A DNA stretch of 64,000 nt from Desulfobacca acetoxidans DSM 11109 (lineage in GTDB: Bacteria > Desulfobacterota > Desulfobaccia > Desulfobaccales > Desulfobaccaceae), in contig NC_015388.1 of the NCBI RefSeq assembly GCF_000195295.1, forward strand, positions 558,001 through 622,000. Direction: 5' to 3'. Positions 1-64,000 of this stretch are shown piece by piece (the stretch's first letter is position 1; the number at the start of each line of letters is the position of its first letter). Position numbers and translations under genes: made by a program. Below the pieces are notes generated by a model, which was not told where the DNA came from, searched no databases, and saw only the letters and a list, made by a program, of their open reading frames with translations.

Positions 1-559
1 TGGCAATAATTCCCGCCCCCAAGGGTTTGGTCAAGATCAGGCTGTCGCCCACCTGCGCCCCGGCGTTGGTTAAGATCTTATCCGGGTGGACCACCCCGGT
101 TACCGCCAGGCCGTATTTTAATTCCTGATCTTCGACGCTATGGCCGCCTACCAGCAAAGCTCCAGCTTCGTGAATCGTATCTATTCCCCCTGCCAGGATG
201 GCCTGCAGCACTTCTTTGGACACTGCCTTAAACGAGACACATAAGATGTTCATGGCCGTGAGCGGCCTGCCCCCCATGGCATAGACATCGCTTAAGGCAT
301 TGGCCGCCGCAATCTGACCGAACAGATACGGGTCATTGACAATGGGGGTGAAGAAATCCACTGTCTGGATGAGGGCGATCTCCGGCGTTAAACGGTATAC
401 CCCGGCATCGTCGCCGGTCTCGAGACCTACCAAGAGATTGGGATGCTTCTGCCGGGGCAGACCCGCCAAGATTTCCTCCAATTCCCCGGGAGGAATCTTG
501 GCAGCTCAACCCGCCGCCCGCACCTGCTCCATTAATGGTTTATGGGGTGTTTCAGTCAT
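1..559 (-). CDS. selD: Selenide, water dikinase (selenophosphate synthetase), selenocysteine-containing, 5' part
   Basis: Makes selenophosphate from selenide and ATP for selenocysteine and selenouridine synthesis. The frame opens with ATG at 559 behind an AAGGGG-type ribosome site. It meets a TGA at 506-508 in the context VRAAG-(TGA)-AAKIPPGEL, exactly where SelD proteins carry the catalytic Cys or Sec, and then continues uninterrupted. Downstream text such as [33 protein letters not shown] and [20 protein letters not shown] is typical of the SelD ATP-binding (AIRS) domain. The UGA is therefore read as Sec18, supported by a hairpin just after it. The gene runs off the left edge, so only about 186 codons are present. 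Conventional ORF calling would split it at the UGA. The family and Sec reading are secure; that the enzyme is active is inference. Confidence 0.93.
465..502 (-). promoter_or_regulatory. Bacterial SECIS hairpin of selD
   Basis: On the coding (minus) strand, three bases after the UGA, GCCAAGATT pairs with AATCTTGGC, and an inner CCTCC pairs with GGAGG. One unpaired A lies between the two helices on the 3' side, and the apical loop is G-rich (CGGGGAATT). Distance from the UGA and size fit bacterial SelB-binding SECIS elements, which lie inside the coding region just downstream of the Sec codon. The pairing is read directly from sequence; SelB binding is inferred. Confidence 0.8.
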
Positions 560-859
560 ACCTTTCCCCTTAGCAACGACTTTCCTCCGGTTTATTATGA
601 TCTTGAGACGCTGGTCCCGCCAAGGATACTGCCAACTGCCGGAAATGTTATGAAATGAGATCTGAAAGAACGAATAGTGCGGCTTACTTGATCCCGGCAG
701 CCGATATGAGGCGTACTCAGGTGAAAACGGCAGGAAAGATCAAAAGGGTTCTCGTTATCATAACTCATTATCACCTAGGTATTAGTTATTTGTCAAATCG
801 GAAAATATAATGATAGAGAACCAAGGTATAGAAGATAAGATGAACATTCTACCCCTCTA
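560..859. other. Intergenic region between selD and the porin-like gene
   Basis: About 300 bp, AT-rich toward the porin end. It must hold the selD promoter (minus strand) and the 3' end of the barrel-protein transcript. No convincing promoter hexamer pair, terminator or small gene was recognised. Confidence 0.5.
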
Positions 860-2347
860 TTAGAACTTGAAGTTGAACTCCAGGAAGAAAAAGTCGGCCT
901 GCCGGCTATCGAAGAGCTGGTCTACGGCAGCGCCCCCGAAGGCGTGGGCATAATAAGCCTCCATCCAGGCGTACTTATTGAAATTATGTCGGAAGGTCAC
1001 CTCGGGAACCTGAGCCAGACTGCGATGTCCTCCGGTGTTGCGGCCGGCGTAGCCGAAAACCGTACTCCGGCGGGTTGCCCCGGCACCGAAATACCACAGG
1101 TCGGACGCGTCCGTCAGCCATAAGGAGTGATAGTCAAACCGGATAAAACCCTGTTTGTAGGGATATAAGAAACATTGAAAAAATAAGTCCTGGTTGTTCA
1201 TCAGGTTATAAAAGGGAAAAAAGGCGTAGAGCCTGGCCGTTGGCAGGATTTGAAAAAAAGTCTCATGGGTGCTGTCATCGGCATCCGGGTCGCCGGAGCT
1301 CATGAACCAGCCCAGTCGCATCCAGGGCTTCCAGGGCGCCTGGCGAAACTGGTAGCCGGCTTCCAGGGCATAGGCATAGGCCCGATGGTCTTGATTGCCC
1401 CAATTACCCCATTGCACCGCCCACCATCCGAGGGCATCCAGGGCGCCGCGATCAGTCGGATACACTCCTAAAACGTGTCCCCCTAAGGTGTAGATTTCCA
1501 AGGGGTCCACGTCTAAACGCGGTCTGGGCAGGCCCGCCAGAACCCGGTTGTCAGTCGGGGTCACACCCCGCTGATCCTTATAGGTAACGTGAAACAGGGC
1601 AAATTCAGTCTGAGGCAGGAGGACTCCGGACTTGAGGGTAGCCACCCCGGTCAACAGGTCAATATGGCTCATTTCATCCATGCCACCGATATCAAAGCCC
1701 CCCTGGGTGGGATGTGAGGCGGTGAAGGTGACATTCAGGCGAGAGTCGTTATAATTCGCTAAGATGCCGTCAAAACTACGCCAGACGTGGGAAAAGCCGA
1801 AAGGACCCACTAGACGCTGCCCCAACCTGATGGTACGGAGAAAATCCATGGCCTTATCGCCGGTTTTGAACTCGTCCTCCATAAAATATTCAAACCTCCC
1901 TGCTTGCAGGGCTAATCCGGGCAGCGCCGGAGGCTTGAGGCGGAGATAGCCTTGATGCAAAAAGACACGTGCCTGATTATGAACCGGCCGGTTGCCAAAA
2001 TACGAAGCTCCGGGACCATATCCGTCCGCCGCTCCCGGCAGATTCCAGAGGCCGCTCAACTGTCCCTCCGCCAACCCCTCAATCCAGGGATAGTTCATCT
2101 GCACTCCCAGCCGTCCCAATATTGCCGGGTAAGCATAGGCATTGCGGAAATCAACCGTACTTTTCGGGTTAAAAAAATTGGTGACCTCCAAACGGGTCCG
2201 CCAGAGGCCGACGAGACGCCAATGGTCATTGAACCTGGTAAAACGCTCCAGGTCAAACTCCGCCCGCGCCGGTGCCTGAAGTGCGCCCCATCCCACCAGG
2301 AAAAAGGCCAGAAAAAGCGAAAATCCCCGACTTACGTTTTTTTTCAT
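860..2347 (-). CDS. Outer-membrane beta-barrel protein, alginate-export/porin-like
   Basis: Predicted outer-membrane channel of 495 residues. It starts with a Sec signal peptide (MKKN..., hydrophobic stretch at about 9-25, cleavage near APARA/EF). The rest is rich in alternating aromatic strands with frequent Trp, Tyr and Phe, and it ends in FLEFNFKF, the C-terminal Phe signature for BAM-dependent assembly. Length and texture fit the alginate-export (AlgE-like) porin family that is common in delta-proteobacteria, where substrates are usually unknown. A GGGGGAG ribosome site precedes the ATG. It appears monocistronic, with long AT-rich gaps on both sides. Outer-membrane location is well supported; the transported substrate cannot be told from sequence. 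Confidence 0.75.
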   Translation of the reverse strand: MKKNVSRGFSLFLAFFLVGWGALQAPARAEFDLERFTRFNDHWRLVGLWRTRLEVTNFFNPKSTVDFRNAYAYPAILGRLGVQMNYPWIEGLAEGQLSGLWNLPGAADGYGPGASYFGNRPVHNQARVFLHQGYLRLKPPALPGLALQAGRFEYFMEDEFKTGDKAMDFLRTIRLGQRLVGPFGFSHVWRSFDGILANYNDSRLNVTFTASHPTQGGFDIGGMDEMSHIDLLTGVATLKSGVLLPQTEFALFHVTYKDQRGVTPTDNRVLAGLPRPRLDVDPLEIYTLGGHVLGVYPTDRGALDALGWWAVQWGNWGNQDHRAYAYALEAGYQFRQAPWKPWMRLGWFMSSGDPDADDSTHETFFQILPTARLYAFFPFYNLMNNQDLFFQCFLYPYKQGFIRFDYHSLWLTDASDLWYFGAGATRRSTVFGYAGRNTGGHRSLAQVPEVTFRHNFNKYAWMEAYYAHAFGGAAVDQLFDSRQADFFFLEFNFKF

Positions 2348-2739
2348 AACTCCCCCGCTAGATTATGATATGGACTGAACGACTGATCCCCCCCCAAAAA
2401 AGAGATTAGAATTTCAAGTTTCGGGTTTCAAGTTTCGGGAATACAATAAAAGGGAACATATTCTGGAGTTGGCCAATAGACAAGGATATCATGATCATTT
2501 TTTAAAACTCGATACACGTAACTTTAAGTTCTTCTAGGGCTAATTTTCTCATGGTTAATTAAATTATAAATTTATAACTATTGATAAGTTGAAAGAAAGT
2601 ATAATCGGCCAGGTAGATTAGTCAAATAGGAATAATCGATTTATATTCGCGTATCCATTGTTTATCGCCCTCACTCTCGTTAACCAGAGCTGATCGGGCT
2701 GACATCTGCCCACGAGCAGTAGAAAAGAGGATAAACGCT
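2348..2739. other. AT-rich divergent intergenic region
   Basis: About 390 bp separating the minus-strand barrel gene from the plus-strand creatininase gene. It is strongly AT-rich, with long A/T runs around 2540-2600, so promoters for both genes are expected here. No specific operator, riboswitch or small ORF could be supported. Confidence 0.5.
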
Positions 2740-3468
2740 ATGTTGATATCTCAGCTCACGATGCCGGAATTCGAAGCTGCCATGGCCAAAACCGAGACGG
2801 TTGTCATTCCCTTCGGATCGGTGGAGGAGCATGGGCCGCACCTGCCGCTCAGCACCGATACTATGCATGCCCAGGAGGTGGCCGCGCGGCTGGCAAAGCG
2901 ATGCCCGATGCTGGTAGCAGCGCCGGTACATTATGGCATCTGCCGTTCAACCCGCGAGCATCCTGGAACGATCAGCATCTCCGGTGATGCCTTGAGAACT
3001 CTGGCTTTGGACCTGGGAAGGGAGTTTTATCGCCAGGGCTGTCGCCGCCTGATCCTGCTTACCGGACATGCCGGGGGCACCCATGTTGCGGCTCTCATTG
3101 AAGCGGGGGAGCGGCTGTTGGTAGAGCTGCCAGACCTCAAGATTGCAGTGGTCAACATCCTGCAGCTTTTGCGGGAGGTATTAGTGCAGTATCCGGGACT
3201 GGTCCACACCCCGGGCGACTCCCATGCCGGAGAAGTTGAGACCGCAATCATGTTAGCCGCTCGACCTGAATTAGTGTCCGGCAAAGCGCCAGCCGAGTGG
3301 CCCCGTTTCCCAAAATTCGTTCTCGTCCGGCGCAAGCGCAAGTTCTGGCCGGGTGGGGTATGGGGCGATCCAACCCAGGCCAATGCTGAACAGGGCGAGC
3401 AGATTCTTAATCTCGAGGTGCAATTTCTCTTAGAATTGCTTAACACTATGAATAATATGGAAGATTAA
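2740..3468 (+). CDS. Creatininase-family amidohydrolase
   Basis: Predicted metal-dependent amide hydrolase of the creatinine amidohydrolase fold (242 residues, usual length). The family signature is intact: GSVEEHGPHLPLSTDT (metal-binding Glu, His and Asp), a YGICRSTREHPGT segment, GHAGGTH and DSHAGEVETAIML. The fold covers creatininase, the Fapy hydrolase ArfB/RibX-like enzymes and the mycofactocin peptidase MftE. No mycofactocin or riboflavin genes are nearby, so the substrate is unknown. AAGAGGA lies upstream of the ATG. The gene stands alone, followed by a new promoter at about 3552. Enzyme class is confident; reaction is not. Confidence 0.8.
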   Translation: MLISQLTMPEFEAAMAKTETVVIPFGSVEEHGPHLPLSTDTMHAQEVAARLAKRCPMLVAAPVHYGICRSTREHPGTISISGDALRTLALDLGREFYRQGCRRLILLTGHAGGTHVAALIEAGERLLVELPDLKIAVVNILQLLREVLVQYPGLVHTPGDSHAGEVETAIMLAARPELVSGKAPAEWPRFPKFVLVRRKRKFWPGGVWGDPTQANAEQGEQILNLEVQFLLELLNTMNNMED

Positions 3469-3551
3469 GGCAGGGGGCACAATTTTCTCAATGGCAACAT
3501 AACTATATGATATAACAAAGTATATTTTGCACAAAAAGATGCATTCTTTTG

Positions 3552-3581
3552 TTGACAAAAGGCATTGCAATGTCTTAATAT
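3552..3581 (+). promoter_or_regulatory. Probable sigma-70 promoter of the small gene at 3634
   Basis: TTGACA at 3552-3557 and TAATAT at 3576-3581 are separated by 18 bp, about 50 bp before the ribosome site of the next gene. The -35 is a perfect match and the -10 matches 4 of 6. Confidence 0.5.
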
Positions 3582-3633
3582 ATTGCCAACAAATAGGGGG
3601 AGAGGCTTATCTAAGCCCGGAGGCAAACCTTCT

Positions 3634-3903
3634 ATGATACAAAAAACCGTAGAGGATTTAGCTGCAACAGTTTTATCTTTGGACGAGGATGGCTTAGCAA
3701 AGCAATTAAAGCACTACAAAAAAATCATGGAAGATTTTAGCCCAACCCCGGAGTGGGAAAAAGCTGTTATTGCCTTTTTTTTGATCAACGGCGTTCGGGT
3801 CAAAAATAATCTGATGGATGCCCAGTCGCGCAGAAACAACCTGTTTCAATTTTCTCAACCAGACCCGCATCGCCAGCAGACTCGCTTACGAGTGGTGAAA
3901 TAA
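3634..3903 (+). CDS. Small hypothetical protein (89 aa)
   Basis: Unrecognised. The start at 3634 is chosen because GGAGG lies about 9 bases upstream; the frame stays open further 5' but lacks a ribosome site there and would run into the promoter at 3552-3581. The protein (MIQKTVEDLAATVLSLDEDG...) looks mostly helical and soluble, with a central segment KHYKKIMEDFSPTPEWEKAVIAF and a basic, Gln/Arg-rich tail. It has no Cys, signal peptide or membrane segment. It is converging on der. Its own promoter and good ribosome site suggest a real gene; no function is proposed. Confidence 0.6.
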   Translation: MIQKTVEDLAATVLSLDEDGLAKQLKHYKKIMEDFSPTPEWEKAVIAFFLINGVRVKNNLMDAQSRRNNLFQFSQPDPHRQQTRLRVVK

Positions 3904-3935
3904 TCAAACACATTGCAGGCAGGACGCAGTTGAGG

Positions 3936-5285
3936 TTAATCCTTCGATTGGCCGGAGGCGATCCTTGAGCCTCGGCGGTGTTTTTTGCCCTTAAAATGGA
4001 GGCGGATGGGCGCATAGGGGAGACCGAGACGCTCTCGCAATTGATTTATGAGATAACGCCGGTACGAGTCTGGCGTTGCTCCGGGGATATTCGTAAACGC
4101 CACAAAGGTGGGTGGCCGGCTGTCCGGCTGTGTTAGATAGTAAAATTTTACGCTGCGGTGGCGGTATCTCGGCGGTGGGTGAGCGGCTACTATCTGGGCA
4201 AAAATCCGGTTGAGTTCCCCGGTGGCGGCGCGAAATTGGCATTGCCGGTAAATCTCGTCCAGTAGTGGAAAAACCTTGGATACCTGATAGCCGGTGAGCA
4301 CCGAAAGAGGGAGCACCGGGGCATACGATATCAATTGCAAACCCATGTTGAGGCGGTCCAGGGCCGCCTTTTGCGTTTGGGAGTCCTTGCCTACCACATC
4401 CCACTTATTCACTCCGATCAGACAGCCCTTTCCGGCAACCGCAATAAAATTGAGAATCCGCAGGTCTTGTTCGGTTAATCCTTCCTGAGCATCCAGTAGC
4501 AATAATACGACCTCGGCCCGTTGCAGGGCCCGCAAAGCCTGCCAGATCATTCCCCGCTCCAGGTTTTGGTGGATGCGGCTCCGGCGCCGAATACCGGCTG
4601 TGTCAATCAAGACATAAGGACGGTTGTCCCAGATCAAGGGGGCATCGATGGCGTCCCGAGTTGTGCCGGGGGTATCGCTTACTATCAGACGCTCTTCTCC
4701 TAAGACCCGATTAATAAAAGAGGATTTTCCTACATTGGGGCGGCCCAACACTGCCACCCGAATACCTTCGGGAGGCTCGCCGGCGTCTGGTGCAGCGGGA
4801 AGATACCGGACTACGGCATCCAATAGCGAACCCACCCCCAGGCCATGTTGCGCTGAAATGGGAAACAAAGGAGTCAAACCGAAGCGATAAAATTCGGGTA
4901 GGCGCGTTTCTTGTTTAGGACCGTCGATCTTATTGATCACCAACAAAACCGGTTTCCCCGAACGACGCAAATATTGGGCGACTTCCAGGTCATCAGGCTG
5001 GATCTCCTGTCGGCCATCGACCATAAAGAGCACCAGATCGGCTTCCCCGGCCGCTAGTTCCGCCTGCTGCCGCACCCGACTGCTTAAGGCATCTTCGGTA
5101 TCCCCAAACCCGCCGGTGTCAATCAGCAGAAAGGCATGATCCTCCCAAGTGACATCGCCGTAGAGGCGATCCCGAGTAACCCCCGGTTGGTCATCGACCA
5201 AGGCGCGCGATTGTCGGGTAAGCCGATTGAAGAGCGTCGATTTGCCGACGTTCGTACGGCCGATCAGGGCAACAAGGGGTTTCAT
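3936..5285 (-). CDS. der: Ribosome-associated GTPase Der (EngA)
   Basis: Essential double-GTPase needed for 50S ribosomal subunit maturation. Two G domains are visible: the first with GRTNVGKST (G1), DTGGFGD (G3) and NKID (G4), the second with GRPNVGKSS, DTPGTTRD, DTAGIRRR and NKWD. A C-terminal KH-like domain follows (YRHRSVKFYYLTQPDSRPPTF...). The basic tail KGKKHRRGSR is typical. I place the start at MKPLVALIG (5285), the normal family N terminus. An in-frame ATG five codons upstream (5300) is possible, but the AGAGG there abuts it too closely. It lies downstream of the S41 protease pair on the same strand, with a 114-bp gap. Confidence 0.95.
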   Translation of the reverse strand: MKPLVALIGRTNVGKSTLFNRLTRQSRALVDDQPGVTRDRLYGDVTWEDHAFLLIDTGGFGDTEDALSSRVRQQAELAAGEADLVLFMVDGRQEIQPDDLEVAQYLRRSGKPVLLVINKIDGPKQETRLPEFYRFGLTPLFPISAQHGLGVGSLLDAVVRYLPAAPDAGEPPEGIRVAVLGRPNVGKSSFINRVLGEERLIVSDTPGTTRDAIDAPLIWDNRPYVLIDTAGIRRRSRIHQNLERGMIWQALRALQRAEVVLLLLDAQEGLTEQDLRILNFIAVAGKGCLIGVNKWDVVGKDSQTQKAALDRLNMGLQLISYAPVLPLSVLTGYQVSKVFPLLDEIYRQCQFRAATGELNRIFAQIVAAHPPPRYRHRSVKFYYLTQPDSRPPTFVAFTNIPGATPDSYRRYLINQLRERLGLPYAPIRLHFKGKKHRRGSRIASGQSKD

Positions 5286-5399
5286 TAGACAGGGGGTCAT
5301 CCTCTAAACAGAGACAAGCGGCAGGAAAACCGGCCGCTCCCTCCGGAAATCTGGAACGGGTGCGACCCAGGATCGCACCTCCGGTCTGACGTTGGCGAA

Positions 5400-6785
5400 C
5401 TATTTGACTTTTTGCGGCGGGGGAGGTTCGTTATTGGGTTTGCTGGCCGTATCCGCCGTTTTTTTCGGCGGCCCTTGACGCACAACCTGAACCGCCTGGG
5501 CCAATTGGGGGTCTTTCTCCAGCTCCTCCGAGGAAATAGGGACTGTCCAAGGTTTATCAGTGATCCCTTCTCCCTTCATCCGTCGTTGCAGGGCTTCTTG
5601 GCGCAGGTCTTTCACGCTTTTGCCTTCCGGAATCGGCGGCGCCTCCACCACGAGATCCGGTTGGATGCCCTTTTCCTGGATAGAGCGGCCGGACGGGGTA
5701 TAATAATGAGCTGTGGTCAGCCGCAAGGCCGAGCCATCCTCCAACGGAATGATGGTTTGCACGGAACCTTTGCCGAAGCTTTTCGCTCCCACCAGCAGCC
5801 CCCGTTTCTGATCCTGAATAGCCCCGGCAACGATCTCCGAAGCTGAGGCGCTGCCTTCGTTGATGAGCACGACTATCGGGATGCTTTTTTCTAAACCGGT
5901 GTTTTCCTGGTTGGCGTAAAATCGATGCGTCTGGGCCTTGTTGCGGCCTTCGGTGTAAACAATCAGACCGGAGGATAAAAATTCATCAGCTACTTTGACG
6001 GCCTGGTCCAATAAACCGCCCGGGTCATTCCGCAGATCCACTATCAAACCTCGGAGCGGTTTGCATTTCGCCGTCAGATCTTTGATAGCCCGCCGGAGAT
6101 CATGATCAGTTTTATCCTGAAAGTTGGTGATTCGAATATAACCGATGCCGTCTTCAAAGTAGCGCGTCCGGATGCTGCGTATGGGGATGATTTCCCGGAC
6201 CAGGGAATAGTTCTTGAGTTTGCCGAGGTTTTCCCTCATGATACCGAGGGTGACGGTGGAACCCTTGGCGCCTCGAATACGGCGGACCGCCTCCATGAGG
6301 GTCATATTCTTGGTGTTGACCCCGTCGATTTTGACGATGCGGTCGCCAGCCTGCAATCCGGCTTTGTACGCCGGCGTCCCCTCGATAGGTGAGACCACGA
6401 TCAACAGTCCGTCTTTGTGGGTTATTTCAATACCGATGCCGCTAAAGCTGCCCTTGGTCTCGATCTGCAGCTCTTTGAATTCCTCCGGAGCCATGAAGGA
6501 GGAATGGGAATCCAAACTGCTTACCATCCCTTTTATGGCACCATAGATGAGTTTCTTGGTATCTTTGGCTTCTACATAATTATCTTCAATGATTCCCAAG
6601 GCTTCAGCGAATACTGATAATTGCTCGCGGGTATCTTCGGACAACGACCACGCGGGTTTTGCCTGGACCAACAGGAGCCACGCCACTGCTAAGAGGAGAA
6701 AACCCCAAGCTCTGAACGTATCCGCCACTGCCCGGCCTGCGGTCGTATTTTTCAGGCGCCTTGAGGAAATGGAGAAAATAGACAA
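5400..6785 (-). CDS. ctpA: C-terminal processing peptidase, S41 family (active)
   Basis: Periplasmic serine protease that trims C termini or degrades misassembled envelope proteins. Order: hydrophobic signal/anchor (WGFLLLAVAWLLLVQ), helical N-terminal region, PDZ domain (GIGIEITHKDGLLIVVSPIE...AGDRIVKIDG) and the S41 core. The Ser/Lys dyad is intact: EGSASASE gives Ser314 and SFGKGSVQT gives Lys339 with Gln343 (numbers from the start used here). The C terminus is Pro-rich. No ATG is available. TTG at 6785 has GAGGA nine bases upstream and is preferred. TTG at 6827, overlapping the previous stop, lacks a ribosome site. It is the second gene of a tandem pair with the degenerate paralogue, probably co-transcribed. 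Confidence 0.9.
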   Translation of the reverse strand: MSIFSISSRRLKNTTAGRAVADTFRAWGFLLLAVAWLLLVQAKPAWSLSEDTREQLSVFAEALGIIEDNYVEAKDTKKLIYGAIKGMVSSLDSHSSFMAPEEFKELQIETKGSFSGIGIEITHKDGLLIVVSPIEGTPAYKAGLQAGDRIVKIDGVNTKNMTLMEAVRRIRGAKGSTVTLGIMRENLGKLKNYSLVREIIPIRSIRTRYFEDGIGYIRITNFQDKTDHDLRRAIKDLTAKCKPLRGLIVDLRNDPGGLLDQAVKVADEFLSSGLIVYTEGRNKAQTHRFYANQENTGLEKSIPIVVLINEGSASASEIVAGAIQDQKRGLLVGAKSFGKGSVQTIIPLEDGSALRLTTAHYYTPSGRSIQEKGIQPDLVVEAPPIPEGKSVKDLRQEALQRRMKGEGITDKPWTVPISSEELEKDPQLAQAVQVVRQGPPKKTADTASKPNNEPPPPQKVK

Positions 6786-6823
6786 TTGATTCTGTCCTCT
6801 TGTTTGATGGTTGCGGAGGAGCC

Positions 6824-8215
6824 TCAAGCTTGGAAGAGGGAATGCTCCTGGTCTCCCAAGATGGAGATCTTAGTAATTTCCTGTTCTTCGGAGTGGAAGC
6901 AGGCTGCCTGATTTTTCTTAAGCGAGCGTTCACCAGGGGACTGAATGGCGCGTCCCGAACCCCAGTTTTTCAATTGAAAGAGGGCCTGATGGACTAAAGG
7001 ATCCTGCATGATCTCATGCACATCAGGTAGGTTTCTGGGTTTTTCCTGATCCTTGGAGTCTTCCCGGACCGGTTGCTCTTCCGGGTCTTTCTTAGGTCCC
7101 GGCAGGTCGGGTTCCAAACCGCGTCCCTGTATGAGAAGGTCTTTAGGCGTATAGCAAAACGCCACGTTGATCACCAGGGCGGAGCCATCCTTCAACGGAA
7201 AGGTCTGAACAACACCGCATTCTCCGAAGGTTTTATACCCTAAAAGCAAAGCGCCCCATTGCGCCTGTAAGGCACCGGTAACAACTTCCGCCGCCTGGGC
7301 GGTGCCGTGGTCGACCAGAATAACCAATGGCAGTTTGTTCTTGAGGACCAGGCATTCTTTCAAACCTTTCACTATCTGTTTCTGCTCGCTATGGCGGCCC
7401 TTAACAATATAAATGACATCATTACCCAGAAATGACGAGGCAATGCGTCTGGCATCATCCGGGCGGCCACCGGCAGTATTGCGCAGATCCAGGATGAGGC
7501 CTTTTTTGGGAGAGGCATTGGCTTGTATCGAGCGCAATATCTGCTGTAACTCTGCGGCAGCGCCCTCTTGAGGAGATCTGAGCCGTAGGTAGTGGTAACC
7601 CTCTTCTAACTGATAATGTGCTACCAATGGCACCGCCAGCTTCTCCAACGTCAGCTCAAGATCTAGTGGTTTAACAAAACCATTGCGGATAAGTTGCAGC
7701 TTAACTTTTGTGCCCGGCGGTCCCTGCAGCTTTTTGACGGCCTCCAATGGAGTTAGGTTGCGGGTGGTTTGGTTGTTGATTTTCAGGATGTGATCGCCCG
7801 CTTTGATGCCAGTTCGCCAGGCCGGTCCGCCTTCTATCGGAGACACCACTGTCAGGATGTTATCTTTGATGGACAGCTCCATCCCAGCACTGGCTTCCGG
7901 CTGTTTCACGCCGGCTTGTATTTCCTGATATTCCGAAGGCGATAGAAAAGAGGAATTGGCATCCAAAGAAGACACCATGCCGCGAATAGCCCCGTAAATC
8001 AGATCGCGATCCTGTTTTTCGGTGACATACTTCTGGTCTATCTCATACAAGGCCTCCACCAGCAGGCGCAGTTGGGCATAAGCTTCGGAAGATGTCGCCG
8101 CAGCCGGAGGACCGCTCCCGCAACAGAGAACACCGAAGAAAAAGAGAGAAACAATGAAAACCCACATGCTTCGTGTAGAGGGTCTGGTGAGATAGCGGTA
8201 TCTGTTTGTCTTCAT
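6824..8215 (-). CDS. S41-family protease homologue lacking the catalytic dyad (predicted pseudoenzyme)
   Basis: Full-length paralogue (463 aa) of the CtpA encoded just downstream. Order: signal peptide (hydrophobic residues about 17-33), helical region, PDZ domain (about 105-190; MELSIKDNILTVVSPIEGGP, AGDHILKIN) and S41 fold (about 200-370). Aligning LVILVDHGTAQAAEVVTGAL with the active copy's VVLINEGSASASEIVAGAI puts Gln307 at the nucleophile Ser. KTFGECGVVQT against KSFGKGSVQT puts Glu332 at the catalytic Lys. The fold-defining text (ILDLRNTAGG, PLKDGSALV, YTPKD) remains, so this is not a decaying pseudogene: the frame is open and substitutions are localised. By inference it is a chaperone, adaptor or substrate-binding partner of the active protease. 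Confidence 0.88.
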   Translation of the reverse strand: MKTNRYRYLTRPSTRSMWVFIVSLFFFGVLCCGSGPPAAATSSEAYAQLRLLVEALYEIDQKYVTEKQDRDLIYGAIRGMVSSLDANSSFLSPSEYQEIQAGVKQPEASAGMELSIKDNILTVVSPIEGGPAWRTGIKAGDHILKINNQTTRNLTPLEAVKKLQGPPGTKVKLQLIRNGFVKPLDLELTLEKLAVPLVAHYQLEEGYHYLRLRSPQEGAAAELQQILRSIQANASPKKGLILDLRNTAGGRPDDARRIASSFLGNDVIYIVKGRHSEQKQIVKGLKECLVLKNKLPLVILVDHGTAQAAEVVTGALQAQWGALLLGYKTFGECGVVQTFPLKDGSALVINVAFCYTPKDLLIQGRGLEPDLPGPKKDPEEQPVREDSKDQEKPRNLPDVHEIMQDPLVHQALFQLKNWGSGRAIQSPGERSLKKNQAACFHSEEQEITKISILGDQEHSLFQA

Positions 8216-8493
8216 CTTTGGTAAAATAAGGTCGACTTCCTAAGGTTTTTGGCTAAGGGTCCAGAAATCCCCGGTCTGCCAGGCGATTAACATCAGTCCC
8301 GGAAGGCTCCTCGAGAGTTTGGGCGTCGCTAGCTTTTCTCTTGCCCTTTGACTGCCATAACTCATTTTTAAGCGCTGACGGGAAACTGAATTTTACAGGT
8401 GGGCTAGCCTCGGGCAAATTATTCCTTCCCTTGCTATTTGGTAGCATAATCAGAGCGGTCGCGCAAGTGGCAATTCTGGTTATATGAAAACAG

Positions 8494-8595
8494 TGCTCTT
8501 AAAGACGGCGGGCGCGGCCCGCCCTATGAGTAAATTGCCAATAAATTATCGATAATGGGATGGGGCGGCCCATGGTCGCCGTTTATGTTTAATAT
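8494..8595. repeat. Dispersed intergenic repeat, family 1, copy 1
   Basis: About 100 bp beginning TGCTCTTAAAGACGGCGGGC and ending near ATGTTTAATAT. It carries the palindromic core GGCGGGCGCGGCCCGCC and a second inverted segment (GGGCGGCCCATGGTCGCC). It matches copies at 39035-39137 and 39242-39344 with scattered substitutions. Function unknown; the palindromes resemble REP/BIME-type elements. Confidence 0.8.
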
Positions 8596-8695
8596 GATTG
8601 ATGAGAAAAAATTTGTATGAAAGAAGGTGGTGCCGGCTTTCCAGCCCGCATACCCATGCACAGACCAAGGAGGCCTATGCCACCAATCATTCTTG

Positions 8696-8725
8696 CATGC
8701 TTCGTTGTGATCACCAGAACATGCC
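8696..8725. repeat. Dispersed intergenic repeat, family 2, copy 1
   Basis: The 30-bp core starting CATGCTTCGTTG and ending ATGCC matches 31531-31560 with two mismatches. It is related to the element at 62683-62757. Confidence 0.65.
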
Positions 8726-8827
8726 AACTTATTTATCAATCCCCCAAGAACCCTCCGGTCTGCTTCACAACTCAATTGGGCCTCGATTGCTTTCCTGGTC
8801 CTTCCTGTCTAAGAGGTGAAAGAGCCG

Positions 8828-8853
8828 TTGCTTTTTTTTTCCTATGGTATAAA
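8828..8853 (+). promoter_or_regulatory. Possible extended -10 promoter for gatC-gatA
   Basis: TATAAA at 8848-8853 is preceded by TGG (extended -10 type). A TTGCTT at 8828 is only 14 bp upstream, so the -35 is weak. It lies about 200 bp before the gatC start. Confidence 0.3.
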
Positions 8854-9052
8854 TTCTTCACGATACAAATTCTAGACGCAACTATATGGTATCGGGAAAG
8901 CTTCCCCGGCCTGTTTTATAGAGATCATGGACGTTTTTGGCGGCATTGAGCTGGCGGTGGAAGGAAACCGACAGGTTGACCGCAAGAACATCGTACCGTG
9001 GCTGTCTAGTCTTTTTCGATTACAATCTCCTGAAGCACGCGAGGATTTTGGC

Positions 9053-9337
9053 ATGCCCTTGACGTCAGAAAGAGTGCAACAGGTAGCTCGCTTAGCCCGT
9101 TTGACGTTAGCCGCAAGCGAAGTGGAGCTTTTTACCCGACAGTTGAATGATATCTTAAATTATGTCGAAAAATTGGGTGAGTTGGATACCACGGATGTTC
9201 CTCCCATGGCGCATGTCCTGGACGTGCAGAACGCTTTCCGAGATGATGCTACCCAAGGCAGCCTGTCTGTGGAAGAGGCCTTGGCTAATGCGCCAGCGGC
9301 ACAACGCCTTTTTTTTGTCGTTCCCAGAGTAATTTAA
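9053..9337 (+). CDS. gatC: Asp/Glu-tRNA amidotransferase subunit C
   Basis: Small subunit of the GatCAB amidotransferase, which converts Glu-tRNA(Gln) and Asp-tRNA(Asn) to the amidated forms. The 94-residue protein shows the family pattern: MPLTSERVQQVARLARLTL, a helical middle with LNDILNYVEKLGELDTTDVPPMAH, and the C-terminal motif FRDDATQGSLSVEEALANAP...FFVVPRVI. The start is set at 9053, where GAGG lies eight bases upstream. A longer in-frame extension to 8927 has no ribosome site and no family similarity. gatA follows after about 257 bp; gatB is not in the window. Confidence 0.92.
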   Translation: MPLTSERVQQVARLARLTLAASEVELFTRQLNDILNYVEKLGELDTTDVPPMAHVLDVQNAFRDDATQGSLSVEEALANAPAAQRLFFVVPRVI

Positions 9338-9387
9338 CTGCGGCAGCTATTGATAAAAGCCGGGGCCAGAGGCGAACGGAGTTGTTC

Positions 9388-9410
9388 GGGGCGAATACAA
9401 AATTTGCCCC
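9388..9410. repeat. Short imperfect inverted repeat in the gatC-gatA gap
   Basis: GGGGC (9388-9392) pairs with GCCCC (9406-9410), extended by GAA/TTT. It resembles the perfect 8-bp inverted repeat at 30616-30643. A hairpin in the gatCA message is possible; no function is assigned. Confidence 0.35.
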
Positions 9411-9594
9411 TACGCATGGGCATGTCGGTGCTGTAGAGCTGTAGGATGGGCACTGCCCCCCATTCTTTGATTTATTGTATCCGATAGCTGAAGTATTGCT
9501 TCAAATTTAAACTCTGAATTTCTCTGGCGTGTTGCCAGGATACGGTATCCGGCAACAGCCTTGGGTGATATCCGCATCATATGGAGTCGGACTG

Positions 9595-11058
9595 ATGACC
9601 GTATCATGGCAATCTTTGACCATCCAGCAATTGCATCCTCTCATGCTGCGAGGGGAAATCTCTCCGGTGGAGCTGACCCAAGGATTCTTAGACCGGATTT
9701 CCCAATTCGATGACACTTTGCACTGTTACATAACGGTAGAGGCCCAGCAGGCCCTCGCCCAGGCCCAAGAGGCAACCCGGCGGTTGGCCAGCGGCCGGGC
9801 AACACCCTTGACCGGCATCCCCTTGGCCATCAAAGACCTCATCGTTACCCAGGGGCTTCGCACTACCTGCGCCTCCAGATCGCTTGAAAACTATGTGCCG
9901 CCATATGACGCTACCGTTATGCACCGGCTGCGGGAGGCGGGTGCGGTCATCCTCGGTAAAGTGAATATGGATGAGTTCGCCATGGGTTCTTCTACGGAGA
10001 ATTCGGCTTTTGGAGCAACGCGCAATCCATGGCGGCTTGATTGCATCCCCGGTGGCTCTAGTGGGGGTTCCGCCGCGGCGGTGGCGGCCGACCTTTGCCT
10101 GGCTTCTCTGGGCAGTGACACCGGCGGTTCTATCCGTCAACCGGCCTCCCACTGCGGCGTCGTCGGCTTGAAACCCACCTATGGGCGGGTCTCCCGGTTC
10201 GGATTGGTCGCCTTTGCCAGTTCTTTGGATCAGATCGGCCCTATTACTAAGGATGTTGCCGATTGCGCCCTGCTGCTCCAGTTTCTGGCGGGCTATGATC
10301 CAAAAGACTCAACCTCGGCGCCGGTTCCGACCCCGGACTATTCTCAGGCCCTCAATCAAGACATCAAAGGATTAAAAATCGGCGTTCCGCAAGAATATTT
10401 CATTGCCGGCATGGAGGAGGAGGTGGAGCAAGCGGTGCGAGCCGCTCTCGAGACCTTTAAGGGATTAGGGGCTGAACTGGTTGAGGTCAGCCTGCCGCAC
10501 ACTCAATACGCCGTGGCGGTCTATTACCTCATCGCTACGGCCGAAGCAAGTTCTAACCTGGCCCGTTATGACGGCGTCAAGTATGGTTTCCGCGCTGCTG
10601 AGGCCAACGATCTAATGGATATGTACTGCGCTACTCGGGCCCAGGGTTTGGGAGCTGAAGTCCGACGCCGCATTATGCTCGGGACCTATGCCTTGTCTGC
10701 CGGATATTATGACGCCTATTATAAAAAGGCTTCGCAGGTAAGAACCCTCATCCGCCGGGACTTTGACGAGGTCTTTCAGACCTGTCAGATTGTAGCCACC
10801 CCCGTGGCGCCCACCACGGCCTTTCGCTTGGGGGAAAAGATGGACGATCCGTTGACTATGTATCTTTCTGATATTTTTACTATCTCGGCAAATCTGGCTG
10901 GCATTCCGGGCATCTCGGTGCCTTGCGGCCTCAACTCCGGGGGGCTCCCCATCGGCCTGCAACTCCTGGCCCGGCACTTTGACGAATCGACGCTCCTTAA
11001 GGCCGCGCACGCCTTTGAACAGGCTTCCACCTTTCACCTTCTTAAACCACCTATTTGA
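9595..11058 (+). CDS. gatA: Asp/Glu-tRNA amidotransferase subunit A
   Basis: Glutaminase subunit of GatCAB; it releases ammonia from Gln or Asn for transfer to mischarged tRNA. The amidase signature is intact: [11 protein letters not shown] (catalytic Lys), [14 protein letters not shown] (cis-Ser) and [15 protein letters not shown] (nucleophile Ser), followed by [20 protein letters not shown]. The length of 487 residues from the chosen start is normal. ATG at 9595 is used because GGAG precedes it at the right distance; the upstream extension to 9529 lacks support. The separated gatC-gatA order without gatB means the B subunit must be encoded elsewhere. Confidence 0.95.
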
Positions 11059-11104
11059 TTCTGTCCGGCAGTGGCCCAAGCAGTAAGAAAGAGAGATTCA
11101 CGAC

Positions 11105-11917
11105 ATGGACATCGCACACGCCATTTTGTTAGGGATCATCCAAGGTCTGGCGGAATTTCTGCCGATCTCCAGCTCTGCCCATTTGGTCTTATTGGAGCAT
11201 TACTTGGGAGTTCAGGAGGCCGGGCTTACTTTTGATATACTGTTGCATGTTGGGACTTTAGTAGCGTTGATCGCCTACTTCTGGCAGGATTGGCAGGGTA
11301 TGGCAGCGGCGCTCTGGCGTCCCGGGCGGCACAACCGTTTCGAACGCCGCCTCTTTTGGTACCTGGTTATTGCCACCCTTCCAGGCGCCGCCGCCGGCTA
11401 TTTCCTGGAAAAGCAGGCGGAGACCATCTTTCGGACGCCTACCCGGATTGCCGTCCTCCTGGCAGTGTTAGGCATCTTGTTGTACCTGGCAGACCGGGTA
11501 GCCCGACATCAGCGGCGGCTGCCCGGCATCACCCTGAAGGACGCCGTGCTCGTCGGCTGTGCCCAGGCTCTGGCTATTATGCCGGGCGTCTCCCGCAGCG
11601 GCAGCACCATGACCATGGGATTATTTTTGGGGCTCACCCGCGAAACGGCTGCCCGTTTTTCCTTTCTCATGTCCGCCCCCATTATCTTCGGGGCCGGAGT
11701 GCATCAAGGCCTCAAATTGTTGAAGAGCGGCGCTAATAATTTCTTGACGTTGCCGTATGTCCTGGGCTTTCTGGCAGCCATCGTGTCGAGTTATCTCACC
11801 ATCCGCTACCTCCTGCGGTTTCTGCAGCGCCACACTTTCATAATCTTCGTCCTCTACCGTCTGCTCCTGGCCTTTGTGGTATTAGGGTTGGAGTATTATC
11901 AGGTGGGGCCGAAGTGA
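11105..11917 (+). CDS. uppP: Undecaprenyl-diphosphate phosphatase (UppP/BacA)
   Basis: Inner-membrane enzyme that dephosphorylates undecaprenyl pyrophosphate to recycle the lipid carrier of peptidoglycan and O-antigen synthesis; it confers bacitracin tolerance. The 270-residue polytopic protein carries both signatures: GIIQGLAEFLPISSSAHLVL near the N terminus and MPGVSRSGSTMTMGLFLGLT in the second half, with about eight hydrophobic helices. It lies 46 bp after gatA on the same strand and may be read through from it. Confidence 0.95.
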   Translation: MDIAHAILLGIIQGLAEFLPISSSAHLVLLEHYLGVQEAGLTFDILLHVGTLVALIAYFWQDWQGMAAALWRPGRHNRFERRLFWYLVIATLPGAAAGYFLEKQAETIFRTPTRIAVLLAVLGILLYLADRVARHQRRLPGITLKDAVLVGCAQALAIMPGVSRSGSTMTMGLFLGLTRETAARFSFLMSAPIIFGAGVHQGLKLLKSGANNFLTLPYVLGFLAAIVSSYLTIRYLLRFLQRHTFIIFVLYRLLLAFVVLGLEYYQVGPK

Positions 11918-12040
11918 TGGCGGCTGAGAATCTGGGAAAGACCAAGAGCATGAATATTTTCAAAATCGGGACTACACAGGGCATCTACCCGTCTCCTGAT
12001 ACCGGGTAAACATTATGTTTCCTGACTCAATTTTGGAAGG

Positions 12041-12670
12041 ATGCTGTTATCTCTGACCCCAAAAATCCTTCTCTGTTCCCGCTGGCGCCCCTGTTGGCCC
12101 CGGCAGGGGCAGAAAGTGGTGCGGCTGTCCAACTCCGGCACTTTTCCCATCAGCCATCCCAGCACCCGACTCTGTTTGGAGCTCATGGTCGCGGCCTGCC
12201 AGGAGCAACAACCTGCCTCGCTGCTGGACTTAGGTTGCGGCTCCGGGGTCTTGGCGCTGGCCGGGGCCTTGCTGGGCATCCCTTTGATCCTCGGCTGCGA
12301 TATCTCCGGCCGTGCCCTGCGCACTTCCCGGAGAAATGCTCAGCGCAACCGCTTGACCACCGGCGTCTGTTGGCTGCACGGCTCCACTGAAGCCCTGAAA
12401 CCCGGTTTCCATCTCATTGTCGTCAATCTGCCTTTTGTGGTGCAGATGGAGAAACAGGAGGAATTGCTCCGCCTGGCCGACTTTCGAGGCGGACTGATTC
12501 TTTCAGGTTTCCGAGATTCCCAGGAAGGTCTCGTTGCCGATTTTTACTTCGAGCAGGGTTGGCGGCTTAGCCAGCGGCTCACCCGGGACCGCTGGGAGCC
12601 GGAGCCGCCGGTCGAACTCAGTTACACCTGGGTAGGACTGTATCTCGTAGCAGATGATACTAGACGGTAG
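12041..12670 (+). CDS. PrmA-like SAM-dependent methyltransferase
   Basis: Predicted class I methyltransferase. Motif I is LLDLGCGSGVLALAGALLG, the acidic end of strand beta-2 is GCDISGRAL, and NLPF sits in the position of the catalytic NPPY-type motif. The segment NSGTFPISHPSTRLCLELM resembles the pre-motif I loop of ribosomal protein L11 methyltransferase (PrmA), but the PrmA N-terminal substrate domain is absent and the protein is short. The called ATG directly abuts GGAAGG, which is too close. GTG at 12116, with AGGGG at good spacing, may be the real start. Substrate unknown. Confidence 0.7.
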   Translation: MLLSLTPKILLCSRWRPCWPRQGQKVVRLSNSGTFPISHPSTRLCLELMVAACQEQQPASLLDLGCGSGVLALAGALLGIPLILGCDISGRALRTSRRNAQRNRLTTGVCWLHGSTEALKPGFHLIVVNLPFVVQMEKQEELLRLADFRGGLILSGFRDSQEGLVADFYFEQGWRLSQRLTRDRWEPEPPVELSYTWVGLYLVADDTRR

Positions 12671-12976
12671 TTTCCAGGTTTATTGCTCCGGTAATCCGAC
12701 GTTTCAATTTGAAGTTCAGATCATTTAAGGATATTTTGCTGTTGCTGGCTTAAAGTTGAGCCCCAAAGCTTCGGTTGCTGGGGTTATTTTCTAGATGCTT
12801 GACCCCTGCTCGCCTGGTATATTAAATTGAGTATTATCGAATAAAAGTCGAAGGCGGTTTCCTGGGGATATCGCAATCGCCCCGAAGCATAGCCATTCAT
12901 GGGACGGGCGTTCAAGTGCCCGGCGCGCCGGGTTAACTCCTGACGCCATTCCATAAGTCTCTGGAAGGATTGTATT
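12671..12976. other. Intergenic region between the methyltransferase and mlaE
   Basis: About 305 bp. It contains the possible terminator at 12759-12789 and the ribosome site of mlaE (GGAAGG at about 12963). An antisense open frame here overlaps mlaE and is treated as a shadow. Confidence 0.5.
12759..12789 (+). terminator. Possible Rho-independent terminator before mlaE
   Basis: AGCCCCA (12759-12765) pairs with TGGGGTT (12779-12785), with two further GC pairs inside and the tail ATTTTCT. It would end the gatC-uppP-methyltransferase transcripts. Confidence 0.45.
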
Positions 12977-13744
12977 GTGCTTTTTCTTACTACTCTTGGC
13001 CGGTTATGGGTCCATTTCCTCCAGGAGCTGGGCGGCATGGCCCTGTTGTTGGCTCAAGCCGGGCTCTGGCTGCCCCGGCGTCCTTACCGGTGGCGGCATT
13101 TTTTCCGACAACTCGAGTTTATCGGGGTTAAATCCTTTTTTATCGTGGTCCTGACGGGATTGTTTACCGGTATGGTCTTGGCGTTGCAGGCGTATTATGG
13201 TTTCCGCAAGTTTGGGGGCGAAAGTCTCCTAGGCGGCGCCGTAGCCCTCTCCATGACCAGGGAACTCGGCCCGGTCTTGACTTCGCTGATGGTGGCGGCG
13301 CGCGCCGGCTCCGCCATGGCCGCGGAGTTGGGCGCCATGAAGGTAACGGAACAGGTGGACGCTCTTTTGGCCATGGCAGTGCAGCCGGTACACTACCTGG
13401 CCCTGCCCCGTCTGTTGGCTGCTGTCATCATGACGCCGCTCTTAACGGTAATAGCGGTTTATATCGGTATTGTCGGGGGCTATTTTGTCGGTGTCATTCT
13501 CCTGGACGTCAACCCTGGCACCTTTATGCAAAAAATGTTGGAAATGGTGAATAGTTCCGACCTCTACAACGGTCTGTTCAAGTCCGTCATCTTCGGCCTG
13601 CTGTTGGCTCTCATCAGTTGTTACGAGGGCCTGCAGGCCAAAGGCGGCGCCGAGGGGGTCGGGCTGGTAACCACCAGAGCCGTAGTCTATTCCGCCATTT
13701 CCATTCTTATTGCCGATTATATTCTGACGGCCTTGTTATTCTAG
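12977..13744 (+). CDS. mlaE: MlaE-family ABC transporter permease
   Basis: Inner-membrane permease of the Mla phospholipid transport system that maintains outer-membrane lipid asymmetry. The 255-residue protein matches the MlaE/TrnH fold: GVKSFFIVVLTGLFTGMVLALQAYYG, LGPVLTSLMVAARAGSAMAAELG, EQVDALLAMAVQPVHYLALPR and the C-terminal hydrophobic helices. It starts with GTG, preceded by GGAAGG eight bases upstream. The ATPase gene follows after 22 bp. The periplasmic MCE subunit MlaD, usually the next gene, is missing here. Confidence 0.92.
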   Translation: MLFLTTLGRLWVHFLQELGGMALLLAQAGLWLPRRPYRWRHFFRQLEFIGVKSFFIVVLTGLFTGMVLALQAYYGFRKFGGESLLGGAVALSMTRELGPVLTSLMVAARAGSAMAAELGAMKVTEQVDALLAMAVQPVHYLALPRLLAAVIMTPLLTVIAVYIGIVGGYFVGVILLDVNPGTFMQKMLEMVNSSDLYNGLFKSVIFGLLLALISCYEGLQAKGGAEGVGLVTTRAVVYSAISILIADYILTALLF

Positions 13745-13766
13745 TGCTTGCAGGTGGATTCGAGGT

Positions 13767-14537
13767 ATGACCACAGCAGTAGCGGCAATCATTCAGTTAA
13801 TCGATGTCCATAAATCTTTTAATGGCTTGGAGGTATTGCGGGGCGTTCGCCTCGCCATCACTCCGGGGGAGATCACCGTCATCCTCGGGCGCAGCGGCGG
13901 CGGTAAAAGTGTTCTCTTAAAGCATCTTCTGGGCCTGATGTCCCCGGACCGCGGTCAGGTGCAGGTAATGGGACAGGATCTGGCTAATTTATCAGAGAAA
14001 CAACTTTTTACCCTGCGGCAACGCTTCGGCTACCTCTTCCAGCATGGCGCCCTCTTTGATTCGCTTACGGTGGGCGAAAATGTGGCCTTCCCCCTGACCG
14101 AGCACACCGACTGGCACCGCGCCAGGATTCAAGCAGCAGTGCGCGAAAAATTATATCAGGTCGGATTAAGCGGTATTTTAGACAAAATGCCGGGTGATCT
14201 CTCCGGCGGTATGCGCAAAAGAGTGGCGCTGGCTCGAGCCCTGGTACTGGAGCCGGAAATTCTGCTTTTTGATGAACCGACCACCGGTCTGGATCCGATC
14301 ATGACCACCACCATCGGCGAGTTGATCGCCGCCACCGTCCGGCGGCTCAAGGTAACCGCCGTTATTATCAGCCACGATCTCGGGTTGGCCTTCTCCCTGG
14401 CCGACTCTATCGCTTTTTTACACCAGGGGCAGATAATCAGCCACACCGATCCTCAGAGCTTCCGTCAGTCCCGGTTGGAGCCGGTCCAGCAGTTTTTACA
14501 AGGTCAGCCAGACAGGTTAGAGACGGCTGAGGTATAA
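13767..14537 (+). CDS. mlaF: MlaF-family ABC transporter ATP-binding protein
   Basis: Cytoplasmic ATPase powering the MlaE permease. It shows Walker A GRSGGGKSVLLKHLLG, Q-loop FQHGALFDSLTVGEN, signature LSGGMRKRVALARAL, Walker B ILLFDEPTTGLDP and the H-loop IISHDLG. The LSGGMRKR signature and FQHGALFDSLTV text are characteristic of the MlaF/Ttg2A branch. The length of 256 residues is normal. It is transcribed with mlaE and converges on cobS. With no MlaD, MlaC or MlaB gene adjacent, the other subunits must lie elsewhere. Confidence 0.93.
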   Translation: MTTAVAAIIQLIDVHKSFNGLEVLRGVRLAITPGEITVILGRSGGGKSVLLKHLLGLMSPDRGQVQVMGQDLANLSEKQLFTLRQRFGYLFQHGALFDSLTVGENVAFPLTEHTDWHRARIQAAVREKLYQVGLSGILDKMPGDLSGGMRKRVALARALVLEPEILLFDEPTTGLDPIMTTTIGELIAATVRRLKVTAVIISHDLGLAFSLADSIAFLHQGQIISHTDPQSFRQSRLEPVQQFLQGQPDRLETAEV

Positions 14538-14567
14538 GAGATCAGGTTTACAGAAGATACTGGGTAA

Positions 14568-14586
14568 TTTCTTCTTGCAGAAGAAA
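14568..14586. terminator. Hairpin between convergent mlaF and cobS
   Basis: A perfect 8-bp inverted repeat, TTTCTTCT and AGAAGAAA, flanks a 3-base loop midway between two convergent genes. The stem is AT-rich and the T-run is poor, so a bidirectional terminator role is only possible. Confidence 0.3.
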
Positions 14587-14647
14587 CTGGGTGCAGGTTT
14601 TTAACCGGATGGTGGGCAACGCTTCCTAATTTGAGTATGAATTGCCA

Positions 14648-15388
14648 TCAGACCTGAATCAGGCAGACTGCGAGTACCAGGACTTCGAGAACTTCATTCA
14701 ATGCTCCGAATACATCCCCGGTAACGCCCCCCAGGCGCCGCCAGAAGTAAATGGCCGCCAGAATGGTGACGGCGGCAGCGGCGATTAGAGATACCAACCC
14801 GCGCCAACTGCCGATCAGGCCTACGATCAGGAGGGCGCTGCTGCTAGCAAAAATCAAGGTGCGCCCCGAAGTAAATGTGGTCATGGCCTCTCCCAATCCC
14901 CCCTCACTTCTGGCATAGGGCGACAGATAGGCCAGGAGCACCATGGCTCCCCGGCTTACCACCGGAAAGATCAAGATTGGCCACCAGGCCTTTTGCTCTA
15001 ACACGCCAGCCAAGAAACTGAATTTAACCATCAGAATGAGGACAATTCCCACTGCTCCGAAGGCCCCCACCGCGTGATCCTTCATGATGCGCAGGGAATC
15101 TTCCCGACCCCGGCCACCTCCTAAGCCATCCAGGGTGTCCGCCAATCCATCCAGGTGCAACCCCCGGTTGGCAATGGTCAGCAGGGCCGTCAGCAAGGCT
15201 GCCGCAGCTACCGGGGGGAGAATGTGGCTTAAACCCAGGGCGGCGGCCGATAAGATGCCGCCCAGCAAGAGGCCTACCAGCGGGAACCAGGCCATGGAGT
15301 TGGCCAGTTCCTGGTGATCGGCCGTGGCCTGGCGCGGCCAGGGAATAATGGTAAGAAAGGTGAGGGCCAGGCTCAAGGTTTTGATCAT
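14648..15388 (-). CDS. cobS: Adenosylcobinamide-GDP ribazoletransferase (cobalamin synthase)
   Basis: Integral membrane enzyme joining adenosylcobinamide-GDP and alpha-ribazole (phosphate), the last step of cobalamin assembly. The 246-residue protein has the CobS signature LHLDGLADTLDGLGGGRGRE followed by DHAVGAFGAVGIVL, plus several hydrophobic helices. It is last in the cobU-cobT-cobS run and overlaps cobT by four bases, so it is translationally coupled. Confidence 0.94.
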   Translation of the reverse strand: MIKTLSLALTFLTIIPWPRQATADHQELANSMAWFPLVGLLLGGILSAAALGLSHILPPVAAAALLTALLTIANRGLHLDGLADTLDGLGGGRGREDSLRIMKDHAVGAFGAVGIVLILMVKFSFLAGVLEQKAWWPILIFPVVSRGAMVLLAYLSPYARSEGGLGEAMTTFTSGRTLIFASSSALLIVGLIGSWRGLVSLIAAAAVTILAAIYFWRRLGGVTGDVFGALNEVLEVLVLAVCLIQV

Positions 15389-16458
15389 GAATCTTTGCCG
15401 CTCACCCCGGCTTCCGCAAAGGTAGCCATCTCGTGATAAATTTTTAGGCCCACCTCCAGCAGGTTGATGCCCAGGGCGGCGCCGGTTCCCTCCCCCAGAC
15501 GCAGGTCCAGGTCCAGCAGGGGCCTGAGACCCAGGGATGCTAACATTACCTGATGGCCAAATTCTGCGGATCGGTGAGCCGCTTTGAGATAATCCGATAC
15601 TGCCGGGCAGAGACGGGCCGCCACCAGGGCGGCAGCAGTGGCAATGAAACCATCCAACAGTACCGGCCGCCGGGCCGCCGCGGCCCCCAAGATGAGTCCG
15701 GTCAGGCCGCCGATCTCCAACCCGCCCAGCTTGGCCAGGACTTCGACAGGATCTCGAGGGTCTGGTTGGTGGAGAGCTAGAGCACGCTCAATCACTTCGA
15801 CCTTCCGGCGGTAGCCAGCGTCGTCCACTCCGGTGCCGCGGCCGGTGACAGTTGCGGCCGGCTCCCCGGTAAAGACGGCTGCGAGGGCCGCCGCCGGCGT
15901 CGTGTTGCCGATACCCATTTCACCGGTGGCCAGCACATCCGCCCCGGCGGCGATATTCTCCTGGGCCAGTTCGATGCCGACGTTAATAGCCGCTTCGGCT
16001 TCTGCGCGGCTCAGGGCGGCCTCCTGCGCCAGGTTGCGGCTGCCAAAAGCCACCTTGCGGGAGATGAGACCTGAGAATCCGCTAAAGTCATATTTGACGC
16101 CAATGTCTACCACCTGCACTTCGGCGCCTACATGCCGGGCCAAGACATTGATGCCGGCCCCCCCCTGCAGGAAGTTGGCCACCATCTGAAAGGTGACGTC
16201 CTGGGGATAGGCGCTGACGCCTTCAGCCACTACTCCGTGGTCGGCAGCAAATATCATCACGACTTTCTTTTTCAAGGAGGACTTCAGGTCCTCGCGAACG
16301 GCGACATACCAGGCGGCCAGTTCTTCGAGACGCCCCAAACTGCCCTGGGGCTTGGTCAGCCGGTCCAGGCGCGCCTGAGCTTGAGCTCGCCATGCCGGAT
16401 TCAGAGGTTGAATCCGGCTGGCGGTCTCTTGAATTATTGCTGAATTCATAAAATACAC
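15385..16458 (-). CDS. cobT: Nicotinate-nucleotide--dimethylbenzimidazole phosphoribosyltransferase
   Basis: Makes alpha-ribazole-5'-phosphate from nicotinate mononucleotide and dimethylbenzimidazole (or another base) to activate the lower ligand of cobalamin. The 357-residue length is standard. Visible family text includes LTKPQGSLGRLEELA, FAADHGVVAEGVSAYPQ, ATGEMGIGNTTPAAAL, TGRGTGVDD and RLGEGTGAALG, whose Glu is the catalytic base. It starts 16 bp after cobU on the same strand and overlaps cobS. Confidence 0.95.
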   Translation of the reverse strand: MYFMNSAIIQETASRIQPLNPAWRAQAQARLDRLTKPQGSLGRLEELAAWYVAVREDLKSSLKKKVVMIFAADHGVVAEGVSAYPQDVTFQMVANFLQGGAGINVLARHVGAEVQVVDIGVKYDFSGFSGLISRKVAFGSRNLAQEAALSRAEAEAAINVGIELAQENIAAGADVLATGEMGIGNTTPAAALAAVFTGEPAATVTGRGTGVDDAGYRRKVEVIERALALHQPDPRDPVEVLAKLGGLEIGGLTGLILGAAAARRPVLLDGFIATAAALVAARLCPAVSDYLKAAHRSAEFGHQVMLASLGLRPLLDLDLRLGEGTGAALGINLLEVGLKIYHEMATFAEAGVSGKDS

Positions 16459-16474
16459 TCACCCCATGTGGAAA

Positions 16475-17023
16475 TTATAAGATTTGCCTCCCCTTAAGAT
16501 AGAGCGGCAAACCGCTTACCACCAGGACAGCCACATCCGCCAGGGCGGCAACCTGTTGATTCAACCGGCCGGCCAGATCGCGAAAACGTCGGGCGAGGGA
16601 ATTCTCGGGGACGATTCCCCAGCCCACTTCGTTGCTGACCAGAATGATCGGTGTAGTCAAGCCTTCCAGAGTCTTGCAAAATTGGTCGGCGGCGCTTTCC
16701 GGATGGCCGAATTGATGATCATGAGTTAGAAGATTTGACAGCCATAGCGTCAGACAATCCACCAGAATAACCCCATAGCGGCCATTGGCCTCGTGCAGAA
16801 CTGCGGCCAGGGCCAGGGGCTCTTCCCAGGTCTGCCACTGCGGCCCGCGTGCCCGTTGGTGATGGGCGATACGGGCGGCCATTTCTTCGTCCAGGGCTTC
16901 ACCCGTAGCCACATACAGACGCGGCGGCGGCAGAGCCTCTGCCCACCGCTGCGCCAAAGTACTCTTGCCACTTTTAGCTCCGCCGCTCAGGAAAGCCACC
17001 CGAAATGGCGGCACTATCGACAT
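16475..17023 (-). CDS. cobU: Adenosylcobinamide kinase / cobinamide-phosphate guanylyltransferase
   Basis: Bifunctional enzyme that phosphorylates adenosylcobinamide and then adds GMP. The P-loop LSGGAKSGKSTLAQ is at the N terminus, and ARIAHHQRARGPQWQTWEEP contains the guanylylated His region. DCLTLWLSNLL and VSNEVGWGIVPENSLARRFRDLAGRLNQ are characteristic. At 182 residues it is full length. It is first gene of the cobU-cobT-cobS operon, divergent from cobO. Confidence 0.95.
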   Translation of the reverse strand: MSIVPPFRVAFLSGGAKSGKSTLAQRWAEALPPPRLYVATGEALDEEMAARIAHHQRARGPQWQTWEEPLALAAVLHEANGRYGVILVDCLTLWLSNLLTHDHQFGHPESAADQFCKTLEGLTTPIILVSNEVGWGIVPENSLARRFRDLAGRLNQQVAALADVAVLVVSGLPLYLKGRQIL

Positions 17024-17253
17024 ACTCGGATTTCCTTCTGGTACGTTGTATTGCCGCTAAGAATATGCTTATTCTAGGCTACCGTCAAGTGGTTAGCCTC
17101 AAAACGGGTTTGCAGTAATGTTCTGCAGTGTCGAGGGCGGGATCAGAAAAGGGCAGGCAAGCAACTGAAATATGTTGTGATCCTATGATTTCATGGTATA
17201 AAAAACCATGTTGGGAGCACGAGGCTGCCCGACATAACTGCAGCAAGGAAGGG

Positions 17254-17793
17254 ATGATACTAGTGGGAAAGTTAGAACAGGGTCTGGTGCAGATTTACAC
17301 CGGAGAAGGAAAAGGCAAGACTACCGCTGCCCTCGGATTGGCGCTGCGAGCCCTGGGCCGTGGTTTAAAAGTATTCATGTTGCAGTTTCTCAAGGGCGAT
17401 GATACCGGAGAATTGTTTTCGACACAGCAGTTCGGGGATAAGTTTGTCATCCGCCAGACCGGTTTGGGAGGGTTCATCCGCAAAGGCAAAGCCGGTCCGG
17501 AAGATGCCCAGCGGGCTAAAGAAGCTATGAATTTAGCTAAAGATATTCTCCGTAGGGGTGATTATGATCTGGTCATTTTGGATGAAATCAATGTCGCGCT
17601 CTACTTTGAACTGGTTTCCGTACCTGAAGTTCTGAAATTACTGCAGGCTCGAGCTCCCCATGTAGAAGTAGTCCTCACCGGCCGCTATGCTCCTCAAGAA
17701 ATCATTGAGGCCGCCGATTTGGTCACCGAGATGAAAAACATCAAGCATTACTATCACGCCGGCGTAAAGGCCCGCAAAGGAATTGAATCGTAA
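17254..17793 (+). CDS. cobO: Cob(I)alamin adenosyltransferase (CobO/BtuR type)
   Basis: Adenosylates corrinoids to the coenzyme form using ATP. P-loop GEGKGKTTAALGLALRALG, then LQFLKGDDTGE, DLVILDEINVAL (Walker B-like) and VVLTGRYAPQEIIEAADLVTEMKNIKHYY are typical of the CobA/CobO/BtuR family. Either ATG at 17254 or GTG at 17263 is the start. AAGGAAGGG ends directly before the ATG and is better spaced for the GTG, so the GTG may be used. A further upstream frame (to 17128) has no family similarity. It is divergent from cobU, which suits shared regulation. Confidence 0.92.
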   Translation: MILVGKLEQGLVQIYTGEGKGKTTAALGLALRALGRGLKVFMLQFLKGDDTGELFSTQQFGDKFVIRQTGLGGFIRKGKAGPEDAQRAKEAMNLAKDILRRGDYDLVILDEINVALYFELVSVPEVLKLLQARAPHVEVVLTGRYAPQEIIEAADLVTEMKNIKHYYHAGVKARKGIES

Positions 17794-17888
17794 ATGCTCA
17801 TTACCAAGAAAACAAGTGGCGAGTCAATAACAAAATGACTTCGGATGGTGTTCATGGATCGCAGGTGGCCGAAGGGTAATAGCAATTA

Positions 17889-18725
17889 TCAGGAATTAAA
17901 TCCTATTTTTTGATCTTTCCAAAGGATTGGCTGGGCCTTGGGAAAACACATTTTTATTGCCGCTTTAAATGCATAACTTAAAAAAACCGCCAGAAAACAG
18001 GCGATCAGATAAAACCCCTTAAGTGTGGGGGTGCCATGGATTAAGCCGAACATCAATGGGCTTTCGGTAGTTACGAGGCGGATTTCCAAGATATAATAAC
18101 CGATGCCTTCAAATAACAGCAGAAGAGGAAAATAAACAAGCCAGGTTGCCGCCAGACTCATGAGTGTACTATTCAGCAGATAGTGCCAGAAATTGTAGAC
18201 GCAGAGAATAAAGAACAGCCAAAGGCTCCATAACGTACAGGCAAACCAGTTGAGACCGGGAGAATTAAAAAAGGGTACGTTGTAAGTATAATCATAGTAG
18301 GTTACCCAGATGCAGGCCATGCCCACGGCAACAGCCAGTTCCGCCAACATGTCCGGGGAAAATTGGTACACCCCTCCCAGGCGCCAGCGGGTTGCCTTCT
18401 GGCGGCAAGAAACCTTTAGGCGCGCCAATCCGCCTAACAGGCCAATAATCAGATCAGTAAACTGATCGGGAATAATCTCAGGTCGAAATACATCGATCGC
18501 GGCGTAGACAAACCAGAGTTCGACTATTTCCCAGAGCAACAGCAAGAACGTGAGCATTACAGATGGGCGCCTGACCTTCATATTTTGCAGAATGAGCATA
18601 ATTATGAAGCCGTTGGCGAAATGCACCAGGGACCAGTAATCAATAAAAAAATATCGAGTCTGCCAAATCACCGTATAGAAAGGTTCCGTGGTACTCTGAA
18701 TTAAATAGTACAATCCTTTTAACAT
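17889..18725 (-). CDS. Polytopic membrane protein of unknown function
   Basis: I do not recognise the family. The 278-residue protein has about seven hydrophobic segments, for example HFANGFIIMLILQNM, SVMLTFLLLLWEIVELWFVY, LWLFFILCVYNFWHYLL, TWLVYFPLLLLFEGIGYYI and GFYLIACFLAVFLSYAF. It is rich in Trp, Tyr and Phe and has a short basic loop (CRQKATRWR). The conserved-looking motif WEIVELWFVYA followed by DQFTDLIIGLLGG suggests a small acidic-residue-bearing integral membrane family. It converges on cobO. It reads as a real gene because of length and consistent hydrophobic periodicity; no function is proposed. Confidence 0.6.
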   Translation of the reverse strand: MLKGLYYLIQSTTEPFYTVIWQTRYFFIDYWSLVHFANGFIIMLILQNMKVRRPSVMLTFLLLLWEIVELWFVYAAIDVFRPEIIPDQFTDLIIGLLGGLARLKVSCRQKATRWRLGGVYQFSPDMLAELAVAVGMACIWVTYYDYTYNVPFFNSPGLNWFACTLWSLWLFFILCVYNFWHYLLNSTLMSLAATWLVYFPLLLLFEGIGYYILEIRLVTTESPLMFGLIHGTPTLKGFYLIACFLAVFLSYAFKAAIKMCFPKAQPILWKDQKIGFNS

Positions 18726-18999
18726 GCACTATACCTTCCTGGGACTATAATCGGTTGAATGGATTGGATTATCGGCTGTGCTACAGACAGCATACTCTTA
18801 TAAGGAGTTACCGAAATCTCATACTAATGAGACATCGGCATCTTGTAAAATTTCTAAATTTTTTTTGATATGAAATGATAAGATTTATTTACGGTTCATC
18901 CGGAAACTGCAGCGGTGCCCCTCGCAGCACAAAGCCAAAAATGGCAATCTTGTTTTGCAGGCGATCAGCAGGACTGATTGCTACCGCCCAATATGTCTC

Positions 19000-19737
19000 T
19001 CATTCGTCGTAGCGACGGATCAGCAGAATCCCCAGCCAGAAGGTGGCCAAACCATAAAAGACCAAAAAGGCAAAAGAAACGAGGGAGGACATTGACCATT
19101 CCGGGTATCGCAGCAATATGTTGGTGTGCGTCAGGGGCAGGAGGAAGATAAACTTCTGTACCACCCACGGCATCTCCTCCACCGGAAAGAAGGTGCCGCT
19201 AAAAAAGGCCATGGGCATGATAAAAAAATTGGTGAAACTGGCGGCATCGTCATGCGAGCGGGATTTTAAACCGACGATAACTCCCATGGATGCCGACAGA
19301 AAACAATTGACCAACAAGGCGGTTAGAAAAATACCATTAAGGGCCAGACGGCTGCCCACCACCCAACCGCAACCCAACAGAATGATTGAGGCAAACAGCC
19401 CGCGCACCATGCCGGCAAGCACTTCGCCCCACATGATGGCACCTGCACTCACCGGCGCCTGGATATAAATCTGAAAGGTTCGGAAGAACAGGCGGGAAAC
19501 GGTCATGCCATTGGCGATCCAAGTATAGGAATTGATCATCGAGGTCACCGCTACCAAACCCGGCATCAGGTAGTCCAAATAACTGCTGCCACCGATGGAC
19601 ACCCGCCGCCCGAGACCGACGCCGAAGACCAACAGATAGAGCAACGGCGTCAACATGGTGGACAGGACAAAACCCAACCGCAGCACACGCCGTTTAAAGA
19701 TCAGTATTTCTCTAAGAAAGATGGGATACCAGTTCAT
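19000..19737 (-). CDS. ABC-2 type transporter permease
   Basis: Predicted inner-membrane exporter subunit of 245 residues and six hydrophobic helices. The ABC-2 pattern is clear: N-terminal cytoplasmic MNWYPIFLREILIFKRRVLR, YLDYLMPGLVAVTSM, and the signature-like NFFIMPMAFFSGTFFPVEEMP, followed by LPLTHTNILLRYPEW, as in NodJ/DrrB-like permeases that export polysaccharide, lipid or drugs. Its ATPase is not adjacent: upstream is glnB and downstream is the unknown membrane protein. The partner must be encoded elsewhere. Substrate unknown. Confidence 0.85.
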   Translation of the reverse strand: MNWYPIFLREILIFKRRVLRLGFVLSTMLTPLLYLLVFGVGLGRRVSIGGSSYLDYLMPGLVAVTSMINSYTWIANGMTVSRLFFRTFQIYIQAPVSAGAIMWGEVLAGMVRGLFASIILLGCGWVVGSRLALNGIFLTALLVNCFLSASMGVIVGLKSRSHDDAASFTNFFIMPMAFFSGTFFPVEEMPWVVQKFIFLLPLTHTNILLRYPEWSMSSLVSFAFLVFYGLATFWLGILLIRRYDE

Positions 19738-19776
19738 CTTCCCCTTTGCCTTTTGCCTCCTCCCTTTCCCCGGCTT

Positions 19777-20124
<348 letters not shown>

Positions 20125-20223
20125 TCAACAGGACCGGATAGATTTGCAACTTGAACGAATATTACTTAAGACACCTTTAGGCTAGCTTGATCCGGTTTTT
20201 TCCCTCACCCCCGGCTTCCTAAC

Positions 20224-21186
20224 TTACAAATCGCATCTCCGCCGCAGTTGGGCCACGATCTCATCGCTGATGGAGTAGGGGTCGGTTTTTTTGGCGGCGA
20301 TGTCGGCCAATATCTGTTTCACGCCATTCGCCGACAGCATATGGGAAATGATCTGCTCCCGAATGCCCTGCATGATGAGGTCCATTAGCTCCCCCCGCAG
20401 TCGGGGAGCCATAACCCGGGCCAGCTCCCGGCCGCCCTCCCGGCGTAGATAGTCCCGGTGCTCGAATACGGCGGCCATAAGTTCGGGAACACCTAAATTT
20501 TTGGGGGCTTCGGTCCGGAAGACCAAAGGACGCCAACCGTCCTCCCGATTCGGCTGGCGCAGATCAATCATGTTCACCAGATCCTGATAGGTGCGGTCAG
20601 CTCCTTCCCGATCAGCTTTATTAATAACAAACAGGTCGCCGATTTCCAGAATACCTGCCTTGATGGCCTGAATATCGTCTCCCATTCCCGGAACCGTCAC
20701 TACGATGGTAGTGTGGGCGGCGCTGGCGATCTCCACCTCGTCCTGACCCACGCCTACTGTTTCCACCAGGATAAAATCCTTACCCATAGCATCCAGGACG
20801 TTGACGACGGCCCGGGACGAGGCCGTTAGCCCCCCAAAATGCCCGCGGGTAGCTAAAGAGCGGATGAAGACGCCTTCATCGGTGGCGTGACGCTGCATCC
20901 GGATGCGATCTCCCAGGATAGCGCCACCGGAGAAGGGGCTGGTCGGATCCACCGCCACCACACCTACGGTCAGACCCTGCTGGCGCAGCAATTGGATCAT
21001 GCGGTCTGTCAGAGTGCTCTTGCCCACTCCGGGGGATCCCGTAATCCCGATGATATGCGCCCGGCCGGTATACTGGTAGAGGCCTTTGAGGATTTCCCGA
21101 GCGGCGGGATCACCCTCGTCCAGGTCCCGCATTAATCGGGCCGTAGCCCGGATGTCGCCTTGCCGCACCTGCTGAATAATGTCCAT
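20224..21186 (-). CDS. meaB: Methylmalonyl-CoA mutase-associated GTPase MeaB
   Basis: G3E-family GTPase that protects and loads adenosylcobalamin-dependent acyl-CoA mutases. The 320-residue protein has G1 GITGSPGVGKSTLTDRMI, VAVDPTSPFSGGAILGDRIRMQ, the switch region VETVGVGQDEVEIA and G4 NKADREGAD, with a C-terminal dimerisation helix. No mutase subunit is adjacent. In this type of anaerobe it would serve a methylmalonyl-CoA pathway for propionate or succinate, consistent with the nearby cobalamin genes. That pathway role is inference. Confidence 0.93.
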   Translation of the reverse strand: MDIIQQVRQGDIRATARLMRDLDEGDPAAREILKGLYQYTGRAHIIGITGSPGVGKSTLTDRMIQLLRQQGLTVGVVAVDPTSPFSGGAILGDRIRMQRHATDEGVFIRSLATRGHFGGLTASSRAVVNVLDAMGKDFILVETVGVGQDEVEIASAAHTTIVVTVPGMGDDIQAIKAGILEIGDLFVINKADREGADRTYQDLVNMIDLRQPNREDGWRPLVFRTEAPKNLGVPELMAAVFEHRDYLRREGGRELARVMAPRLRGELMDLIMQGIREQIISHMLSANGVKQILADIAAKKTDPYSISDEIVAQLRRRCDL

Positions 21187-21312
21187 AATTGATGTCCCTA
21201 GTACTGTTTGCCGAGGAAAAATTAATTGTTATTCTTTACAAGGCCCCCGCAAGACATAAAAATTACCTCTCTAGGACGCTGTTTCCTGTGCCCTCCGAGG
21301 ACTCCCCACTCC

Positions 21313-21933
21313 TCACGGTTCGATAATACTGGCCTGGATAATAGTTACCGGCGTCACCGGAACGTCAGCATGAAAGCCCTTGCTGGTAGTGGGAACGGCC
21401 TTGATTTTGTCCACCACGTCTTTTCCCTGCACCACTTTGCCAAAAACGGCATAACCCCAACCGGCAGGGTTCTTGCCGGTGTGATTGAGGCTTTGATTAT
21501 CGGCTACGTTAATGAAAAACTGCGAGGTGGCGGAATCCGGGACGGCAGTGCGGGCCATCGCAATGGTGTAGGCATCGTTGGTAAGCCCGTTATCTGCTTC
21601 GTTCTTAATGGGCGGCCGGTTGGCCTTCTGCTTCATCTGGGCGTCCATTCCGCCACCCTGGATCATAAATCCGTTGATCACTCGGTGAAAGATAGTGCCG
21701 TCGTAAAATCCGTCTTTGACGTACCGCAGGAAGTTTGCCACCGTATTTGGGGCTTTCTCCACATTGAGCTCAAGTACAATATCACCTAAGGAAGTTTGTA
21801 ATTTTACCATGACGGGTCTCCTCACTGCTTCGACCTCGCCTACCCAGGCGAAGGCTGACACGCAGACGAACAGGGCCAAGATCCCGGCAAGCCTTTGGCG
21901 GGTAAAGACTAGAAGCAGCATCTGTTTAAACAT
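21313..21933 (-). CDS. Peptidyl-prolyl cis-trans isomerase, exported cyclophilin type
   Basis: Folding catalyst of the cyclophilin fold, predicted periplasmic. A hydrophobic signal ([22 protein letters not shown]) precedes the domain. Signature text includes [48 protein letters not shown] and [18 protein letters not shown], matching PpiA/PpiB-type bacterial cyclophilins. The upstream AAAGGA favours one of two adjacent ATGs (21936 or 21933); the second gives better spacing. The 20-residue extension upstream has no support. Confidence 0.9.
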
Positions 21934-22426
21934 CATCGTTCCTTTCTTACTTAATGAGAACATTGAGAAGGCCAAAAATTTCGTGAAGACCGGCAATCTC
22001 TCAGGATCATCATTCCATGATCGCCTTTTTCACTGAAAGAGTATCATACAGACCACAAACATTTCCAACAATTAATTCGCTTTTTGAATAAATTAATATG
22101 TTTTTACAATGTCTTACACTAAATTGAGATCAAACTTAAGGACTTGGGCCAATGGTAGTCTTCCGGGATCCGCTATGGCCGTTTTCTGAAATGTCGAAGG
22201 CAATAATTCTTTCTTATATCCGAAGATGTCATTGACACTCAAAAAAAAAGCGGATACAATTAAACAATTATCCATTTAAAATTATTTCTAATTTAGGCAT
22301 AGTGAACAGCTTTTCAACCTCCCGACCAATCATCAACAGACAAAGGAAGCAGAACGGGCCCTGGTATAAGATACGGCGGAAGCAGAAAGCGGTCGCTGGT
22401 CCAAGGGGAACTTTTTCAATAACTGT
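21934..22426. other. Divergent intergenic region, ppi to rng
   Basis: About 490 bp with AT-rich stretches. It contains a near-consensus promoter (22232-22260) directed at the RNase gene, leaving a transcribed leader of about 160 nt. No other element was recognised. Confidence 0.6.
22232..22260 (+). promoter_or_regulatory. Strong sigma-70 promoter of rng
   Basis: TTGACA (22232-22237), a 17-bp spacer with a 9-A tract and TACAAT (22255-22260) match the consensus at 11 of 12 positions. The predicted leader before the RNase start at 22427 is about 160 nt. Confidence 0.75.
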
Positions 22427-23992
22427 ATGAGTCCCATCCATAAAATGCTGATTAACGCCTCCGATCCGGAAGAATTCCGGGTGGCCATCGTTGAAGATGG
22501 CAAGTTAGAGGAATTTGCCCTGGAGGCGGCCAGTCGAGAACAGCTTAAAGGCAACATTTACAAAGGCGTCATTTCGAATATCGAACCCAGTCTCCAGGCA
22601 GCTTTTGTTCATTATGGCGCCGAGCGGCAGGGTTTTTTACCGATCTCAGAAATACATCCGGAATATTTTCAGCCCGAAGCCCCACAGCGATCACGGCCCA
22701 AGATTCAAGAAGTCCTGAAAAAGGGACAGGAACTTCTTGTCCAGGTTATCAAAGAAGAGATCGCCTCCAAAGGCGCCTATCTCACGACCTATATCTCCCT
22801 GCCAGGACGGTTTCTGGTCCTCCTGCCCGGTCAGGAACAGATCGGCATATCCCGCAAGATCGAAGAAGAGGCCCGACGGCAGGAACTCAAAGCACTTATC
22901 AAAGAATTCAATCTGACCCATGGCATGGGCCTGATTGTACGCACGGCCAGCGAGGCTGCCAAGAAGCGTGAGTTACAAAAAGATTATCAATACCTGAACA
23001 ATATCTGGCAGGAAATCAAAAAGAACGCCGGGCAATCTCCGGCACCTGCCTTGATCTACAAAGAGTTAGATCTTGTCATCCGCACTATTCGAGATTATTA
23101 CACCGCCGATATCAACGAGATCCTTATCGATGACGTCGAGACTTTTACCCAGATAAAGAATTTTTTCAAGGCCTTTTCTCCAAAGCATACCAATGTATTG
23201 AAACTCTATAAAGAAAAGCGCCCCATCTTTTCCAAGTATCAGATCGAAGAGCAACTCGAGCGTCTCTACGACAACCAGGTGCCGTTAAAATCCGGAGGGG
23301 GCGTGGTTATCAATCCCACCGAGGCCTTAGTAGCGATAGACGTCAATTCCGGGCGTTGCATTTCCCCCAAGGAAGTGGAGGAGACGGCTTTTAAGACCAA
23401 CCTGGAGGCGGCTCAAGAGATTGCCCGGCAGTTGCGCCTGCGCGATCTAGGCGGTCTTATCGTCATCGATTTTATCGATATGAAAGACCGTAAGCACCGC
23501 AAAGAAGTAGAAAAAGAACTGAAGGCGGCACTTAAAAAAGAGAAGGCCCGAGTAACAGTCGGGCAGATTTCCAAATTCGGGCTGCTGGAACTCTCCCGCC
23601 AGCGATTGCGTCCGGCAGTGCAGACAAGCCTGTATATTACCTGTCCGCATTGTCAGGGACGCGGTCTCATCAAATCGGTGGAAGCCAGCGGCTTGAGTCT
23701 GATTCGAAAAATCTGCCATGAAGCCGCGAAAAACGACATTCAGGAAGTTCGGGCCCTCTTGCCTCAGGAAGTCACCAATTACCTGCTCAATAAAAAACGC
23801 AAGGAATTGGTCTCCCTCGAAGAAAAATTTCAGCTGCGCCTGTTTATTGCCTCCAAAGAGGGATTGGCCTGGACGGAAAGCCGCCTGGAATTTATCAAAC
23901 GCCAGATAGACCAGGAGAAAACCAAAGCCGCACTCGAGGGGCTCATCGAGGAACGTTTAAAAGATCAGAAAGGATTGTTTCATGCGGAGTGA
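22427..23992 (+). CDS. rng: Ribonuclease G (RNase E/G family)
   Basis: Endoribonuclease for 16S rRNA 5' maturation and mRNA turnover. The 521-residue protein lacks the long C-terminal scaffold of RNase E, so it is of the RNase G type. It has an S1 domain at about 36-130 ([35 protein letters not shown]). The DNase I-like catalytic core contains the metal-binding Asp motifs VAIDVNSGR and [24 protein letters not shown] zinc-link motif and a small domain follow. It starts at ATG 22427 and overlaps ilvD by 11 bp. Confidence 0.95.
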
Positions 23993-25643
23993 TCTGATGA
24001 AAACCGGTGTGGAAAAATCACCGCATCGGTCCTTAATGAAGGCCATGGGTTACACCGAAGAAGAATTGCAGCGGCCGCTCATCGGCGTTGCCAACGCCAA
24101 AAACGAAATCATCCCTGGCCATATACACCTGGACAAAATCAGCGAAGCGGTTAAAGCCGGCATCCGGATGGCCGGGGGCACACCGATCGAATTCGGCGTT
24201 ATCGGCGTCTGTGACGGCATCGCCATGCATCACGTCGGTATGAAGTATTCCCTGGCTTCCCGGGAATTAATCGCCGACTCTATCGAAGTCATGGCTATGG
24301 CCCATCCCTTCGATGGCCTGGCGCTGATTCCTAACTGTGATAAAATTATTCCAGGCATGATAATGGCCGCCCTGCGTTTGAACATCCCTGCCCTGGTGAT
24401 CAGCGGCGGTCCGATGTTGGCTGGCCGCCTGCAAAACCGAGCTATTGACCTCATCACGGTCTTTGAGGGCGTCGGCGCCGTCAAAGCCGGAAAAATGACC
24501 GAAGCGGAACTCAAGGAGATCGAAGACGCCGCCTGTCCGGGCTGTGGCTCCTGCGCCGGTATGTTCACCGCCAATTCTATGAACTGCCTGAGTGAGGCCT
24601 TGGGATTGGCTCTGCCCGGCAATGGTGCCATCCCGGCGATTTCTGCGGCCCGTTATCGCTTGGCCAAACAAGGCGGCAGGCAGATCATGGAGCTGGTCCG
24701 CCGACAGATTCTACCGCGTCAGATCGCCACCCTCACCGCCTTTCAAAATGCCATGACGGTGGATATGGCCCTCGGATGCTCTACCAACACCGTTTTGCAT
24801 ATTCCAGCCATGGCTCATGAAGCCGGGATAGACTTGCCACTGGATCTATTCAATACCATCAGTGAAAAAACTCCCCATATCTGCAGCCTCAGCCCTGGCG
24901 GGATGTACCATCTGGAAGACCTGCATCGCGCCGGCGGGGTGCCGGCAGTTATGGCGCGGCTTTGGCAGGCCGGTCTGATCAATGGCGAGCCGTTGACCGC
25001 TACCGGGAAAACTATGGCAGAAAACCTGGCCGGGGTCAGGGTCTTGGATGACGAAATCATTCGCAGCCTTGACCACCCTTACCATACCCAAGGAGGCATC
25101 GCCATTTTAAAGGGTAATCTTGCCCCGGAAGGTGGGGTGGTGAAACAATCCGCCGTTGATCCCCAGATGTTGGTTCGCGAGGGCCGGGCCCGAGTCTTTG
25201 ACTCAGAGGAAGAAGCCGCTAACGCTATTTTGGGAGGCGCCATCCACCCCGGCGATGTTGTGATCATCCGCTACGAAGGCCCCAAGGGTGGACCAGGTAT
25301 GCGGGAGATGCTGACTCCCACAGCCGCCATCGCCGGGATGGGTCTCGACAAAGAGGTGGCTTTGCTGACCGACGGCCGCTTCAGCGGCGGCACCAGGGGC
25401 GCAGCCATCGGTCATATCTCCCCCGAAGCGGCCGCCGGCGGCCCCATTGGACTCATTCAAGAGGGTGATGCTATCCTGATCGACATTCCCGGCAAAACCC
25501 TCACCCTGAAGGTGGACGAAACCGAGCTGGTCCGGCGTCGGGCCCAGTGGAAGCTCCCGGAACCCAAGATCAAACACGGCTATGCTTATCGCTACAGCCG
25601 CCAGGTGACCTCCGGCAGCCAGGGTGCTGTTCTACAGGATTAA
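23982..25643 (+). CDS. ilvD: Dihydroxy-acid dehydratase
   Basis: Fe-S enzyme converting 2,3-dihydroxy-isovalerate and -methylvalerate to the 2-oxo acids in branched-chain amino acid synthesis. The 553-residue protein carries the conserved segments [48 protein letters not shown] (cluster and Mg ligands) and [17 protein letters not shown] stands eight bases before ATG 23982, inside the end of rng, so the genes are co-transcribed. Pairing an RNase with ilvD is not a functional unit that I know of. Confidence 0.97.
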
Positions 25644-25649
25644 CCCGAT

Positions 25650-25735
25650 GGGAAAGCCGTTATGATCACAAGTTTGAATCTATCCGGGAACATTAGTATG
25701 CTTATGGGCTGTCGGCTTTCCCTTTCCCTAAGATC
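25650..25735 (+). terminator. Possible long-loop terminator after ilvD
   Basis: GGGAAAGCCG (25650-25659) pairs perfectly with CGGCTTTCCC (25713-25722), followed by TTTCCCT. The loop is about 53 nt, unusually large for a simple terminator, so another RNA structure is possible. Confidence 0.35.
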
Positions 25736-25770
25736 TCGTTTAGCGTTGCCTGAAAAGTCGAAAAATGAAA

Positions 25771-25798
25771 CTGTTATGTTGATAAAAAATGCTATAAT
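25771..25798 (+). promoter_or_regulatory. Probable extended -10 promoter of dnaN
   Basis: TGC directly before TATAAT (25793-25798) makes a perfect extended -10. The -35 candidate CTGTTA (25771-25776) is weak with a 16-bp spacer. It lies about 85 bp before the dnaN start. Confidence 0.6.
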
Positions 25799-25883
25799 AT
25801 TAATATGTTAAGTACAATATAAACATTCGTTAGCCTTTATAAAGGTTATTAAAGAATAAGCTAATTTTAATCTTGAGGAAAAC

Positions 25884-27050
25884 ATGAAACTGCATATCGA
25901 GAAGGACGCCCTTCTACAAGGAGCAGGTCGAACTCAAGGCGTTATCGATCGTCGGGGACATACCCCGATCTTATCTCACTGTTTACTTGAAGCCGGCAAT
26001 AACCAGCTAAAAATTTCGGCAACAGATTATGAAGTGAGCTTTTCCGGTTACTATCCGGCCCAAGTGGAAGAAGAAGGCGGCCTGACGGTTCCGGCCGTCA
26101 GTTTCTATAATATCCTGCGCGAATTGCCGGCGGGGACGATCAGCCTTGAAAGCACCGAGAACAGCAATCTCGTCATTCAGGTGGGTGATGCCCGCTACCA
26201 GTTTTTAGGGTTGCCGGTCGAAAATTTTCCACCACTGCCCAAACTGGAAAATCAACCGATGATAGAGCTGTCAAATTCGGTACTGAGCGAGATGCTCGAA
26301 AAAACCATTTTTTCCATTGCCGCCGATGATATTCAGCCGCATTTAACCGGGGTGCTTTTAGAAAAAATTACCGAAGACGGCAGGATCATCGTACGCCTCG
26401 TTTCAAGTGATGGTCATCGTCTCTCCCTGATAGATCGGGAAATCCCGGCCATCGAACAGATCAACCTGGAGAAAGCAATTATTATTCCCCGCAAAGGTGT
26501 GGCGGAGATGTTGCGGCTCATCAGTGAAGAAGAGCGATGCGCCTTGGGCATCGAGAAAAAGAGCATCATTCTCAGACAGGGAGATAAGTATCTCTATATT
26601 CGCCTATTAGATAAAAAATATCCCGATTATCGACGGATAATCCCGGCAAGTCCGGAAGTTCGAATCACCGTAGGCCGACGTGCCTTTCTAGACGTTTTAA
26701 AACGGATCAGTTTATTATCCGCCGAAAAATTTAAGGGAGTAATTATGATGGTCAGCGAGGGTTGGCTTGATATTCGTTATCACAACCCCGAAATCGGCGG
26801 AGGCGATGAGCGTCTGCCTATCACTGTTAATTTCCTGAACAGTGAGGTTGTTGCTGAACAGGAACGCGATGAGGAAACATTATGCCTGCCGATCCGGCTG
26901 AGCTACAATGCCCGTTATTTGATAGAGCCGCTGAGTGTGATGCAGAGCGATGAAATATATTTTGAGCTGACAAAAAAGAAAAAGCCACTCTGTTTACGGG
27001 ATGCCAATGACCCGAAGTATCTTAGCATCGTAATGCCCATGGACTTATAA
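25884..27050 (+). CDS. dnaN: DNA polymerase III beta subunit (sliding clamp)
   Basis: Ring-shaped processivity clamp of the replicase. The 388-residue protein begins MKLHIEKDALLQGAGRTQGVIDRRGHTPILSHCLL, contains three clamp repeats, and has DGHRLSLIDREIP in the middle domain and the C-terminal VMPMDL, close to the usual MPMRL ending. GAGG lies ahead of the ATG. It is followed at 112 bp by gyrB. dnaA and recF, the usual neighbours, are absent. Confidence 0.96.
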   Translation: MKLHIEKDALLQGAGRTQGVIDRRGHTPILSHCLLEAGNNQLKISATDYEVSFSGYYPAQVEEEGGLTVPAVSFYNILRELPAGTISLESTENSNLVIQVGDARYQFLGLPVENFPPLPKLENQPMIELSNSVLSEMLEKTIFSIAADDIQPHLTGVLLEKITEDGRIIVRLVSSDGHRLSLIDREIPAIEQINLEKAIIIPRKGVAEMLRLISEEERCALGIEKKSIILRQGDKYLYIRLLDKKYPDYRRIIPASPEVRITVGRRAFLDVLKRISLLSAEKFKGVIMMVSEGWLDIRYHNPEIGGGDERLPITVNFLNSEVVAEQERDEETLCLPIRLSYNARYLIEPLSVMQSDEIYFELTKKKKPLCLRDANDPKYLSIVMPMDL

Positions 27051-27159
27051 GCGGCCTGAGGGCCTGGAAAAGCGGGCGGCTAACGGTACGGATGTAACAG
27101 GAACGGTACAAACGTAGAATCGCCGCTCCCGGCTGTTTTTTGCAAAGGAGGCTGACTAG

Positions 27160-29574
<2,415 letters not shown>

Positions 29575-29627
29575 CCGGCCGTTGACTAGACCAACCATTT
29601 AATCATTAAAGAGCACGGAGGCGTCAG

Positions 29628-30038
29628 ATGAAGAGAAAAGCGAAATATCGGATCGTTACTATCCAGAGGGAAATGCTCTACGTCGGGGATGAGATGGACC
29701 ACACCCTGACGCTAACTGCCATGGAAGGTGAGGCCGTCGAATACCAAAAAGGTGTAGCGGGGGAGTTTGTCTCTCGACGCAGTGTGGGCTTCCATGACCG
29801 CATCAAGGGGTCTGGACCGATGCAGGGTTATGCCGTCACCACGTTTGAGGAAGGACAGGTTTACAGCCGTTACGAAGGCCAACGGGATGCTAAAAACAAA
29901 ACCACTACTGGAACTTGGAAGACCTATAAAGGCGTTGGCAAATTGAAAAACATCAAAGGACAGGGAACCTTTAAGGTGAGCAGCGGCACCAAACCCGATG
30001 AGTATATCCTGGAAATCGACGGCGATTATGAGTTATGA
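29628..30038 (+). CDS. Small beta-rich protein, allene-oxide-cyclase-barrel-like
   Basis: Unknown function, 136 residues with no signal peptide or membrane segment. The C-terminal half (GTWKTYKGVGKLKNIKGQG, then TFKVS) shows the Gly-rich W-x-x-x-G-x-G-K pattern of AOC-barrel/lipocalin-like small proteins common as hypotheticals. The text is beta-strand rich with alternating charges, ending EYILEIDGDYEL. GGAGG precedes the ATG. It is followed by a strong terminator, so it is the last gene of the dnaN-gyrB run or monocistronic. The fold guess is tentative. Confidence 0.6.
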   Translation: MKRKAKYRIVTIQREMLYVGDEMDHTLTLTAMEGEAVEYQKGVAGEFVSRRSVGFHDRIKGSGPMQGYAVTTFEEGQVYSRYEGQRDAKNKTTTGTWKTYKGVGKLKNIKGQGTFKVSSGTKPDEYILEIDGDYEL

Positions 30039-30070
30039 GGAGTGAGCCGGCAATCTGCAAGGGTTTGCAC

Positions 30071-30113
30071 AAGACCCGGCTACAGCATCGCGCAGCCGGG
30101 TCTTTTCGGTTTT
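30071..30113 (+). terminator. Rho-independent terminator
   Basis: AAGACCCGGCT (30071-30081) pairs perfectly over 11 bp with AGCCGGGTCTT (30094-30104) and is followed by the T-rich TTCGGTTTT. It closes the gyrB/small-protein transcript. Confidence 0.85.
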
Positions 30114-30138
30114 GGGGTCGATAAGAAGGAGGTATTTA

Positions 30139-30495
30139 ATGGCGACGTGTAGTTCATGTCAGGCGATATGCGAGGAAGAGGAACTAAGAGAATACGGCGG
30201 TGAGCGTTTATGCGAAGACTGCTACATCAATCGAGTCGAGATCAGCAAGACTTGCGACCCTTGGGCGGTGCACAGCGCCAAAAGCACGCTGGCTGTTCAA
30301 GGGTTGCGGTTGACCCCAAATCAAGAAAAACTCCTGGCCCTGATCAGGGCTGAAAAAGAGGTCGATATGATCGAGGCCGCGGCCAGATTGAAGTGGAGTC
30401 AAACCGAATTGCAGCAGGAGTTCACCGTCTTGAGGCACATGGAACTGCTGCGGGGCGTCAAAAAATCGGATGGCAGGGCCATCACCCTGTTTTAA
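30139..30495 (+). CDS. Zinc-finger plus winged-helix-like small protein
   Basis: Probable small DNA-binding or adaptor protein, 118 residues. The N terminus has two Cys pairs (CSSC and CEDC, about 29 residues apart) bracketing GGERL, a LIM/treble-clef-like zinc site. The C-terminal half (LTPNQEKLLALIRAEKEVDMIEAAARLKWSQTELQQEF...) looks like a winged helix-turn-helix, ending VKKSDGRAITLF like a wing strand. ATG at 30139 is used because AAGGAGG lies at ideal spacing; upstream codons run into the terminator. Targets unknown. Confidence 0.65.
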   Translation: MATCSSCQAICEEEELREYGGERLCEDCYINRVEISKTCDPWAVHSAKSTLAVQGLRLTPNQEKLLALIRAEKEVDMIEAAARLKWSQTELQQEFTVLRHMELLRGVKKSDGRAITLF

Positions 30496-30780
30496 TGAAA
30501 AAAAGATGGAACCGTCTTTCTTTACAAGGTTCTGACGGACCACGGAAATTATCTGTTGGTGGTACTTGCCTGTTATTCCGTGCATGAGTTATTTTTCTGT
30601 GCAAATCTCCCGGCTGTAGGGGCTTGGGCTGCTGCGCCCCTACCAGGAAATTTCCATTTCCGGGGGAGGCCAGAATCGGCCATGATTATTTCCATGCATA
30701 TAATTATTGTAGTAACGCTGCTTGCTGGCCCTCCGAGCTATTTCGAGAACATCTCTATAAAGCGGCGCCGATAACCCGCC
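30496..30780. other. Intergenic region upstream of the ECF sigma gene
   Basis: About 285 bp. It holds a perfect 8-bp inverted repeat (30616-30643) and a TATAAT at 30699 without a clear -35. No anti-sigma gene or small ORF was recognised. Confidence 0.45.
30616..30643. repeat. Inverted repeat GTAGGGGC/GCCCCTAC
   Basis: Perfect 8-bp arms at 30616-30623 and 30636-30643 with a 12-nt loop. It resembles the weaker element at 9388-9410; possibly a short palindromic intergenic repeat. Confidence 0.4.
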
Positions 30781-31359
30781 ATGGATGTCGTTGATCTGGA
30801 TTACGCACTTCTACGGCAGGTGGCCAAAGGTAATGAACAAGCCTTTGCAGAGCTTATGCGCCGACATCAGGACCGGGTGTATCGGCTGGCCCTGAGACTG
30901 CTCCGGCGTCCCCAGGAAGCCGAAGATGCTGCTCAGGAGGTTTTTCTCAAAGCCTTTCAACATGCCAGTCGTTTTACCCCCAGTGGTACGGTGGCTGCCT
31001 GGCTCAACCGCATAACTGCCAACCATTGCCTGAACCGATTGCGCTCCCAGGCAGTCAGAAAAGAAGTTCCTCTGGAAAGGCCTCAAGCTCAGGATGCGCC
31101 CGCCTATGATCTTTCAGAATTAGTTACCTCAAACGACGATCCTGGGGAACTTCTGGCCGGGAAAGAGTTGGCGATCAAATTACAGGAAGCGCTGTCCGCT
31201 CTGCCTGAGAATCAACGCCAGGCCCTGCTGCTCAAACGCGACGGCGATTTTTCCTACCAGGAAATTGGGGAGCTATTAGGTATTAGCGCCTCCGCCGTCG
31301 ATGGCTTAATTAAACGAGCCCGGCAGAGATTAAGACAGGTGCTGGCAGAGTATTTTTAG
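30781..31359 (+). CDS. RNA polymerase sigma factor, ECF (RpoE-like) subfamily
   Basis: Alternative sigma factor of 192 residues. Region 2 is LLRQVAKGNEQAFAELMRRHQDRVYRLALRLLRRPQEAEDAAQEVFLKAF. Region 4 is LSALPENQRQALLLKRDGDFSYQEIGELLGISASAVDGLIKRARQ, a clear helix-turn-helix. No zinc-binding anti-sigma or membrane anti-sigma gene follows; instead there is a 310-bp repeat-containing gap. The ribosome site before the ATG is poor. The trigger and regulon are unknown. Confidence 0.9.
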   Translation: MDVVDLDYALLRQVAKGNEQAFAELMRRHQDRVYRLALRLLRRPQEAEDAAQEVFLKAFQHASRFTPSGTVAAWLNRITANHCLNRLRSQAVRKEVPLERPQAQDAPAYDLSELVTSNDDPGELLAGKELAIKLQEALSALPENQRQALLLKRDGDFSYQEIGELLGISASAVDGLIKRARQRLRQVLAEYF

Positions 31360-31448
31360 ACCATGCCGGTTGGCAGTACTGAGCCTGGACGCCCTTTTAT
31401 TAACCGGAGCGTTTTGCCCCAGGGCGAAAAATGGCTTATATAAAAACA

Positions 31449-31490
31449 GTGAGCCGTGAGCCGTGAGCCGTGAGCCGTGAGCGGTGAGCA
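31449..31490. repeat. Tandem 7-bp repeat (GTGAGCC)n
   Basis: Four perfect GTGAGCC units followed by GTGAGCG and GTGAGCA, 42 bp in all. This is a short simple-sequence tract prone to slippage. It abuts the family 2 dispersed repeat, which itself begins with GTGAGC. Confidence 0.9.
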
Positions 31491-31560
31491 GAAAAAGCAT
31501 TATCGTCAGCAGCCGCCGCGGTTATGTTTTCATGCTTCGTTGTAATCACCAGAAAATGCC
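31484..31560. repeat. Dispersed intergenic repeat, family 2, copy 2
   Basis: The first part (GTGAGCAGAAAAAGCATTAT onward, to ATGCTTCGTTG) matches 62683-62741. The 30-bp end (31531-31560) matches 8696-8725 with two mismatches. Confidence 0.7.
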
Positions 31561-31669
31561 GATTCATATGCTAGTTCATCGTGTTTGTTTTAGGCGTTTT
31601 TGATATAATGGCTTACATCCCTTTGAACAGCTCGGACATCTTACTAATTACCCTGAGAGAAGATCGACC

Positions 31670-32362
31670 GTGAATGATATTTTCAATCAACCGGCCCATG
31701 ATCCCTTCTGGTTCCGTGACTGCTTCCTGTTGCGGATGCCGATCGGTCTGAAGGCCAGCAATCTGCGGGAGCTGTTGCAGATTCTCCGCGATGTTTCTGA
31801 AGATGTGCTGTACTACCATGTTTTTCAAGCACGTCTGGCCCTCACCGATCCGGAGGTTGAATATCCTAATGATTTCGCCCTGTGGGCCGCGGAAGCCTTG
31901 CAGGATACCAAGCTGGCAGAGAAACTCAGTTCCTTCGATCCCTTCGATTATTCCGATATGGCTCAGGTGCGGGAGGCGGTGCTGGAGATTCTGGAAGAGT
32001 ATCTCTGGGATCTTCCCTACATCCCATGGGCGCGGCCGGGTTTTGAGCTATATCTCTGCCAGGCCTCCACTGCCATCATTCAGTCATTGACACCCGTCAA
32101 TACCTTGACGGAATTCTGCCAGGGACTGCAAAGAATCGGTTTGGATTCATTTTATTACCATTTCTTTGAAGCCCGCTGGCGCCTCAAAGTTCACAAGGTG
32201 GACGACTTTTCCTTCTGGATCGAATATAATTTCGACCTGCCGAAACTGGTGCAGGCCATCCGGGATATCGACATTTATTTTTATAGTCTGCCTGAGTTGC
32301 GCCGGACTCTGCTGGCCCTGATCACCGAACACCTGGAGGCTGCCTGTGAGCGAACTGAGTGA
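31670..32362 (+). CDS. DUF5752-like protein paired with a glycosyltransferase
   Basis: Unknown biochemical function, 230 residues, soluble. It appears to hold two related halves: FWFRDCFLLRMPIGLKASNLRELLQILRDVSEDVLYYHVFQARLAL... and QASTAIIQSLTPVNTLTEFCQGLQRIGLDSFYYHFFEARWRL.... Each has a YYH-F-ARxxL motif followed by F-x-W/I, so it looks like an internal duplication. This pattern matches the DUF5752 family as I recall it, often found next to trehalose-synthase-like GT4 enzymes, as here. It starts with GTG at 31670 and overlaps the glycosyltransferase by 17 bp, indicating translational coupling and probable partnership. Confidence 0.7.
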   Translation: MNDIFNQPAHDPFWFRDCFLLRMPIGLKASNLRELLQILRDVSEDVLYYHVFQARLALTDPEVEYPNDFALWAAEALQDTKLAEKLSSFDPFDYSDMAQVREAVLEILEEYLWDLPYIPWARPGFELYLCQASTAIIQSLTPVNTLTEFCQGLQRIGLDSFYYHFFEARWRLKVHKVDDFSFWIEYNFDLPKLVQAIRDIDIYFYSLPELRRTLLALITEHLEAACERTE

Positions 32363-33569
32363 TTATATTCCCATTGTTGGCCAGCAAGTCATCGACCAGC
32401 TTCGGCGGCTGGCGGATCGTCTCCAAAATTCCCGTTTCGTACACGTCAACTCTACTCGCAGCGGCGGTGGGGTAGCCGAAATTCTCTCCCGGGCTGTGCC
32501 CCTGCTCAATCAACTAGGCCTGGAAACATCATGGGAGGTGATCTTCGGCGACCCTGACTTTTTTGAAGTTACCAAGGCCATGCACAACGGCCTCCAGGGT
32601 GATAAGGTCAAATTTACTCCCGCCATGACGGCTCATTATCGGGAGATCAACCGGGAAAACGCCCGACGCTTTGACTGGGAAGCGGATTTCGTTCTGGTCC
32701 ATGATCCCCAGCCTGCTGCCCTGATAGAGGATCTGCGTCCCCGGGCCAAAAACTGGGTCTGGCGCTGTCATATCGATGCCTCCCGGCCACGGCTTGAGGT
32801 CTGGAAATTTCTCAGCAAGTTCGTTAAACAATATGATGCTTCTGTCTTTTCCATGTCCAGGTTTGCGCAAAACCTGGCTCATCCCCAATACATTATCCAT
32901 CCTTCCATCGATCCTTTCAGCGATAAAAACCGTGAACTTACTCCTGGGGAAGTTCAGGCTGTTCTTGCCAGATTAGGTGTGGTCAACGATCGTCCGATAA
33001 TCCTGCAGGTGTCCCGCTTCGATTCTTTTAAAGATCCCTTGGGCGTTATTCAGGCCTTTCAGTTAGTACGGCGCCATACCCCCTGTCAATTGCTGCTGGT
33101 GGGCGGAGAGGCTACCGACGATCCGGAAGGACCTGAGATCTTCGCCCGTGTCCAAGAGGCAGCCGCCGGCGAAACCGATATCACCTTGCTGATGTTGCCC
33201 CCGGACAGCCATTATGAGGTCAATGCCCTGCAGCGGGCCGCCGACGTCATTGTCCAAAAATCCATCCGGGAGGGGTTCGGCCTGACGGTTACTGAAGCCA
33301 TGTGGAAGGGCAAACCGGTCATCGGCGGCGCCGTCGGAGGCATCGTGCTGCAACTCCGTGATTACCACACCGGCTTTTTGGTACACTCCCCAGAGGGCTG
33401 CGCCTTCCGCATCCGCTACCTCCTGCACCGCCCCGAAATGTCTCGCCGCATGGGCCGGCTGGCCAAAGAATTCGTGCGCAATCATTTTCTCATCACCAGA
33501 CATATCCGTGATTTCCTCAGCCTGATGATCTTCATTAACAATCCCACCAGCCGGGTTCTCGAACTGTAG
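32346..33569 (+). CDS. Trehalose synthase-type glycosyltransferase (GT4, TreT-like)
   Basis: Predicted retaining glycosyltransferase making trehalose or a related disaccharide from NDP-glucose and glucose. The 407-residue protein has N-terminal FVHVNSTRSGGGVAEILSRAVPLLNQLGL, characteristic of TreT/trehalose phosphorylase-like GT4 proteins, then HDPQPAAL and WRCHIDAS. In the C-terminal Rossmann domain are VSRFDSFKDPLGVIQAF and the nucleotide-sugar motif SIREGFGLTVTEAMWKGKPVIGG. It starts with GTG inside the previous gene. Donor and acceptor are inferred from family only. Confidence 0.82.
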   Translation: MSELSDYIPIVGQQVIDQLRRLADRLQNSRFVHVNSTRSGGGVAEILSRAVPLLNQLGLETSWEVIFGDPDFFEVTKAMHNGLQGDKVKFTPAMTAHYREINRENARRFDWEADFVLVHDPQPAALIEDLRPRAKNWVWRCHIDASRPRLEVWKFLSKFVKQYDASVFSMSRFAQNLAHPQYIIHPSIDPFSDKNRELTPGEVQAVLARLGVVNDRPIILQVSRFDSFKDPLGVIQAFQLVRRHTPCQLLLVGGEATDDPEGPEIFARVQEAAAGETDITLLMLPPDSHYEVNALQRAADVIVQKSIREGFGLTVTEAMWKGKPVIGGAVGGIVLQLRDYHTGFLVHSPEGCAFRIRYLLHRPEMSRRMGRLAKEFVRNHFLITRHIRDFLSLMIFINNPTSRVLEL

Positions 33570-33873
33570 CTTCTGGACGATCCGATGCATGCCGGCCGGG
33601 GGAAAGCCGCTTTTCCCCCATCCGTTCTTTAAGCATCACTTCTCATCTGCTTGCGTCAAAATAACCGGAAAATAATTATAGACAAAAGTGATTTATTGAT
33701 CATATGATTGAATAATAATTTTCAGTAGTCGGAAATTTGATGTTATCTCGAAGCTGCTGGATTATAACTTATAGCCCTGCTTCAACAATCGTTTCCATCT
33801 CTCATCCAAGCTATGAATAATTTTTCAAAGGAATAATTTCACATTCTCTTCAGGCTGAGGGCGTATAATTTGT
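33570..33873. other. Intergenic region before the hybrid kinase
   Basis: About 300 bp, AT-rich in its second half, with the treT-side terminator at 33598-33630. The kinase promoter is presumably in the AT-rich part, but no clear hexamer pair was recognised. Confidence 0.5.
33598..33630 (+). terminator. Terminator after the DUF5752/glycosyltransferase pair
   Basis: GGGGGAAA (33598-33605) pairs with TTTCCCCC (33612-33619), followed by ATCCGTTCTTT. Confidence 0.6.
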
Positions 33874-36800
33874 ATGAAGAAAAAACCGAATAATACAATA
33901 CTTATCTTATTTGTCTTTGGCATATTTTCAGCCTGCATCATAATCGGGGGGGTCTGGTGGTACGGCAATCAGAAAAAACTGGTGCGGCAAAACTGGGAGG
34001 AAACCTTAGGTCACATCACCGAACTTAAAAGAAATCAGATCGTGGAATGGCGTCAGGATCGCCTGAATGATGCCCTGGTCATCTCGCAATGGGGTTTACT
34101 CAGTACATTTTTCCAGGATCAGGCAAGGCTCCCGGGGGAGACGCAAGAGCTGGTCTCCCGGCTGCAAACCATTTTATCCCTGGACGACTATGCCAATATT
34201 CGATTATTGAATACAAAGGGAGAGGGTATCCTCAGCATCGGTGAAAAGCATCCCGGAACGATCCATGAATCAACCCACCGGTTGTTTCAGGAAGCCTTGA
34301 CCAAAAAAAAGGCGGTACTCGGCGATTTCTATCGGGATCAGGTACGCCAGACGGTTCGCCTCGATCTCATTGCCCCTGTTGCCATTCGGCGGAACCATCG
34401 AGATGAGGTAGCAGGCCTAATTATTTTCAACATCGACACCGGTAAGTTCCTCTATCCGCTGATCCAATCCTGGCTCACCCCCAGCCCCACTGCCGAGACC
34501 TTCCTAATTAAACCGGAGGGCGATGCAGTGGTGATTCTCAACGAACTGCGGCATACCAAAGGGACCCCGCTTACCCTGAGAGTTCCCCTAACCGAAAGGA
34601 GACACCCGGTTGCCCGGGCTGTAGAGGGCTGGCAGGGAGCTATGGAAGGCATCGGTTTCCGTGGTGTTGAGGTACTGGCGGTTACCAGGTCCATTCCCGA
34701 AACTCCCTGGCAGATAGTATCCAAAATCGATACCGAGGAGATGTATCAGCCGCTATATCGTGAGGCCAGATTGATCATTACCGGTGTTGTTGCCTTGATC
34801 CTGATGGTGGGGGCCGTATTGGGATGGATACTCGCCATCCAAAGAAAGTGGCATTACGAAACCCTCTATCACCTTGAACGGGAACGCCAGGCTCTCCTGT
34901 CGCATTTTGAATACCTGGTGAAATACGCCAACGACATCATTCTCCTGATGGACCAGGACGGCAATTTAATAGAAGTCAATGACCGAGCCGTGGCGGCTTA
35001 CGGTTACACCCGGGAAACGTTATTGCAGCTTAATATCAGGGATATAGTGCCGGAAGCCGAGGTGCCGGCCTTATATCAGTGGAGCCAGGAGCTGTTGGCC
35101 GAGCAGGGGAAGATCTATGAAGGTTACCACCGTCGCCAGGACGGCAGCATCTTTCCTGTGGAGGTCAGCGTCAATCTTATCCAGGTGGAGGGAAGGCAGT
35201 ATGTCCAGGAGATCGTTCGGGATATCAGCAATCGCAAGCAGACCGGAGCAGAGCTGGCCCTGCATACCACGCGATTACAGGCGTTGGTGGACCTCCATCA
35301 GTTGGCATCTGCCCCCCGGGAAGAGATTCTGGATTTTGGTCTGGAGGCAGTCGGCTCCACTTTGCAGAGCGAATTTTCCTTTATCGGCCTGATAAACGAG
35401 GATGAGTCAGAGATGACCATCCACCGGTGGTCAAAGCAGGTAATGGATGAATGCTCTATGGCCAATAAGCCAATCCACTTCCCGGTGGCGAAAGCGGGCA
35501 GGTGGGCGGATTGTATCAGGCTGCGGCAGGCGGTGGTGGTCAATGATTACCCGGCCCCTCATCCCGGCAATAAAGGCCTGCCGGAAGGGCATGCCCCCAT
35601 CCGGCGGTTTCTGGCCGTTCCGGTGTTGGATGACCGCCGGGTGGTGGCCATGGCCGCGGTGGCCAATAAAGCTACCGATTATACTACCGATGATATCAAT
35701 GCCCTGTCCTCCCTGCTCAACAAGATGTGGGAGATCTTGAGACATAGGGAGATGGCGGAGGCACTGCAGGAAAGCAATGAGTATCTCAACAACCTGATCA
35801 ATTACGCCAATGCCCCTATCATCGTCTGGGACCCGGACTTCGTCGTGACCAGATTCAATCGGGCCTTCGAGCACCTTTCCGGATACAAAGCTTCGGAGGT
35901 CATCGGCCAGAAGCTGTTCTTCCTTCTGCCTGAAGAATATCAGGAGAAATTTTTAAACCAATTATCCCACGTCATGAGAGGTGAATCCTGGGAATCCCAA
36001 GAAATACCAATCCTTCGCCGGGACGGCGAAATACGAACGGTGCTGTGGAGCTCTGCTAACATCTATGGTTCGAGAGGAAACGCCATCATCGCCACCATCG
36101 CCCAGGGGCAGGATATTAGCAAACGCAAGCAGGCCGAGGAGGCCTTCCACGTCCTGGTAACCAACGCCCCTATAGGCATCTTTATCCTGCGGGGTCTTAA
36201 GTTTGTCATGGTTAACCCTGGTTTTGAAAACATTACCGGCTACAAGGCAGAGGAAATATTAGGCCGTGACAGCTTAAGCCTGGTCGTGCCGGAATACCGC
36301 AGAATGGTGCGCCAAAAGGCCTTGAAAATGCTCAAAGGCGAACTTGATCTGCCCATCGAGTTTCCCGTTATCATCAAAAATGGTGAAACAAAATGGGTTA
36401 TGGAAAAAATTACTTCTACGATTTACCAGGATCAGAGGACAGCCCTAGGCTATTTTCTTGATATCAGCGAGCGCAAGAACCTGGAAAGCCAGTTTCTTCA
36501 GGCACAAAAGATGGAGGCGGTGGGCCGGTTGGCCGGCGGAGTGGCCCATGACTTCAACAACATGCTGAAAGTGGTGATAGGCTATTGCGAACTCATGAGT
36601 CGAGATCTTTCCCCGCAAGACCCATTGGTCGGATATCTGGCCGAAATCAGGAAAGCGGCTGAGCGGGCAGCTTCCCTGACAGACAAGCTCCTGGCCTTCA
36701 GCCGCAAAAAAATATCAGTCTTAAAGTTCATGAACCTTAATGACCATCTTGCCGGTATGCAAACTCTGATAGAGCGTCTTATCGGCGAAGACATTGAAGT

Positions 36801-37644
36801 ATTGTTGGTTCTCGACCCTGCCTTGGGAACAGTGAAAACCGACCCGGCACATATCGATCAGATTGTCATGAACCTGGTCATCAACGCCCGAGACGCCATG
36901 CCTATGGGAGGGAAGCTCACTATAGAAACCGCTAACGTCTATCTGGATGAGTCTTACACCGACAGCCACTCCTACGTCATTCCCGGTCCTTATGTAATGT
37001 TGGCTATAAGCGATAGTGGCCAGGGCATGGATGCGGCAACGCGGGAAAGAATCTTCGAACCTTTTTTTACCACCAAGGAGATGGGCAACGGCACTGGTTT
37101 AGGCCTCTCAACGGTCTACGGGATTGTCAAACAGAGTGGCGGGCATATTCAGGTTTACAGCGAAATCGGGGCTGGCGCCACCTTCAAAATCTACCTGCCC
37201 CAGGTTGAGGAAGCGGTTTCTGTGGTCCCCGAGACTAAACCCACTACCCTGAATCTCCATGGTTCGGAAACGATCTTAGTGGTGGAAGATGAGGAGGTGC
37301 TTAGAGACCTGATCGATCGCAGTCTTAAGCTCTATGGCTATACGGTGCTGTCAGCTCGAAATGGCGGCGACGCCTTACTGCTCTGCGAAAATCACCCTGC
37401 CCGCATCCATATCTTGCTGACGGATGTAGTAATGCCGCAAATGAACGGACGCGACCTGGCTGGGCGTCTCAGAACCCTGCGACCGGATCTGAAGGTGCTC
37501 TTCATGTCGGGCTATACCGACAATGTTATTGTTCACCATGGAATTCTGGAACCAGAAATTTCCTTCATCCAGAAGCCATTTCGATTAACTGAACTTTTGG
37601 AAAAAATTCGGGAGATTTTAGAGGAGGAGAACAATAAGCCTTGA
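33874..37644 (+). CDS. Hybrid sensor histidine kinase, periplasmic sensor-PAS-GAF-PAS-PAS-HisKA-HATPase-REC
   Basis: Membrane signal-transduction kinase of 1256 residues. Order: TM1 at about 6-29, a periplasmic double-Cache-like sensor at about 30-298, TM2 at about 300-323, PAS at about 342-450, GAF at about 468-625, two further PAS domains at about 638-755 and 765-870, HisKA with phosphoacceptor His892 ([14 protein letters not shown]), an HATPase domain ([38 protein letters not shown]) and a C-terminal receiver with Asp1184 ([19 protein letters not shown]). The HDFNN H-box type is common in delta-proteobacteria. The terminal receiver means output goes through intramolecular control or a separate phosphotransfer or response protein, none of which is adjacent. 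Confidence 0.92.
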
Positions 37645-37661
37645 TGGCATGGCGCGGCCTT

Positions 37662-38897
37662 TCATTTTGCCGTTTGTGACCGTTTTTCCAACTGCTCCTT
37701 AAACCTGCCGGAGAATTCCGTGCTAAAGGCCGGGATGTCCATGGCCTCATCGACTCGGCCGGAAAGGAATAAGGCCATGCCTTTAAAGATGTAGGCCTCT
37801 CGGACGTTGGGATGCTGTTTTAAAACACGGTCGAAGTAGGGCAGACAATCGTCGTATTTCCCCATTCCCAGGAGGGCATGCCCTTTCGCCAGCAGCGCAT
37901 GGAAATTATCGGCCTGTTGGTCTAGTATCTTATCAAGGTAGGTGAGTGACTCCTCGCAGCGGCCCATGTCGGTCAGGCAGAACGCCTTGAACTGCAAGGC
38001 CCGTAAATTTTCCGGGTCGCGGGCCAGGTCTTTGTCTACGCAAAAAATGGCTTCTTCCAACAGCCCCTTTTCCACCAGTTTTTCCGCCCCCTCGATCCAG
38101 GGGATTTGGGTCTCAATGCCGATGATCTTCAACAACAGGCTTTCATAGGTCTGCTCCACCACGAACTTGCCGAGTTCGGCAACAGGAATTCCGTGTCCCG
38201 GCAGGAGGTTGACAATATCTTTCTTAAGCAGTGCTTTGATGCCATAGAGGTAATGATCCAGCCGGCCTCCGGCGTTTTCATCCGGCTTGGCCATGGCGTG
38301 CGGGAGGGATGTGTCACCGGTAATAACGGTTTTACTGGGGGCATGGTAGTAAGAAAGACCATCGATGGTATGACCTGGGGTATAGATCACTTCCCACGGC
38401 ATCCCACAAAGATCCAGGATTTCGCCACCCTTGACTTCAGTGACTTGACAGCCGAACTTTTTCATTACTTCCTTTAGCTCCGCGGGGCTTTCGGGATGGA
38501 GGATCAGCTCGAAACCTCCCCCTTCGGCGAAGTGGGGGTAGGCCCGCAACAGTTCGACCGCGCCCATGGAATGATCTCGGTGACCGTGGGTCAAAACGAT
38601 TTTTTTGATATCCTCGGGGCGATGGTCACGTCGGAACAGGTCCATCAAACCGGTATAATCGTTGCCGGGGTCGATGACGGTGAGATAATCGCCCTTGATG
38701 ACATACACATTGGACGAGTAATCATAACCCAGTAAATAAAGGAAGTTATCGAAAAATGGGTCGGAGAAGCCATACACCTCCGAGAGGGTCAGCCAGCCTG
38801 GGTGCTGGGGTTCTTCGGCTGGCGCCTCTTCGTTTGCTTCTTGAGGTTCCTGCTCGGCCTGCAAATTCAGTTTTTCCTCGTCCTGGGCCTTTCCCAT
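37662..38897 (-). CDS. Metallo-beta-lactamase fold hydrolase with C-terminal TPR repeats
   Basis: Predicted cytoplasmic metal hydrolase of 411 residues. After an acidic Glu/Gln/Ala-rich N terminus comes the MBL domain (about 40-250), with the metal motif THGHRDHS, then YTPGHTIDGLSYY, TGDTSLP and PGHG. The C terminus (about 265-400) is TPR-like: EEAIFCVDKDLARDPENLRAL, EESLTYLDKILDQQADNFHAL and DDCLPYFDRVLKQHPNVREA. The start at 38897 is chosen for the AAAGGAG nine bases upstream; the 25-codon extension to 38972 lies within repeat DNA. It converges on the kinase gene. Substrate unknown. Confidence 0.8.
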   Translation of the reverse strand: MGKAQDEEKLNLQAEQEPQEANEEAPAEEPQHPGWLTLSEVYGFSDPFFDNFLYLLGYDYSSNVYVIKGDYLTVIDPGNDYTGLMDLFRRDHRPEDIKKIVLTHGHRDHSMGAVELLRAYPHFAEGGGFELILHPESPAELKEVMKKFGCQVTEVKGGEILDLCGMPWEVIYTPGHTIDGLSYYHAPSKTVITGDTSLPHAMAKPDENAGGRLDHYLYGIKALLKKDIVNLLPGHGIPVAELGKFVVEQTYESLLLKIIGIETQIPWIEGAEKLVEKGLLEEAIFCVDKDLARDPENLRALQFKAFCLTDMGRCEESLTYLDKILDQQADNFHALLAKGHALLGMGKYDDCLPYFDRVLKQHPNVREAYIFKGMALFLSGRVDEAMDIPAFSTEFSGRFKEQLEKRSQTAK

Positions 38898-38960
38898 CGT
38901 GTCATCTCCTTTGCCATTGCCGGTTTCTCTATTTCTACAGATAACTATAACCGAATCACT

Positions 38961-39137
38961 TCCAAGTCTCAAGGTGATTGCGGGAAATCAGTCCCGATGA
39001 AGTTATAAAAGTTGCGAAAAGATTTTCGTATTCATGTTCTTAAAGACGGCGGGCGCGGCCCGCCCTGTGAGTAAAATGCCGATAAAATATCGTTTAATGG
39101 GATAGGGCGGCTTGTGGCCGCCGCAGATGTTTAACAT
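38961..39137. repeat. Tandem direct repeat, unit A (includes family 1, copy 2)
   Basis: Starts TCCAAGTCTCAAGGTGATTG, contains TTATAAAAGTTGCGAAAAGA, and ends with the dispersed palindromic repeat (39035-39137). Unit B repeats it at exactly 207-bp offset with few substitutions. Confidence 0.92.
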
Positions 39138-39167
39138 CGGTATGGGGTGTGTGGATCATTGCATGTC

Positions 39168-39344
39168 TCCAAGTCTCAAGGTGATTGCGGGAAATCAGCC
39201 CTAATGAAGTTATAAAAGTTGCGAAAAGATTTTCGTATTCATGCTCTAAAAGACGGCGGGCGCGGCCCGCCCTATGAGTAAAATGCCGATAAAGTATCGT
39301 TTAATGGGATAGGGCGGCCCGTGGCCGCCGCAGATGTTTAACAT
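39168..39344. repeat. Tandem direct repeat, unit B (includes family 1, copy 3)
   Basis: Second 177-bp unit, separated from unit A by 30 bp. The family 1 part is 39242-39344, with the core GGCGGGCGCGGCCCGCC and the inverted GGGCGGCCCGTGGCCGCC. The high identity suggests a recent duplication. Confidence 0.92.
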
Positions 39345-39373
39345 GGTCGAGGATAATAATTATACGAAAGCAG

Positions 39374-39790
39374 CTATAACAACGACTTGACCCAGGCGGT
39401 CAATTTGGCGTTTATGCTGGCCCATTCTGCGGTATGATCCTGGCCGGTAAAGATATGGGCCAGCTCGTGGCAGAGTGTTGTAAGCCGCATTCCCGGCGGG
39501 TAAAGCATGATGAGCCGTTTTTGGTGGTCGGCTTCGGCCAACAGAAAGGTGTTGTCGCGCCAATATTTTCGGGGATCAGGGAGGTACTCTGGATCTCGCT
39601 CCAGGGACACTGGTTCCTGGCAGAAGGCGGCACAGATTTTTTGGCTCCATTCCACCAGTTCGGCAAACTCTCGCGTTTCCGTAAGCCCCACCTCGTAGCT
39701 GAAGCATTGGGAGCACCATACCTGGCTGTCAAAGACTAAATCCCCATGCTGGGCAGGATCAATGAGTTTACCGCATTTGGGGCAATGCAT
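39374..39790 (-). CDS. Zinc-ribbon protein with HELAH metalloprotease motif
   Basis: Unrecognised 138-residue protein combining two metal sites. CPKC (3-6) and CSQC (26-29) form an N-terminal zinc ribbon. The C-terminal half has the gluzincin-like motif HELAHIFTGQDH (HELAH at 108-112, with a possible third ligand at His119 or Glu122), preceded by strand-like LIMLYPPGMRL. The layout recalls SprT/WLM/ImmA-type small metalloproteases. It is soluble with no signal peptide. It lies between the tandem repeat and the terminator of the CoA-transferase operon, so it is transcribed separately. Protease activity is inferred from the motif only. Confidence 0.65.
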   Translation of the reverse strand: MHCPKCGKLIDPAQHGDLVFDSQVWCSQCFSYEVGLTETREFAELVEWSQKICAAFCQEPVSLERDPEYLPDPRKYWRDNTFLLAEADHQKRLIMLYPPGMRLTTLCHELAHIFTGQDHTAEWASINAKLTAWVKSLL

Positions 39791-39830
39791 AGACTTACTT
39801 CACTGAGTGAATAATTTGACAATTTGCAAT

Positions 39831-39874
39831 AAAAAATCCCCCTCCCCTTGGATAACCTCATAAGGGAGGGGGAT
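39831..39874 (-). terminator. Strong Rho-independent terminator of the CoA-transferase operon
   Basis: Read on the minus strand, ATCCCCCTCCCTT (39874-39862) pairs with AAGGGGAGGGGGAT (39849-39836) with one unpaired G on the 3' arm and a short loop, followed at once by TTTTTT. It lies 100 bp after the last gene of the operon. Confidence 0.88.
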
Positions 39875-39974
39875 GTGGTTCTCTTCTCAGGACCTCCTCC
39901 TTGGCTTGGCCCAGTTTTTTCGGGCCATCAAGCCCGACCGCTCAGGAACCCCGCCAGGAGATAATGCCCCTGCT

Positions 39975-40400
39975 CTACGGGGCAATGAAATCTACCGTGT
40001 ACCCCAGTTTCATTCTTTCCATGGGCCACATCTTGGTGCTTTCTTTCTCTTCGCCAGCATAAACCGGCTGGTCGTTGATTTTCTCGATGAGCACCTCGAT
40101 GAAATGGAACTCGGTGAGTTCGTATTTGACTATGGTTTCTGCGGGTATGAGGACTGCCAACCCTGATTCCTTGGAGAATTTCCAATGGAACGACTCATTG
40201 GGTTCGTGGGTCATCTGCCCGGTTTTGCCGGCAAAAACTTTAAGAAGCTTGCCGGAGATATGATCATTGGGTTTCACGTTAAATGATTCAAATAACTCAT
40301 CGGGTATATGCCACCACAGGGCTCGGAATCCTGTTTTGCAGTAACCCTTGACGAGCATGGGATCGAATCCGCAGACACCAACGCGGGCCTTTGCTGGCAT
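39975..40400 (-). CDS. Conserved-looking small protein of the CoA-transferase operon (141 aa)
   Basis: I do not recognise this protein. It is the last gene of the six-gene operon, 141 residues from ATG 40400, which has AAAGGAGAG seven bases upstream. Text such as RVGVCGFDPMLVKGYCKTGFRALWW, NDHISGKLLKVF and ELTEFHFIEVLIEKI suggests an alpha/beta soluble protein. It has two Cys near the N terminus and a Trp/His-rich segment (ALWWHIPDE). There is no signal or membrane segment. Tight operon membership, good ribosome site and the terminator just downstream make it a real gene. A structural or assembly role with the CoA-transferases is only inferred. Confidence 0.7.
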   Translation of the reverse strand: MPAKARVGVCGFDPMLVKGYCKTGFRALWWHIPDELFESFNVKPNDHISGKLLKVFAGKTGQMTHEPNESFHWKFSKESGLAVLIPAETIVKYELTEFHFIEVLIEKINDQPVYAGEEKESTKMWPMERMKLGYTVDFIAP

Positions 40401-40480
40401 GCTCACTCTCCTTTTATTATAATAATCGCCTATTAGGTTGTACACCTGGCGGTTTTGCCCGACAATCCGCAGGGAAAAAA

Positions 40481-40819
40481 TCAGGTTGCTTTCCGCCAGG
40501 TGATCACGGTCTCTTTCACAATCTTTTGCCAAAATCCTGGCTTTGCTGGGGGGGTCTCCACTTCCTTGATGAGGTTACGGAGATCTTCCACTTGGCCTTG
40601 ACAAAAGCTCAGGAACTCTTGGGACTCATTGGCGGTAAGATACTCGCACTGGTACAAACGGCGGACGTATGGACAGACGTAGGTAATAATTTCTTCTTCG
40701 AATTCCTCTATGAGGAAGTCGTTATTACCATCCGGCGTTGCATCGTCCAAATACACCTTTTTCCAGTTGAGCACCATCTTTTCCATGGACTCAAGTTCCT
40801 GGCGAACGTTCTCTTCCAT
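40481..40819 (-). CDS. Small acidic helical protein of the CoA-transferase operon (112 aa)
   Basis: Unrecognised. The 112-residue protein is strongly acidic and helix-rich (MEENVRQELESMEKMVLNWKKVYLDD..., LIEEFEEEIITYVCPYVRRL), with Cys at CPYV, QCEYL and SFCQG, and a basic tail ending FWQKIVKETVITWRKAT. It could be a subunit or scaffold. Its ATG directly follows the stop of the upstream 78-aa gene, so it is very likely translated with it. There is no known domain. Confidence 0.7.
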   Translation of the reverse strand: MEENVRQELESMEKMVLNWKKVYLDDATPDGNNDFLIEEFEEEIITYVCPYVRRLYQCEYLTANESQEFLSFCQGQVEDLRNLIKEVETPPAKPGFWQKIVKETVITWRKAT

Positions 40820-40820
40820 G

Positions 40821-41057
40821 CTAGGACTTTTGTTTAAAGGCGTAGCACTTTTTCACGACGTTGAAGTCGGCTACGCACCAATAATAGGGCCAGTGAATCT
40901 TCATGCACCAGCCGATGATGTCTGCTGGGGGGAAGCTGGAGCCTTTGATCACCGGTTTAAGATATTCACAATTCCAACAGATGTGATCACTTTCCTTCTC
41001 CGGCTCCAGGACCTTATCCAGGAATTGCCTCGGGGTTAGCCCTTTCGCTTCAATCAT
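40821..41057 (-). CDS. Cys-rich small protein, candidate Fe-S or zinc subunit (78 aa)
   Basis: Unrecognised 78-residue protein with five Cys in the pattern C27-x2-C30-x20-C51-x9-C61-x9-C71, rich in Trp and Tyr around the later Cys (GWCMKIHWPYYWCVAD). Four or more spaced Cys in so short a chain suggest a [4Fe-4S] or zinc site. The layout is reminiscent of the small HiPIP-like subunits of benzylsuccinate synthase (BssB/BssC), but no glycyl-radical subunit is present here. It sits between the 162-aa and 112-aa genes. Metal type and role are inference. Confidence 0.72.
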   Translation of the reverse strand: MIEAKGLTPRQFLDKVLEPEKESDHICWNCEYLKPVIKGSSFPPADIIGWCMKIHWPYYWCVADFNVVKKCYAFKQKS

Positions 41058-41090
41058 GTGCGACTCCTTTCTCTACGAACCGGAACCTAT

Positions 41091-41579
41091 CTACCAATCT
41101 TTCACTTCTCCATTGGCGATTTTTTGCTGATATTCTTCCCAAACCTCCGGCGCCAGATTTTTCAGATCCCAGTGATAGGGGAACTGTCCGGCAATGCCGG
41201 CTGAGGCCTTTTGCGGCCGCCAGCCTCTCACCGGCCGTCCCCGGATGCTGAACTTTACCATATCAGGCACGCCCAGGTAGATATGCCGCGGCAGGCATTC
41301 AAAGGGCCGGGTTTTACCGGGAGTCCCCATAGTGATGAATGTATACCCTTCTAACGGCTTGTCGGCATACAGCGGGCTGGTATCAGGTTTGGTCCCAGCC
41401 GCCTGTTCGGTGGGTCCCTCATACATGTGGCCCTGGATCATGTGGATATAATACACCGTGCCGCAATTGGCGCAGTTAACCGTCCCCTTCCAGTTCCAGA
41501 AGCAGTAAGGGTCGAGGTAATTCACCGTGTTGCACGGCTTGCCGTCTACATCTTTTTTGCACCAGATAATATCACACAC
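41091..41579 (-). CDS. Cys-rich protein of the CoA-transferase operon (162 aa)
   Basis: Unrecognised 162-residue protein. The N-terminal 45 residues hold six Cys (C2, C7, C16, C26, then CANC at 36-39) in a treble-clef or rubredoxin-like arrangement, followed by VYYIHMIQGHMYEG with two His. The C-terminal part (YTFITMGTPGKTRPFECLPRHIYLGVPDMVKFSIRGRPVRGWRP) looks like an OB/beta domain and ends in a helix. It starts 16 bp after the second CoA-transferase gene. A metal-binding accessory subunit of the CoA-transferase is the simplest guess. Confidence 0.72.
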   Translation of the reverse strand: MCDIIWCKKDVDGKPCNTVNYLDPYCFWNWKGTVNCANCGTVYYIHMIQGHMYEGPTEQAAGTKPDTSPLYADKPLEGYTFITMGTPGKTRPFECLPRHIYLGVPDMVKFSIRGRPVRGWRPQKASAGIAGQFPYHWDLKNLAPEVWEEYQQKIANGEVKDW

Positions 41580-41594
41580 AGCGCTCTCCTCCTT

Positions 41595-43034
41595 TTAGAT
41601 CCAGGCCTTGTCGTACCATTCCTGAACCTTGGAAATGGGATAGCCTAAGAGTTCGTGGTAGATTTTGACGTTGTCGGCACCCACCGGCCGCCAGATCCAG
41701 TAGAGTCTCCGGGGGGTCTTGGACAGCAGCCCAGCGCTGTACGTTCCATGCTGCAACACATCGCCGAACAGGGGGTCTTCCATCCAGCGGACGGTGCCCC
41801 GCTGTCTAAAGTGTTCGCATTCGTAAACCTCGCGGTCGTTCCGCACCGGTTCGGCCAGCAACCCGGCATTTTGCAACACCCTGACCACTTCGCTGCGGGA
41901 CTTGTCTTTGGCCCAGTCTTCCAGTTGGGCGTAGATGTCCACCTGGGCTTCGCCTTCCACCCGGTCCTTGTGAGTCTTATAGGTGCTGTACAGATCGGGT
42001 TTTTTGATGACGTCGCACAAGGCCTTGAAGTCGGCATCCTGGAAGGCGGAGACCATGGCGTAGCGGGCCTCCAGGCGATCCTGCGGATTGACGGCATCGG
42101 GGAAGTCGGACTTGCCGCAGAGAATGATGCCGTGGACGCAGAGCTGGGTATCCCAGTTGCCCCAGCGCTGGCGGACGATGCCGAAGCGGCCATACATGGG
42201 GGCGGCATGCCCCAGGCAGCGGGTGGCGGCCTGCACCTGGGAGAACTCGATCATGGTTCCCAGGCCGGTCTTGAGCCGCCAGAGGATGGCTGCCAGGATG
42301 CCGTAGGTAATCTGGGAGCCGGAGTACCAGTCAATACACCAGTTGGAGTGCTTGGTGCAGTGGCCGCCCATGAATTCATGATGGCCGGTGACCGAAGACA
42401 ACCCGGCATGGGCCTGCCCCAGGATGTCATAGGAACCGCCGAAGCACTTGGGACCATAGCCAAAGCCGCCGCCCCAGACATAGATGAACCGGGGATTGAG
42501 TTCGGCGAGGAAACGGTAGCTCTGTTTCCAGCGGTCGAAGGTGCCGGGCCGGTAGCACTCGGTGAGGCCGTCGGACATCTTGACGATGCGGTAAAAGGCC
42601 TCCTTCATCTCCGGAAGATGGTAGTCCATGCTGATGTAGTATTCATTGGGGTTGGCGTTCAGGAAGCCATACCCCGTGCCCGTCATGGGCCGGGTGTCGT
42701 GCAGCGGGTAGAGATAGGCCTCGTTGAAGGGCGAGGTGTGCTTCATGGGGTCGCCCATGCGGGGCATCTCAAACTTGATGACCTCGGCCCCCAGTTCCGC
42801 CAGGTTGGAGACGGAGTGGGGGGTGAAGATGTACATGGTGGTGCTCATCCACCGAATCCCCTTCAGAGACTCGGGTTTGCCCATCTCATGGCCCGGTGCG
42901 AAGGCGGCCCGGCAGAAATCCTCATAGGGCATCTTCATTTCGTCGAGCTCTTGTTTGCTCTTGGGGCCGTACTGCTCCTCTAAGGGAGTGTCTATCAGGT
43001 GCTTATATTGCTGTCTTTCTTCTTTGGTGGTCAT
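41595..43034 (-). CDS. CaiB/BaiF (class III) CoA-transferase, second subunit
   Basis: Class III CoA-transferases move CoA between acids through aspartyl-acyl anhydrides. This 479-residue protein shows the family pattern: [12 protein letters not shown] near the N terminus, [19 protein letters not shown], then [19 protein letters not shown] with Asp235 in the position of the catalytic Asp of formyl-CoA transferase, followed by [13 protein letters not shown]. The N terminus is extended (about 60 residues) and Trp/Tyr content is high, so it is a divergent branch. It starts one base inside the previous gene's stop (TAATG), indicating coupled synthesis and a heteromeric enzyme, as in the BbsEF benzylsuccinate CoA-transferase. 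Substrates unknown. Confidence 0.85.
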
Positions 43035-44524
43035 TAGATTACCCCCTTTTCCTTGAGCTCATTAACCCTGGTCTGGCCAATGCCGCAGTACCGCTGCATC
43101 ACCTCATAGGTATCAAAACCCAAGGGGCGGCCCATCACCTTGACCCGGTGGGGCGTCCGCATCTGGTAGTTGTTGGGAGACACCGAGAAGAGGATGGTGC
43201 CGTAATGATCGGTGTCGATGGTGCAGACCCAGGGGCGATACTTGAAGTGGGGGAACTCGGAAACTTCGTCGATGAACAGAATCGGCCCGGCGGCGATTTC
43301 GTATTCCATCAACTTCTGTTCCGCCTCGATGCGGTTAATGTCCCTCAGCCAGCGGGTGGTCAGCGTGTAGGTCTTAATCAACATGGCCAAAGCGTTTCTG
43401 GCCCCCATCTCTTTGAGGATGGGATCTTCGTGGATCAGACGTCCGAACTGCGGGAAGTCCCGCTCGATGCACATACCGATGCGGTACCACAGACGGTCGG
43501 TCTGCCCGCCGATCATCATGTAGCCGTCCCGGCAGGGGTTCCACTCATACTGGTTCAGGTTGGGGTCCCAGGCGCCGGTGCGGGCCTTGATGGAGCCATT
43601 GAAGCCGTACCAGCCGATGTCGAAGTCCAGGATGTCCATCTGGCTTTCAGCCCCGGTCACTTCGATGAACTGGCCCTCGCCGCCCAGCGCTTTTAGCCAA
43701 TACAGGGCCGCCAGCATGGAATTGGCCGCCTGTTCCCCGGCGACGTAGTCGGCGAACCAGACGCCGGACCGGCAGGGGTCGCCGCCCTTGCCGCGGGGAC
43801 ACTGATCCTGGGGAAAGCCGGTATTGTGCACGAAAGAGTTGGCGCAGCCGCCAAAGGGCTCCAGGGTCCACTGACCATACTTGGATACTTTGTCTTTATA
43901 AGGACCCCAGGTGCCTCGCACCGCGATGTTGCAATACACGAGGTTGGGGTAGATCTTTTTAAAGTGGCGGTAGCCCAGCCCGAGGCTATCCATATAGCCG
44001 GGAGGCATCTCATCGATAATGCCGTCCACCTGGCCGGCCAGGTTCTGATAGATGGCCCGGCCTTCTTCGGACTCCAGATTCAGGGTGACGGATTTCTGAC
44101 CCCGCATTTCATGGAGAAAGTCTATGCCGCACTTTTCTCCGGTGAACTTGTCGGCCAGCATGTACTCTTCCCGACCGAAGGGGGTGAGCTTCCGGAGGGG
44201 GTCGCCCTCAGGGGGTTCTATGTTAATGACTTCGGCCCCGGCCTCGCACAAGAGGGCGGCGCAGAATTTGTTTCCTAATCTCCATTGGCCGCAGCACAGA
44301 AACCGATATCCCTGCAGGGCTTCCGGTTTGCCAAAGGCATACTCATACCTCAGATTGTCCTCGCACCATTTACCGAAATCCTCCGCCTTCCGTTTGGCAT
44401 AGGTATTGGCCATCACCCATTCGGCATCGGGCGGTGGCGTTACCGGCCACGGGCGGATGTCGGGATTCATCAAATCCATGGTGTCAGCCCGACTGTTGAT
44501 TTCAATGTCCCTTTTTTCTGCCAT
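43034..44524 (-). CDS. CaiB/BaiF (class III) CoA-transferase, first subunit
   Basis: First gene of the operon, 496 residues. Family landmarks are [83 protein letters not shown] with Asp259 at the catalytic position, and [17 protein letters not shown] 44524 is preferred, with GGGAGGT six bases upstream; an in-frame extension to 44593 lacks support. Like its partner it has a long N-terminal extension and a catalytic Asp, so both subunits may be active. Pairing of two unequal class III subunits is known for benzylsuccinate and related arylsuccinate CoA-transferases, but no fumarate-adding or beta-oxidation genes are here. Confidence 0.86.
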
Positions 44525-45373
44525 ATTAAGACCTCCCATTTTGCTCTCTTGAGACTTGAACGACTTGAACCATGACTTCAACAACTTGAACACGAAGGTC
44601 CTCCTTATATCACAACCACCTCAACACGCTCACTGCACTGTATGGCCCATGCCACTCCCTTACCTGAGGGCGCAAAATATTCCGCACCAGGTTATGCTAT
44701 CCGAGGAGCGGAAAAAGACGCCTCACCTGAAAGGCTGTCTTCTTTGGCCCGGTCACCTCCTTTCCGAGGAATTGATTTTTTCCATGTATATAATTCATAG
44801 GAACCTCATTGTCCCCATGTTGAAGGTTACCGGCCCACCTGGGGCTGGCCGCTGTCTTTAGTTGGTTTAGCCATGAAAGGATCCCTGTCGTGACAAGCTC
44901 TTTACCATATTCCTAGTCGATCATCGTAGGCCATCTACAAGAAACTCTTACAACCACGCCGTCCGAGGGGCTCTACCTAACTGGGCCTAGCCCACCCTGG
45001 CGTCATCCTGACAACGAACTTTCACCTCCTTCCCACTTTCAATACTTTGTGCCGTATAAAAAACCCGACCAGTGACTCTATAATCTTTCCCGAGCTAGGC
45101 GTCGGTGAGGTTGCTCCTCAGCATGATATTACAAGAATCCTGCCGTAACGCCGAAATCTGCCCAAGATTTTTATCTATAGTTATTCTTGCAATATAATTA
45201 GTGAGTTGTAATAATTCAGAAAAATTTTCGGCCGACGCCAAGGGTGCGCTGCCGCAGGCTGTATTGTATGAATTATGACCCTGATTCATGTATACCGCCG
45301 TACCAAAAGGAAATTCTTTGAATTGCCCTATAATTTTTAAATATGTTCAAAATAAGACCCCCTTGTTTTTATT
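44525..45373. other. 850-bp non-coding region upstream of the CoA-transferase operon
   Basis: The longest gap in the window, between the sigma-54 activator and the operon it probably controls. It has AT-rich blocks near 44780 and 45180-45360. I scanned the minus strand for a -24/-12 element (TGGCAC-N5-TTGC) and found no good match. Activator sites and a leader are expected, but none is asserted. Open frames inside are short and unsupported. Confidence 0.55.
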
Positions 45374-47662
45374 TTAAACAACAGCGGCAAGGGGGGCTAG
45401 ATTATAGCGGCGGATTTTACTGTAGAGGGTGCTGCGGCTAAGTTTCAAACGGCGGGCGGCATCATGTTTGTTCCAATTGGATTCTTTCAGCACCCGCAGG
45501 ATCAGGCGGCGTTCCTGCTCAGCCAGAGAGGTAGAGACGGTTTCCTCGGGTTTATCTTTGAGGAAGCGGGGCAGGTGTTTGCGGCCGATGACATCGCCTT
45601 GGCAGACAATGACCGCGTGGCTGACGGCGTTTTCTAGTTGACGGACGTTGCCCGGCCAGTCGAAGTCCATGAGCACCTGCAAAGTGTTGGGGGAAAAACG
45701 CTGGATCTGTTTACCTTCTTTGGCGTTAAATCGCTCCAGGAAATGTTGGGCCAGCAGGGGGATGTCTTCTTTACGTTCCCGCAGCGCCGGCAGTGGAATG
45801 GAAATAACATTCAGGCGATAGTAGAGGTCTTCCCGGAATCGGCCGGCCTCTGCTTCCTTATAGAGGTCTTTATTAGTGGCGGCCAGAATCCGGACATCAG
45901 CCATGATCGTATCTTCACCCCCGACTCGCTCGAAACAGTGATCCTGGAGGAAACGGAGCAACAGAATCTGCGTGGCGGCAGCGATATCGCCGATCTCATC
46001 CAGAAACAAGGTCCCGCCCTGGGCTCGCTCGATCCGGCCTTTCTTCTGTCGGATGGCTCCGGTGAACGCCCCTTTTTCGTGGCCAAAGAGCTCGCTCTCC
46101 AGCAAGGTGGGAGAATAGGCGGAGCAGTTGGCCACAATGAACGGCCCCTTCCGCCGATGGCTGCGCTCATGAATCGCCCGGGCCACCAATTCTTTACCGG
46201 TGCCGTTCTCGCCGGTGATAAAGACAGTGGCGTCGGAGCCGGCCACTAGATCGATAAGTTCGTAAACTTCCTGCATCTTACCGCACTGGCCGATGATCTC
46301 GCCGTAAGAGGCGCGTTCGCTGACCTTCTGCAATAAACAGCGAATCTCCGCCTCCCGCACGACGAGCTGTCGGATATAACCGGAGATTTGGGCAAAGAGG
46401 GTCTGAAAAAAGCGCAGATCATCGAGGGCATAATCCAGCGCGGTATTCGACCCTAATAGAAAAAATCCGATACACTGATCCGGAGTCATCAGCGGCAGGC
46501 CAAACCAGGAGGGATAAGACGCTACGGCCTGGCGCAGTTGCGGGGGCACTGAATTATTCTGGGTTTTGGTAATAATCTGGCTGTTTTTGATTTTATCCAG
46601 ATAGTGCAGGAGATCGGCAGCAGCCTCGCCCTTCTCCAACTGCCGCAGCATCCGTCCCAACGGCGCGGCAATTTTGGTCGGACAATCATCTAATGTTAGA
46701 AAAGCATTTCGGCCGGAATCCAGGATGAGAAAGATGGGTTCGGCGTCGGTGAAGATTTTGCGGCTGATGTCACGGATGTAGTTGAATATTTCGGGCAGGG
46801 AGCCCTTGGCGTTTACCTGGCGGGAGATTTCGAGGAGTGTCTCCAACTGGTGCTGGGTTTTCTGCAGCTCCCAGGCCTGGGCCGCCAAGGCGTCTTTCGC
46901 GGCCCGTAATTCGGTCTCCACCTGTTTTAACTGTGAAATATCGGTGACGATACCGATGGAGCCGAAAAAATCGTTGCCCACCATTAAAGGGGTGATGGAT
47001 ACCAAGCAGTGCAGGGGAGAACCATCTCTGCGATTAAGCCTCAGCTCCTGGGCCAATGGAAGTCCCTTGCGATTCTGATTGAATTGAGCCTTGCCGCGAA
47101 TGCGCGTCTCTTCGTCCATCAGACTGCACAGGGTGCGCCCTAAAAATTCTTCCGGGGTATAGCCCAACATCTGGGCCAGACACTCATTGGCAAAGGTGAA
47201 ACGGGCCTTATAATCCAGGATGAAGATTCCCTCCCGGGCCATTTCGACGATTGTGCGGTACTTCTCTTCCGAGGTCCGAACTTGCAGCTCCAAACTCTTA
47301 CGTTCAGTAATATCCTGGCTATGTTCAAAGGCCTGGATAACATTACCATCAGCGTCTTTAACCGGATGCGAACGCACCTCAAAGTGCCTCTGGCTGTTAT
47401 CCGGCAAGGTCAGGAGGATTTCCCTGGTCCGGGGCTCGCCCGTAGCAAAGATCTCCTTGATGTGACAATCTTCACAGATATCGAGGCGATTATACAAAAC
47501 TTCGTAACATCGACGGCCGATGAGATTGTGCGAAGGGCGTTGAAAGGTGGCAGCAAATGCCGGATTGACCATCAGGATGCGGTAATCGCGTCCATAGACA
47601 ACAAATGGATCGGTGACGCTGTTAAAGATACGCACGAGAGAAGCTTCAGTTAGCTGGGTCAT
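45374..47662 (-). CDS. Sigma-54-dependent transcriptional activator with two PAS domains
   Basis: Enhancer-binding protein of 762 residues. Order: PAS 1 (about 8-120, with C52 and the pair C63/C66), PAS 2 (about 130-250), linker coiled coil, GAF-like domain (about 280-440), AAA+ domain with Walker [14 protein letters not shown] (about 483), the sigma-54 contact loop GAFTGA (about 532) and Walker [13 protein letters not shown], then a Fis-type helix-turn-helix at the C terminus ([31 protein letters not shown]). It is the only regulator beside the CoA-transferase operon and points the same way, so it is the likely activator. The Cys cluster in PAS 1 may bind a metal or cofactor. Confidence 0.92.
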
Positions 47663-47984
47663 ACAAAATGCTCCTTCTTACGCTACTGATTCGCAGCAGC
47701 ATCACTTAACCCAGACTTCCATGTGGGATTGAGCGCACAGTTCAGTATGGCATCTAGAGATGAGAAGCAGCGGCACGATATCGCGATGTGTTCCTACATG
47801 AGATTAACTACTCCGATTAACAGATATTTTCATCATTAGGGGGTCACTTTTTATACTACCATAGCACGAAGATGGGGCATTGTCAAAAGGAAATGTGTCC
47901 TCACGTGAAAAAAAAAGCGCTCAAACCGTGACTTAGGGGGAGGCCAAGCTTGCCGGACGGAGCAAAAAAAGATAACAACATTAT
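47663..47984. other. Divergent intergenic region, activator to CCA-enzyme gene
   Basis: About 320 bp containing the 5' ends of both genes. No terminator, riboswitch or convincing -35/-10 pair was recognised. There is an A9 run near 47910 and a purine-rich stretch before the plus-strand start. Confidence 0.5.
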
Positions 47985-49496
47985 ATGAAATCCTATCCAC
48001 CGCCCCCCAAAGAACTAGGGGGCCGCCTGCAGGTTTTAGGCGGGGCGCCGATGCTGCAGGTGCTAGCGAAGTTGGCAGCCTCCCGAGGACTCAAAGTCTA
48101 CCTGGTGGGTGGCGCAGTGCGGGAACTCCTCCTCGGACGCGAGACGCACGACCTGGACCTGGCAGTGGACCGGCAGGCCCTGGAGGTAGGTCAAGAGTTG
48201 GCCCAGACTATCGGCGGTTCCTATGTATTGTTGGATGAACGGGAAAAATCGGCCCGGGTGGTTTGGCAGGGACGGGAGCTGGATCTGACCGAATTCCGGG
48301 CCCCGGATCTGCCCGGAGATCTGCGGAAGCGGGATTTCACCCTGAATGCCATGGCCATTCCGCTGGAAGAGCTGCTGGATCCGTCAACCCCGCAAATTAT
48401 CGACCCCTGGGGAGGCCGGGCGGACCTGACGGCCGGGCGGCTGCAACTCCTGTTGCCGGAAAATTTCTTGGACGATCCCCTGCGTCTGCTGCGGGCCTTC
48501 CGGTTTGCCGCCACCCACGGTTTCGACCTGTCGCCGCAATTGCGCAGAGTCATTCAGCGATACGGACCGGCCATTGCCACCGCGGCAGGAGAGCGCCAGC
48601 GCCAGGAGCTCTTCCGGTTGCTCAGTGCACCGCGAGCGCATCCGGTGCTCCGACTGATGGATCAATTGGGATTTTTAGGCCACCTCCTCCCGGAACTGGA
48701 AGATATGAAAGGGGTGGCCCAGGACGGCTACCATCACCTGGACGTCTTCGAACACAGCCTCAGCACCGTCTGCCATTTGGAGGAGCTGTTGGCCGCGCCG
48801 GAAAACTATTTCCAGGAATGTGCGTCATATGTCACCACCTATAGCCGACAGGATAAAAAAGCGGCCCTCCTCAAGTTGGCCGCGCTGTTTCATGATGTGG
48901 GCAAACCGCTCACTCGGCAGTTTCGGGAGGATCAGAGGCGTTACACCTTTTACCATCATGAACGGCTGGGGGTGGAGATTTTTCTGCAAGTTGCCGCCAG
49001 GCTCCGTTTTTCCCAGGAGGAGAGCCGCACTGTCGCCCGGCTCATCGAACTGCATATGCGGCCTTTTCTGCTGCTGCCGGATTATCGGCAGGGGAAGCTC
49101 AGCCAACGGGCTCTGGGTCGGTTTATCAAGGCGGCCCGGCCCGAGCTGGCGGGCGTATTTCTCCTGGCCATGGCCGACAGCCTGGGCGGTCAGGGACCGG
49201 CTAAGCCTCCCGACTCTGAAGCCGCCCTGGCCGGTTTCTGCGATCAGGTGTATGTTTTTCTAAAGGAACGGCTGGAACCCCTCGAGCAGCGCCCCCGGCT
49301 GCTCACCGGGGATGACCTGATACGAGTATTGCGCCTCAATCCCGGCCCGGTTTTTAGCAAGCTGCTGACGGCCGTAGAGGAAGCGGCCTTGGCAGGAGAG
49401 ATTACCAGCCGGGAAGAGGCCTTGGAGTTGGTGAGGGGTTTATTGGCGGATGCAATGACCGGGGAGCGGGAAAACCGGGAAGGAAAGGCAAAGTGA
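47985..49496 (+). CDS. CCA tRNA nucleotidyltransferase / poly(A) polymerase family protein with HD domain
   Basis: Nucleotidyltransferase adding CCA (or A/CC only) to tRNA 3' ends. In the head domain, VYLVGGAVRELLLGRETHDLDLAV has the DxD metal motif, with RRDFT-like LRKRDFTLNAMAI. RLLRAFRFAATHGFDLSPQL is typical of class II CCA enzymes. An HD domain follows (HLDVFEHSL, LAALFHDVGKPLT, HHERLG), giving 503 residues. HD-type members in delta-proteobacteria may be split into CC- and A-adding enzymes, so the exact activity is open. The ribosome site before ATG 47985 is weak. It overlaps the aldolase gene by four bases. Confidence 0.88.
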   Translation: MKSYPPPPKELGGRLQVLGGAPMLQVLAKLAASRGLKVYLVGGAVRELLLGRETHDLDLAVDRQALEVGQELAQTIGGSYVLLDEREKSARVVWQGRELDLTEFRAPDLPGDLRKRDFTLNAMAIPLEELLDPSTPQIIDPWGGRADLTAGRLQLLLPENFLDDPLRLLRAFRFAATHGFDLSPQLRRVIQRYGPAIATAAGERQRQELFRLLSAPRAHPVLRLMDQLGFLGHLLPELEDMKGVAQDGYHHLDVFEHSLSTVCHLEELLAAPENYFQECASYVTTYSRQDKKAALLKLAALFHDVGKPLTRQFREDQRRYTFYHHERLGVEIFLQVAARLRFSQEESRTVARLIELHMRPFLLLPDYRQGKLSQRALGRFIKAARPELAGVFLLAMADSLGGQGPAKPPDSEAALAGFCDQVYVFLKERLEPLEQRPRLLTGDDLIRVLRLNPGPVFSKLLTAVEEAALAGEITSREEALELVRGLLADAMTGERENREGKAK

Positions 49497-50182
49497 AGGG
49501 AAGAGGGAAAAGGGAAAAGGGAATTAGACAGGCGCTGGCAGAGCAGAAGCGGGAGTTGGTGCAGGTGTGCCGGGCGCTTTCCCAGAAAAAGTTGCTGGCG
49601 GCCACGGATGGCAACCTGAGCGTGCGTTGGGGTGAGAACCTCCTCATTACTCCGAGCGGAGTCAACAAGGGATTTGTCCGGGAAGAAGAGATGATCATGG
49701 TAGACCTGAGCGGCCGGGTGTTGGCCGGTTCCGGGCGGCCTACCACCGAGTTGCTGCTGCATCTGGAGGTCTATCAGGTGCGGCCGGAGGTTCAGGCAGT
49801 GGTCCACGCCCATCCGCCCATCGCCACCGCCTTTACCATAGCCGGCGTTCCTCTCCTGGAAGGCATCCTGCCGGAGGTGGTACTGACCTTGGGGGCTATC
49901 CCGACGGCGCCCTACGCCACCACCGGGACTCCCGAGATGGCGACGGCGGTCCGGGATCTGCTTCCATTTTATGACGCCATATTACTGGACCACCACGGTG
50001 CCCTGACGCTGGGCCGGGACTTATGGGACGCCTATAACAAAATGGAAAAGGTGGAACATGCCGCTCTGACCGTGTTGTTGGCCCGACAGTTGGGCGCCGC
50101 CCGGCCGCTGCCTCCCGAGGAAGTGGCAAAATTGACCGACCTGGGAATCAGCAAGGGCTACCGGCCGTCGGGGGCGGGATAA
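49493..50182 (+). CDS. Class II aldolase/adducin family protein (FucA/AraD-like)
   Basis: Zinc-dependent aldolase or epimerase of sugar phosphates; members act on L-fuculose-1-phosphate, L-ribulose-5-phosphate or methylthioribulose-1-phosphate. Motifs seen are TDGNLSVRWGENLLITPSGVNKG, HAHPPIATAF (zinc His pair) and LLDHHGALTLGRDLWDAYNKMEKVEHAA. The 229 residues begin with GTG at 49493, which overlaps the previous stop and has AGGAAAGG upstream. The basic start KGRGKREKG looks like read-through of linker sequence. No pathway gene is adjacent, so the substrate is open. Confidence 0.85.
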   Translation: MKGRGKREKGIRQALAEQKRELVQVCRALSQKKLLAATDGNLSVRWGENLLITPSGVNKGFVREEEMIMVDLSGRVLAGSGRPTTELLLHLEVYQVRPEVQAVVHAHPPIATAFTIAGVPLLEGILPEVVLTLGAIPTAPYATTGTPEMATAVRDLLPFYDAILLDHHGALTLGRDLWDAYNKMEKVEHAALTVLLARQLGAARPLPPEEVAKLTDLGISKGYRPSGAG

Positions 50183-50201
50183 GGCCGGAGGCCGGTGCAA
50201 G

Positions 50202-51800
50202 TTATTCTGCGAGAGGTATGACCCGGCGGATCCAGTCGACGCCAAGGGATAGTTCCTTATTTCTCAGCTGTTTTCCCCTAAAGGCTTCTACGAGTTTTGC
50301 CTGGTGCTCCTCACAGATTCTCGGGTAGTTTATAATAGCCAACCTATTCCGGAGTTTTTCGGTAAAATCAAAGAGGCAACCAACATCAGTCGGATGAGGT
50401 TTCAGGAACGCTCTTTCTATTCCGGTTTTCTTATACTTGTTTAACTTCGCGTCAAAAAAATATAAGGTCAGCAGCACTAATACATGTAGAAGAAATTCAT
50501 CCATGGTGGGACGACTGCCGACAAATTTCTTCCAGAACCAGGTGCTGGCCCATCCTAAATATTGCCGATTGTAAAAAAAATAATTCTTACTTTCATTCTT
50601 ATCGGTAAAGATAAAATAGCCGTCAAATAAATCCGGATGATCCTGGCTGTACCTATCTACCGGTTTAAAAGCCGGATCTTTTGGCTTATCAACCCCGATA
50701 AACCGGTCTGGTAAATTTACTTCTACTTCGGACGCGGTTAAAAGCTCATATCTGATCTCAGACTGAACTTTATTCAGATAATCTATAAGCTTGACAACGG
50801 CTGGCCCATAGGAAAATCCCTGGTCCAAGAGGATGGCAATCCGGCCCACCGGTTCTTTTACTGAGACTTTGACATCTTTTCGCAAAGCGCCAATAAGTTT
50901 CCACAGGTTGTCATGGCAAAATGTATCGGTTCCCGGAATTGGCTCCAAGTCATAGTACAAGAGGCCCACACTATATTTGTAATTAAAGCGCAAGGTCTCC
51001 AGCCAGCACTCGGCCTGAGTTTTGAGGGGTCGGGGGAAGATAGCAAAATGTCTGATGTCAGGGGAGGGAAATTTTCCTGTTAGTTGCCGAAAAGTCTGCA
51101 TGACGTCGTAATCGTTTAAACTAAAGCCGATGAAGAGGGCTGACTTGGAAAAGAAGATGGCCTGGAGCAGATCCAAAACCTTCTCATTGGTGTACAGCTT
51201 CTGGTAATCAGACTCTGAAAAAATGATAGAGCCCGGTTCTTCTAAATTCCCGTGCAGGTGAAAAATCTTGCGGTGTTGAAAGGTGTCTCCACTTCTGAGA
51301 AATTCGACGAATTCCTCGCTTTTTTTATGAGTGAAGAATTCTATCCGTTTATCGGGGTGTAACTGACGATCCAGGTCAGCCAACAGGTTGTCATAGTTTG
51401 TGGTAATAATGCGATAAAATGGCAGTTCTAGAAACGCTTTCAGTCCATCCGCGGCCTTTACATTGCATACCTGGTGCGTTTTAATAATGCTCCCGACGGA
51501 TGTTTCAAAGTCCTCTTGTAAATATGTGCGGCATAGATCTGCCGTAAATAAAGGATCCTTGTCGCCCGCGTCAAGGGTTATTTTATGCTTTGCTGCCTGG
51601 AAAAGTTCAGATATCGAAGGATTACTCTTTGATCCAGCTCGGCTCAAAATTTCATCAATGAGTTGCTCCAGACATTCGGTCCAATTAACCGTTTCACAAA
51701 CAGCCTTAGTTACCCCGGCCCCGACGACAGGGACAATGAGGCCTTTCTGCAAAGCCTGTACGAGCAACGCGTAATTTTTGTTGCTGGCATACCGATCCAT
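50202..51800 (-). CDS. SIR2-domain protein (putative NADase effector, candidate anti-phage defence)
   Basis: The N-terminal 300 residues are a SIR2-type NAD-binding domain: GAGVT (27-31), IITTNYDNLL (131-140), FHLHG with candidate catalytic His183, a following IFSESDYQKLY and FIGFSLNDYD (223-232). This SIR2_2-like pattern is seen in defence effectors that deplete NAD+ on infection (ThsA, DSR, SIR2-containing Argonaute operons). The C-terminal 230 residues are unrecognised, with an alpha/beta opening (GRIAILLDQGFSYGPAVVKLIDYLN) and a helical middle, perhaps the sensor. GAGGAGG lies six bases before the ATG. The DNA is visibly AT-richer than its neighbours, hinting at transfer. It follows the membrane CBS gene by 63 bp. 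Confidence 0.82.
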   Translation of the reverse strand: MDRYASNKNYALLVQALQKGLIVPVVGAGVTKAVCETVNWTECLEQLIDEILSRAGSKSNPSISELFQAAKHKITLDAGDKDPLFTADLCRTYLQEDFETSVGSIIKTHQVCNVKAADGLKAFLELPFYRIITTNYDNLLADLDRQLHPDKRIEFFTHKKSEEFVEFLRSGDTFQHRKIFHLHGNLEEPGSIIFSESDYQKLYTNEKVLDLLQAIFFSKSALFIGFSLNDYDVMQTFRQLTGKFPSPDIRHFAIFPRPLKTQAECWLETLRFNYKYSVGLLYYDLEPIPGTDTFCHDNLWKLIGALRKDVKVSVKEPVGRIAILLDQGFSYGPAVVKLIDYLNKVQSEIRYELLTASEVEVNLPDRFIGVDKPKDPAFKPVDRYSQDHPDLFDGYFIFTDKNESKNYFFYNRQYLGWASTWFWKKFVGSRPTMDEFLLHVLVLLTLYFFDAKLNKYKKTGIERAFLKPHPTDVGCLFDFTEKLRNRLAIINYPRICEEHQAKLVEAFRGKQLRNKELSLGVDWIRRVIPLAE

Positions 51801-51863
51801 GCCAACCTCCTCAACGCTGCCTGATTGACAAAAAGCAGGTTAGACGCAATAGTTCTTCATGTC

Positions 51864-52601
51864 TCAGAGTTTTGCCGCCTCTTGAATAATGCCGTTGGTG
51901 ACCCAGCCGATGACCGGCTCTTTTTTAGTGCCGTTGCGGGTGACGAAGATGTCCTCGCATTTATCCAGATTATCCATAATGATTTTGGCCTTGGCTAAGG
52001 AAGCTCCTTCCTCAACGGTGGCAAAGCTTTCTCCCAGCCATTTTTTCAGTTCGGCATCTTCATCGAGAAGGTTTTGTAAGGTAAGTGTCTTGAGATCCGG
52101 GGTAGGCGTCTGGAGCGCCTTTTTTACCAGGTAATTATCAATGGCGCTGCGATGTACTATATAAGTGACGTGGCCTTGGTCATTGAGAATGGGCAGTCGG
52201 AGTTTCTCCTGCAACTTTTGTAAGGCGTCGACCAGAATAATTTTATCGGGAGGCGACGTTTCCACCAGCATTTCATTTCTGGGGATCATTTTGTTTCTCA
52301 CCGGGATTTCGGTGAGCTTCTCCATAACCCCCACAGTCCTGGCAATGGCCGTGACGCTTCGGGTGGCGGCCTCAAAATTCTCCTTGCCGAAGTAAAAAGC
52401 CAAAATAGTACCGACCCAGGCGCCGAAGAGCGGCAAGGCGGCGGTGAACACCATAGTCCTGGTGTCCTTATCTTGCCAGGCCGAGATGATCATGACGATT
52501 GACAACCCGAGGACCCCGATGATGGAGGTCCAGGTTATCCAGATCGACAATTTTTCCCGGTGATCGGATTTATTCGGCTCTGCTGGTTTGCTATCTTCCA
52601 T
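51864..52601 (-). CDS. Two-TM membrane protein with cytoplasmic CBS-like domain
   Basis: Predicted inner-membrane protein of 245 residues. There are two hydrophobic helices (about 17-42 and 50-72; the second runs LFGAWVGTILAFYFGKENFEAATRS), a short linker helix, then about 150 residues resembling a CBS pair: VDALQKLQEKLRLPILNDQGHVTYIVHRSAIDNYLV and LAKAKIIMDNLDKCEDIFVTRNGTKKEPVIGWVTNGIIQEAA. CBS pairs usually bind adenine nucleotides. AGGAGA precedes the ATG. It is first gene of a two-gene unit with the SIR2 protein, suggesting a sensor or anchor for it; that link is inference. Confidence 0.78.
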   Translation of the reverse strand: MEDSKPAEPNKSDHREKLSIWITWTSIIGVLGLSIVMIISAWQDKDTRTMVFTAALPLFGAWVGTILAFYFGKENFEAATRSVTAIARTVGVMEKLTEIPVRNKMIPRNEMLVETSPPDKIILVDALQKLQEKLRLPILNDQGHVTYIVHRSAIDNYLVKKALQTPTPDLKTLTLQNLLDEDAELKKWLGESFATVEEGASLAKAKIIMDNLDKCEDIFVTRNGTKKEPVIGWVTNGIIQEAAKL

Positions 52602-52664
52602 GGATTCTATCTCCTGAACAGCCTTTTTATCGATAGTACGAAAGATAGATGTCTTATCAATCGG

Positions 52665-54209
52665 TCAAGATGGTTGGGCCAAAGCCTGGCAGAAGCGGGG
52701 GATCAAACCGTCAAAACCGCCGTTGGACATGACCAGGACCACGTCCCCCGGCTCCGCTTTGGCTATCAGGGCAGCCAACAGGGTATCGGTATCGGGGAAA
52801 TACCAGGCCGGGCGTCCCTGCCGGTTAAGGTCGGCCACAAGCTGGGCAGACGAAAACCGGTCATCTTCCGGCGCTTTCCACAAATCCGGAGGCTCCCGCA
52901 CCAGGATTAGGTCGGCTGCCGCCAAGGCATTGACATAATCGCTTTGAAATATCCGCCGGCGGCTGGTGTTGGTCCGGGGTTCGAAAGCCGTTAACAGACG
53001 CCGGCCAGGGAAGCGGCCCCGCGCCGCCAGCAGGGTTTCGGCCACTGCGGTAGGATGGTGGGCAAAATCATCCACTACCGTGACGCCGGCAACATCACCC
53101 ACGACCTCCAAACGTCGCTTTACCCCCACAAAATCAGGTAGTGCCTCCTTAAGGCTTCTTCGGTCCACCCCCAGGTCATTCAGGACGGCAAGCGCCGCCA
53201 GGGTGTTGAGGACATTATGCCGGCCAGCCAGGGGAACATAGAAGCTCTCCCAGAATCGCCCCTGCCGGTGCACATCGAAGTTCATGCCAGCGCCTTTGGG
53301 GGTCAGATTGCGCCCCTGCCAGAAGGCGTCAGAGTTCAGGCCATAATACGCTACCTGACACGAGGCCTGGGATGCTACCTGACGCACCAAGGGGGCATCC
53401 CCCCAGGCCAACAACTCTCCATCCGGGGGGAGCTGGCTCACAAAGGTGGTGAAGGCCTGAGCGACGTGCGTCAGATCTCGATAGATATCGGCGTGATCAA
53501 ACTCTACGGACGTAAGGATGGCCATCCGGGGGTGAAAGAGCAGAAACTTGGGACGCTTGTCAAAAAAGGCAGTGTCGTATTCATCCCCCTCCAGCACGAC
53601 GTAAGGGCCCTGACCGACCCGGTAATTGGCGTTAAAATTTCTGACGATACCGCCGATCATAAAGCCGGGGTCCAAACCGGCGGCAAACAGCAGCCAGGCC
53701 AGGAGCGACGATGTGGTAGTCTTGCCGTGGGTACCGCTGACTACCAGGGCTTGGCGATCCTGTACCAGAAAGCGGTTGAGTGCCTCGGGCATGGACAGAT
53801 GAGGCAACCTTAACCGGAGGATTTCCTGGGCTTCCGGATTTTCAGCCCGGATGACATTGCCGATAACCGCCAGGTCGGGCCGGGGTTGAAGGTTTTCCGG
53901 CCGGAAGCCATTGCAGACGTTGATACCCAACTGCTCCAGGAAGGTGCTCATAGGCGGATAGGTATGTTCGTCAGAACCGCTGATCTGATACCCCTGTTCC
54001 TTCAGGATGCCGGCCAGGGCCGCCATGCCGGTGCCGCAGATACCTAACAGGTGCAGGTGATGAGGTTCGGTGAAATCCACTTTAGTATCCGGGTCATATA
54101 GTTTCGAGGTTCGAGATAGTTGGAACATAACCGGTGCACCGGCGGGGAGCCTGTGCTGCCGGTTCAAATTTTCATGGTTTGCGGGCGTTTTATCGGTGAT
54201 GAGGATCAC
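52665..54209 (-). CDS. mpl: UDP-N-acetylmuramate:L-Ala-gamma-D-Glu-meso-DAP ligase (Mpl)
   Basis: Mur-ligase family enzyme that reattaches recycled murein tripeptide to UDP-MurNAc. Landmarks are HLLGICGTGMAALAGILKEQGYQISGSDE, the P-loop VSGTHGKTTTSSLLAW, GGIVRNFNANYRVG, LEGDEYDTAFFDKRPKF, SVEFDHADIY, GRHNVLNTLAAL, DDFAHHPTAV and FEPRTNTSRR. LEGDEYDTAFFDKRPKF separates Mpl from MurC. The called start is GTG 54209. ATG at 54128 (MFQLSRTSKLYDP) is an alternative, and neither has a strong ribosome site. It is downstream of the serine hydrolase and ddl genes. Confidence 0.93.
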   Translation of the reverse strand: MILITDKTPANHENLNRQHRLPAGAPVMFQLSRTSKLYDPDTKVDFTEPHHLHLLGICGTGMAALAGILKEQGYQISGSDEHTYPPMSTFLEQLGINVCNGFRPENLQPRPDLAVIGNVIRAENPEAQEILRLRLPHLSMPEALNRFLVQDRQALVVSGTHGKTTTSSLLAWLLFAAGLDPGFMIGGIVRNFNANYRVGQGPYVVLEGDEYDTAFFDKRPKFLLFHPRMAILTSVEFDHADIYRDLTHVAQAFTTFVSQLPPDGELLAWGDAPLVRQVASQASCQVAYYGLNSDAFWQGRNLTPKGAGMNFDVHRQGRFWESFYVPLAGRHNVLNTLAALAVLNDLGVDRRSLKEALPDFVGVKRRLEVVGDVAGVTVVDDFAHHPTAVAETLLAARGRFPGRRLLTAFEPRTNTSRRRIFQSDYVNALAAADLILVREPPDLWKAPEDDRFSSAQLVADLNRQGRPAWYFPDTDTLLAALIAKAEPGDVVLVMSNGGFDGLIPRFCQALAQPS

Positions 54210-54259
54210 CTTGTCTCATGACCGAGGCTTTAACCCGAAAATGGAAACCAACCCCGGTC

Positions 54260-55366
54260 TTATGTCCTGTATATCTGGAAAAATCCTAACGCCCGAGAGG
54301 TGGCTTCGTGCAACCGGGGACGAAATGACCTTATCATAGCATTGTCTCTGCCGAGGTGCACTCTATTCGTCAACAGCACGACAATCTGTCCCAGCTCCAA
54401 ATCAATCCAGCACGAAACCCCGGTGAAACCTAAATGGCCGACGCTGCGGGGAGAAAAGCAGCGGCCGCAACTGGCTTCCTGGACAGCAGGAAGATCAAAC
54501 CCGAGGGCGCGCTCAGAGCCCGGCGGCGGCGTCAGAAAGGCGCGCACCAGGTCAAAAGAGAAAAAGGGAGAGTTCTTGTCATGATACGCGTAATATATCT
54601 CCACCGCCAGACGGAAGACCTCCCGCCCGGTGCCAAAGAGACCGGCATGGCCGGCCAGGCCGCCCGCCGCCCAGGCGTTTTCGTCATGCACTTCTCCCTG
54701 AATCCGCCGTCCGGGAATCAAACCGGTTTCGGTGGCCGGATAGGTGAGCCTATCCCCGCCAGGCTGCTTCAGCGGATTAAAGCCCACGGTTGTCAGACCC
54801 AGGGGCCGGTAGAGACGCCGGCGGCAATAAGCGTCCATATCCTCTGCGGCAACCGCCTCCACCACAGCCTTTAAGATTATAAATCCTAAATCGCTATAGA
54901 CCATCGTCCGACCGGGAGGATGATCCAAGGGTTCAGCAGCCGCCAATCGCTCCAAGAGCCCTGGCCGCTCTGCCGCCGGTGCCTTAAGGAGGGTTTGATA
55001 AAACGGCCTCCAGGCAGGCAGACCGGCATTATGGGCCAGCAATGAGGTCAGGGAGAGGCGGCGTTTATCCGGCGGCAGCCATCCAGTCGGTACTACCTCA
55101 CCCAACTCTGCTTTCAGGGATAGGCGCTGATCCTGTATTAAGGTTAAGAGGGCCAGGGCGGTGGCAAACGGTTTGGTAAGCGAGGCAAGGTCGAAGACCG
55201 CATCCGGGGTAACCTTCGGGCTGTCAACCGCTGCACTTAAACGGCCCAATGCCTGCTCATAGGCGACTTCCCCTTGAGTTCCAGCTAACAAGACGGCGGC
55301 AGTATATACTCCGTTTTCCAGTCCGAAATGCAGGATCTCATCCACCCGCCGCCAGCGCGCCGTCAT
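54260..55366 (-). CDS. Serine hydrolase of the beta-lactamase / penicillin-binding class C family
   Basis: Predicted SxxK acyl-serine hydrolase of 368 residues. The nucleophile motif is DLASLTKPF (Ser62, Lys65), the Tyr motif is VYSDLGF in place of YxN, and the third box is HLGFTG. WAAGGLAGHAGLFGTGREVF is typical of the family that includes EstB esterases, AmpC-like enzymes and D-aminopeptidases. There is no signal peptide, so it may be cytoplasmic and act on recycled muropeptides, which fits its place between ddl and mpl. That role is inference. It is 18 bp after ddl. Confidence 0.85.
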   Translation of the reverse strand: MTARWRRVDEILHFGLENGVYTAAVLLAGTQGEVAYEQALGRLSAAVDSPKVTPDAVFDLASLTKPFATALALLTLIQDQRLSLKAELGEVVPTGWLPPDKRRLSLTSLLAHNAGLPAWRPFYQTLLKAPAAERPGLLERLAAAEPLDHPPGRTMVYSDLGFIILKAVVEAVAAEDMDAYCRRRLYRPLGLTTVGFNPLKQPGGDRLTYPATETGLIPGRRIQGEVHDENAWAAGGLAGHAGLFGTGREVFRLAVEIYYAYHDKNSPFFSFDLVRAFLTPPPGSERALGFDLPAVQEASCGRCFSPRSVGHLGFTGVSCWIDLELGQIVVLLTNRVHLGRDNAMIRSFRPRLHEATSRALGFFQIYRT

Positions 55367-55384
55367 ACTTTCCTGCGTGACCGG

Positions 55385-56314
55385 CTATTTTTCGAGGGCC
55401 AGTTCAACCAGCCGGTCGAGGAGGGCCGGGAAATCCAATCCCATAGCCCTGGCCGCCTGCGGGAAGAGGCTGGTGGCAGTCATGCCAGGGATGGTGTTGG
55501 TCTCTAAAACATAGATCTCACCGTCCCGCACGATGGTATCGGTGCGGCTGTAGCCCCAACAGCCCAGGGCCCGATGGGCCGTCAGGCCGCATTCCTGCAC
55601 CCTGATTGTCATCTCGGGGCTGAGGCGCGCCGGGACAATCTCCTCGGTAGCACCAGGCAGATATTTGGCTTCGTAGTTAAAGAAGGGATGGGATTTGTCC
55701 GGAACGATCTCTACCAGCGGTAAGGGCAGCAGTGCATCGTTGCCCAACACCCCGGCGGTAACTTCCATCCCGGAGATGAACTCCTCCACTAGCACCCGGC
55801 GATCATAAGCCAGGGCCTCTCCAATGCCCGCCCCTAACTGGTCAAGATGGCGGGCCACGGTTACCCCGATGCTGGAACCTTCATTGACCGGTTTGATGAC
55901 CGCCGGCAGCCCCACCGCCGCTTCGAGAGCGCGCGGGTCTATGGCATCTTGCCGGGAAAAAAAGACCGCTCGCGGAACCTTCAAGCCCGCCTGACGGTAG
56001 AGCGTTTTACTGAGTTCTTTGTTCATGGCCAGGGCGCTGGCCATCACCCCCGATCCCTGATAAGGCAATCCCAAAAGGTCCAATAACCCTTGAATGGTGC
56101 CGTCTTCCCCCCAACGGCCGTGCATGATGATCAGGGCGACATCGAGATTAGGGGCATCGTTAATAAGCTGCCGGAGATCGGTCTGTGGATCATAGCGGTA
56201 AATATCATACTTGGCTTTATCCAGGGCTTCAAAGACCTGGCCGCCGCTTTTTAAGGAGACCTCGCGTTCCGAGGATTTGCCGCCGCTCAACAAGGCCAGC
56301 CGTAATTTCCGCAT
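55385..56314 (-). CDS. ddl: D-alanine--D-alanine ligase
   Basis: ATP-grasp ligase making the D-Ala-D-Ala dipeptide for peptidoglycan. The 309-residue protein has LALLSGGKSSEREVSLKSG, MHGRWGEDGTIQGLLDLLGLPYQGSGVMASALAMNK, KPVNEGSSIGV and YVLETNTIPGMTATSLFPQAA. It starts 3 bp after the HD-protein gene and is followed closely by the serine hydrolase and mpl, forming a cell-wall precursor operon. Confidence 0.96.
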   Translation of the reverse strand: MRKLRLALLSGGKSSEREVSLKSGGQVFEALDKAKYDIYRYDPQTDLRQLINDAPNLDVALIIMHGRWGEDGTIQGLLDLLGLPYQGSGVMASALAMNKELSKTLYRQAGLKVPRAVFFSRQDAIDPRALEAAVGLPAVIKPVNEGSSIGVTVARHLDQLGAGIGEALAYDRRVLVEEFISGMEVTAGVLGNDALLPLPLVEIVPDKSHPFFNYEAKYLPGATEEIVPARLSPEMTIRVQECGLTAHRALGCWGYSRTDTIVRDGEIYVLETNTIPGMTATSLFPQAARAMGLDFPALLDRLVELALEK

Positions 56315-56317
56315 CTC

Positions 56318-56884
56318 TTAACTCCACTCATTGATAGCCAGAAGATCGTCAGGGGAGATAGTTATATGGGCAAAAATCTTCTGTTCCAAACACTGACTGC
56401 GCCGTTGATTGGCCGTAATACGGCTGAGAGCCGCTTCTGTCCGGCCGTAGCGTTGTCGCAGGTCATCAAACCTCTGGTTCAGGGTCACCACCCGATCGTG
56501 CAGGACGCGTTTGTCGGCGTAATTGACAATCTCCACTTCCCGTAGAGGCCAGGGTTCTTCGGGATTGCGGCTCAGACAGACGTGTTCTCGAATAATCTCC
56601 GCCACGGCAGGATGTCCCCGGCGGCTGAGCCATTCGGCCCCCAGGCGGGCGTGGTCGCCGCCATTATTGATAGTGGCGGTCTTGGCGATATCGTGCAGCA
56701 GGGCACCAGCCTTGAGCAAAGGCAGTTCCAGTTTCAATCCGGCCTCGAAAAGGTGTTCTCCCAACAGCAGGGCAACGTCATGCACCCGCCGACTATGGGC
56801 CCGGATATTGGGAAGCATCTCATATTCATCCATCAAACGCAGGCATTCGGTCTCCGAAGGATGACCCCGACCCATAACTTTCAT
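56318..56884 (-). CDS. HD-domain phosphohydrolase-like protein
   Basis: Predicted metal-dependent phosphohydrolase of 188 residues. HD motifs are HSRRVHDVALLLGEHL, AGALLHDIAKTATI and NNGGDHARLGAEWL, with EIIREHVCLS and VEIVNYADKRVLHDRVV, close to the YqeK-like/uncharacterised HD (HDIG-like) group. The start is placed at ATG 56884, with AAGGAAGG upstream; a further 24-codon extension to 56956 is possible but less likely. It is the first gene of the HD-ddl-hydrolase-mpl run. Substrate unknown. Confidence 0.82.
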   Translation of the reverse strand: MKVMGRGHPSETECLRLMDEYEMLPNIRAHSRRVHDVALLLGEHLFEAGLKLELPLLKAGALLHDIAKTATINNGGDHARLGAEWLSRRGHPAVAEIIREHVCLSRNPEEPWPLREVEIVNYADKRVLHDRVVTLNQRFDDLRQRYGRTEAALSRITANQRRSQCLEQKIFAHITISPDDLLAINEWS

Positions 56885-57571
56885 TACCTTCCTTGACGAT
56901 TCTTCACAAGCATCCCAAATTAACCGGATTATAATTAAATTCTCCTGATAATGCAAGTCTGGGGCTGAGTTATCCCGGCTGGATCCCTGAGCCGTTAAAC
57001 GTAGATTCTACCCGTAGGAGCAAATTTTGTACTTATCCTAGGCTGTGAGTCTTGCGAACTTGAACACCCTGCGGAAATCTTGATTATAAAGACGGGGTTA
57101 CCTTGCCCCTGCAAGGGATAACCCCAAGAATAAAGGACCTTCCGGATGGAGGCTATTTAGACCCCGGAGCAGCTCATACCCAATTACAATACGACTCAAA
57201 AATGGGCTAGGTAAAATAATTTTTTCGCTTCCCTTGAAAAATATCCAAGAAATCTGTGCCACAACGGTCCTGCCGCACGATTTGTTAGCTGTTTGTGAAC
57301 TTAAAGATATTGACAATTTCCCTGAGATTTGCTATTCCCACTGTGTGAATGTTTGCACATTGTCAAGCTCAGGGTAAAGCGCCAAAACCCCGGAATTGGT
57401 GTTAACCGATTTGATTACTTAATTTAACTAACTATTATTAAGGAGGTGGTTTTCTAAGGCTTATTTGCACCTGTAATTTGGTTTGGAGGTCTTATTGTTC
57501 TATCTGCGGCTATTCAGGATCTGCTGGGCGGATTCCTGAGGAAGTAGAATTAACGTTTAAGGAGGAAGTTG
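56885..57571. other. Long leader/promoter region of hppA
   Basis: About 690 bp between divergent genes. It contains a good promoter at 57310-57338 and three ribosome-site-like stretches (AAGGAGG near 57440, GGAGGT at 57485, AAGGAGG at 57559), only the last serving hppA. A tiny TTG-initiated frame (57495-57539, 14 codons) follows the second; a leader peptide is possible but unproven. Confidence 0.5.
57310..57338 (+). promoter_or_regulatory. Probable promoter of hppA
   Basis: TTGACA (57310-57315), a 17-bp spacer and TATTCC (57333-57338) with TGC directly upstream (extended -10). The implied 5' leader is about 225 nt. Confidence 0.55.
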
Positions 57572-59644
57572 ATGGACATTATGAATTTTGCTTTAATCTG
57601 TGGCGCCATTGGTGTAGCCTACGGCTTGTTTACCACCACCTGGGTGCTCAAACAGGATCCCGGCTCTGAACGGATGCAGGAAATCTCTGCAGCCGTCCAG
57701 GAAGGCGCTGGGGCTTTCTTGAACCGGCAGTATAAATCGGTAGCCATGGTCGGCGCGGTACTCTTCGTACTGCTCTTCGGCTTGGGCAAATATACCGCTA
57801 TCGGCTTTGTCATCGGCGCTGTCGGTTCTGCCGCCTGCGGTTACATCGGCATGTATGTGGCCGTGCGGGCCAATGTCCGCACCGCCCAGGCAGCCTTTAA
57901 GAGCATGGCCTTCGCGCTGACCGTAGCCTTCCGGGGCGGTTCGGTGACCGGCCTGTTGGTGGTCGGCTTGGGCCTCTTGGGCGTCGCCGGTTATTACAAA
58001 TTCCTTACCGGCATTGCCAAGGTTGATCCCGTCACCGCCATGCACGCCTTGGTAGGTCTGGGCTTCGGCTGTTCCCTGGTCTCCGTCTTTGCCCGGTTGG
58101 GCGGCGGTATCTACACCAAGGCCGCTGACGTCGGCGCCGACCTGGTAGGTAAAGTGGAAGCCGGGATTCCGGAAGACGACCCCCGCAACGCTGCAGTTAT
58201 CGCTGACAATGTCGGCGACAATGTTGGCGACTGTGCCGGTATGGCTGCCGACCTCTATGAAACCTACACCGTGACCGTGGTCGCCGCCATGCTGCTGGCC
58301 TCCACCGTTTATGGCGCCGATTCCCCGGCGGTCATCTTCCCGCTGGTTATCGGCGGCGTCTCCATCATCGCTTCGGTCATCGGCACCTACTTCGTGAAGC
58401 TCGGCAAATCCGAGTACATTATGGGTGCCCTCTACAAAGGGTTGGCGGTTTCGGCCGTTTTGGCCACCATCGCCTTCTTCCCTCTGGCCAACAAATTCAT
58501 GGCAGGTGTTGCTGCCAAAGCTGCTAAAGGCGCTGCCGCCGGCCATGTCATTCCACCCTTTAACGTCTTTATGCTGGCAGTTATCGGTGTGGTCCTTACC
58601 GGCCTCATCGTGATCATCACCGAATACTTCACTTCCAAGAGCTTCCAGCCGGTGAAATCGATTGCTGCCTCATCCACCACCGGCCATGGCACGAACGTCA
58701 TCCAGGGTCTGGCCATCTCCATGAAGGCCACCGGCGCCCCGGTTATCGTTATAGTCGCTGCTATTCTCTATGCCTTCCACCTGGGTGGCGGTTTAGCTAA
58801 CGCGGGCACCGGCCTCTATGCCATCGCCCTGACCGCCGTAGCCATGCTGTCCATGACCGGCATCGTCGTGGCCATCGACTCCTACGGCCCCATTACTGAC
58901 AATGCTGGCGGCATCGCTGAGATGGCGGAACTGCCCGATGAAATCCGCAACATCACCGATCCGCTGGATGCAGTCGGCAACACCACCAAGGCCGTCACCA
59001 AAGGCTATGCCATCGGTTCCGCCGGTCTGGCCGCCCTGGTGCTCTTTGCCGAATACTCCCGCTCCTTCCCAGGCGGATTGACCTTTGAACTGGCCGATCC
59101 GCGGGTGCTGGCCGGTCTGTTCATCGGCGGTCTGCTGCCCTACTACTTCGCCGCCATGTGTATGGAAGCCGTGGGTAAAGCGGCCGGTGGCGTCGTGGAC
59201 GAAGTCCGCCGTCAGTTCCGGGAAATCCCCGGCATCATGGAAGGCACTGCCAAACCCGAGTATGGCACCTGCGTTGACATCGTCACCAAAGCCGCTCTGA
59301 AACAGATGATGATCCCGGCCCTGATCCCGGTCCTGTCCCCGGTCATCGTCGGCTTTATGCCTGGCCTGGGTCCCGTGGCCCTGGGCGGCATGCTCATCGG
59401 CTCCATCGTCACCGGTCTGTTCCTGGCCATCGCCATGACCTCCGGCGGCGGCGCCTGGGATAACGCCAAGAAGGCCATCGAAGACGGCCTCTATGGCGGC
59501 AAAGGCTCCGATGCCCATAAAGCGGCAGTCACCGGCGACACCGTCGGCGACCCCTACAAAGACACCGCTGGCCCGGCCATCAACCCCATGATCAAGGTCG
59601 TCAACATAGTCGCCCTCTTGATCGTGCCCTTGTTGGCCAAATAA
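57572..59644 (+). CDS. hppA: Membrane-bound proton-pumping pyrophosphatase, K+-independent type
   Basis: Couples PPi hydrolysis to proton export across the inner membrane. The 690-residue, roughly 16-helix protein carries [57 protein letters not shown] and a C-terminal [14 protein letters not shown] and [19 protein letters not shown]. The selectivity segment reads [18 protein letters not shown]: Lys473 and Thr476 stand where K+-dependent enzymes have Ala, the signature of the K+-independent H+ pumps. ATG 57572 with AAGGAGG six bases upstream is used, although a TTG codon directly precedes it. It is followed by a strong terminator. Confidence 0.96.
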
Positions 59645-59671
59645 TCTGATCGTATAACTTTTCATGCTGCC

Positions 59672-59704
59672 AAGGCCGGCTTATCAGCCGGCCTTTATCT
59701 TTCT
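59672..59704 (+). terminator. Terminator after hppA
   Basis: AAGGCCGGCT (59672-59681) pairs perfectly with AGCCGGCCTT (59686-59695) around a TATC loop, followed by TATCTTTCT. Confidence 0.85.
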
Positions 59705-59828
59705 AGGTCCTCAGCTCAATGAAAATACTCAAGCCTTCGAGACTTCCCCTCTCCTAACAGGTATGGTATATTCGACCCTAAAATTCTTCTTCGAATATTT
59801 GTCTAGAAAACCAAAGCATCAATCGCCC

Positions 59829-61484
59829 ATGACCAATTCACCTTCCCTGATCCGCCAGCTTCTTCAATCTCATCTTTTTGGGTTGGGTTTGCTGACTTTG
59901 CTCTTCTTTTTCCGCCTGGGCGTCCCCGGCCTGATGGACCCCGATGAAGGACGCTATGCCGAGATCGCCCGAGAGATGCTGGTGACGGGAGATCTCATCA
60001 CTCCGCAGCTCAATTTTCTGCCCTACCTGGAAAAACCGCCCCTCGTCTACTGGCTCACGTCTCTGTGCCTGAGTTGGGGGGGTCTGAACGAATGGGCCGC
60101 CCGCACCATCCCGGCCCTGAGCGCCGTCGGTGGCCTGGCTGCGGTATATTGGCTCACCGCCAGAATATGGGATACGTCCACTGCGGTTATCTCCGCTGCC
60201 GTAACAGCCACCAGCCTCGGCTATCTTATCCTGGGCCGCATCCTTACCCTGGATATGACCCTGACCTGTTTTATGACCTGGGGGATTGTACTGGGCTATC
60301 TGGCCATCAGGGATAAGGTGCGTCGATACCTCCCCTGGGCCTATGGCTGTCTCGGGCTGGCAGTCTTGAGCAAAGGCCCGGTGGCGGTGATATTACCCGG
60401 CCTGATCTTCCTGGCCTGGTTGTTGAGTCAAAAACAATGGCGGGGTATTGTCCAGCTCTGGCATCCCGGCGGAATGCTGATTTTTCTGGCCCTGGTGCTT
60501 CCCTGGTATATCCTCGTATCCTTGAAAAATCCGGAATTTATAAGCTATTTTTTCCTGCAGGAGAACTTGCAGCGTTTTCTGACACCGCGCATTCACGCCG
60601 GTCAGCCGGTGTATTATTATCTGGGGGTGCTGCTGGTAGGCTGTCTCCCCTGGACCTTTCTACTGCCCTGGGCCTGGCTGACACAATCCGGTGAGAGGGC
60701 TCCGGAGCATTTTTTTGCCGACAGAATGTTTCTTGTCTGCTGGTTTGGGGTCATTGTAATCTTTTTTTCTCTCTCCCGGGCCAAGCTGCCGTCCTATGTC
60801 CTGCCTGCCCTGCCACCGGCGGCGATAATGCTAGGCCGAGCCCTGGCCTCCTCCAATCCTGACCCTGACGGCAGCGCCTGGCGCTTGACACTGTGGCTCT
60901 GGTTCGGTCTGGCGGTTCTGCTAATCGTTCTCTTGGCGGGGTTGCCGCCCCTACTGCCCAAGGCATGGGATAAAATTGCTTATCTGGCGCCGTTGCTCTG
61001 GTTGTTCACCCTGACCCTGGCGGCAACACCCACCCTGTTGTTGCTGAAACCATTCTCACCCCGAGGCCGTTGCCGCCTCTTGTTGGCCGCCGCACTCGTA
61101 CTCAACGTCATCCTGATGATGGGCAGCGAGCGCCTCAGTGAAATCCGCTCCCCGCGCCAGGCAGCTCAGGTGATTAATTCCCATATGCCTCCTGAGGGTA
61201 TCCTGTTGGGCTACCAGTTGTATTCGCAGGGCCTGTCATTCTACACCGGCCAGCCATTTTATCTATATAAGATACGGGGGGAGCTGGATTTTGGCATCAG
61301 GCAGTCTCCTCACAACCCGTATTACCTGAACACGGAAGCGGAGTTGAGCGAACTGCTGCACCGCCGCCATCGGTTTTTTCTGCTCATCAGTCCTGAGGAG
61401 CTGCCGACCTTTCAGGCGGTTTATTCGAAGCCGCTGAGAATTCTAACTCCATGGAAAAAATATCTGCTGGCAGTCAGCCCATGA
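59829..61484 (+). CDS. GT39/ArnT-like membrane glycosyltransferase
   Basis: Predicted polyprenyl-phosphate-sugar-dependent glycosyltransferase of the GT-C fold (ArnT/PMT type), acting on the periplasmic side on lipid A, glycans or proteins. The N-terminal signature LMDPDEGRYAEIAREMLVTGDLITPQLN holds the catalytic Asp/Glu, followed by FLPYLEKPPLVYWLTSLCL. About ten hydrophobic helices and a small C-terminal periplasmic domain follow. The start at ATG 59829 is preferred because upstream codons overlap the hppA terminator; ATG 59763 is also possible. The ribosome site is weak. Its last codon overlaps lptF, suggesting envelope lipopolysaccharide work. Confidence 0.83.
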   Translation: MTNSPSLIRQLLQSHLFGLGLLTLLFFFRLGVPGLMDPDEGRYAEIAREMLVTGDLITPQLNFLPYLEKPPLVYWLTSLCLSWGGLNEWAARTIPALSAVGGLAAVYWLTARIWDTSTAVISAAVTATSLGYLILGRILTLDMTLTCFMTWGIVLGYLAIRDKVRRYLPWAYGCLGLAVLSKGPVAVILPGLIFLAWLLSQKQWRGIVQLWHPGGMLIFLALVLPWYILVSLKNPEFISYFFLQENLQRFLTPRIHAGQPVYYYLGVLLVGCLPWTFLLPWAWLTQSGERAPEHFFADRMFLVCWFGVIVIFFSLSRAKLPSYVLPALPPAAIMLGRALASSNPDPDGSAWRLTLWLWFGLAVLLIVLLAGLPPLLPKAWDKIAYLAPLLWLFTLTLAATPTLLLLKPFSPRGRCRLLLAAALVLNVILMMGSERLSEIRSPRQAAQVINSHMPPEGILLGYQLYSQGLSFYTGQPFYLYKIRGELDFGIRQSPHNPYYLNTEAELSELLHRRHRFFLLISPEELPTFQAVYSKPLRILTPWKKYLLAVSP

Positions 61485-62686
61485 ACCGCTTGACTGCTCC
61501 TTTCTACCGTATTCATTGGCCGCTGATCATCTACCGCCATCTCTGGCGCGAATGCTGGGACATCTTTGCCGTCGGTCTGCTGGCTATTACCGTTATTGTC
61601 TTTATGGGCCGGATAACCCGGGTGATGCAGATGATCATCACCAAGGGCGTCAGTCTCATTGATATCGGCAAATTCTGCGTGCTGCTGCTGCCCTATCTGC
61701 TCCTCTTCACCGTACCGATGGCGGCGATGATTGCAGTGCTGATCACCTTTCTCCGCCTCTCCAATGACAACGAGATCATGGCGCTGAAAACCAGCGGCGT
61801 CAGTGTCCTGCAGCTCTTGCCGCCGATACTGGCCTTCGCTCTAGTGATTTCCAGCACCGCGCTTTTCTTCTCCCTTTATGCTACTCCCTGGGGCAATCAA
61901 GAGATGCGGCGCCTTCTCTCGGAGGTTACGAAACGGCGGGCTGATCTCGGGATTCGAGAACAGGTTTTTAATAACGACTTCGAGCATGTAGTCCTCTTTG
62001 TGAATCGCGTCCCCACCTCCGGGGGACCCATGGAGGGCGTTTTTCTCTCCGATGACCGCGATCCCCAGGTGCCGATTACTATCGCTGCCGATAAGGCCCT
62101 GCTGCTCTTCGATCTGAAGTCGGAACGTCTGATCATGCAGTTGTTTCAGGGTCGGGTCCTGCGGCTGTCAGAAGATGCCACCTCATTTCATAGCATCGAA
62201 TTTGAAACATACCAGGTGCCTCTGGAATTGTTTAAGTTCGTCCCCAAACCGAAATCCGAAGATGAGATGTTCCTCGGCGAACTCCGTCAGGCCCTAGCGC
62301 AGCACAAACCCGGAACCCTGGATTACAACAAACTGCTCGTTGAACTCAACCGCCGGTTTTCCCTGCCCGTGGGGGCCTGCATCATGATCCTGATCGCCAT
62401 GCCGTTAGGCATCTCAACTCAAATCAAGGGTCGGGCGGTGGGGCTCATCATGGGGCTGGTCATCTTTCTGCTCTACTATCTGTTGCTCACCGCAGCCTGG
62501 CGGTTGGGCCAGCACGCCATTATTCCCCCCGGATTGGCCCCCTGGCTGCCGGACTTTATTTTTCTATTTCTGGCTTGGGGGTTATGGCGGCGATCGCGGC
62601 GGGACATTCCCATCGGCGCTGGCGCCTTTGAGGTGAAACGTTGGATTAAACGAAAATTTATGAAAACAGTGGACGGTGGGCAGTGA
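61481..62686 (+). CDS. lptF: LPS export permease LptF/LptG family
   Basis: Inner-membrane permease of the LptB2FG transporter that extracts LPS for transport to the outer membrane. The roughly 400-residue protein shows the YjgP/YjgQ pattern: an N-terminal helix pair (IIYRHLWRECWDIFAVGLLAITVIVFMGRI), FCVLLLPYLLLFTVPMAAMIAVLITFLRLSNDNEIMALKTSG, a periplasmic beta-jellyroll (about 140-270), then three C-terminal helices. I use ATG 61481, overlapping the preceding stop as ATGA; ATG 61451 is ten codons upstream. The last residues (MKTVDGGQ) come from repeat-like DNA beginning near 62659. lptG is not adjacent. Confidence 0.9.
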   Translation: MNRLTAPFYRIHWPLIIYRHLWRECWDIFAVGLLAITVIVFMGRITRVMQMIITKGVSLIDIGKFCVLLLPYLLLFTVPMAAMIAVLITFLRLSNDNEIMALKTSGVSVLQLLPPILAFALVISSTALFFSLYATPWGNQEMRRLLSEVTKRRADLGIREQVFNNDFEHVVLFVNRVPTSGGPMEGVFLSDDRDPQVPITIAADKALLLFDLKSERLIMQLFQGRVLRLSEDATSFHSIEFETYQVPLELFKFVPKPKSEDEMFLGELRQALAQHKPGTLDYNKLLVELNRRFSLPVGACIMILIAMPLGISTQIKGRAVGLIMGLVIFLLYYLLLTAAWRLGQHAIIPPGLAPWLPDFIFLFLAWGLWRRSRRDIPIGAGAFEVKRWIKRKFMKTVDGGQ

Positions 62687-62757
62687 GCCGAAAAAGCATT
62701 ATTGTGAGCAGCAGCCACGGTTCTGTTTTTATGCTTCGTTGGGTTCCTCGGAACATG
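62683..62757. repeat. Dispersed intergenic repeat, family 2, copy 3
   Basis: GTGAGCCGAAAAAGCATTAT, then AGCAGCCACGGTTCTG and ATGCTTCGTTG, matches 31484-31541 with scattered changes. It directly follows, and slightly overlaps, the end of lptF. Confidence 0.65.
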
Positions 62758-62773
62758 AGGATTTTATAAATTG

Positions 62774-63577
62774 CTACCGGCGTTTAAGATCAAACTGCAA
62801 GGCCTTCGATCCGCAGACTTCGCCGGCAATTTCCTGCACCAACTGCATTTCCTTGGGGGTGTGGATGACTCCGGAGACGATGATGGCGCCGCCGTCATCA
62901 AGGCGGACCTTCAAGGTAGGCGCCAATATCCGTGAATCAGTAGCCAGACGCGCTTTGAGGCGGCAGGCCAGGGCCAGGTCAGCCAGCCGATCCCTCGCAC
63001 CAGGAGTTGCCAGGCTCTCTTTTTCGGCCAGCGCCGCGAGCAACAGCTCCACCGTCTGATCATAGCCCAACCTGCCGGTGTTAAGGACCAGGTCGTAATT
63101 GCCCGCGTCATTCCAAACCTTGCTGTAATTGGTCTGCAGGTAGCAGGCGCGGTCCTGATCCACCCGGGTTATGAGTTGTGCCGCCGCCTCCCGGTCAAGA
63201 CTCTCCTCTAACATGACGCGTTCCACCCGGACTTCCAGCGGTGCGGTCAAACGTACCTTCAGGCAGAAGGGAACCCCCTGGAGCAGTATGACGGCGCCCC
63301 GCCCGATGAGCACCACCCGGTCTTGGACGGCGTAGTCCAGGATCAGGGACTCCACCAGGGATATGTACCCTTGATACTGCCAATCATGGCGCTCCCAGAG
63401 GGTCGGGCAGACTTCGTCCAATTCTCGCGCCGCCCGCCCCCAGCGTTTCCCGCGGTGGTCTAAATCCTGAAACAGACGTTCTTTATCCACATATGCATAT
63501 CCCAGCCGCGCCGCCAGGCGCCGGCCGATCTCCCGACCGCCGCTGCCATACTCCCGGGAAACTGCCAGAATCGCCAT
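62774..63577 (-). CDS. Cytidylate-kinase-like protein fused to a BON domain
   Basis: 267 residues. The N-terminal 190 residues resemble the cytidylate kinase-like family: AVSREYGSGGREIGRRLAARLGYAYVDK (P-loop variant GSGGREIG), VLIGRGAVILL and LKVRLTAPLEVRVERVML, with DYDLVLNTGRL-like NYDLVLNTGRLGYDQTVELLL. The C-terminal 75 residues (LADLALACRLKARLATDSRILAPTLKVRLDDGGAIIVSGVIHTPKEMQLVQEIAGEV) are a BON domain, normally found in periplasmic or membrane-binding proteins. ATG 63577 is chosen for the AAAGGAGG seven bases upstream. It follows the TerC gene without a gap. Kinase activity and substrate are uncertain. Confidence 0.82.
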   Translation of the reverse strand: MAILAVSREYGSGGREIGRRLAARLGYAYVDKERLFQDLDHRGKRWGRAARELDEVCPTLWERHDWQYQGYISLVESLILDYAVQDRVVLIGRGAVILLQGVPFCLKVRLTAPLEVRVERVMLEESLDREAAAQLITRVDQDRACYLQTNYSKVWNDAGNYDLVLNTGRLGYDQTVELLLAALAEKESLATPGARDRLADLALACRLKARLATDSRILAPTLKVRLDDGGAIIVSGVIHTPKEMQLVQEIAGEVCGSKALQFDLKRR

Positions 63578-63579
63578 GC

Positions 63580-64000
63580 TCACTCCTCCTTTCCTGATTG
63601 TTCAACTGGAACACAGCCGTTAAGGACTACCGCCGCCTTCTCGGCCTTTCGAAAACTATACCAGAGCCATAGCTTGCCCACGACAATAACCCCCAAGGCA
63701 AAGAGCGCCTCCATGGCGTATCTGAACCAGGTCGGCGGCATCAACCAACTCTCGACTAAAGGATCGGTAAAAATCATTTCGGCCGCCACCCGGCCCAGGA
63801 TCGCCGCCCCGAGATAAATAATGATGGGATAGCGGTCCATAAGCATCGATAAGAGGTTGCTGGTAAAAACCACAAACGGGATCGAAAGGGCCAGGCCGAA
63901 GAGCAGCAGAAAGAGGTTGCCGTGCGAGGCGCCGGCTACCGCCAGAACGTTGTCGGTACTCATGGTGATATCCGCCACCACAATGAGCCACATGGCCTGA
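63580..64000 (-). CDS. TerC-family integral membrane protein, 3' part
   Basis: The C-terminal part of a TerC/YjbE-type membrane protein; the frame continues past the right edge. Visible are ADITMSTDNVLAVAGASHGNLFLLLFGLALSIPFVVFTSNLL, with the acidic membrane motif characteristic of the family, and two or three more helices, ending in a hydrophilic tail. TerC relatives have been linked to tellurite resistance and Mn2+ or other metal export. The stop codon is two bases before the start of the kinase/BON gene, so the two are co-transcribed. Confidence 0.85.
   Translation of the reverse strand, partial: QAMWLIVVADITMSTDNVLAVAGASHGNLFLLLFGLALSIPFVVFTSNLLSMLMDRYPIIIYLGAAILGRVAAEMIFTDPLVESWLMPPTWFRYAMEALFALGVIVVGKLWLWYSFRKAEKAAVVLNGCVPVEQSGKEE

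Follow-up and report, generated by a model that had tools for sequence, protein, structure and literature searches.

Results

The window analysed here is a 64,000-nucleotide stretch of the Desulfobacca acetoxidans genome, and two genes for S41-family proteins lie in tandem on its minus strand. The upstream gene, at 6824–8215, encodes P0001, a 463-residue S41/PDZ protein that was identified as a dead copy of CtpA (pseudo-CtpA) from its open reading frame, family matches, and alignments. The downstream gene, at 5400–6827, encodes the active CtpA, P0002, with Ser328 and Lys353. Its TTG start overlaps the stop codon of P0001; alternatively, read by eye, it starts at a GTG at 6728. P0001 matched Peptidase_S41 (PF03572) with 107 bits against a cut-off of 24. 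Three PDZ families also scored above their cut-offs, and the PDZ domain sits between the N-terminal helices and the core. In the curated NCBI family TIGR00225 (prc), P0001 scored 196.2, below the cut-off of 218.6, and P0002 scored 342.8. The whole genome (3,282,536 bases) contained only two Peptidase_S41 matches, P0001 and P0002.

Ser302 of Pseudomonas aeruginosa CtpA is the residue altered in the S302A entry 7rqh. P0001 aligned with P. aeruginosa CtpA without gaps around the active site, with Gln307 (codon at 7295–7297, minus strand) in the column of Ser302 and Glu332 (codon at 7220–7222, minus strand) in the column of Lys327. The alignment with P0002 gave the same two columns, in which Ser328 and Lys353 stood opposite Gln307 and Glu332. 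By descent P0001 is an S41-fold protein, but by the residues of the dyad that defines the active CTP family it is to be placed outside that family. A previous reading of this DNA, made from the sequence only, had described a tandem S41 pair whose upstream copy has an intact frame, keeps the PDZ domain and S41 fold, and has lost the nucleophile Ser and the general-base Lys. The 463-residue frame, the family matches, and the comparison with Ser328 and Lys353 of CtpA bore out this description, and the alignment with P. aeruginosa CtpA confirmed the two columns that it had proposed to check against known structures.

The regions of P0001 were named after the description of P. aeruginosa CtpA (N-terminal dimerisation region (NDR), S10 strand, and helix H6) in the available part of PMC8764530, and their borders were set in this analysis. 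The NDR comprises residues 45–88 (7952–8083, minus strand), as assigned from the published region, the model, and a conservation equal to that of active copies. The PDZ domain, assigned by family match and alignment, covers residues 107–190 (7646–7897, minus strand) and is without the hinge Phe (residue 107), the first loop Gly, and the Arg, which is replaced by Gln164. The C-terminal helix at residues 404–418 (6962–7006, minus strand) is the counterpart of helix H6 in the CDR of P. aeruginosa CtpA. In the AlphaFold model, the N-terminal helices span residues 41–63 and 67–84, and the C-terminal helix spans residues 406–416. A signal peptide was called by eye, and the model has a helix at residues 14–33. 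The product is presumably periplasmic.

To date, in vivo mutants of P. aeruginosa CtpA have been described, in the accessible text of PMC11021448, in which S302A and K327A abolish activity, H84A gives a moderate drop, and Q331A has a minor effect. We aligned 27 dead copies from the order Desulfobaccales with 23 active partners and 18 CtpA proteins from other families of the phylum. In the dead copies, the nucleophile Ser was replaced by Arg in 26 and by Gln only in D. acetoxidans. The column of the general-base Lys contained Leu (20), Asp (4), Asn (2), or Glu (1), and that of the active-site His (His84 in P. aeruginosa) contained Asp (20), Asn (4), Thr (2), or Ser (1). The active-site Gln (Gln331 in P. 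aeruginosa) was absent from all 27. In the NDPGG motif of the oxyanion loop, the Pro was replaced by Ala in every dead copy, and the Gly that follows it was Arg in 19 and Gly in 6. The hinge Phe (Phe105 in Helicobacter pylori) was missing from 27/27; Gln replaced the PDZ Arg (Arg162 in H. pylori) in 25, and the other 2 had the Arg. In the GIGI loop of the PDZ domain, the first Gly was absent and the second was kept in all dead copies; the equivalent of H. pylori Glu96 was kept in 12. All these positions were intact in the 23 active partners and the 18 CtpA proteins of the phylum, except for one Asp in place of Glu96. Four active partners outside the alignment also kept Ser and Lys, so that the dyad is present in 27/27 active partners. 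The aligned residues show that every dead copy has lost the four catalytic residues together with the Pro of the oxyanion loop and the Phe of the hinge, and that 25/27 have lost the PDZ Arg.

Twenty-nine genomes of the order were sampled, and a class-level search gave the same 29. The dead gene and the active ctpA gene were found together in 27 genomes, and neither was found in the other two. The genomes lacking any Peptidase_S41 match, active or dead, were G013 (81% complete) and G022 (94% complete). Among the 27 genomes carrying the dead gene, which belong to 10 genus groups, there was no frame break; three stops that had been counted in dead copies (G023, G025, and G006) came from extended search matches, and the reading frames at these places have 448, 459, and 447 residues. 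When 297 genomes sampled from the phylum were scored, with at most six candidates in each, scores above 600 bits were obtained only in 12 genomes, all of this order, and the next best score was 385.5. From the 285 genomes outside the order, 18 proteins were read.

Selection was estimated by the Nei-Gojobori method. The dN/dS of the dead copies ranged from 0.108 to 0.372 in 22 close pairs, and that of the active partners from 0.078 to 0.293 in the 14 comparable pairs; the pairs overlap and are not independent. In the comparable pairs, dN was higher in the dead copy in 14/14. The dead gene thus changes faster than its partner, yet it is clearly under purifying selection. The dead-copy alignment contained 68 invariant columns. 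Relaxed selection on the dead copy was considered and rejected, as its dN/dS was above that of the active partner in nine pairs and below it in five. A pseudogene or a sequencing error was likewise rejected, as 27 orthologues without a frame break share the same kind of losses. On this evidence, the P0001 family is a predicted pseudoprotease family, in which the fold is kept and the catalytic residues are lost under purifying selection.

These results bear on several statements of the sequence-only reading. It had named Gln307 and Glu332 as the replacements; this holds for P0001, but Gln307 is peculiar to this genome, and 26/27 orthologues have Arg. Its statement that the rest of the protein is well preserved was too generous, since the His, the Gln, the oxyanion Pro, the hinge Phe, the PDZ Arg, and the first GIGI Gly are also gone. 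Its proposal that selection keeps a catalytically dead CtpA is strongly supported by the 27 intact genes, the active partner in each of these genomes, and the dN/dS test that it had suggested, with all values in the purifying range. It had recommended looking for the pair in related genomes, where both genes were found in 27/29 and stood side by side in 24/27; decay of the gene in relatives, which it had named as evidence against itself, was looked for and was absent from the 27 genomes with the gene. It had also named another Ser/Lys pair in the active site as contrary evidence. No invariant Ser or Lys was present between residues 277 and 362 of the 27 orthologues, and no candidate replacement pair was evident among the conserved residues nearby. 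The nearest nearly invariant Lys is K328, which is Lys in active copies too.

Two Cys residues near the dead site were also noted. The codons of Cys333 and Cys354 lie within 7154–7219; the two residues bracket a hairpin predicted there and would be opposite each other by their sequence offset. Both are present in 21/27 orthologues and one is missing in 6/27. A covarying disulfide was ruled out, because three orthologues lack one Cys and three different ones lack the other.

Conservation by region was compared as mean column identity in the 23 genomes with both sequences. The regions for dimerisation were conserved to the same extent in dead and active copies: 0.62 and 0.62 in the NDR, 0.61 and 0.62 at residues 361–376, and 0.61 and 0.61 in the C-terminal helix. 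The other values, dead versus active, were 0.50 versus 0.85 at residues 89–106, 0.63 versus 0.76 in the PDZ domain, 0.68 versus 0.84 at residues 297–330, and 0.66 versus 0.91 at residues 331–360. Residues 196–296 were the least conserved region of the dead copies (0.45 versus 0.69). The drop in conservation from active to dead copies was 0.003 over 75 interface columns versus 0.218 over 289 others (Mann-Whitney p 1.2e-6, with columns that are not independent), and a contrast as large arose in 1/363 circular shifts. Within classes matched for conservation in the active copies, the contrast held in 3/4 and was smaller. Part of the regional contrast is baseline conservation. In the active copies of the order, four columns differed from CtpA of the phylum, and none of these changes was in the NDR. 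The column identities and dN/dS values show that purifying selection maintains the predicted fold as well as the NDR and the C-terminal helix.

The linker that precedes the C-terminal helix has 18–32 residues in the dead copies versus 43–46 in 22/23 active copies (the other row is truncated). In CtpA, this linker holds the motile (trans-interacting) loop. It has 17–103 residues in the 18 phylum CtpA proteins, so its length alone cannot decide on the motile loop. Because of the shorter linker, the place of the dead copy in a hexamer is unsure.

AlphaFold models were built for the dead copy from 27 sequences (pLDDT 77.8) and for the active partner from 23 sequences (pLDDT 65.6). The dead model matched the resting structures with Z scores of 36.9 (H. 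pylori F105R, 9ku0), 29.2 (all-resting 9ksp), 32.1 (CtpB, 4c2e), and 32.7 (4c2h), versus 22.4, 22.1, and 22.4 for active CtpB (4c2c, 4c2g, and 4c2f). The active-partner model matched active CtpB with 26.4 (4c2g), 26.0 (4c2c), and 25.9 (4c2f), versus 19.9 (4c2e), 20.2 (4c2h), 22.8 (9ku0), and 20.6 (9ksp) for the resting forms. In the P. aeruginosa complex, the dead model picked B chains and the active-partner model picked A chains. Here we take 4c2h for a resting form and chain A for the activated one in this complex. The two models were not separated by 7rpq_B, a resting chain from a P. aeruginosa crystal in which 258 residues are ordered (25.0 for the dead and 23.2 for the active one). The predicted dead model thus resembles resting CTPs and the predicted active-partner model resembles active ones, which is supporting and, since the alignments behind the models are shallow, not decisive.

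The origin of the dead copy was investigated with trees. A quick 99-row tree separated the dead copies and the order's active copies into two clades, each with an SH-aLRT of 100. The dead clade lay outside the active copies and phylum CtpA in this tree, with a long stem branch and long-branch warnings. In a tree of 74 rows, uniting the dead copies with the order's active copies improved on the free search by 2.86 log units (p-AU 0.603), which allows a local tandem duplication and rapid change after it. Uniting the active copies with phylum CtpA was 13.49 worse and was not rejected (p-AU 0.245). We infer that the P0001 family descended from a duplicate of ctpA that arose in tandem at the order's base; the trees would also allow an earlier event.

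Finally, the gene order was examined. In 24 of the 27 genomes, the dead and the active gene were adjacent on the same strand, with the dead copy upstream. The exceptions were G001, with two genes between the copies, and G003 and G026, with the copies on different contigs. The genes in between in G001 (L097:1663–3190) are a methyltransferase gene and an MtrA-like gene. Nineteen loci were read more widely, and the der and transketolase clusters in them were named from one member per family (Pfam). In 15/19, the gene directly downstream of the pair belonged to the der family; in the window, this conserved neighbour is der (EngA-type GTPase) at 3936–5300 on the minus strand. The two transketolase halves were found upstream of the pair in 13 and 12 of the 19 loci and are absent from this place in the D. 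acetoxidans window. Here, a gap at 8216–8926 separates P0001 from a divergent gatC-like open reading frame (named by eye). These approximately 700 bases are without an evident gene, apart from one 110-residue frame on the opposite strand (8617–8949), and hold two minus-strand promoter-like matches; in 12/19 loci of the order, both transketolase halves occupy this place. Promoter-like matches were not in excess in the scanned region (4 versus 3.5 in shuffles). Terminator-like matches in 3800–9000 numbered 16 versus 6.7 in shuffles (sd 2.4), and none on the minus strand fell at the P0001/P0002 junction. The TTGA overlap is a doubtful sign of translational coupling of the two genes, because the TTG start is itself doubtful and the junctions differ among relatives. 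A short frame of about 83–112 residues near a creatininase-family gene was seen in 13/19 loci of the order (cluster F3, L033–L050), and the frame at 3565–3903 of the window resembles it by eye.

Discussion

It has been described, in the accessible literature on P. aeruginosa CtpA, that binding of LbcA activates only one CtpA per dimer. The available text of PMC12749690 describes H. pylori CtpA as a hexamer in which each N-dimer contains a single active subunit. We give a nearly even chance to the reading that pseudo-CtpA serves as a dedicated resting subunit in an asymmetric oligomer with active CtpA. The dead protein would pair with active CtpA through its N-terminal helices and would occupy the seat of the dimer that must stay at rest. 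The cutting and resting roles, which belong to one homo-oligomer elsewhere, would be divided between two genes here, so that the product of the active gene would always be the cutting half. The dead half would determine the assembly, give the gate its shape, or serve as a binding site for an adaptor. A dedicated resting subunit would be expected to look as P0001 does, because the dimerisation parts are kept, catalysis and the switch are lost, and the active sister is present in 27/27 genomes. Bacillus subtilis CtpB, for which activation of both subunits is described, counts against the resting-seat reading, and so does the fact that none of the changes peculiar to the order's active copies is in the NDR.

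The sequence-only reading had suggested a regulatory or a substrate-presenting partner of the active CtpA. A regulatory partner is plausible and would fit the retained dimerisation regions. A substrate-presenting role is disfavoured, because every dead copy is without the first PDZ-loop Gly and the hinge Phe, and 25/27 are without the PDZ Arg. In H. pylori CtpA, according to the part of PMC12749690 available, the hinge Phe and PDZ Arg are the residues that handle the C-terminal end of the substrate. The same text reports that F105R gives a hexamer with every protomer resting and that R162A and R162E lose activity. Both residues are thus required for activation in H. pylori CtpA.

Other roles of the dead copy were weighed against that of a dedicated resting subunit. 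The retained dimerisation regions are not specific to a heteromer, because homodimers of the dead protein would conserve them just as well. The dead protein could be a separate homo-oligomeric scaffold or decoy, which binds substrates, an adaptor, or peptidoglycan alone without joining CtpA. A surface of its own is suggested by the shorter C-terminal linker and by residues that never vary among the 27 dead copies but differ from those of the active copies (e.g., D302, T305, R152, L190, and G284). However, the substrate-handling residues of the PDZ domain are lost, and the gene co-occurs with ctpA and lies next to it, and we consider a scaffold rather unlikely. The dimerisation regions, the gene pairing, and the resting-state model are also consistent with a heteromeric brake, in which the dead subunit would join CtpA oligomers, lower their activity by dominant-negative titration, and limit periplasmic proteolysis; we think this unlikely.

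The old cleft may instead have gained a ligand-binding or chemical role, as in the S41-derived modules of IRBP, with the near-invariant Arg307 and Cys333/Cys354 as the new site. The Arg is fixed in 26/27 without drift, both Cys residues are present in 21/27, and the IRBP modules match the dead model with Z 15.3–17.6. On the other hand, the D. acetoxidans copy has Gln and not Arg, one Cys is missing in 6/27, and residues 196–296 are the least conserved region (0.45 versus 0.69 in active copies), which makes this role quite improbable in our estimate. Finally, the higher dN in 14/14 comparable pairs, the many lost motif residues, and the long stem branch might indicate a functionless relic of the duplication in decay. 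With no frame break in 27 genomes of 10 genus groups, a dN/dS of 0.108–0.372, and 68 invariant columns, we regard a relic as highly implausible.

A dedicated resting subunit was compared with known systems. P. aeruginosa CtpA (7rpq and 8sxe; LbcA-activated) has the same order of NDR, PDZ, cap/core, and CDR, and the dead model matches 8sxe_B with Z 36.8 over 343 residues at 34% identity. One active gene product occupies both seats there, whereas the Desulfobaccales have a second, dead product. In the text available from PMC8764530, P. aeruginosa CtpA controls cell-wall hydrolases. H. pylori CtpA (9jr1 and 9ku0) includes the best match of the dead model, the all-resting F105R mutant 9ku0 (Z 36.9), but it is described in the available text of PMC12749690 as a homo-oligomer with Ser300/Lys325, Phe105, and Arg162. 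B. subtilis CtpB (4c2c/4c2e) shares the S41/PDZ fold and N-terminal dimerisation, and its resting form matches the dead model with Z 32.1; it differs in being an active enzyme. The modules of IRBP/RBP3 (7jti, 4lur, and 1j7x) have a similar S41-type fold, within the Z range given above. IRBP/RBP3 is an animal protein and a non-proteolytic retinoid carrier, and we know of no CtpA partner for it. Dead paralogues that work in a complex with an active sister include ClpR with ClpP. Another is the prozyme of Trypanosoma brucei with AdoMetDC, as described in the accessible part of PMC5201418. Both have unrelated folds, and the complex is proven there, whereas it is proposed for pseudo-CtpA and CtpA.

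Among the matches listed in the open full-text literature, as far as their text is accessible, there was no pseudoprotease partner in the C-terminal processing protease family. To our knowledge, pseudo-CtpA would be the first such partner in this family. The listed papers on D. acetoxidans and proteases, judged by titles, contained nothing on this gene. The question of one active subunit is hard to study in homo-oligomers because the same polypeptide fills both seats. If the natural pair encodes cutting and resting subunits separately, each seat could be changed alone, and the question would become directly testable.

A second dead CtpA was found in Terriglobia (Acidobacteriota). From a scan of named genomes we took the best 80 of 335 relatives, which comprised 24 of the order's dead family, 28 from Terriglobia, and 28 with Ser and Lys. 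Among these 80, 27/28 Terriglobia proteins were without both the Ser, replaced by Gly, and the Lys; the hinge Phe was Lys in 23 and Arg in 2 of the 28, the PDZ Arg and the His were absent in 28/28, and the Gln was kept in 26/28. Fifteen of the 28 proteins were placed in the 99-row tree and formed their own clade. The Terriglobia loci (L125–L127, L131–L135, L137–L139, L141, L142, L144–L148, L150–L152, and L154–L160), at most about 9 kb each, contained one S41 frame apiece, and 10/10 genomes searched had an S41 frame of 534–566 residues with Ser and Lys elsewhere. Still among the best 80 of 335, one gene cluster was found in 22/28 Terriglobia loci, as the very next downstream frame in 17, and its one sampled member (Pfam) was a class A penicillin-binding protein. 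It is possible, although on balance we doubt it, that asymmetric CTP activation is hard-wired in the Desulfobaccales genome, as an obligate hetero-oligomeric CtpA whose resting seat is assigned to a pseudoprotease without the catalytic residues and the activation switch, and that the separately derived dead CtpA of Terriglobia represents a second, independent way of arriving at a non-cutting subunit. In the same set of the best 80 of 335 relatives, a PASTA-type cluster was also present in 8/28 Terriglobia loci. In the Terriglobia locus L155 (plus-strand frame from 3881), the nucleophile Ser is kept and Glu replaces the Lys, which is perhaps an intermediate or a separate case.
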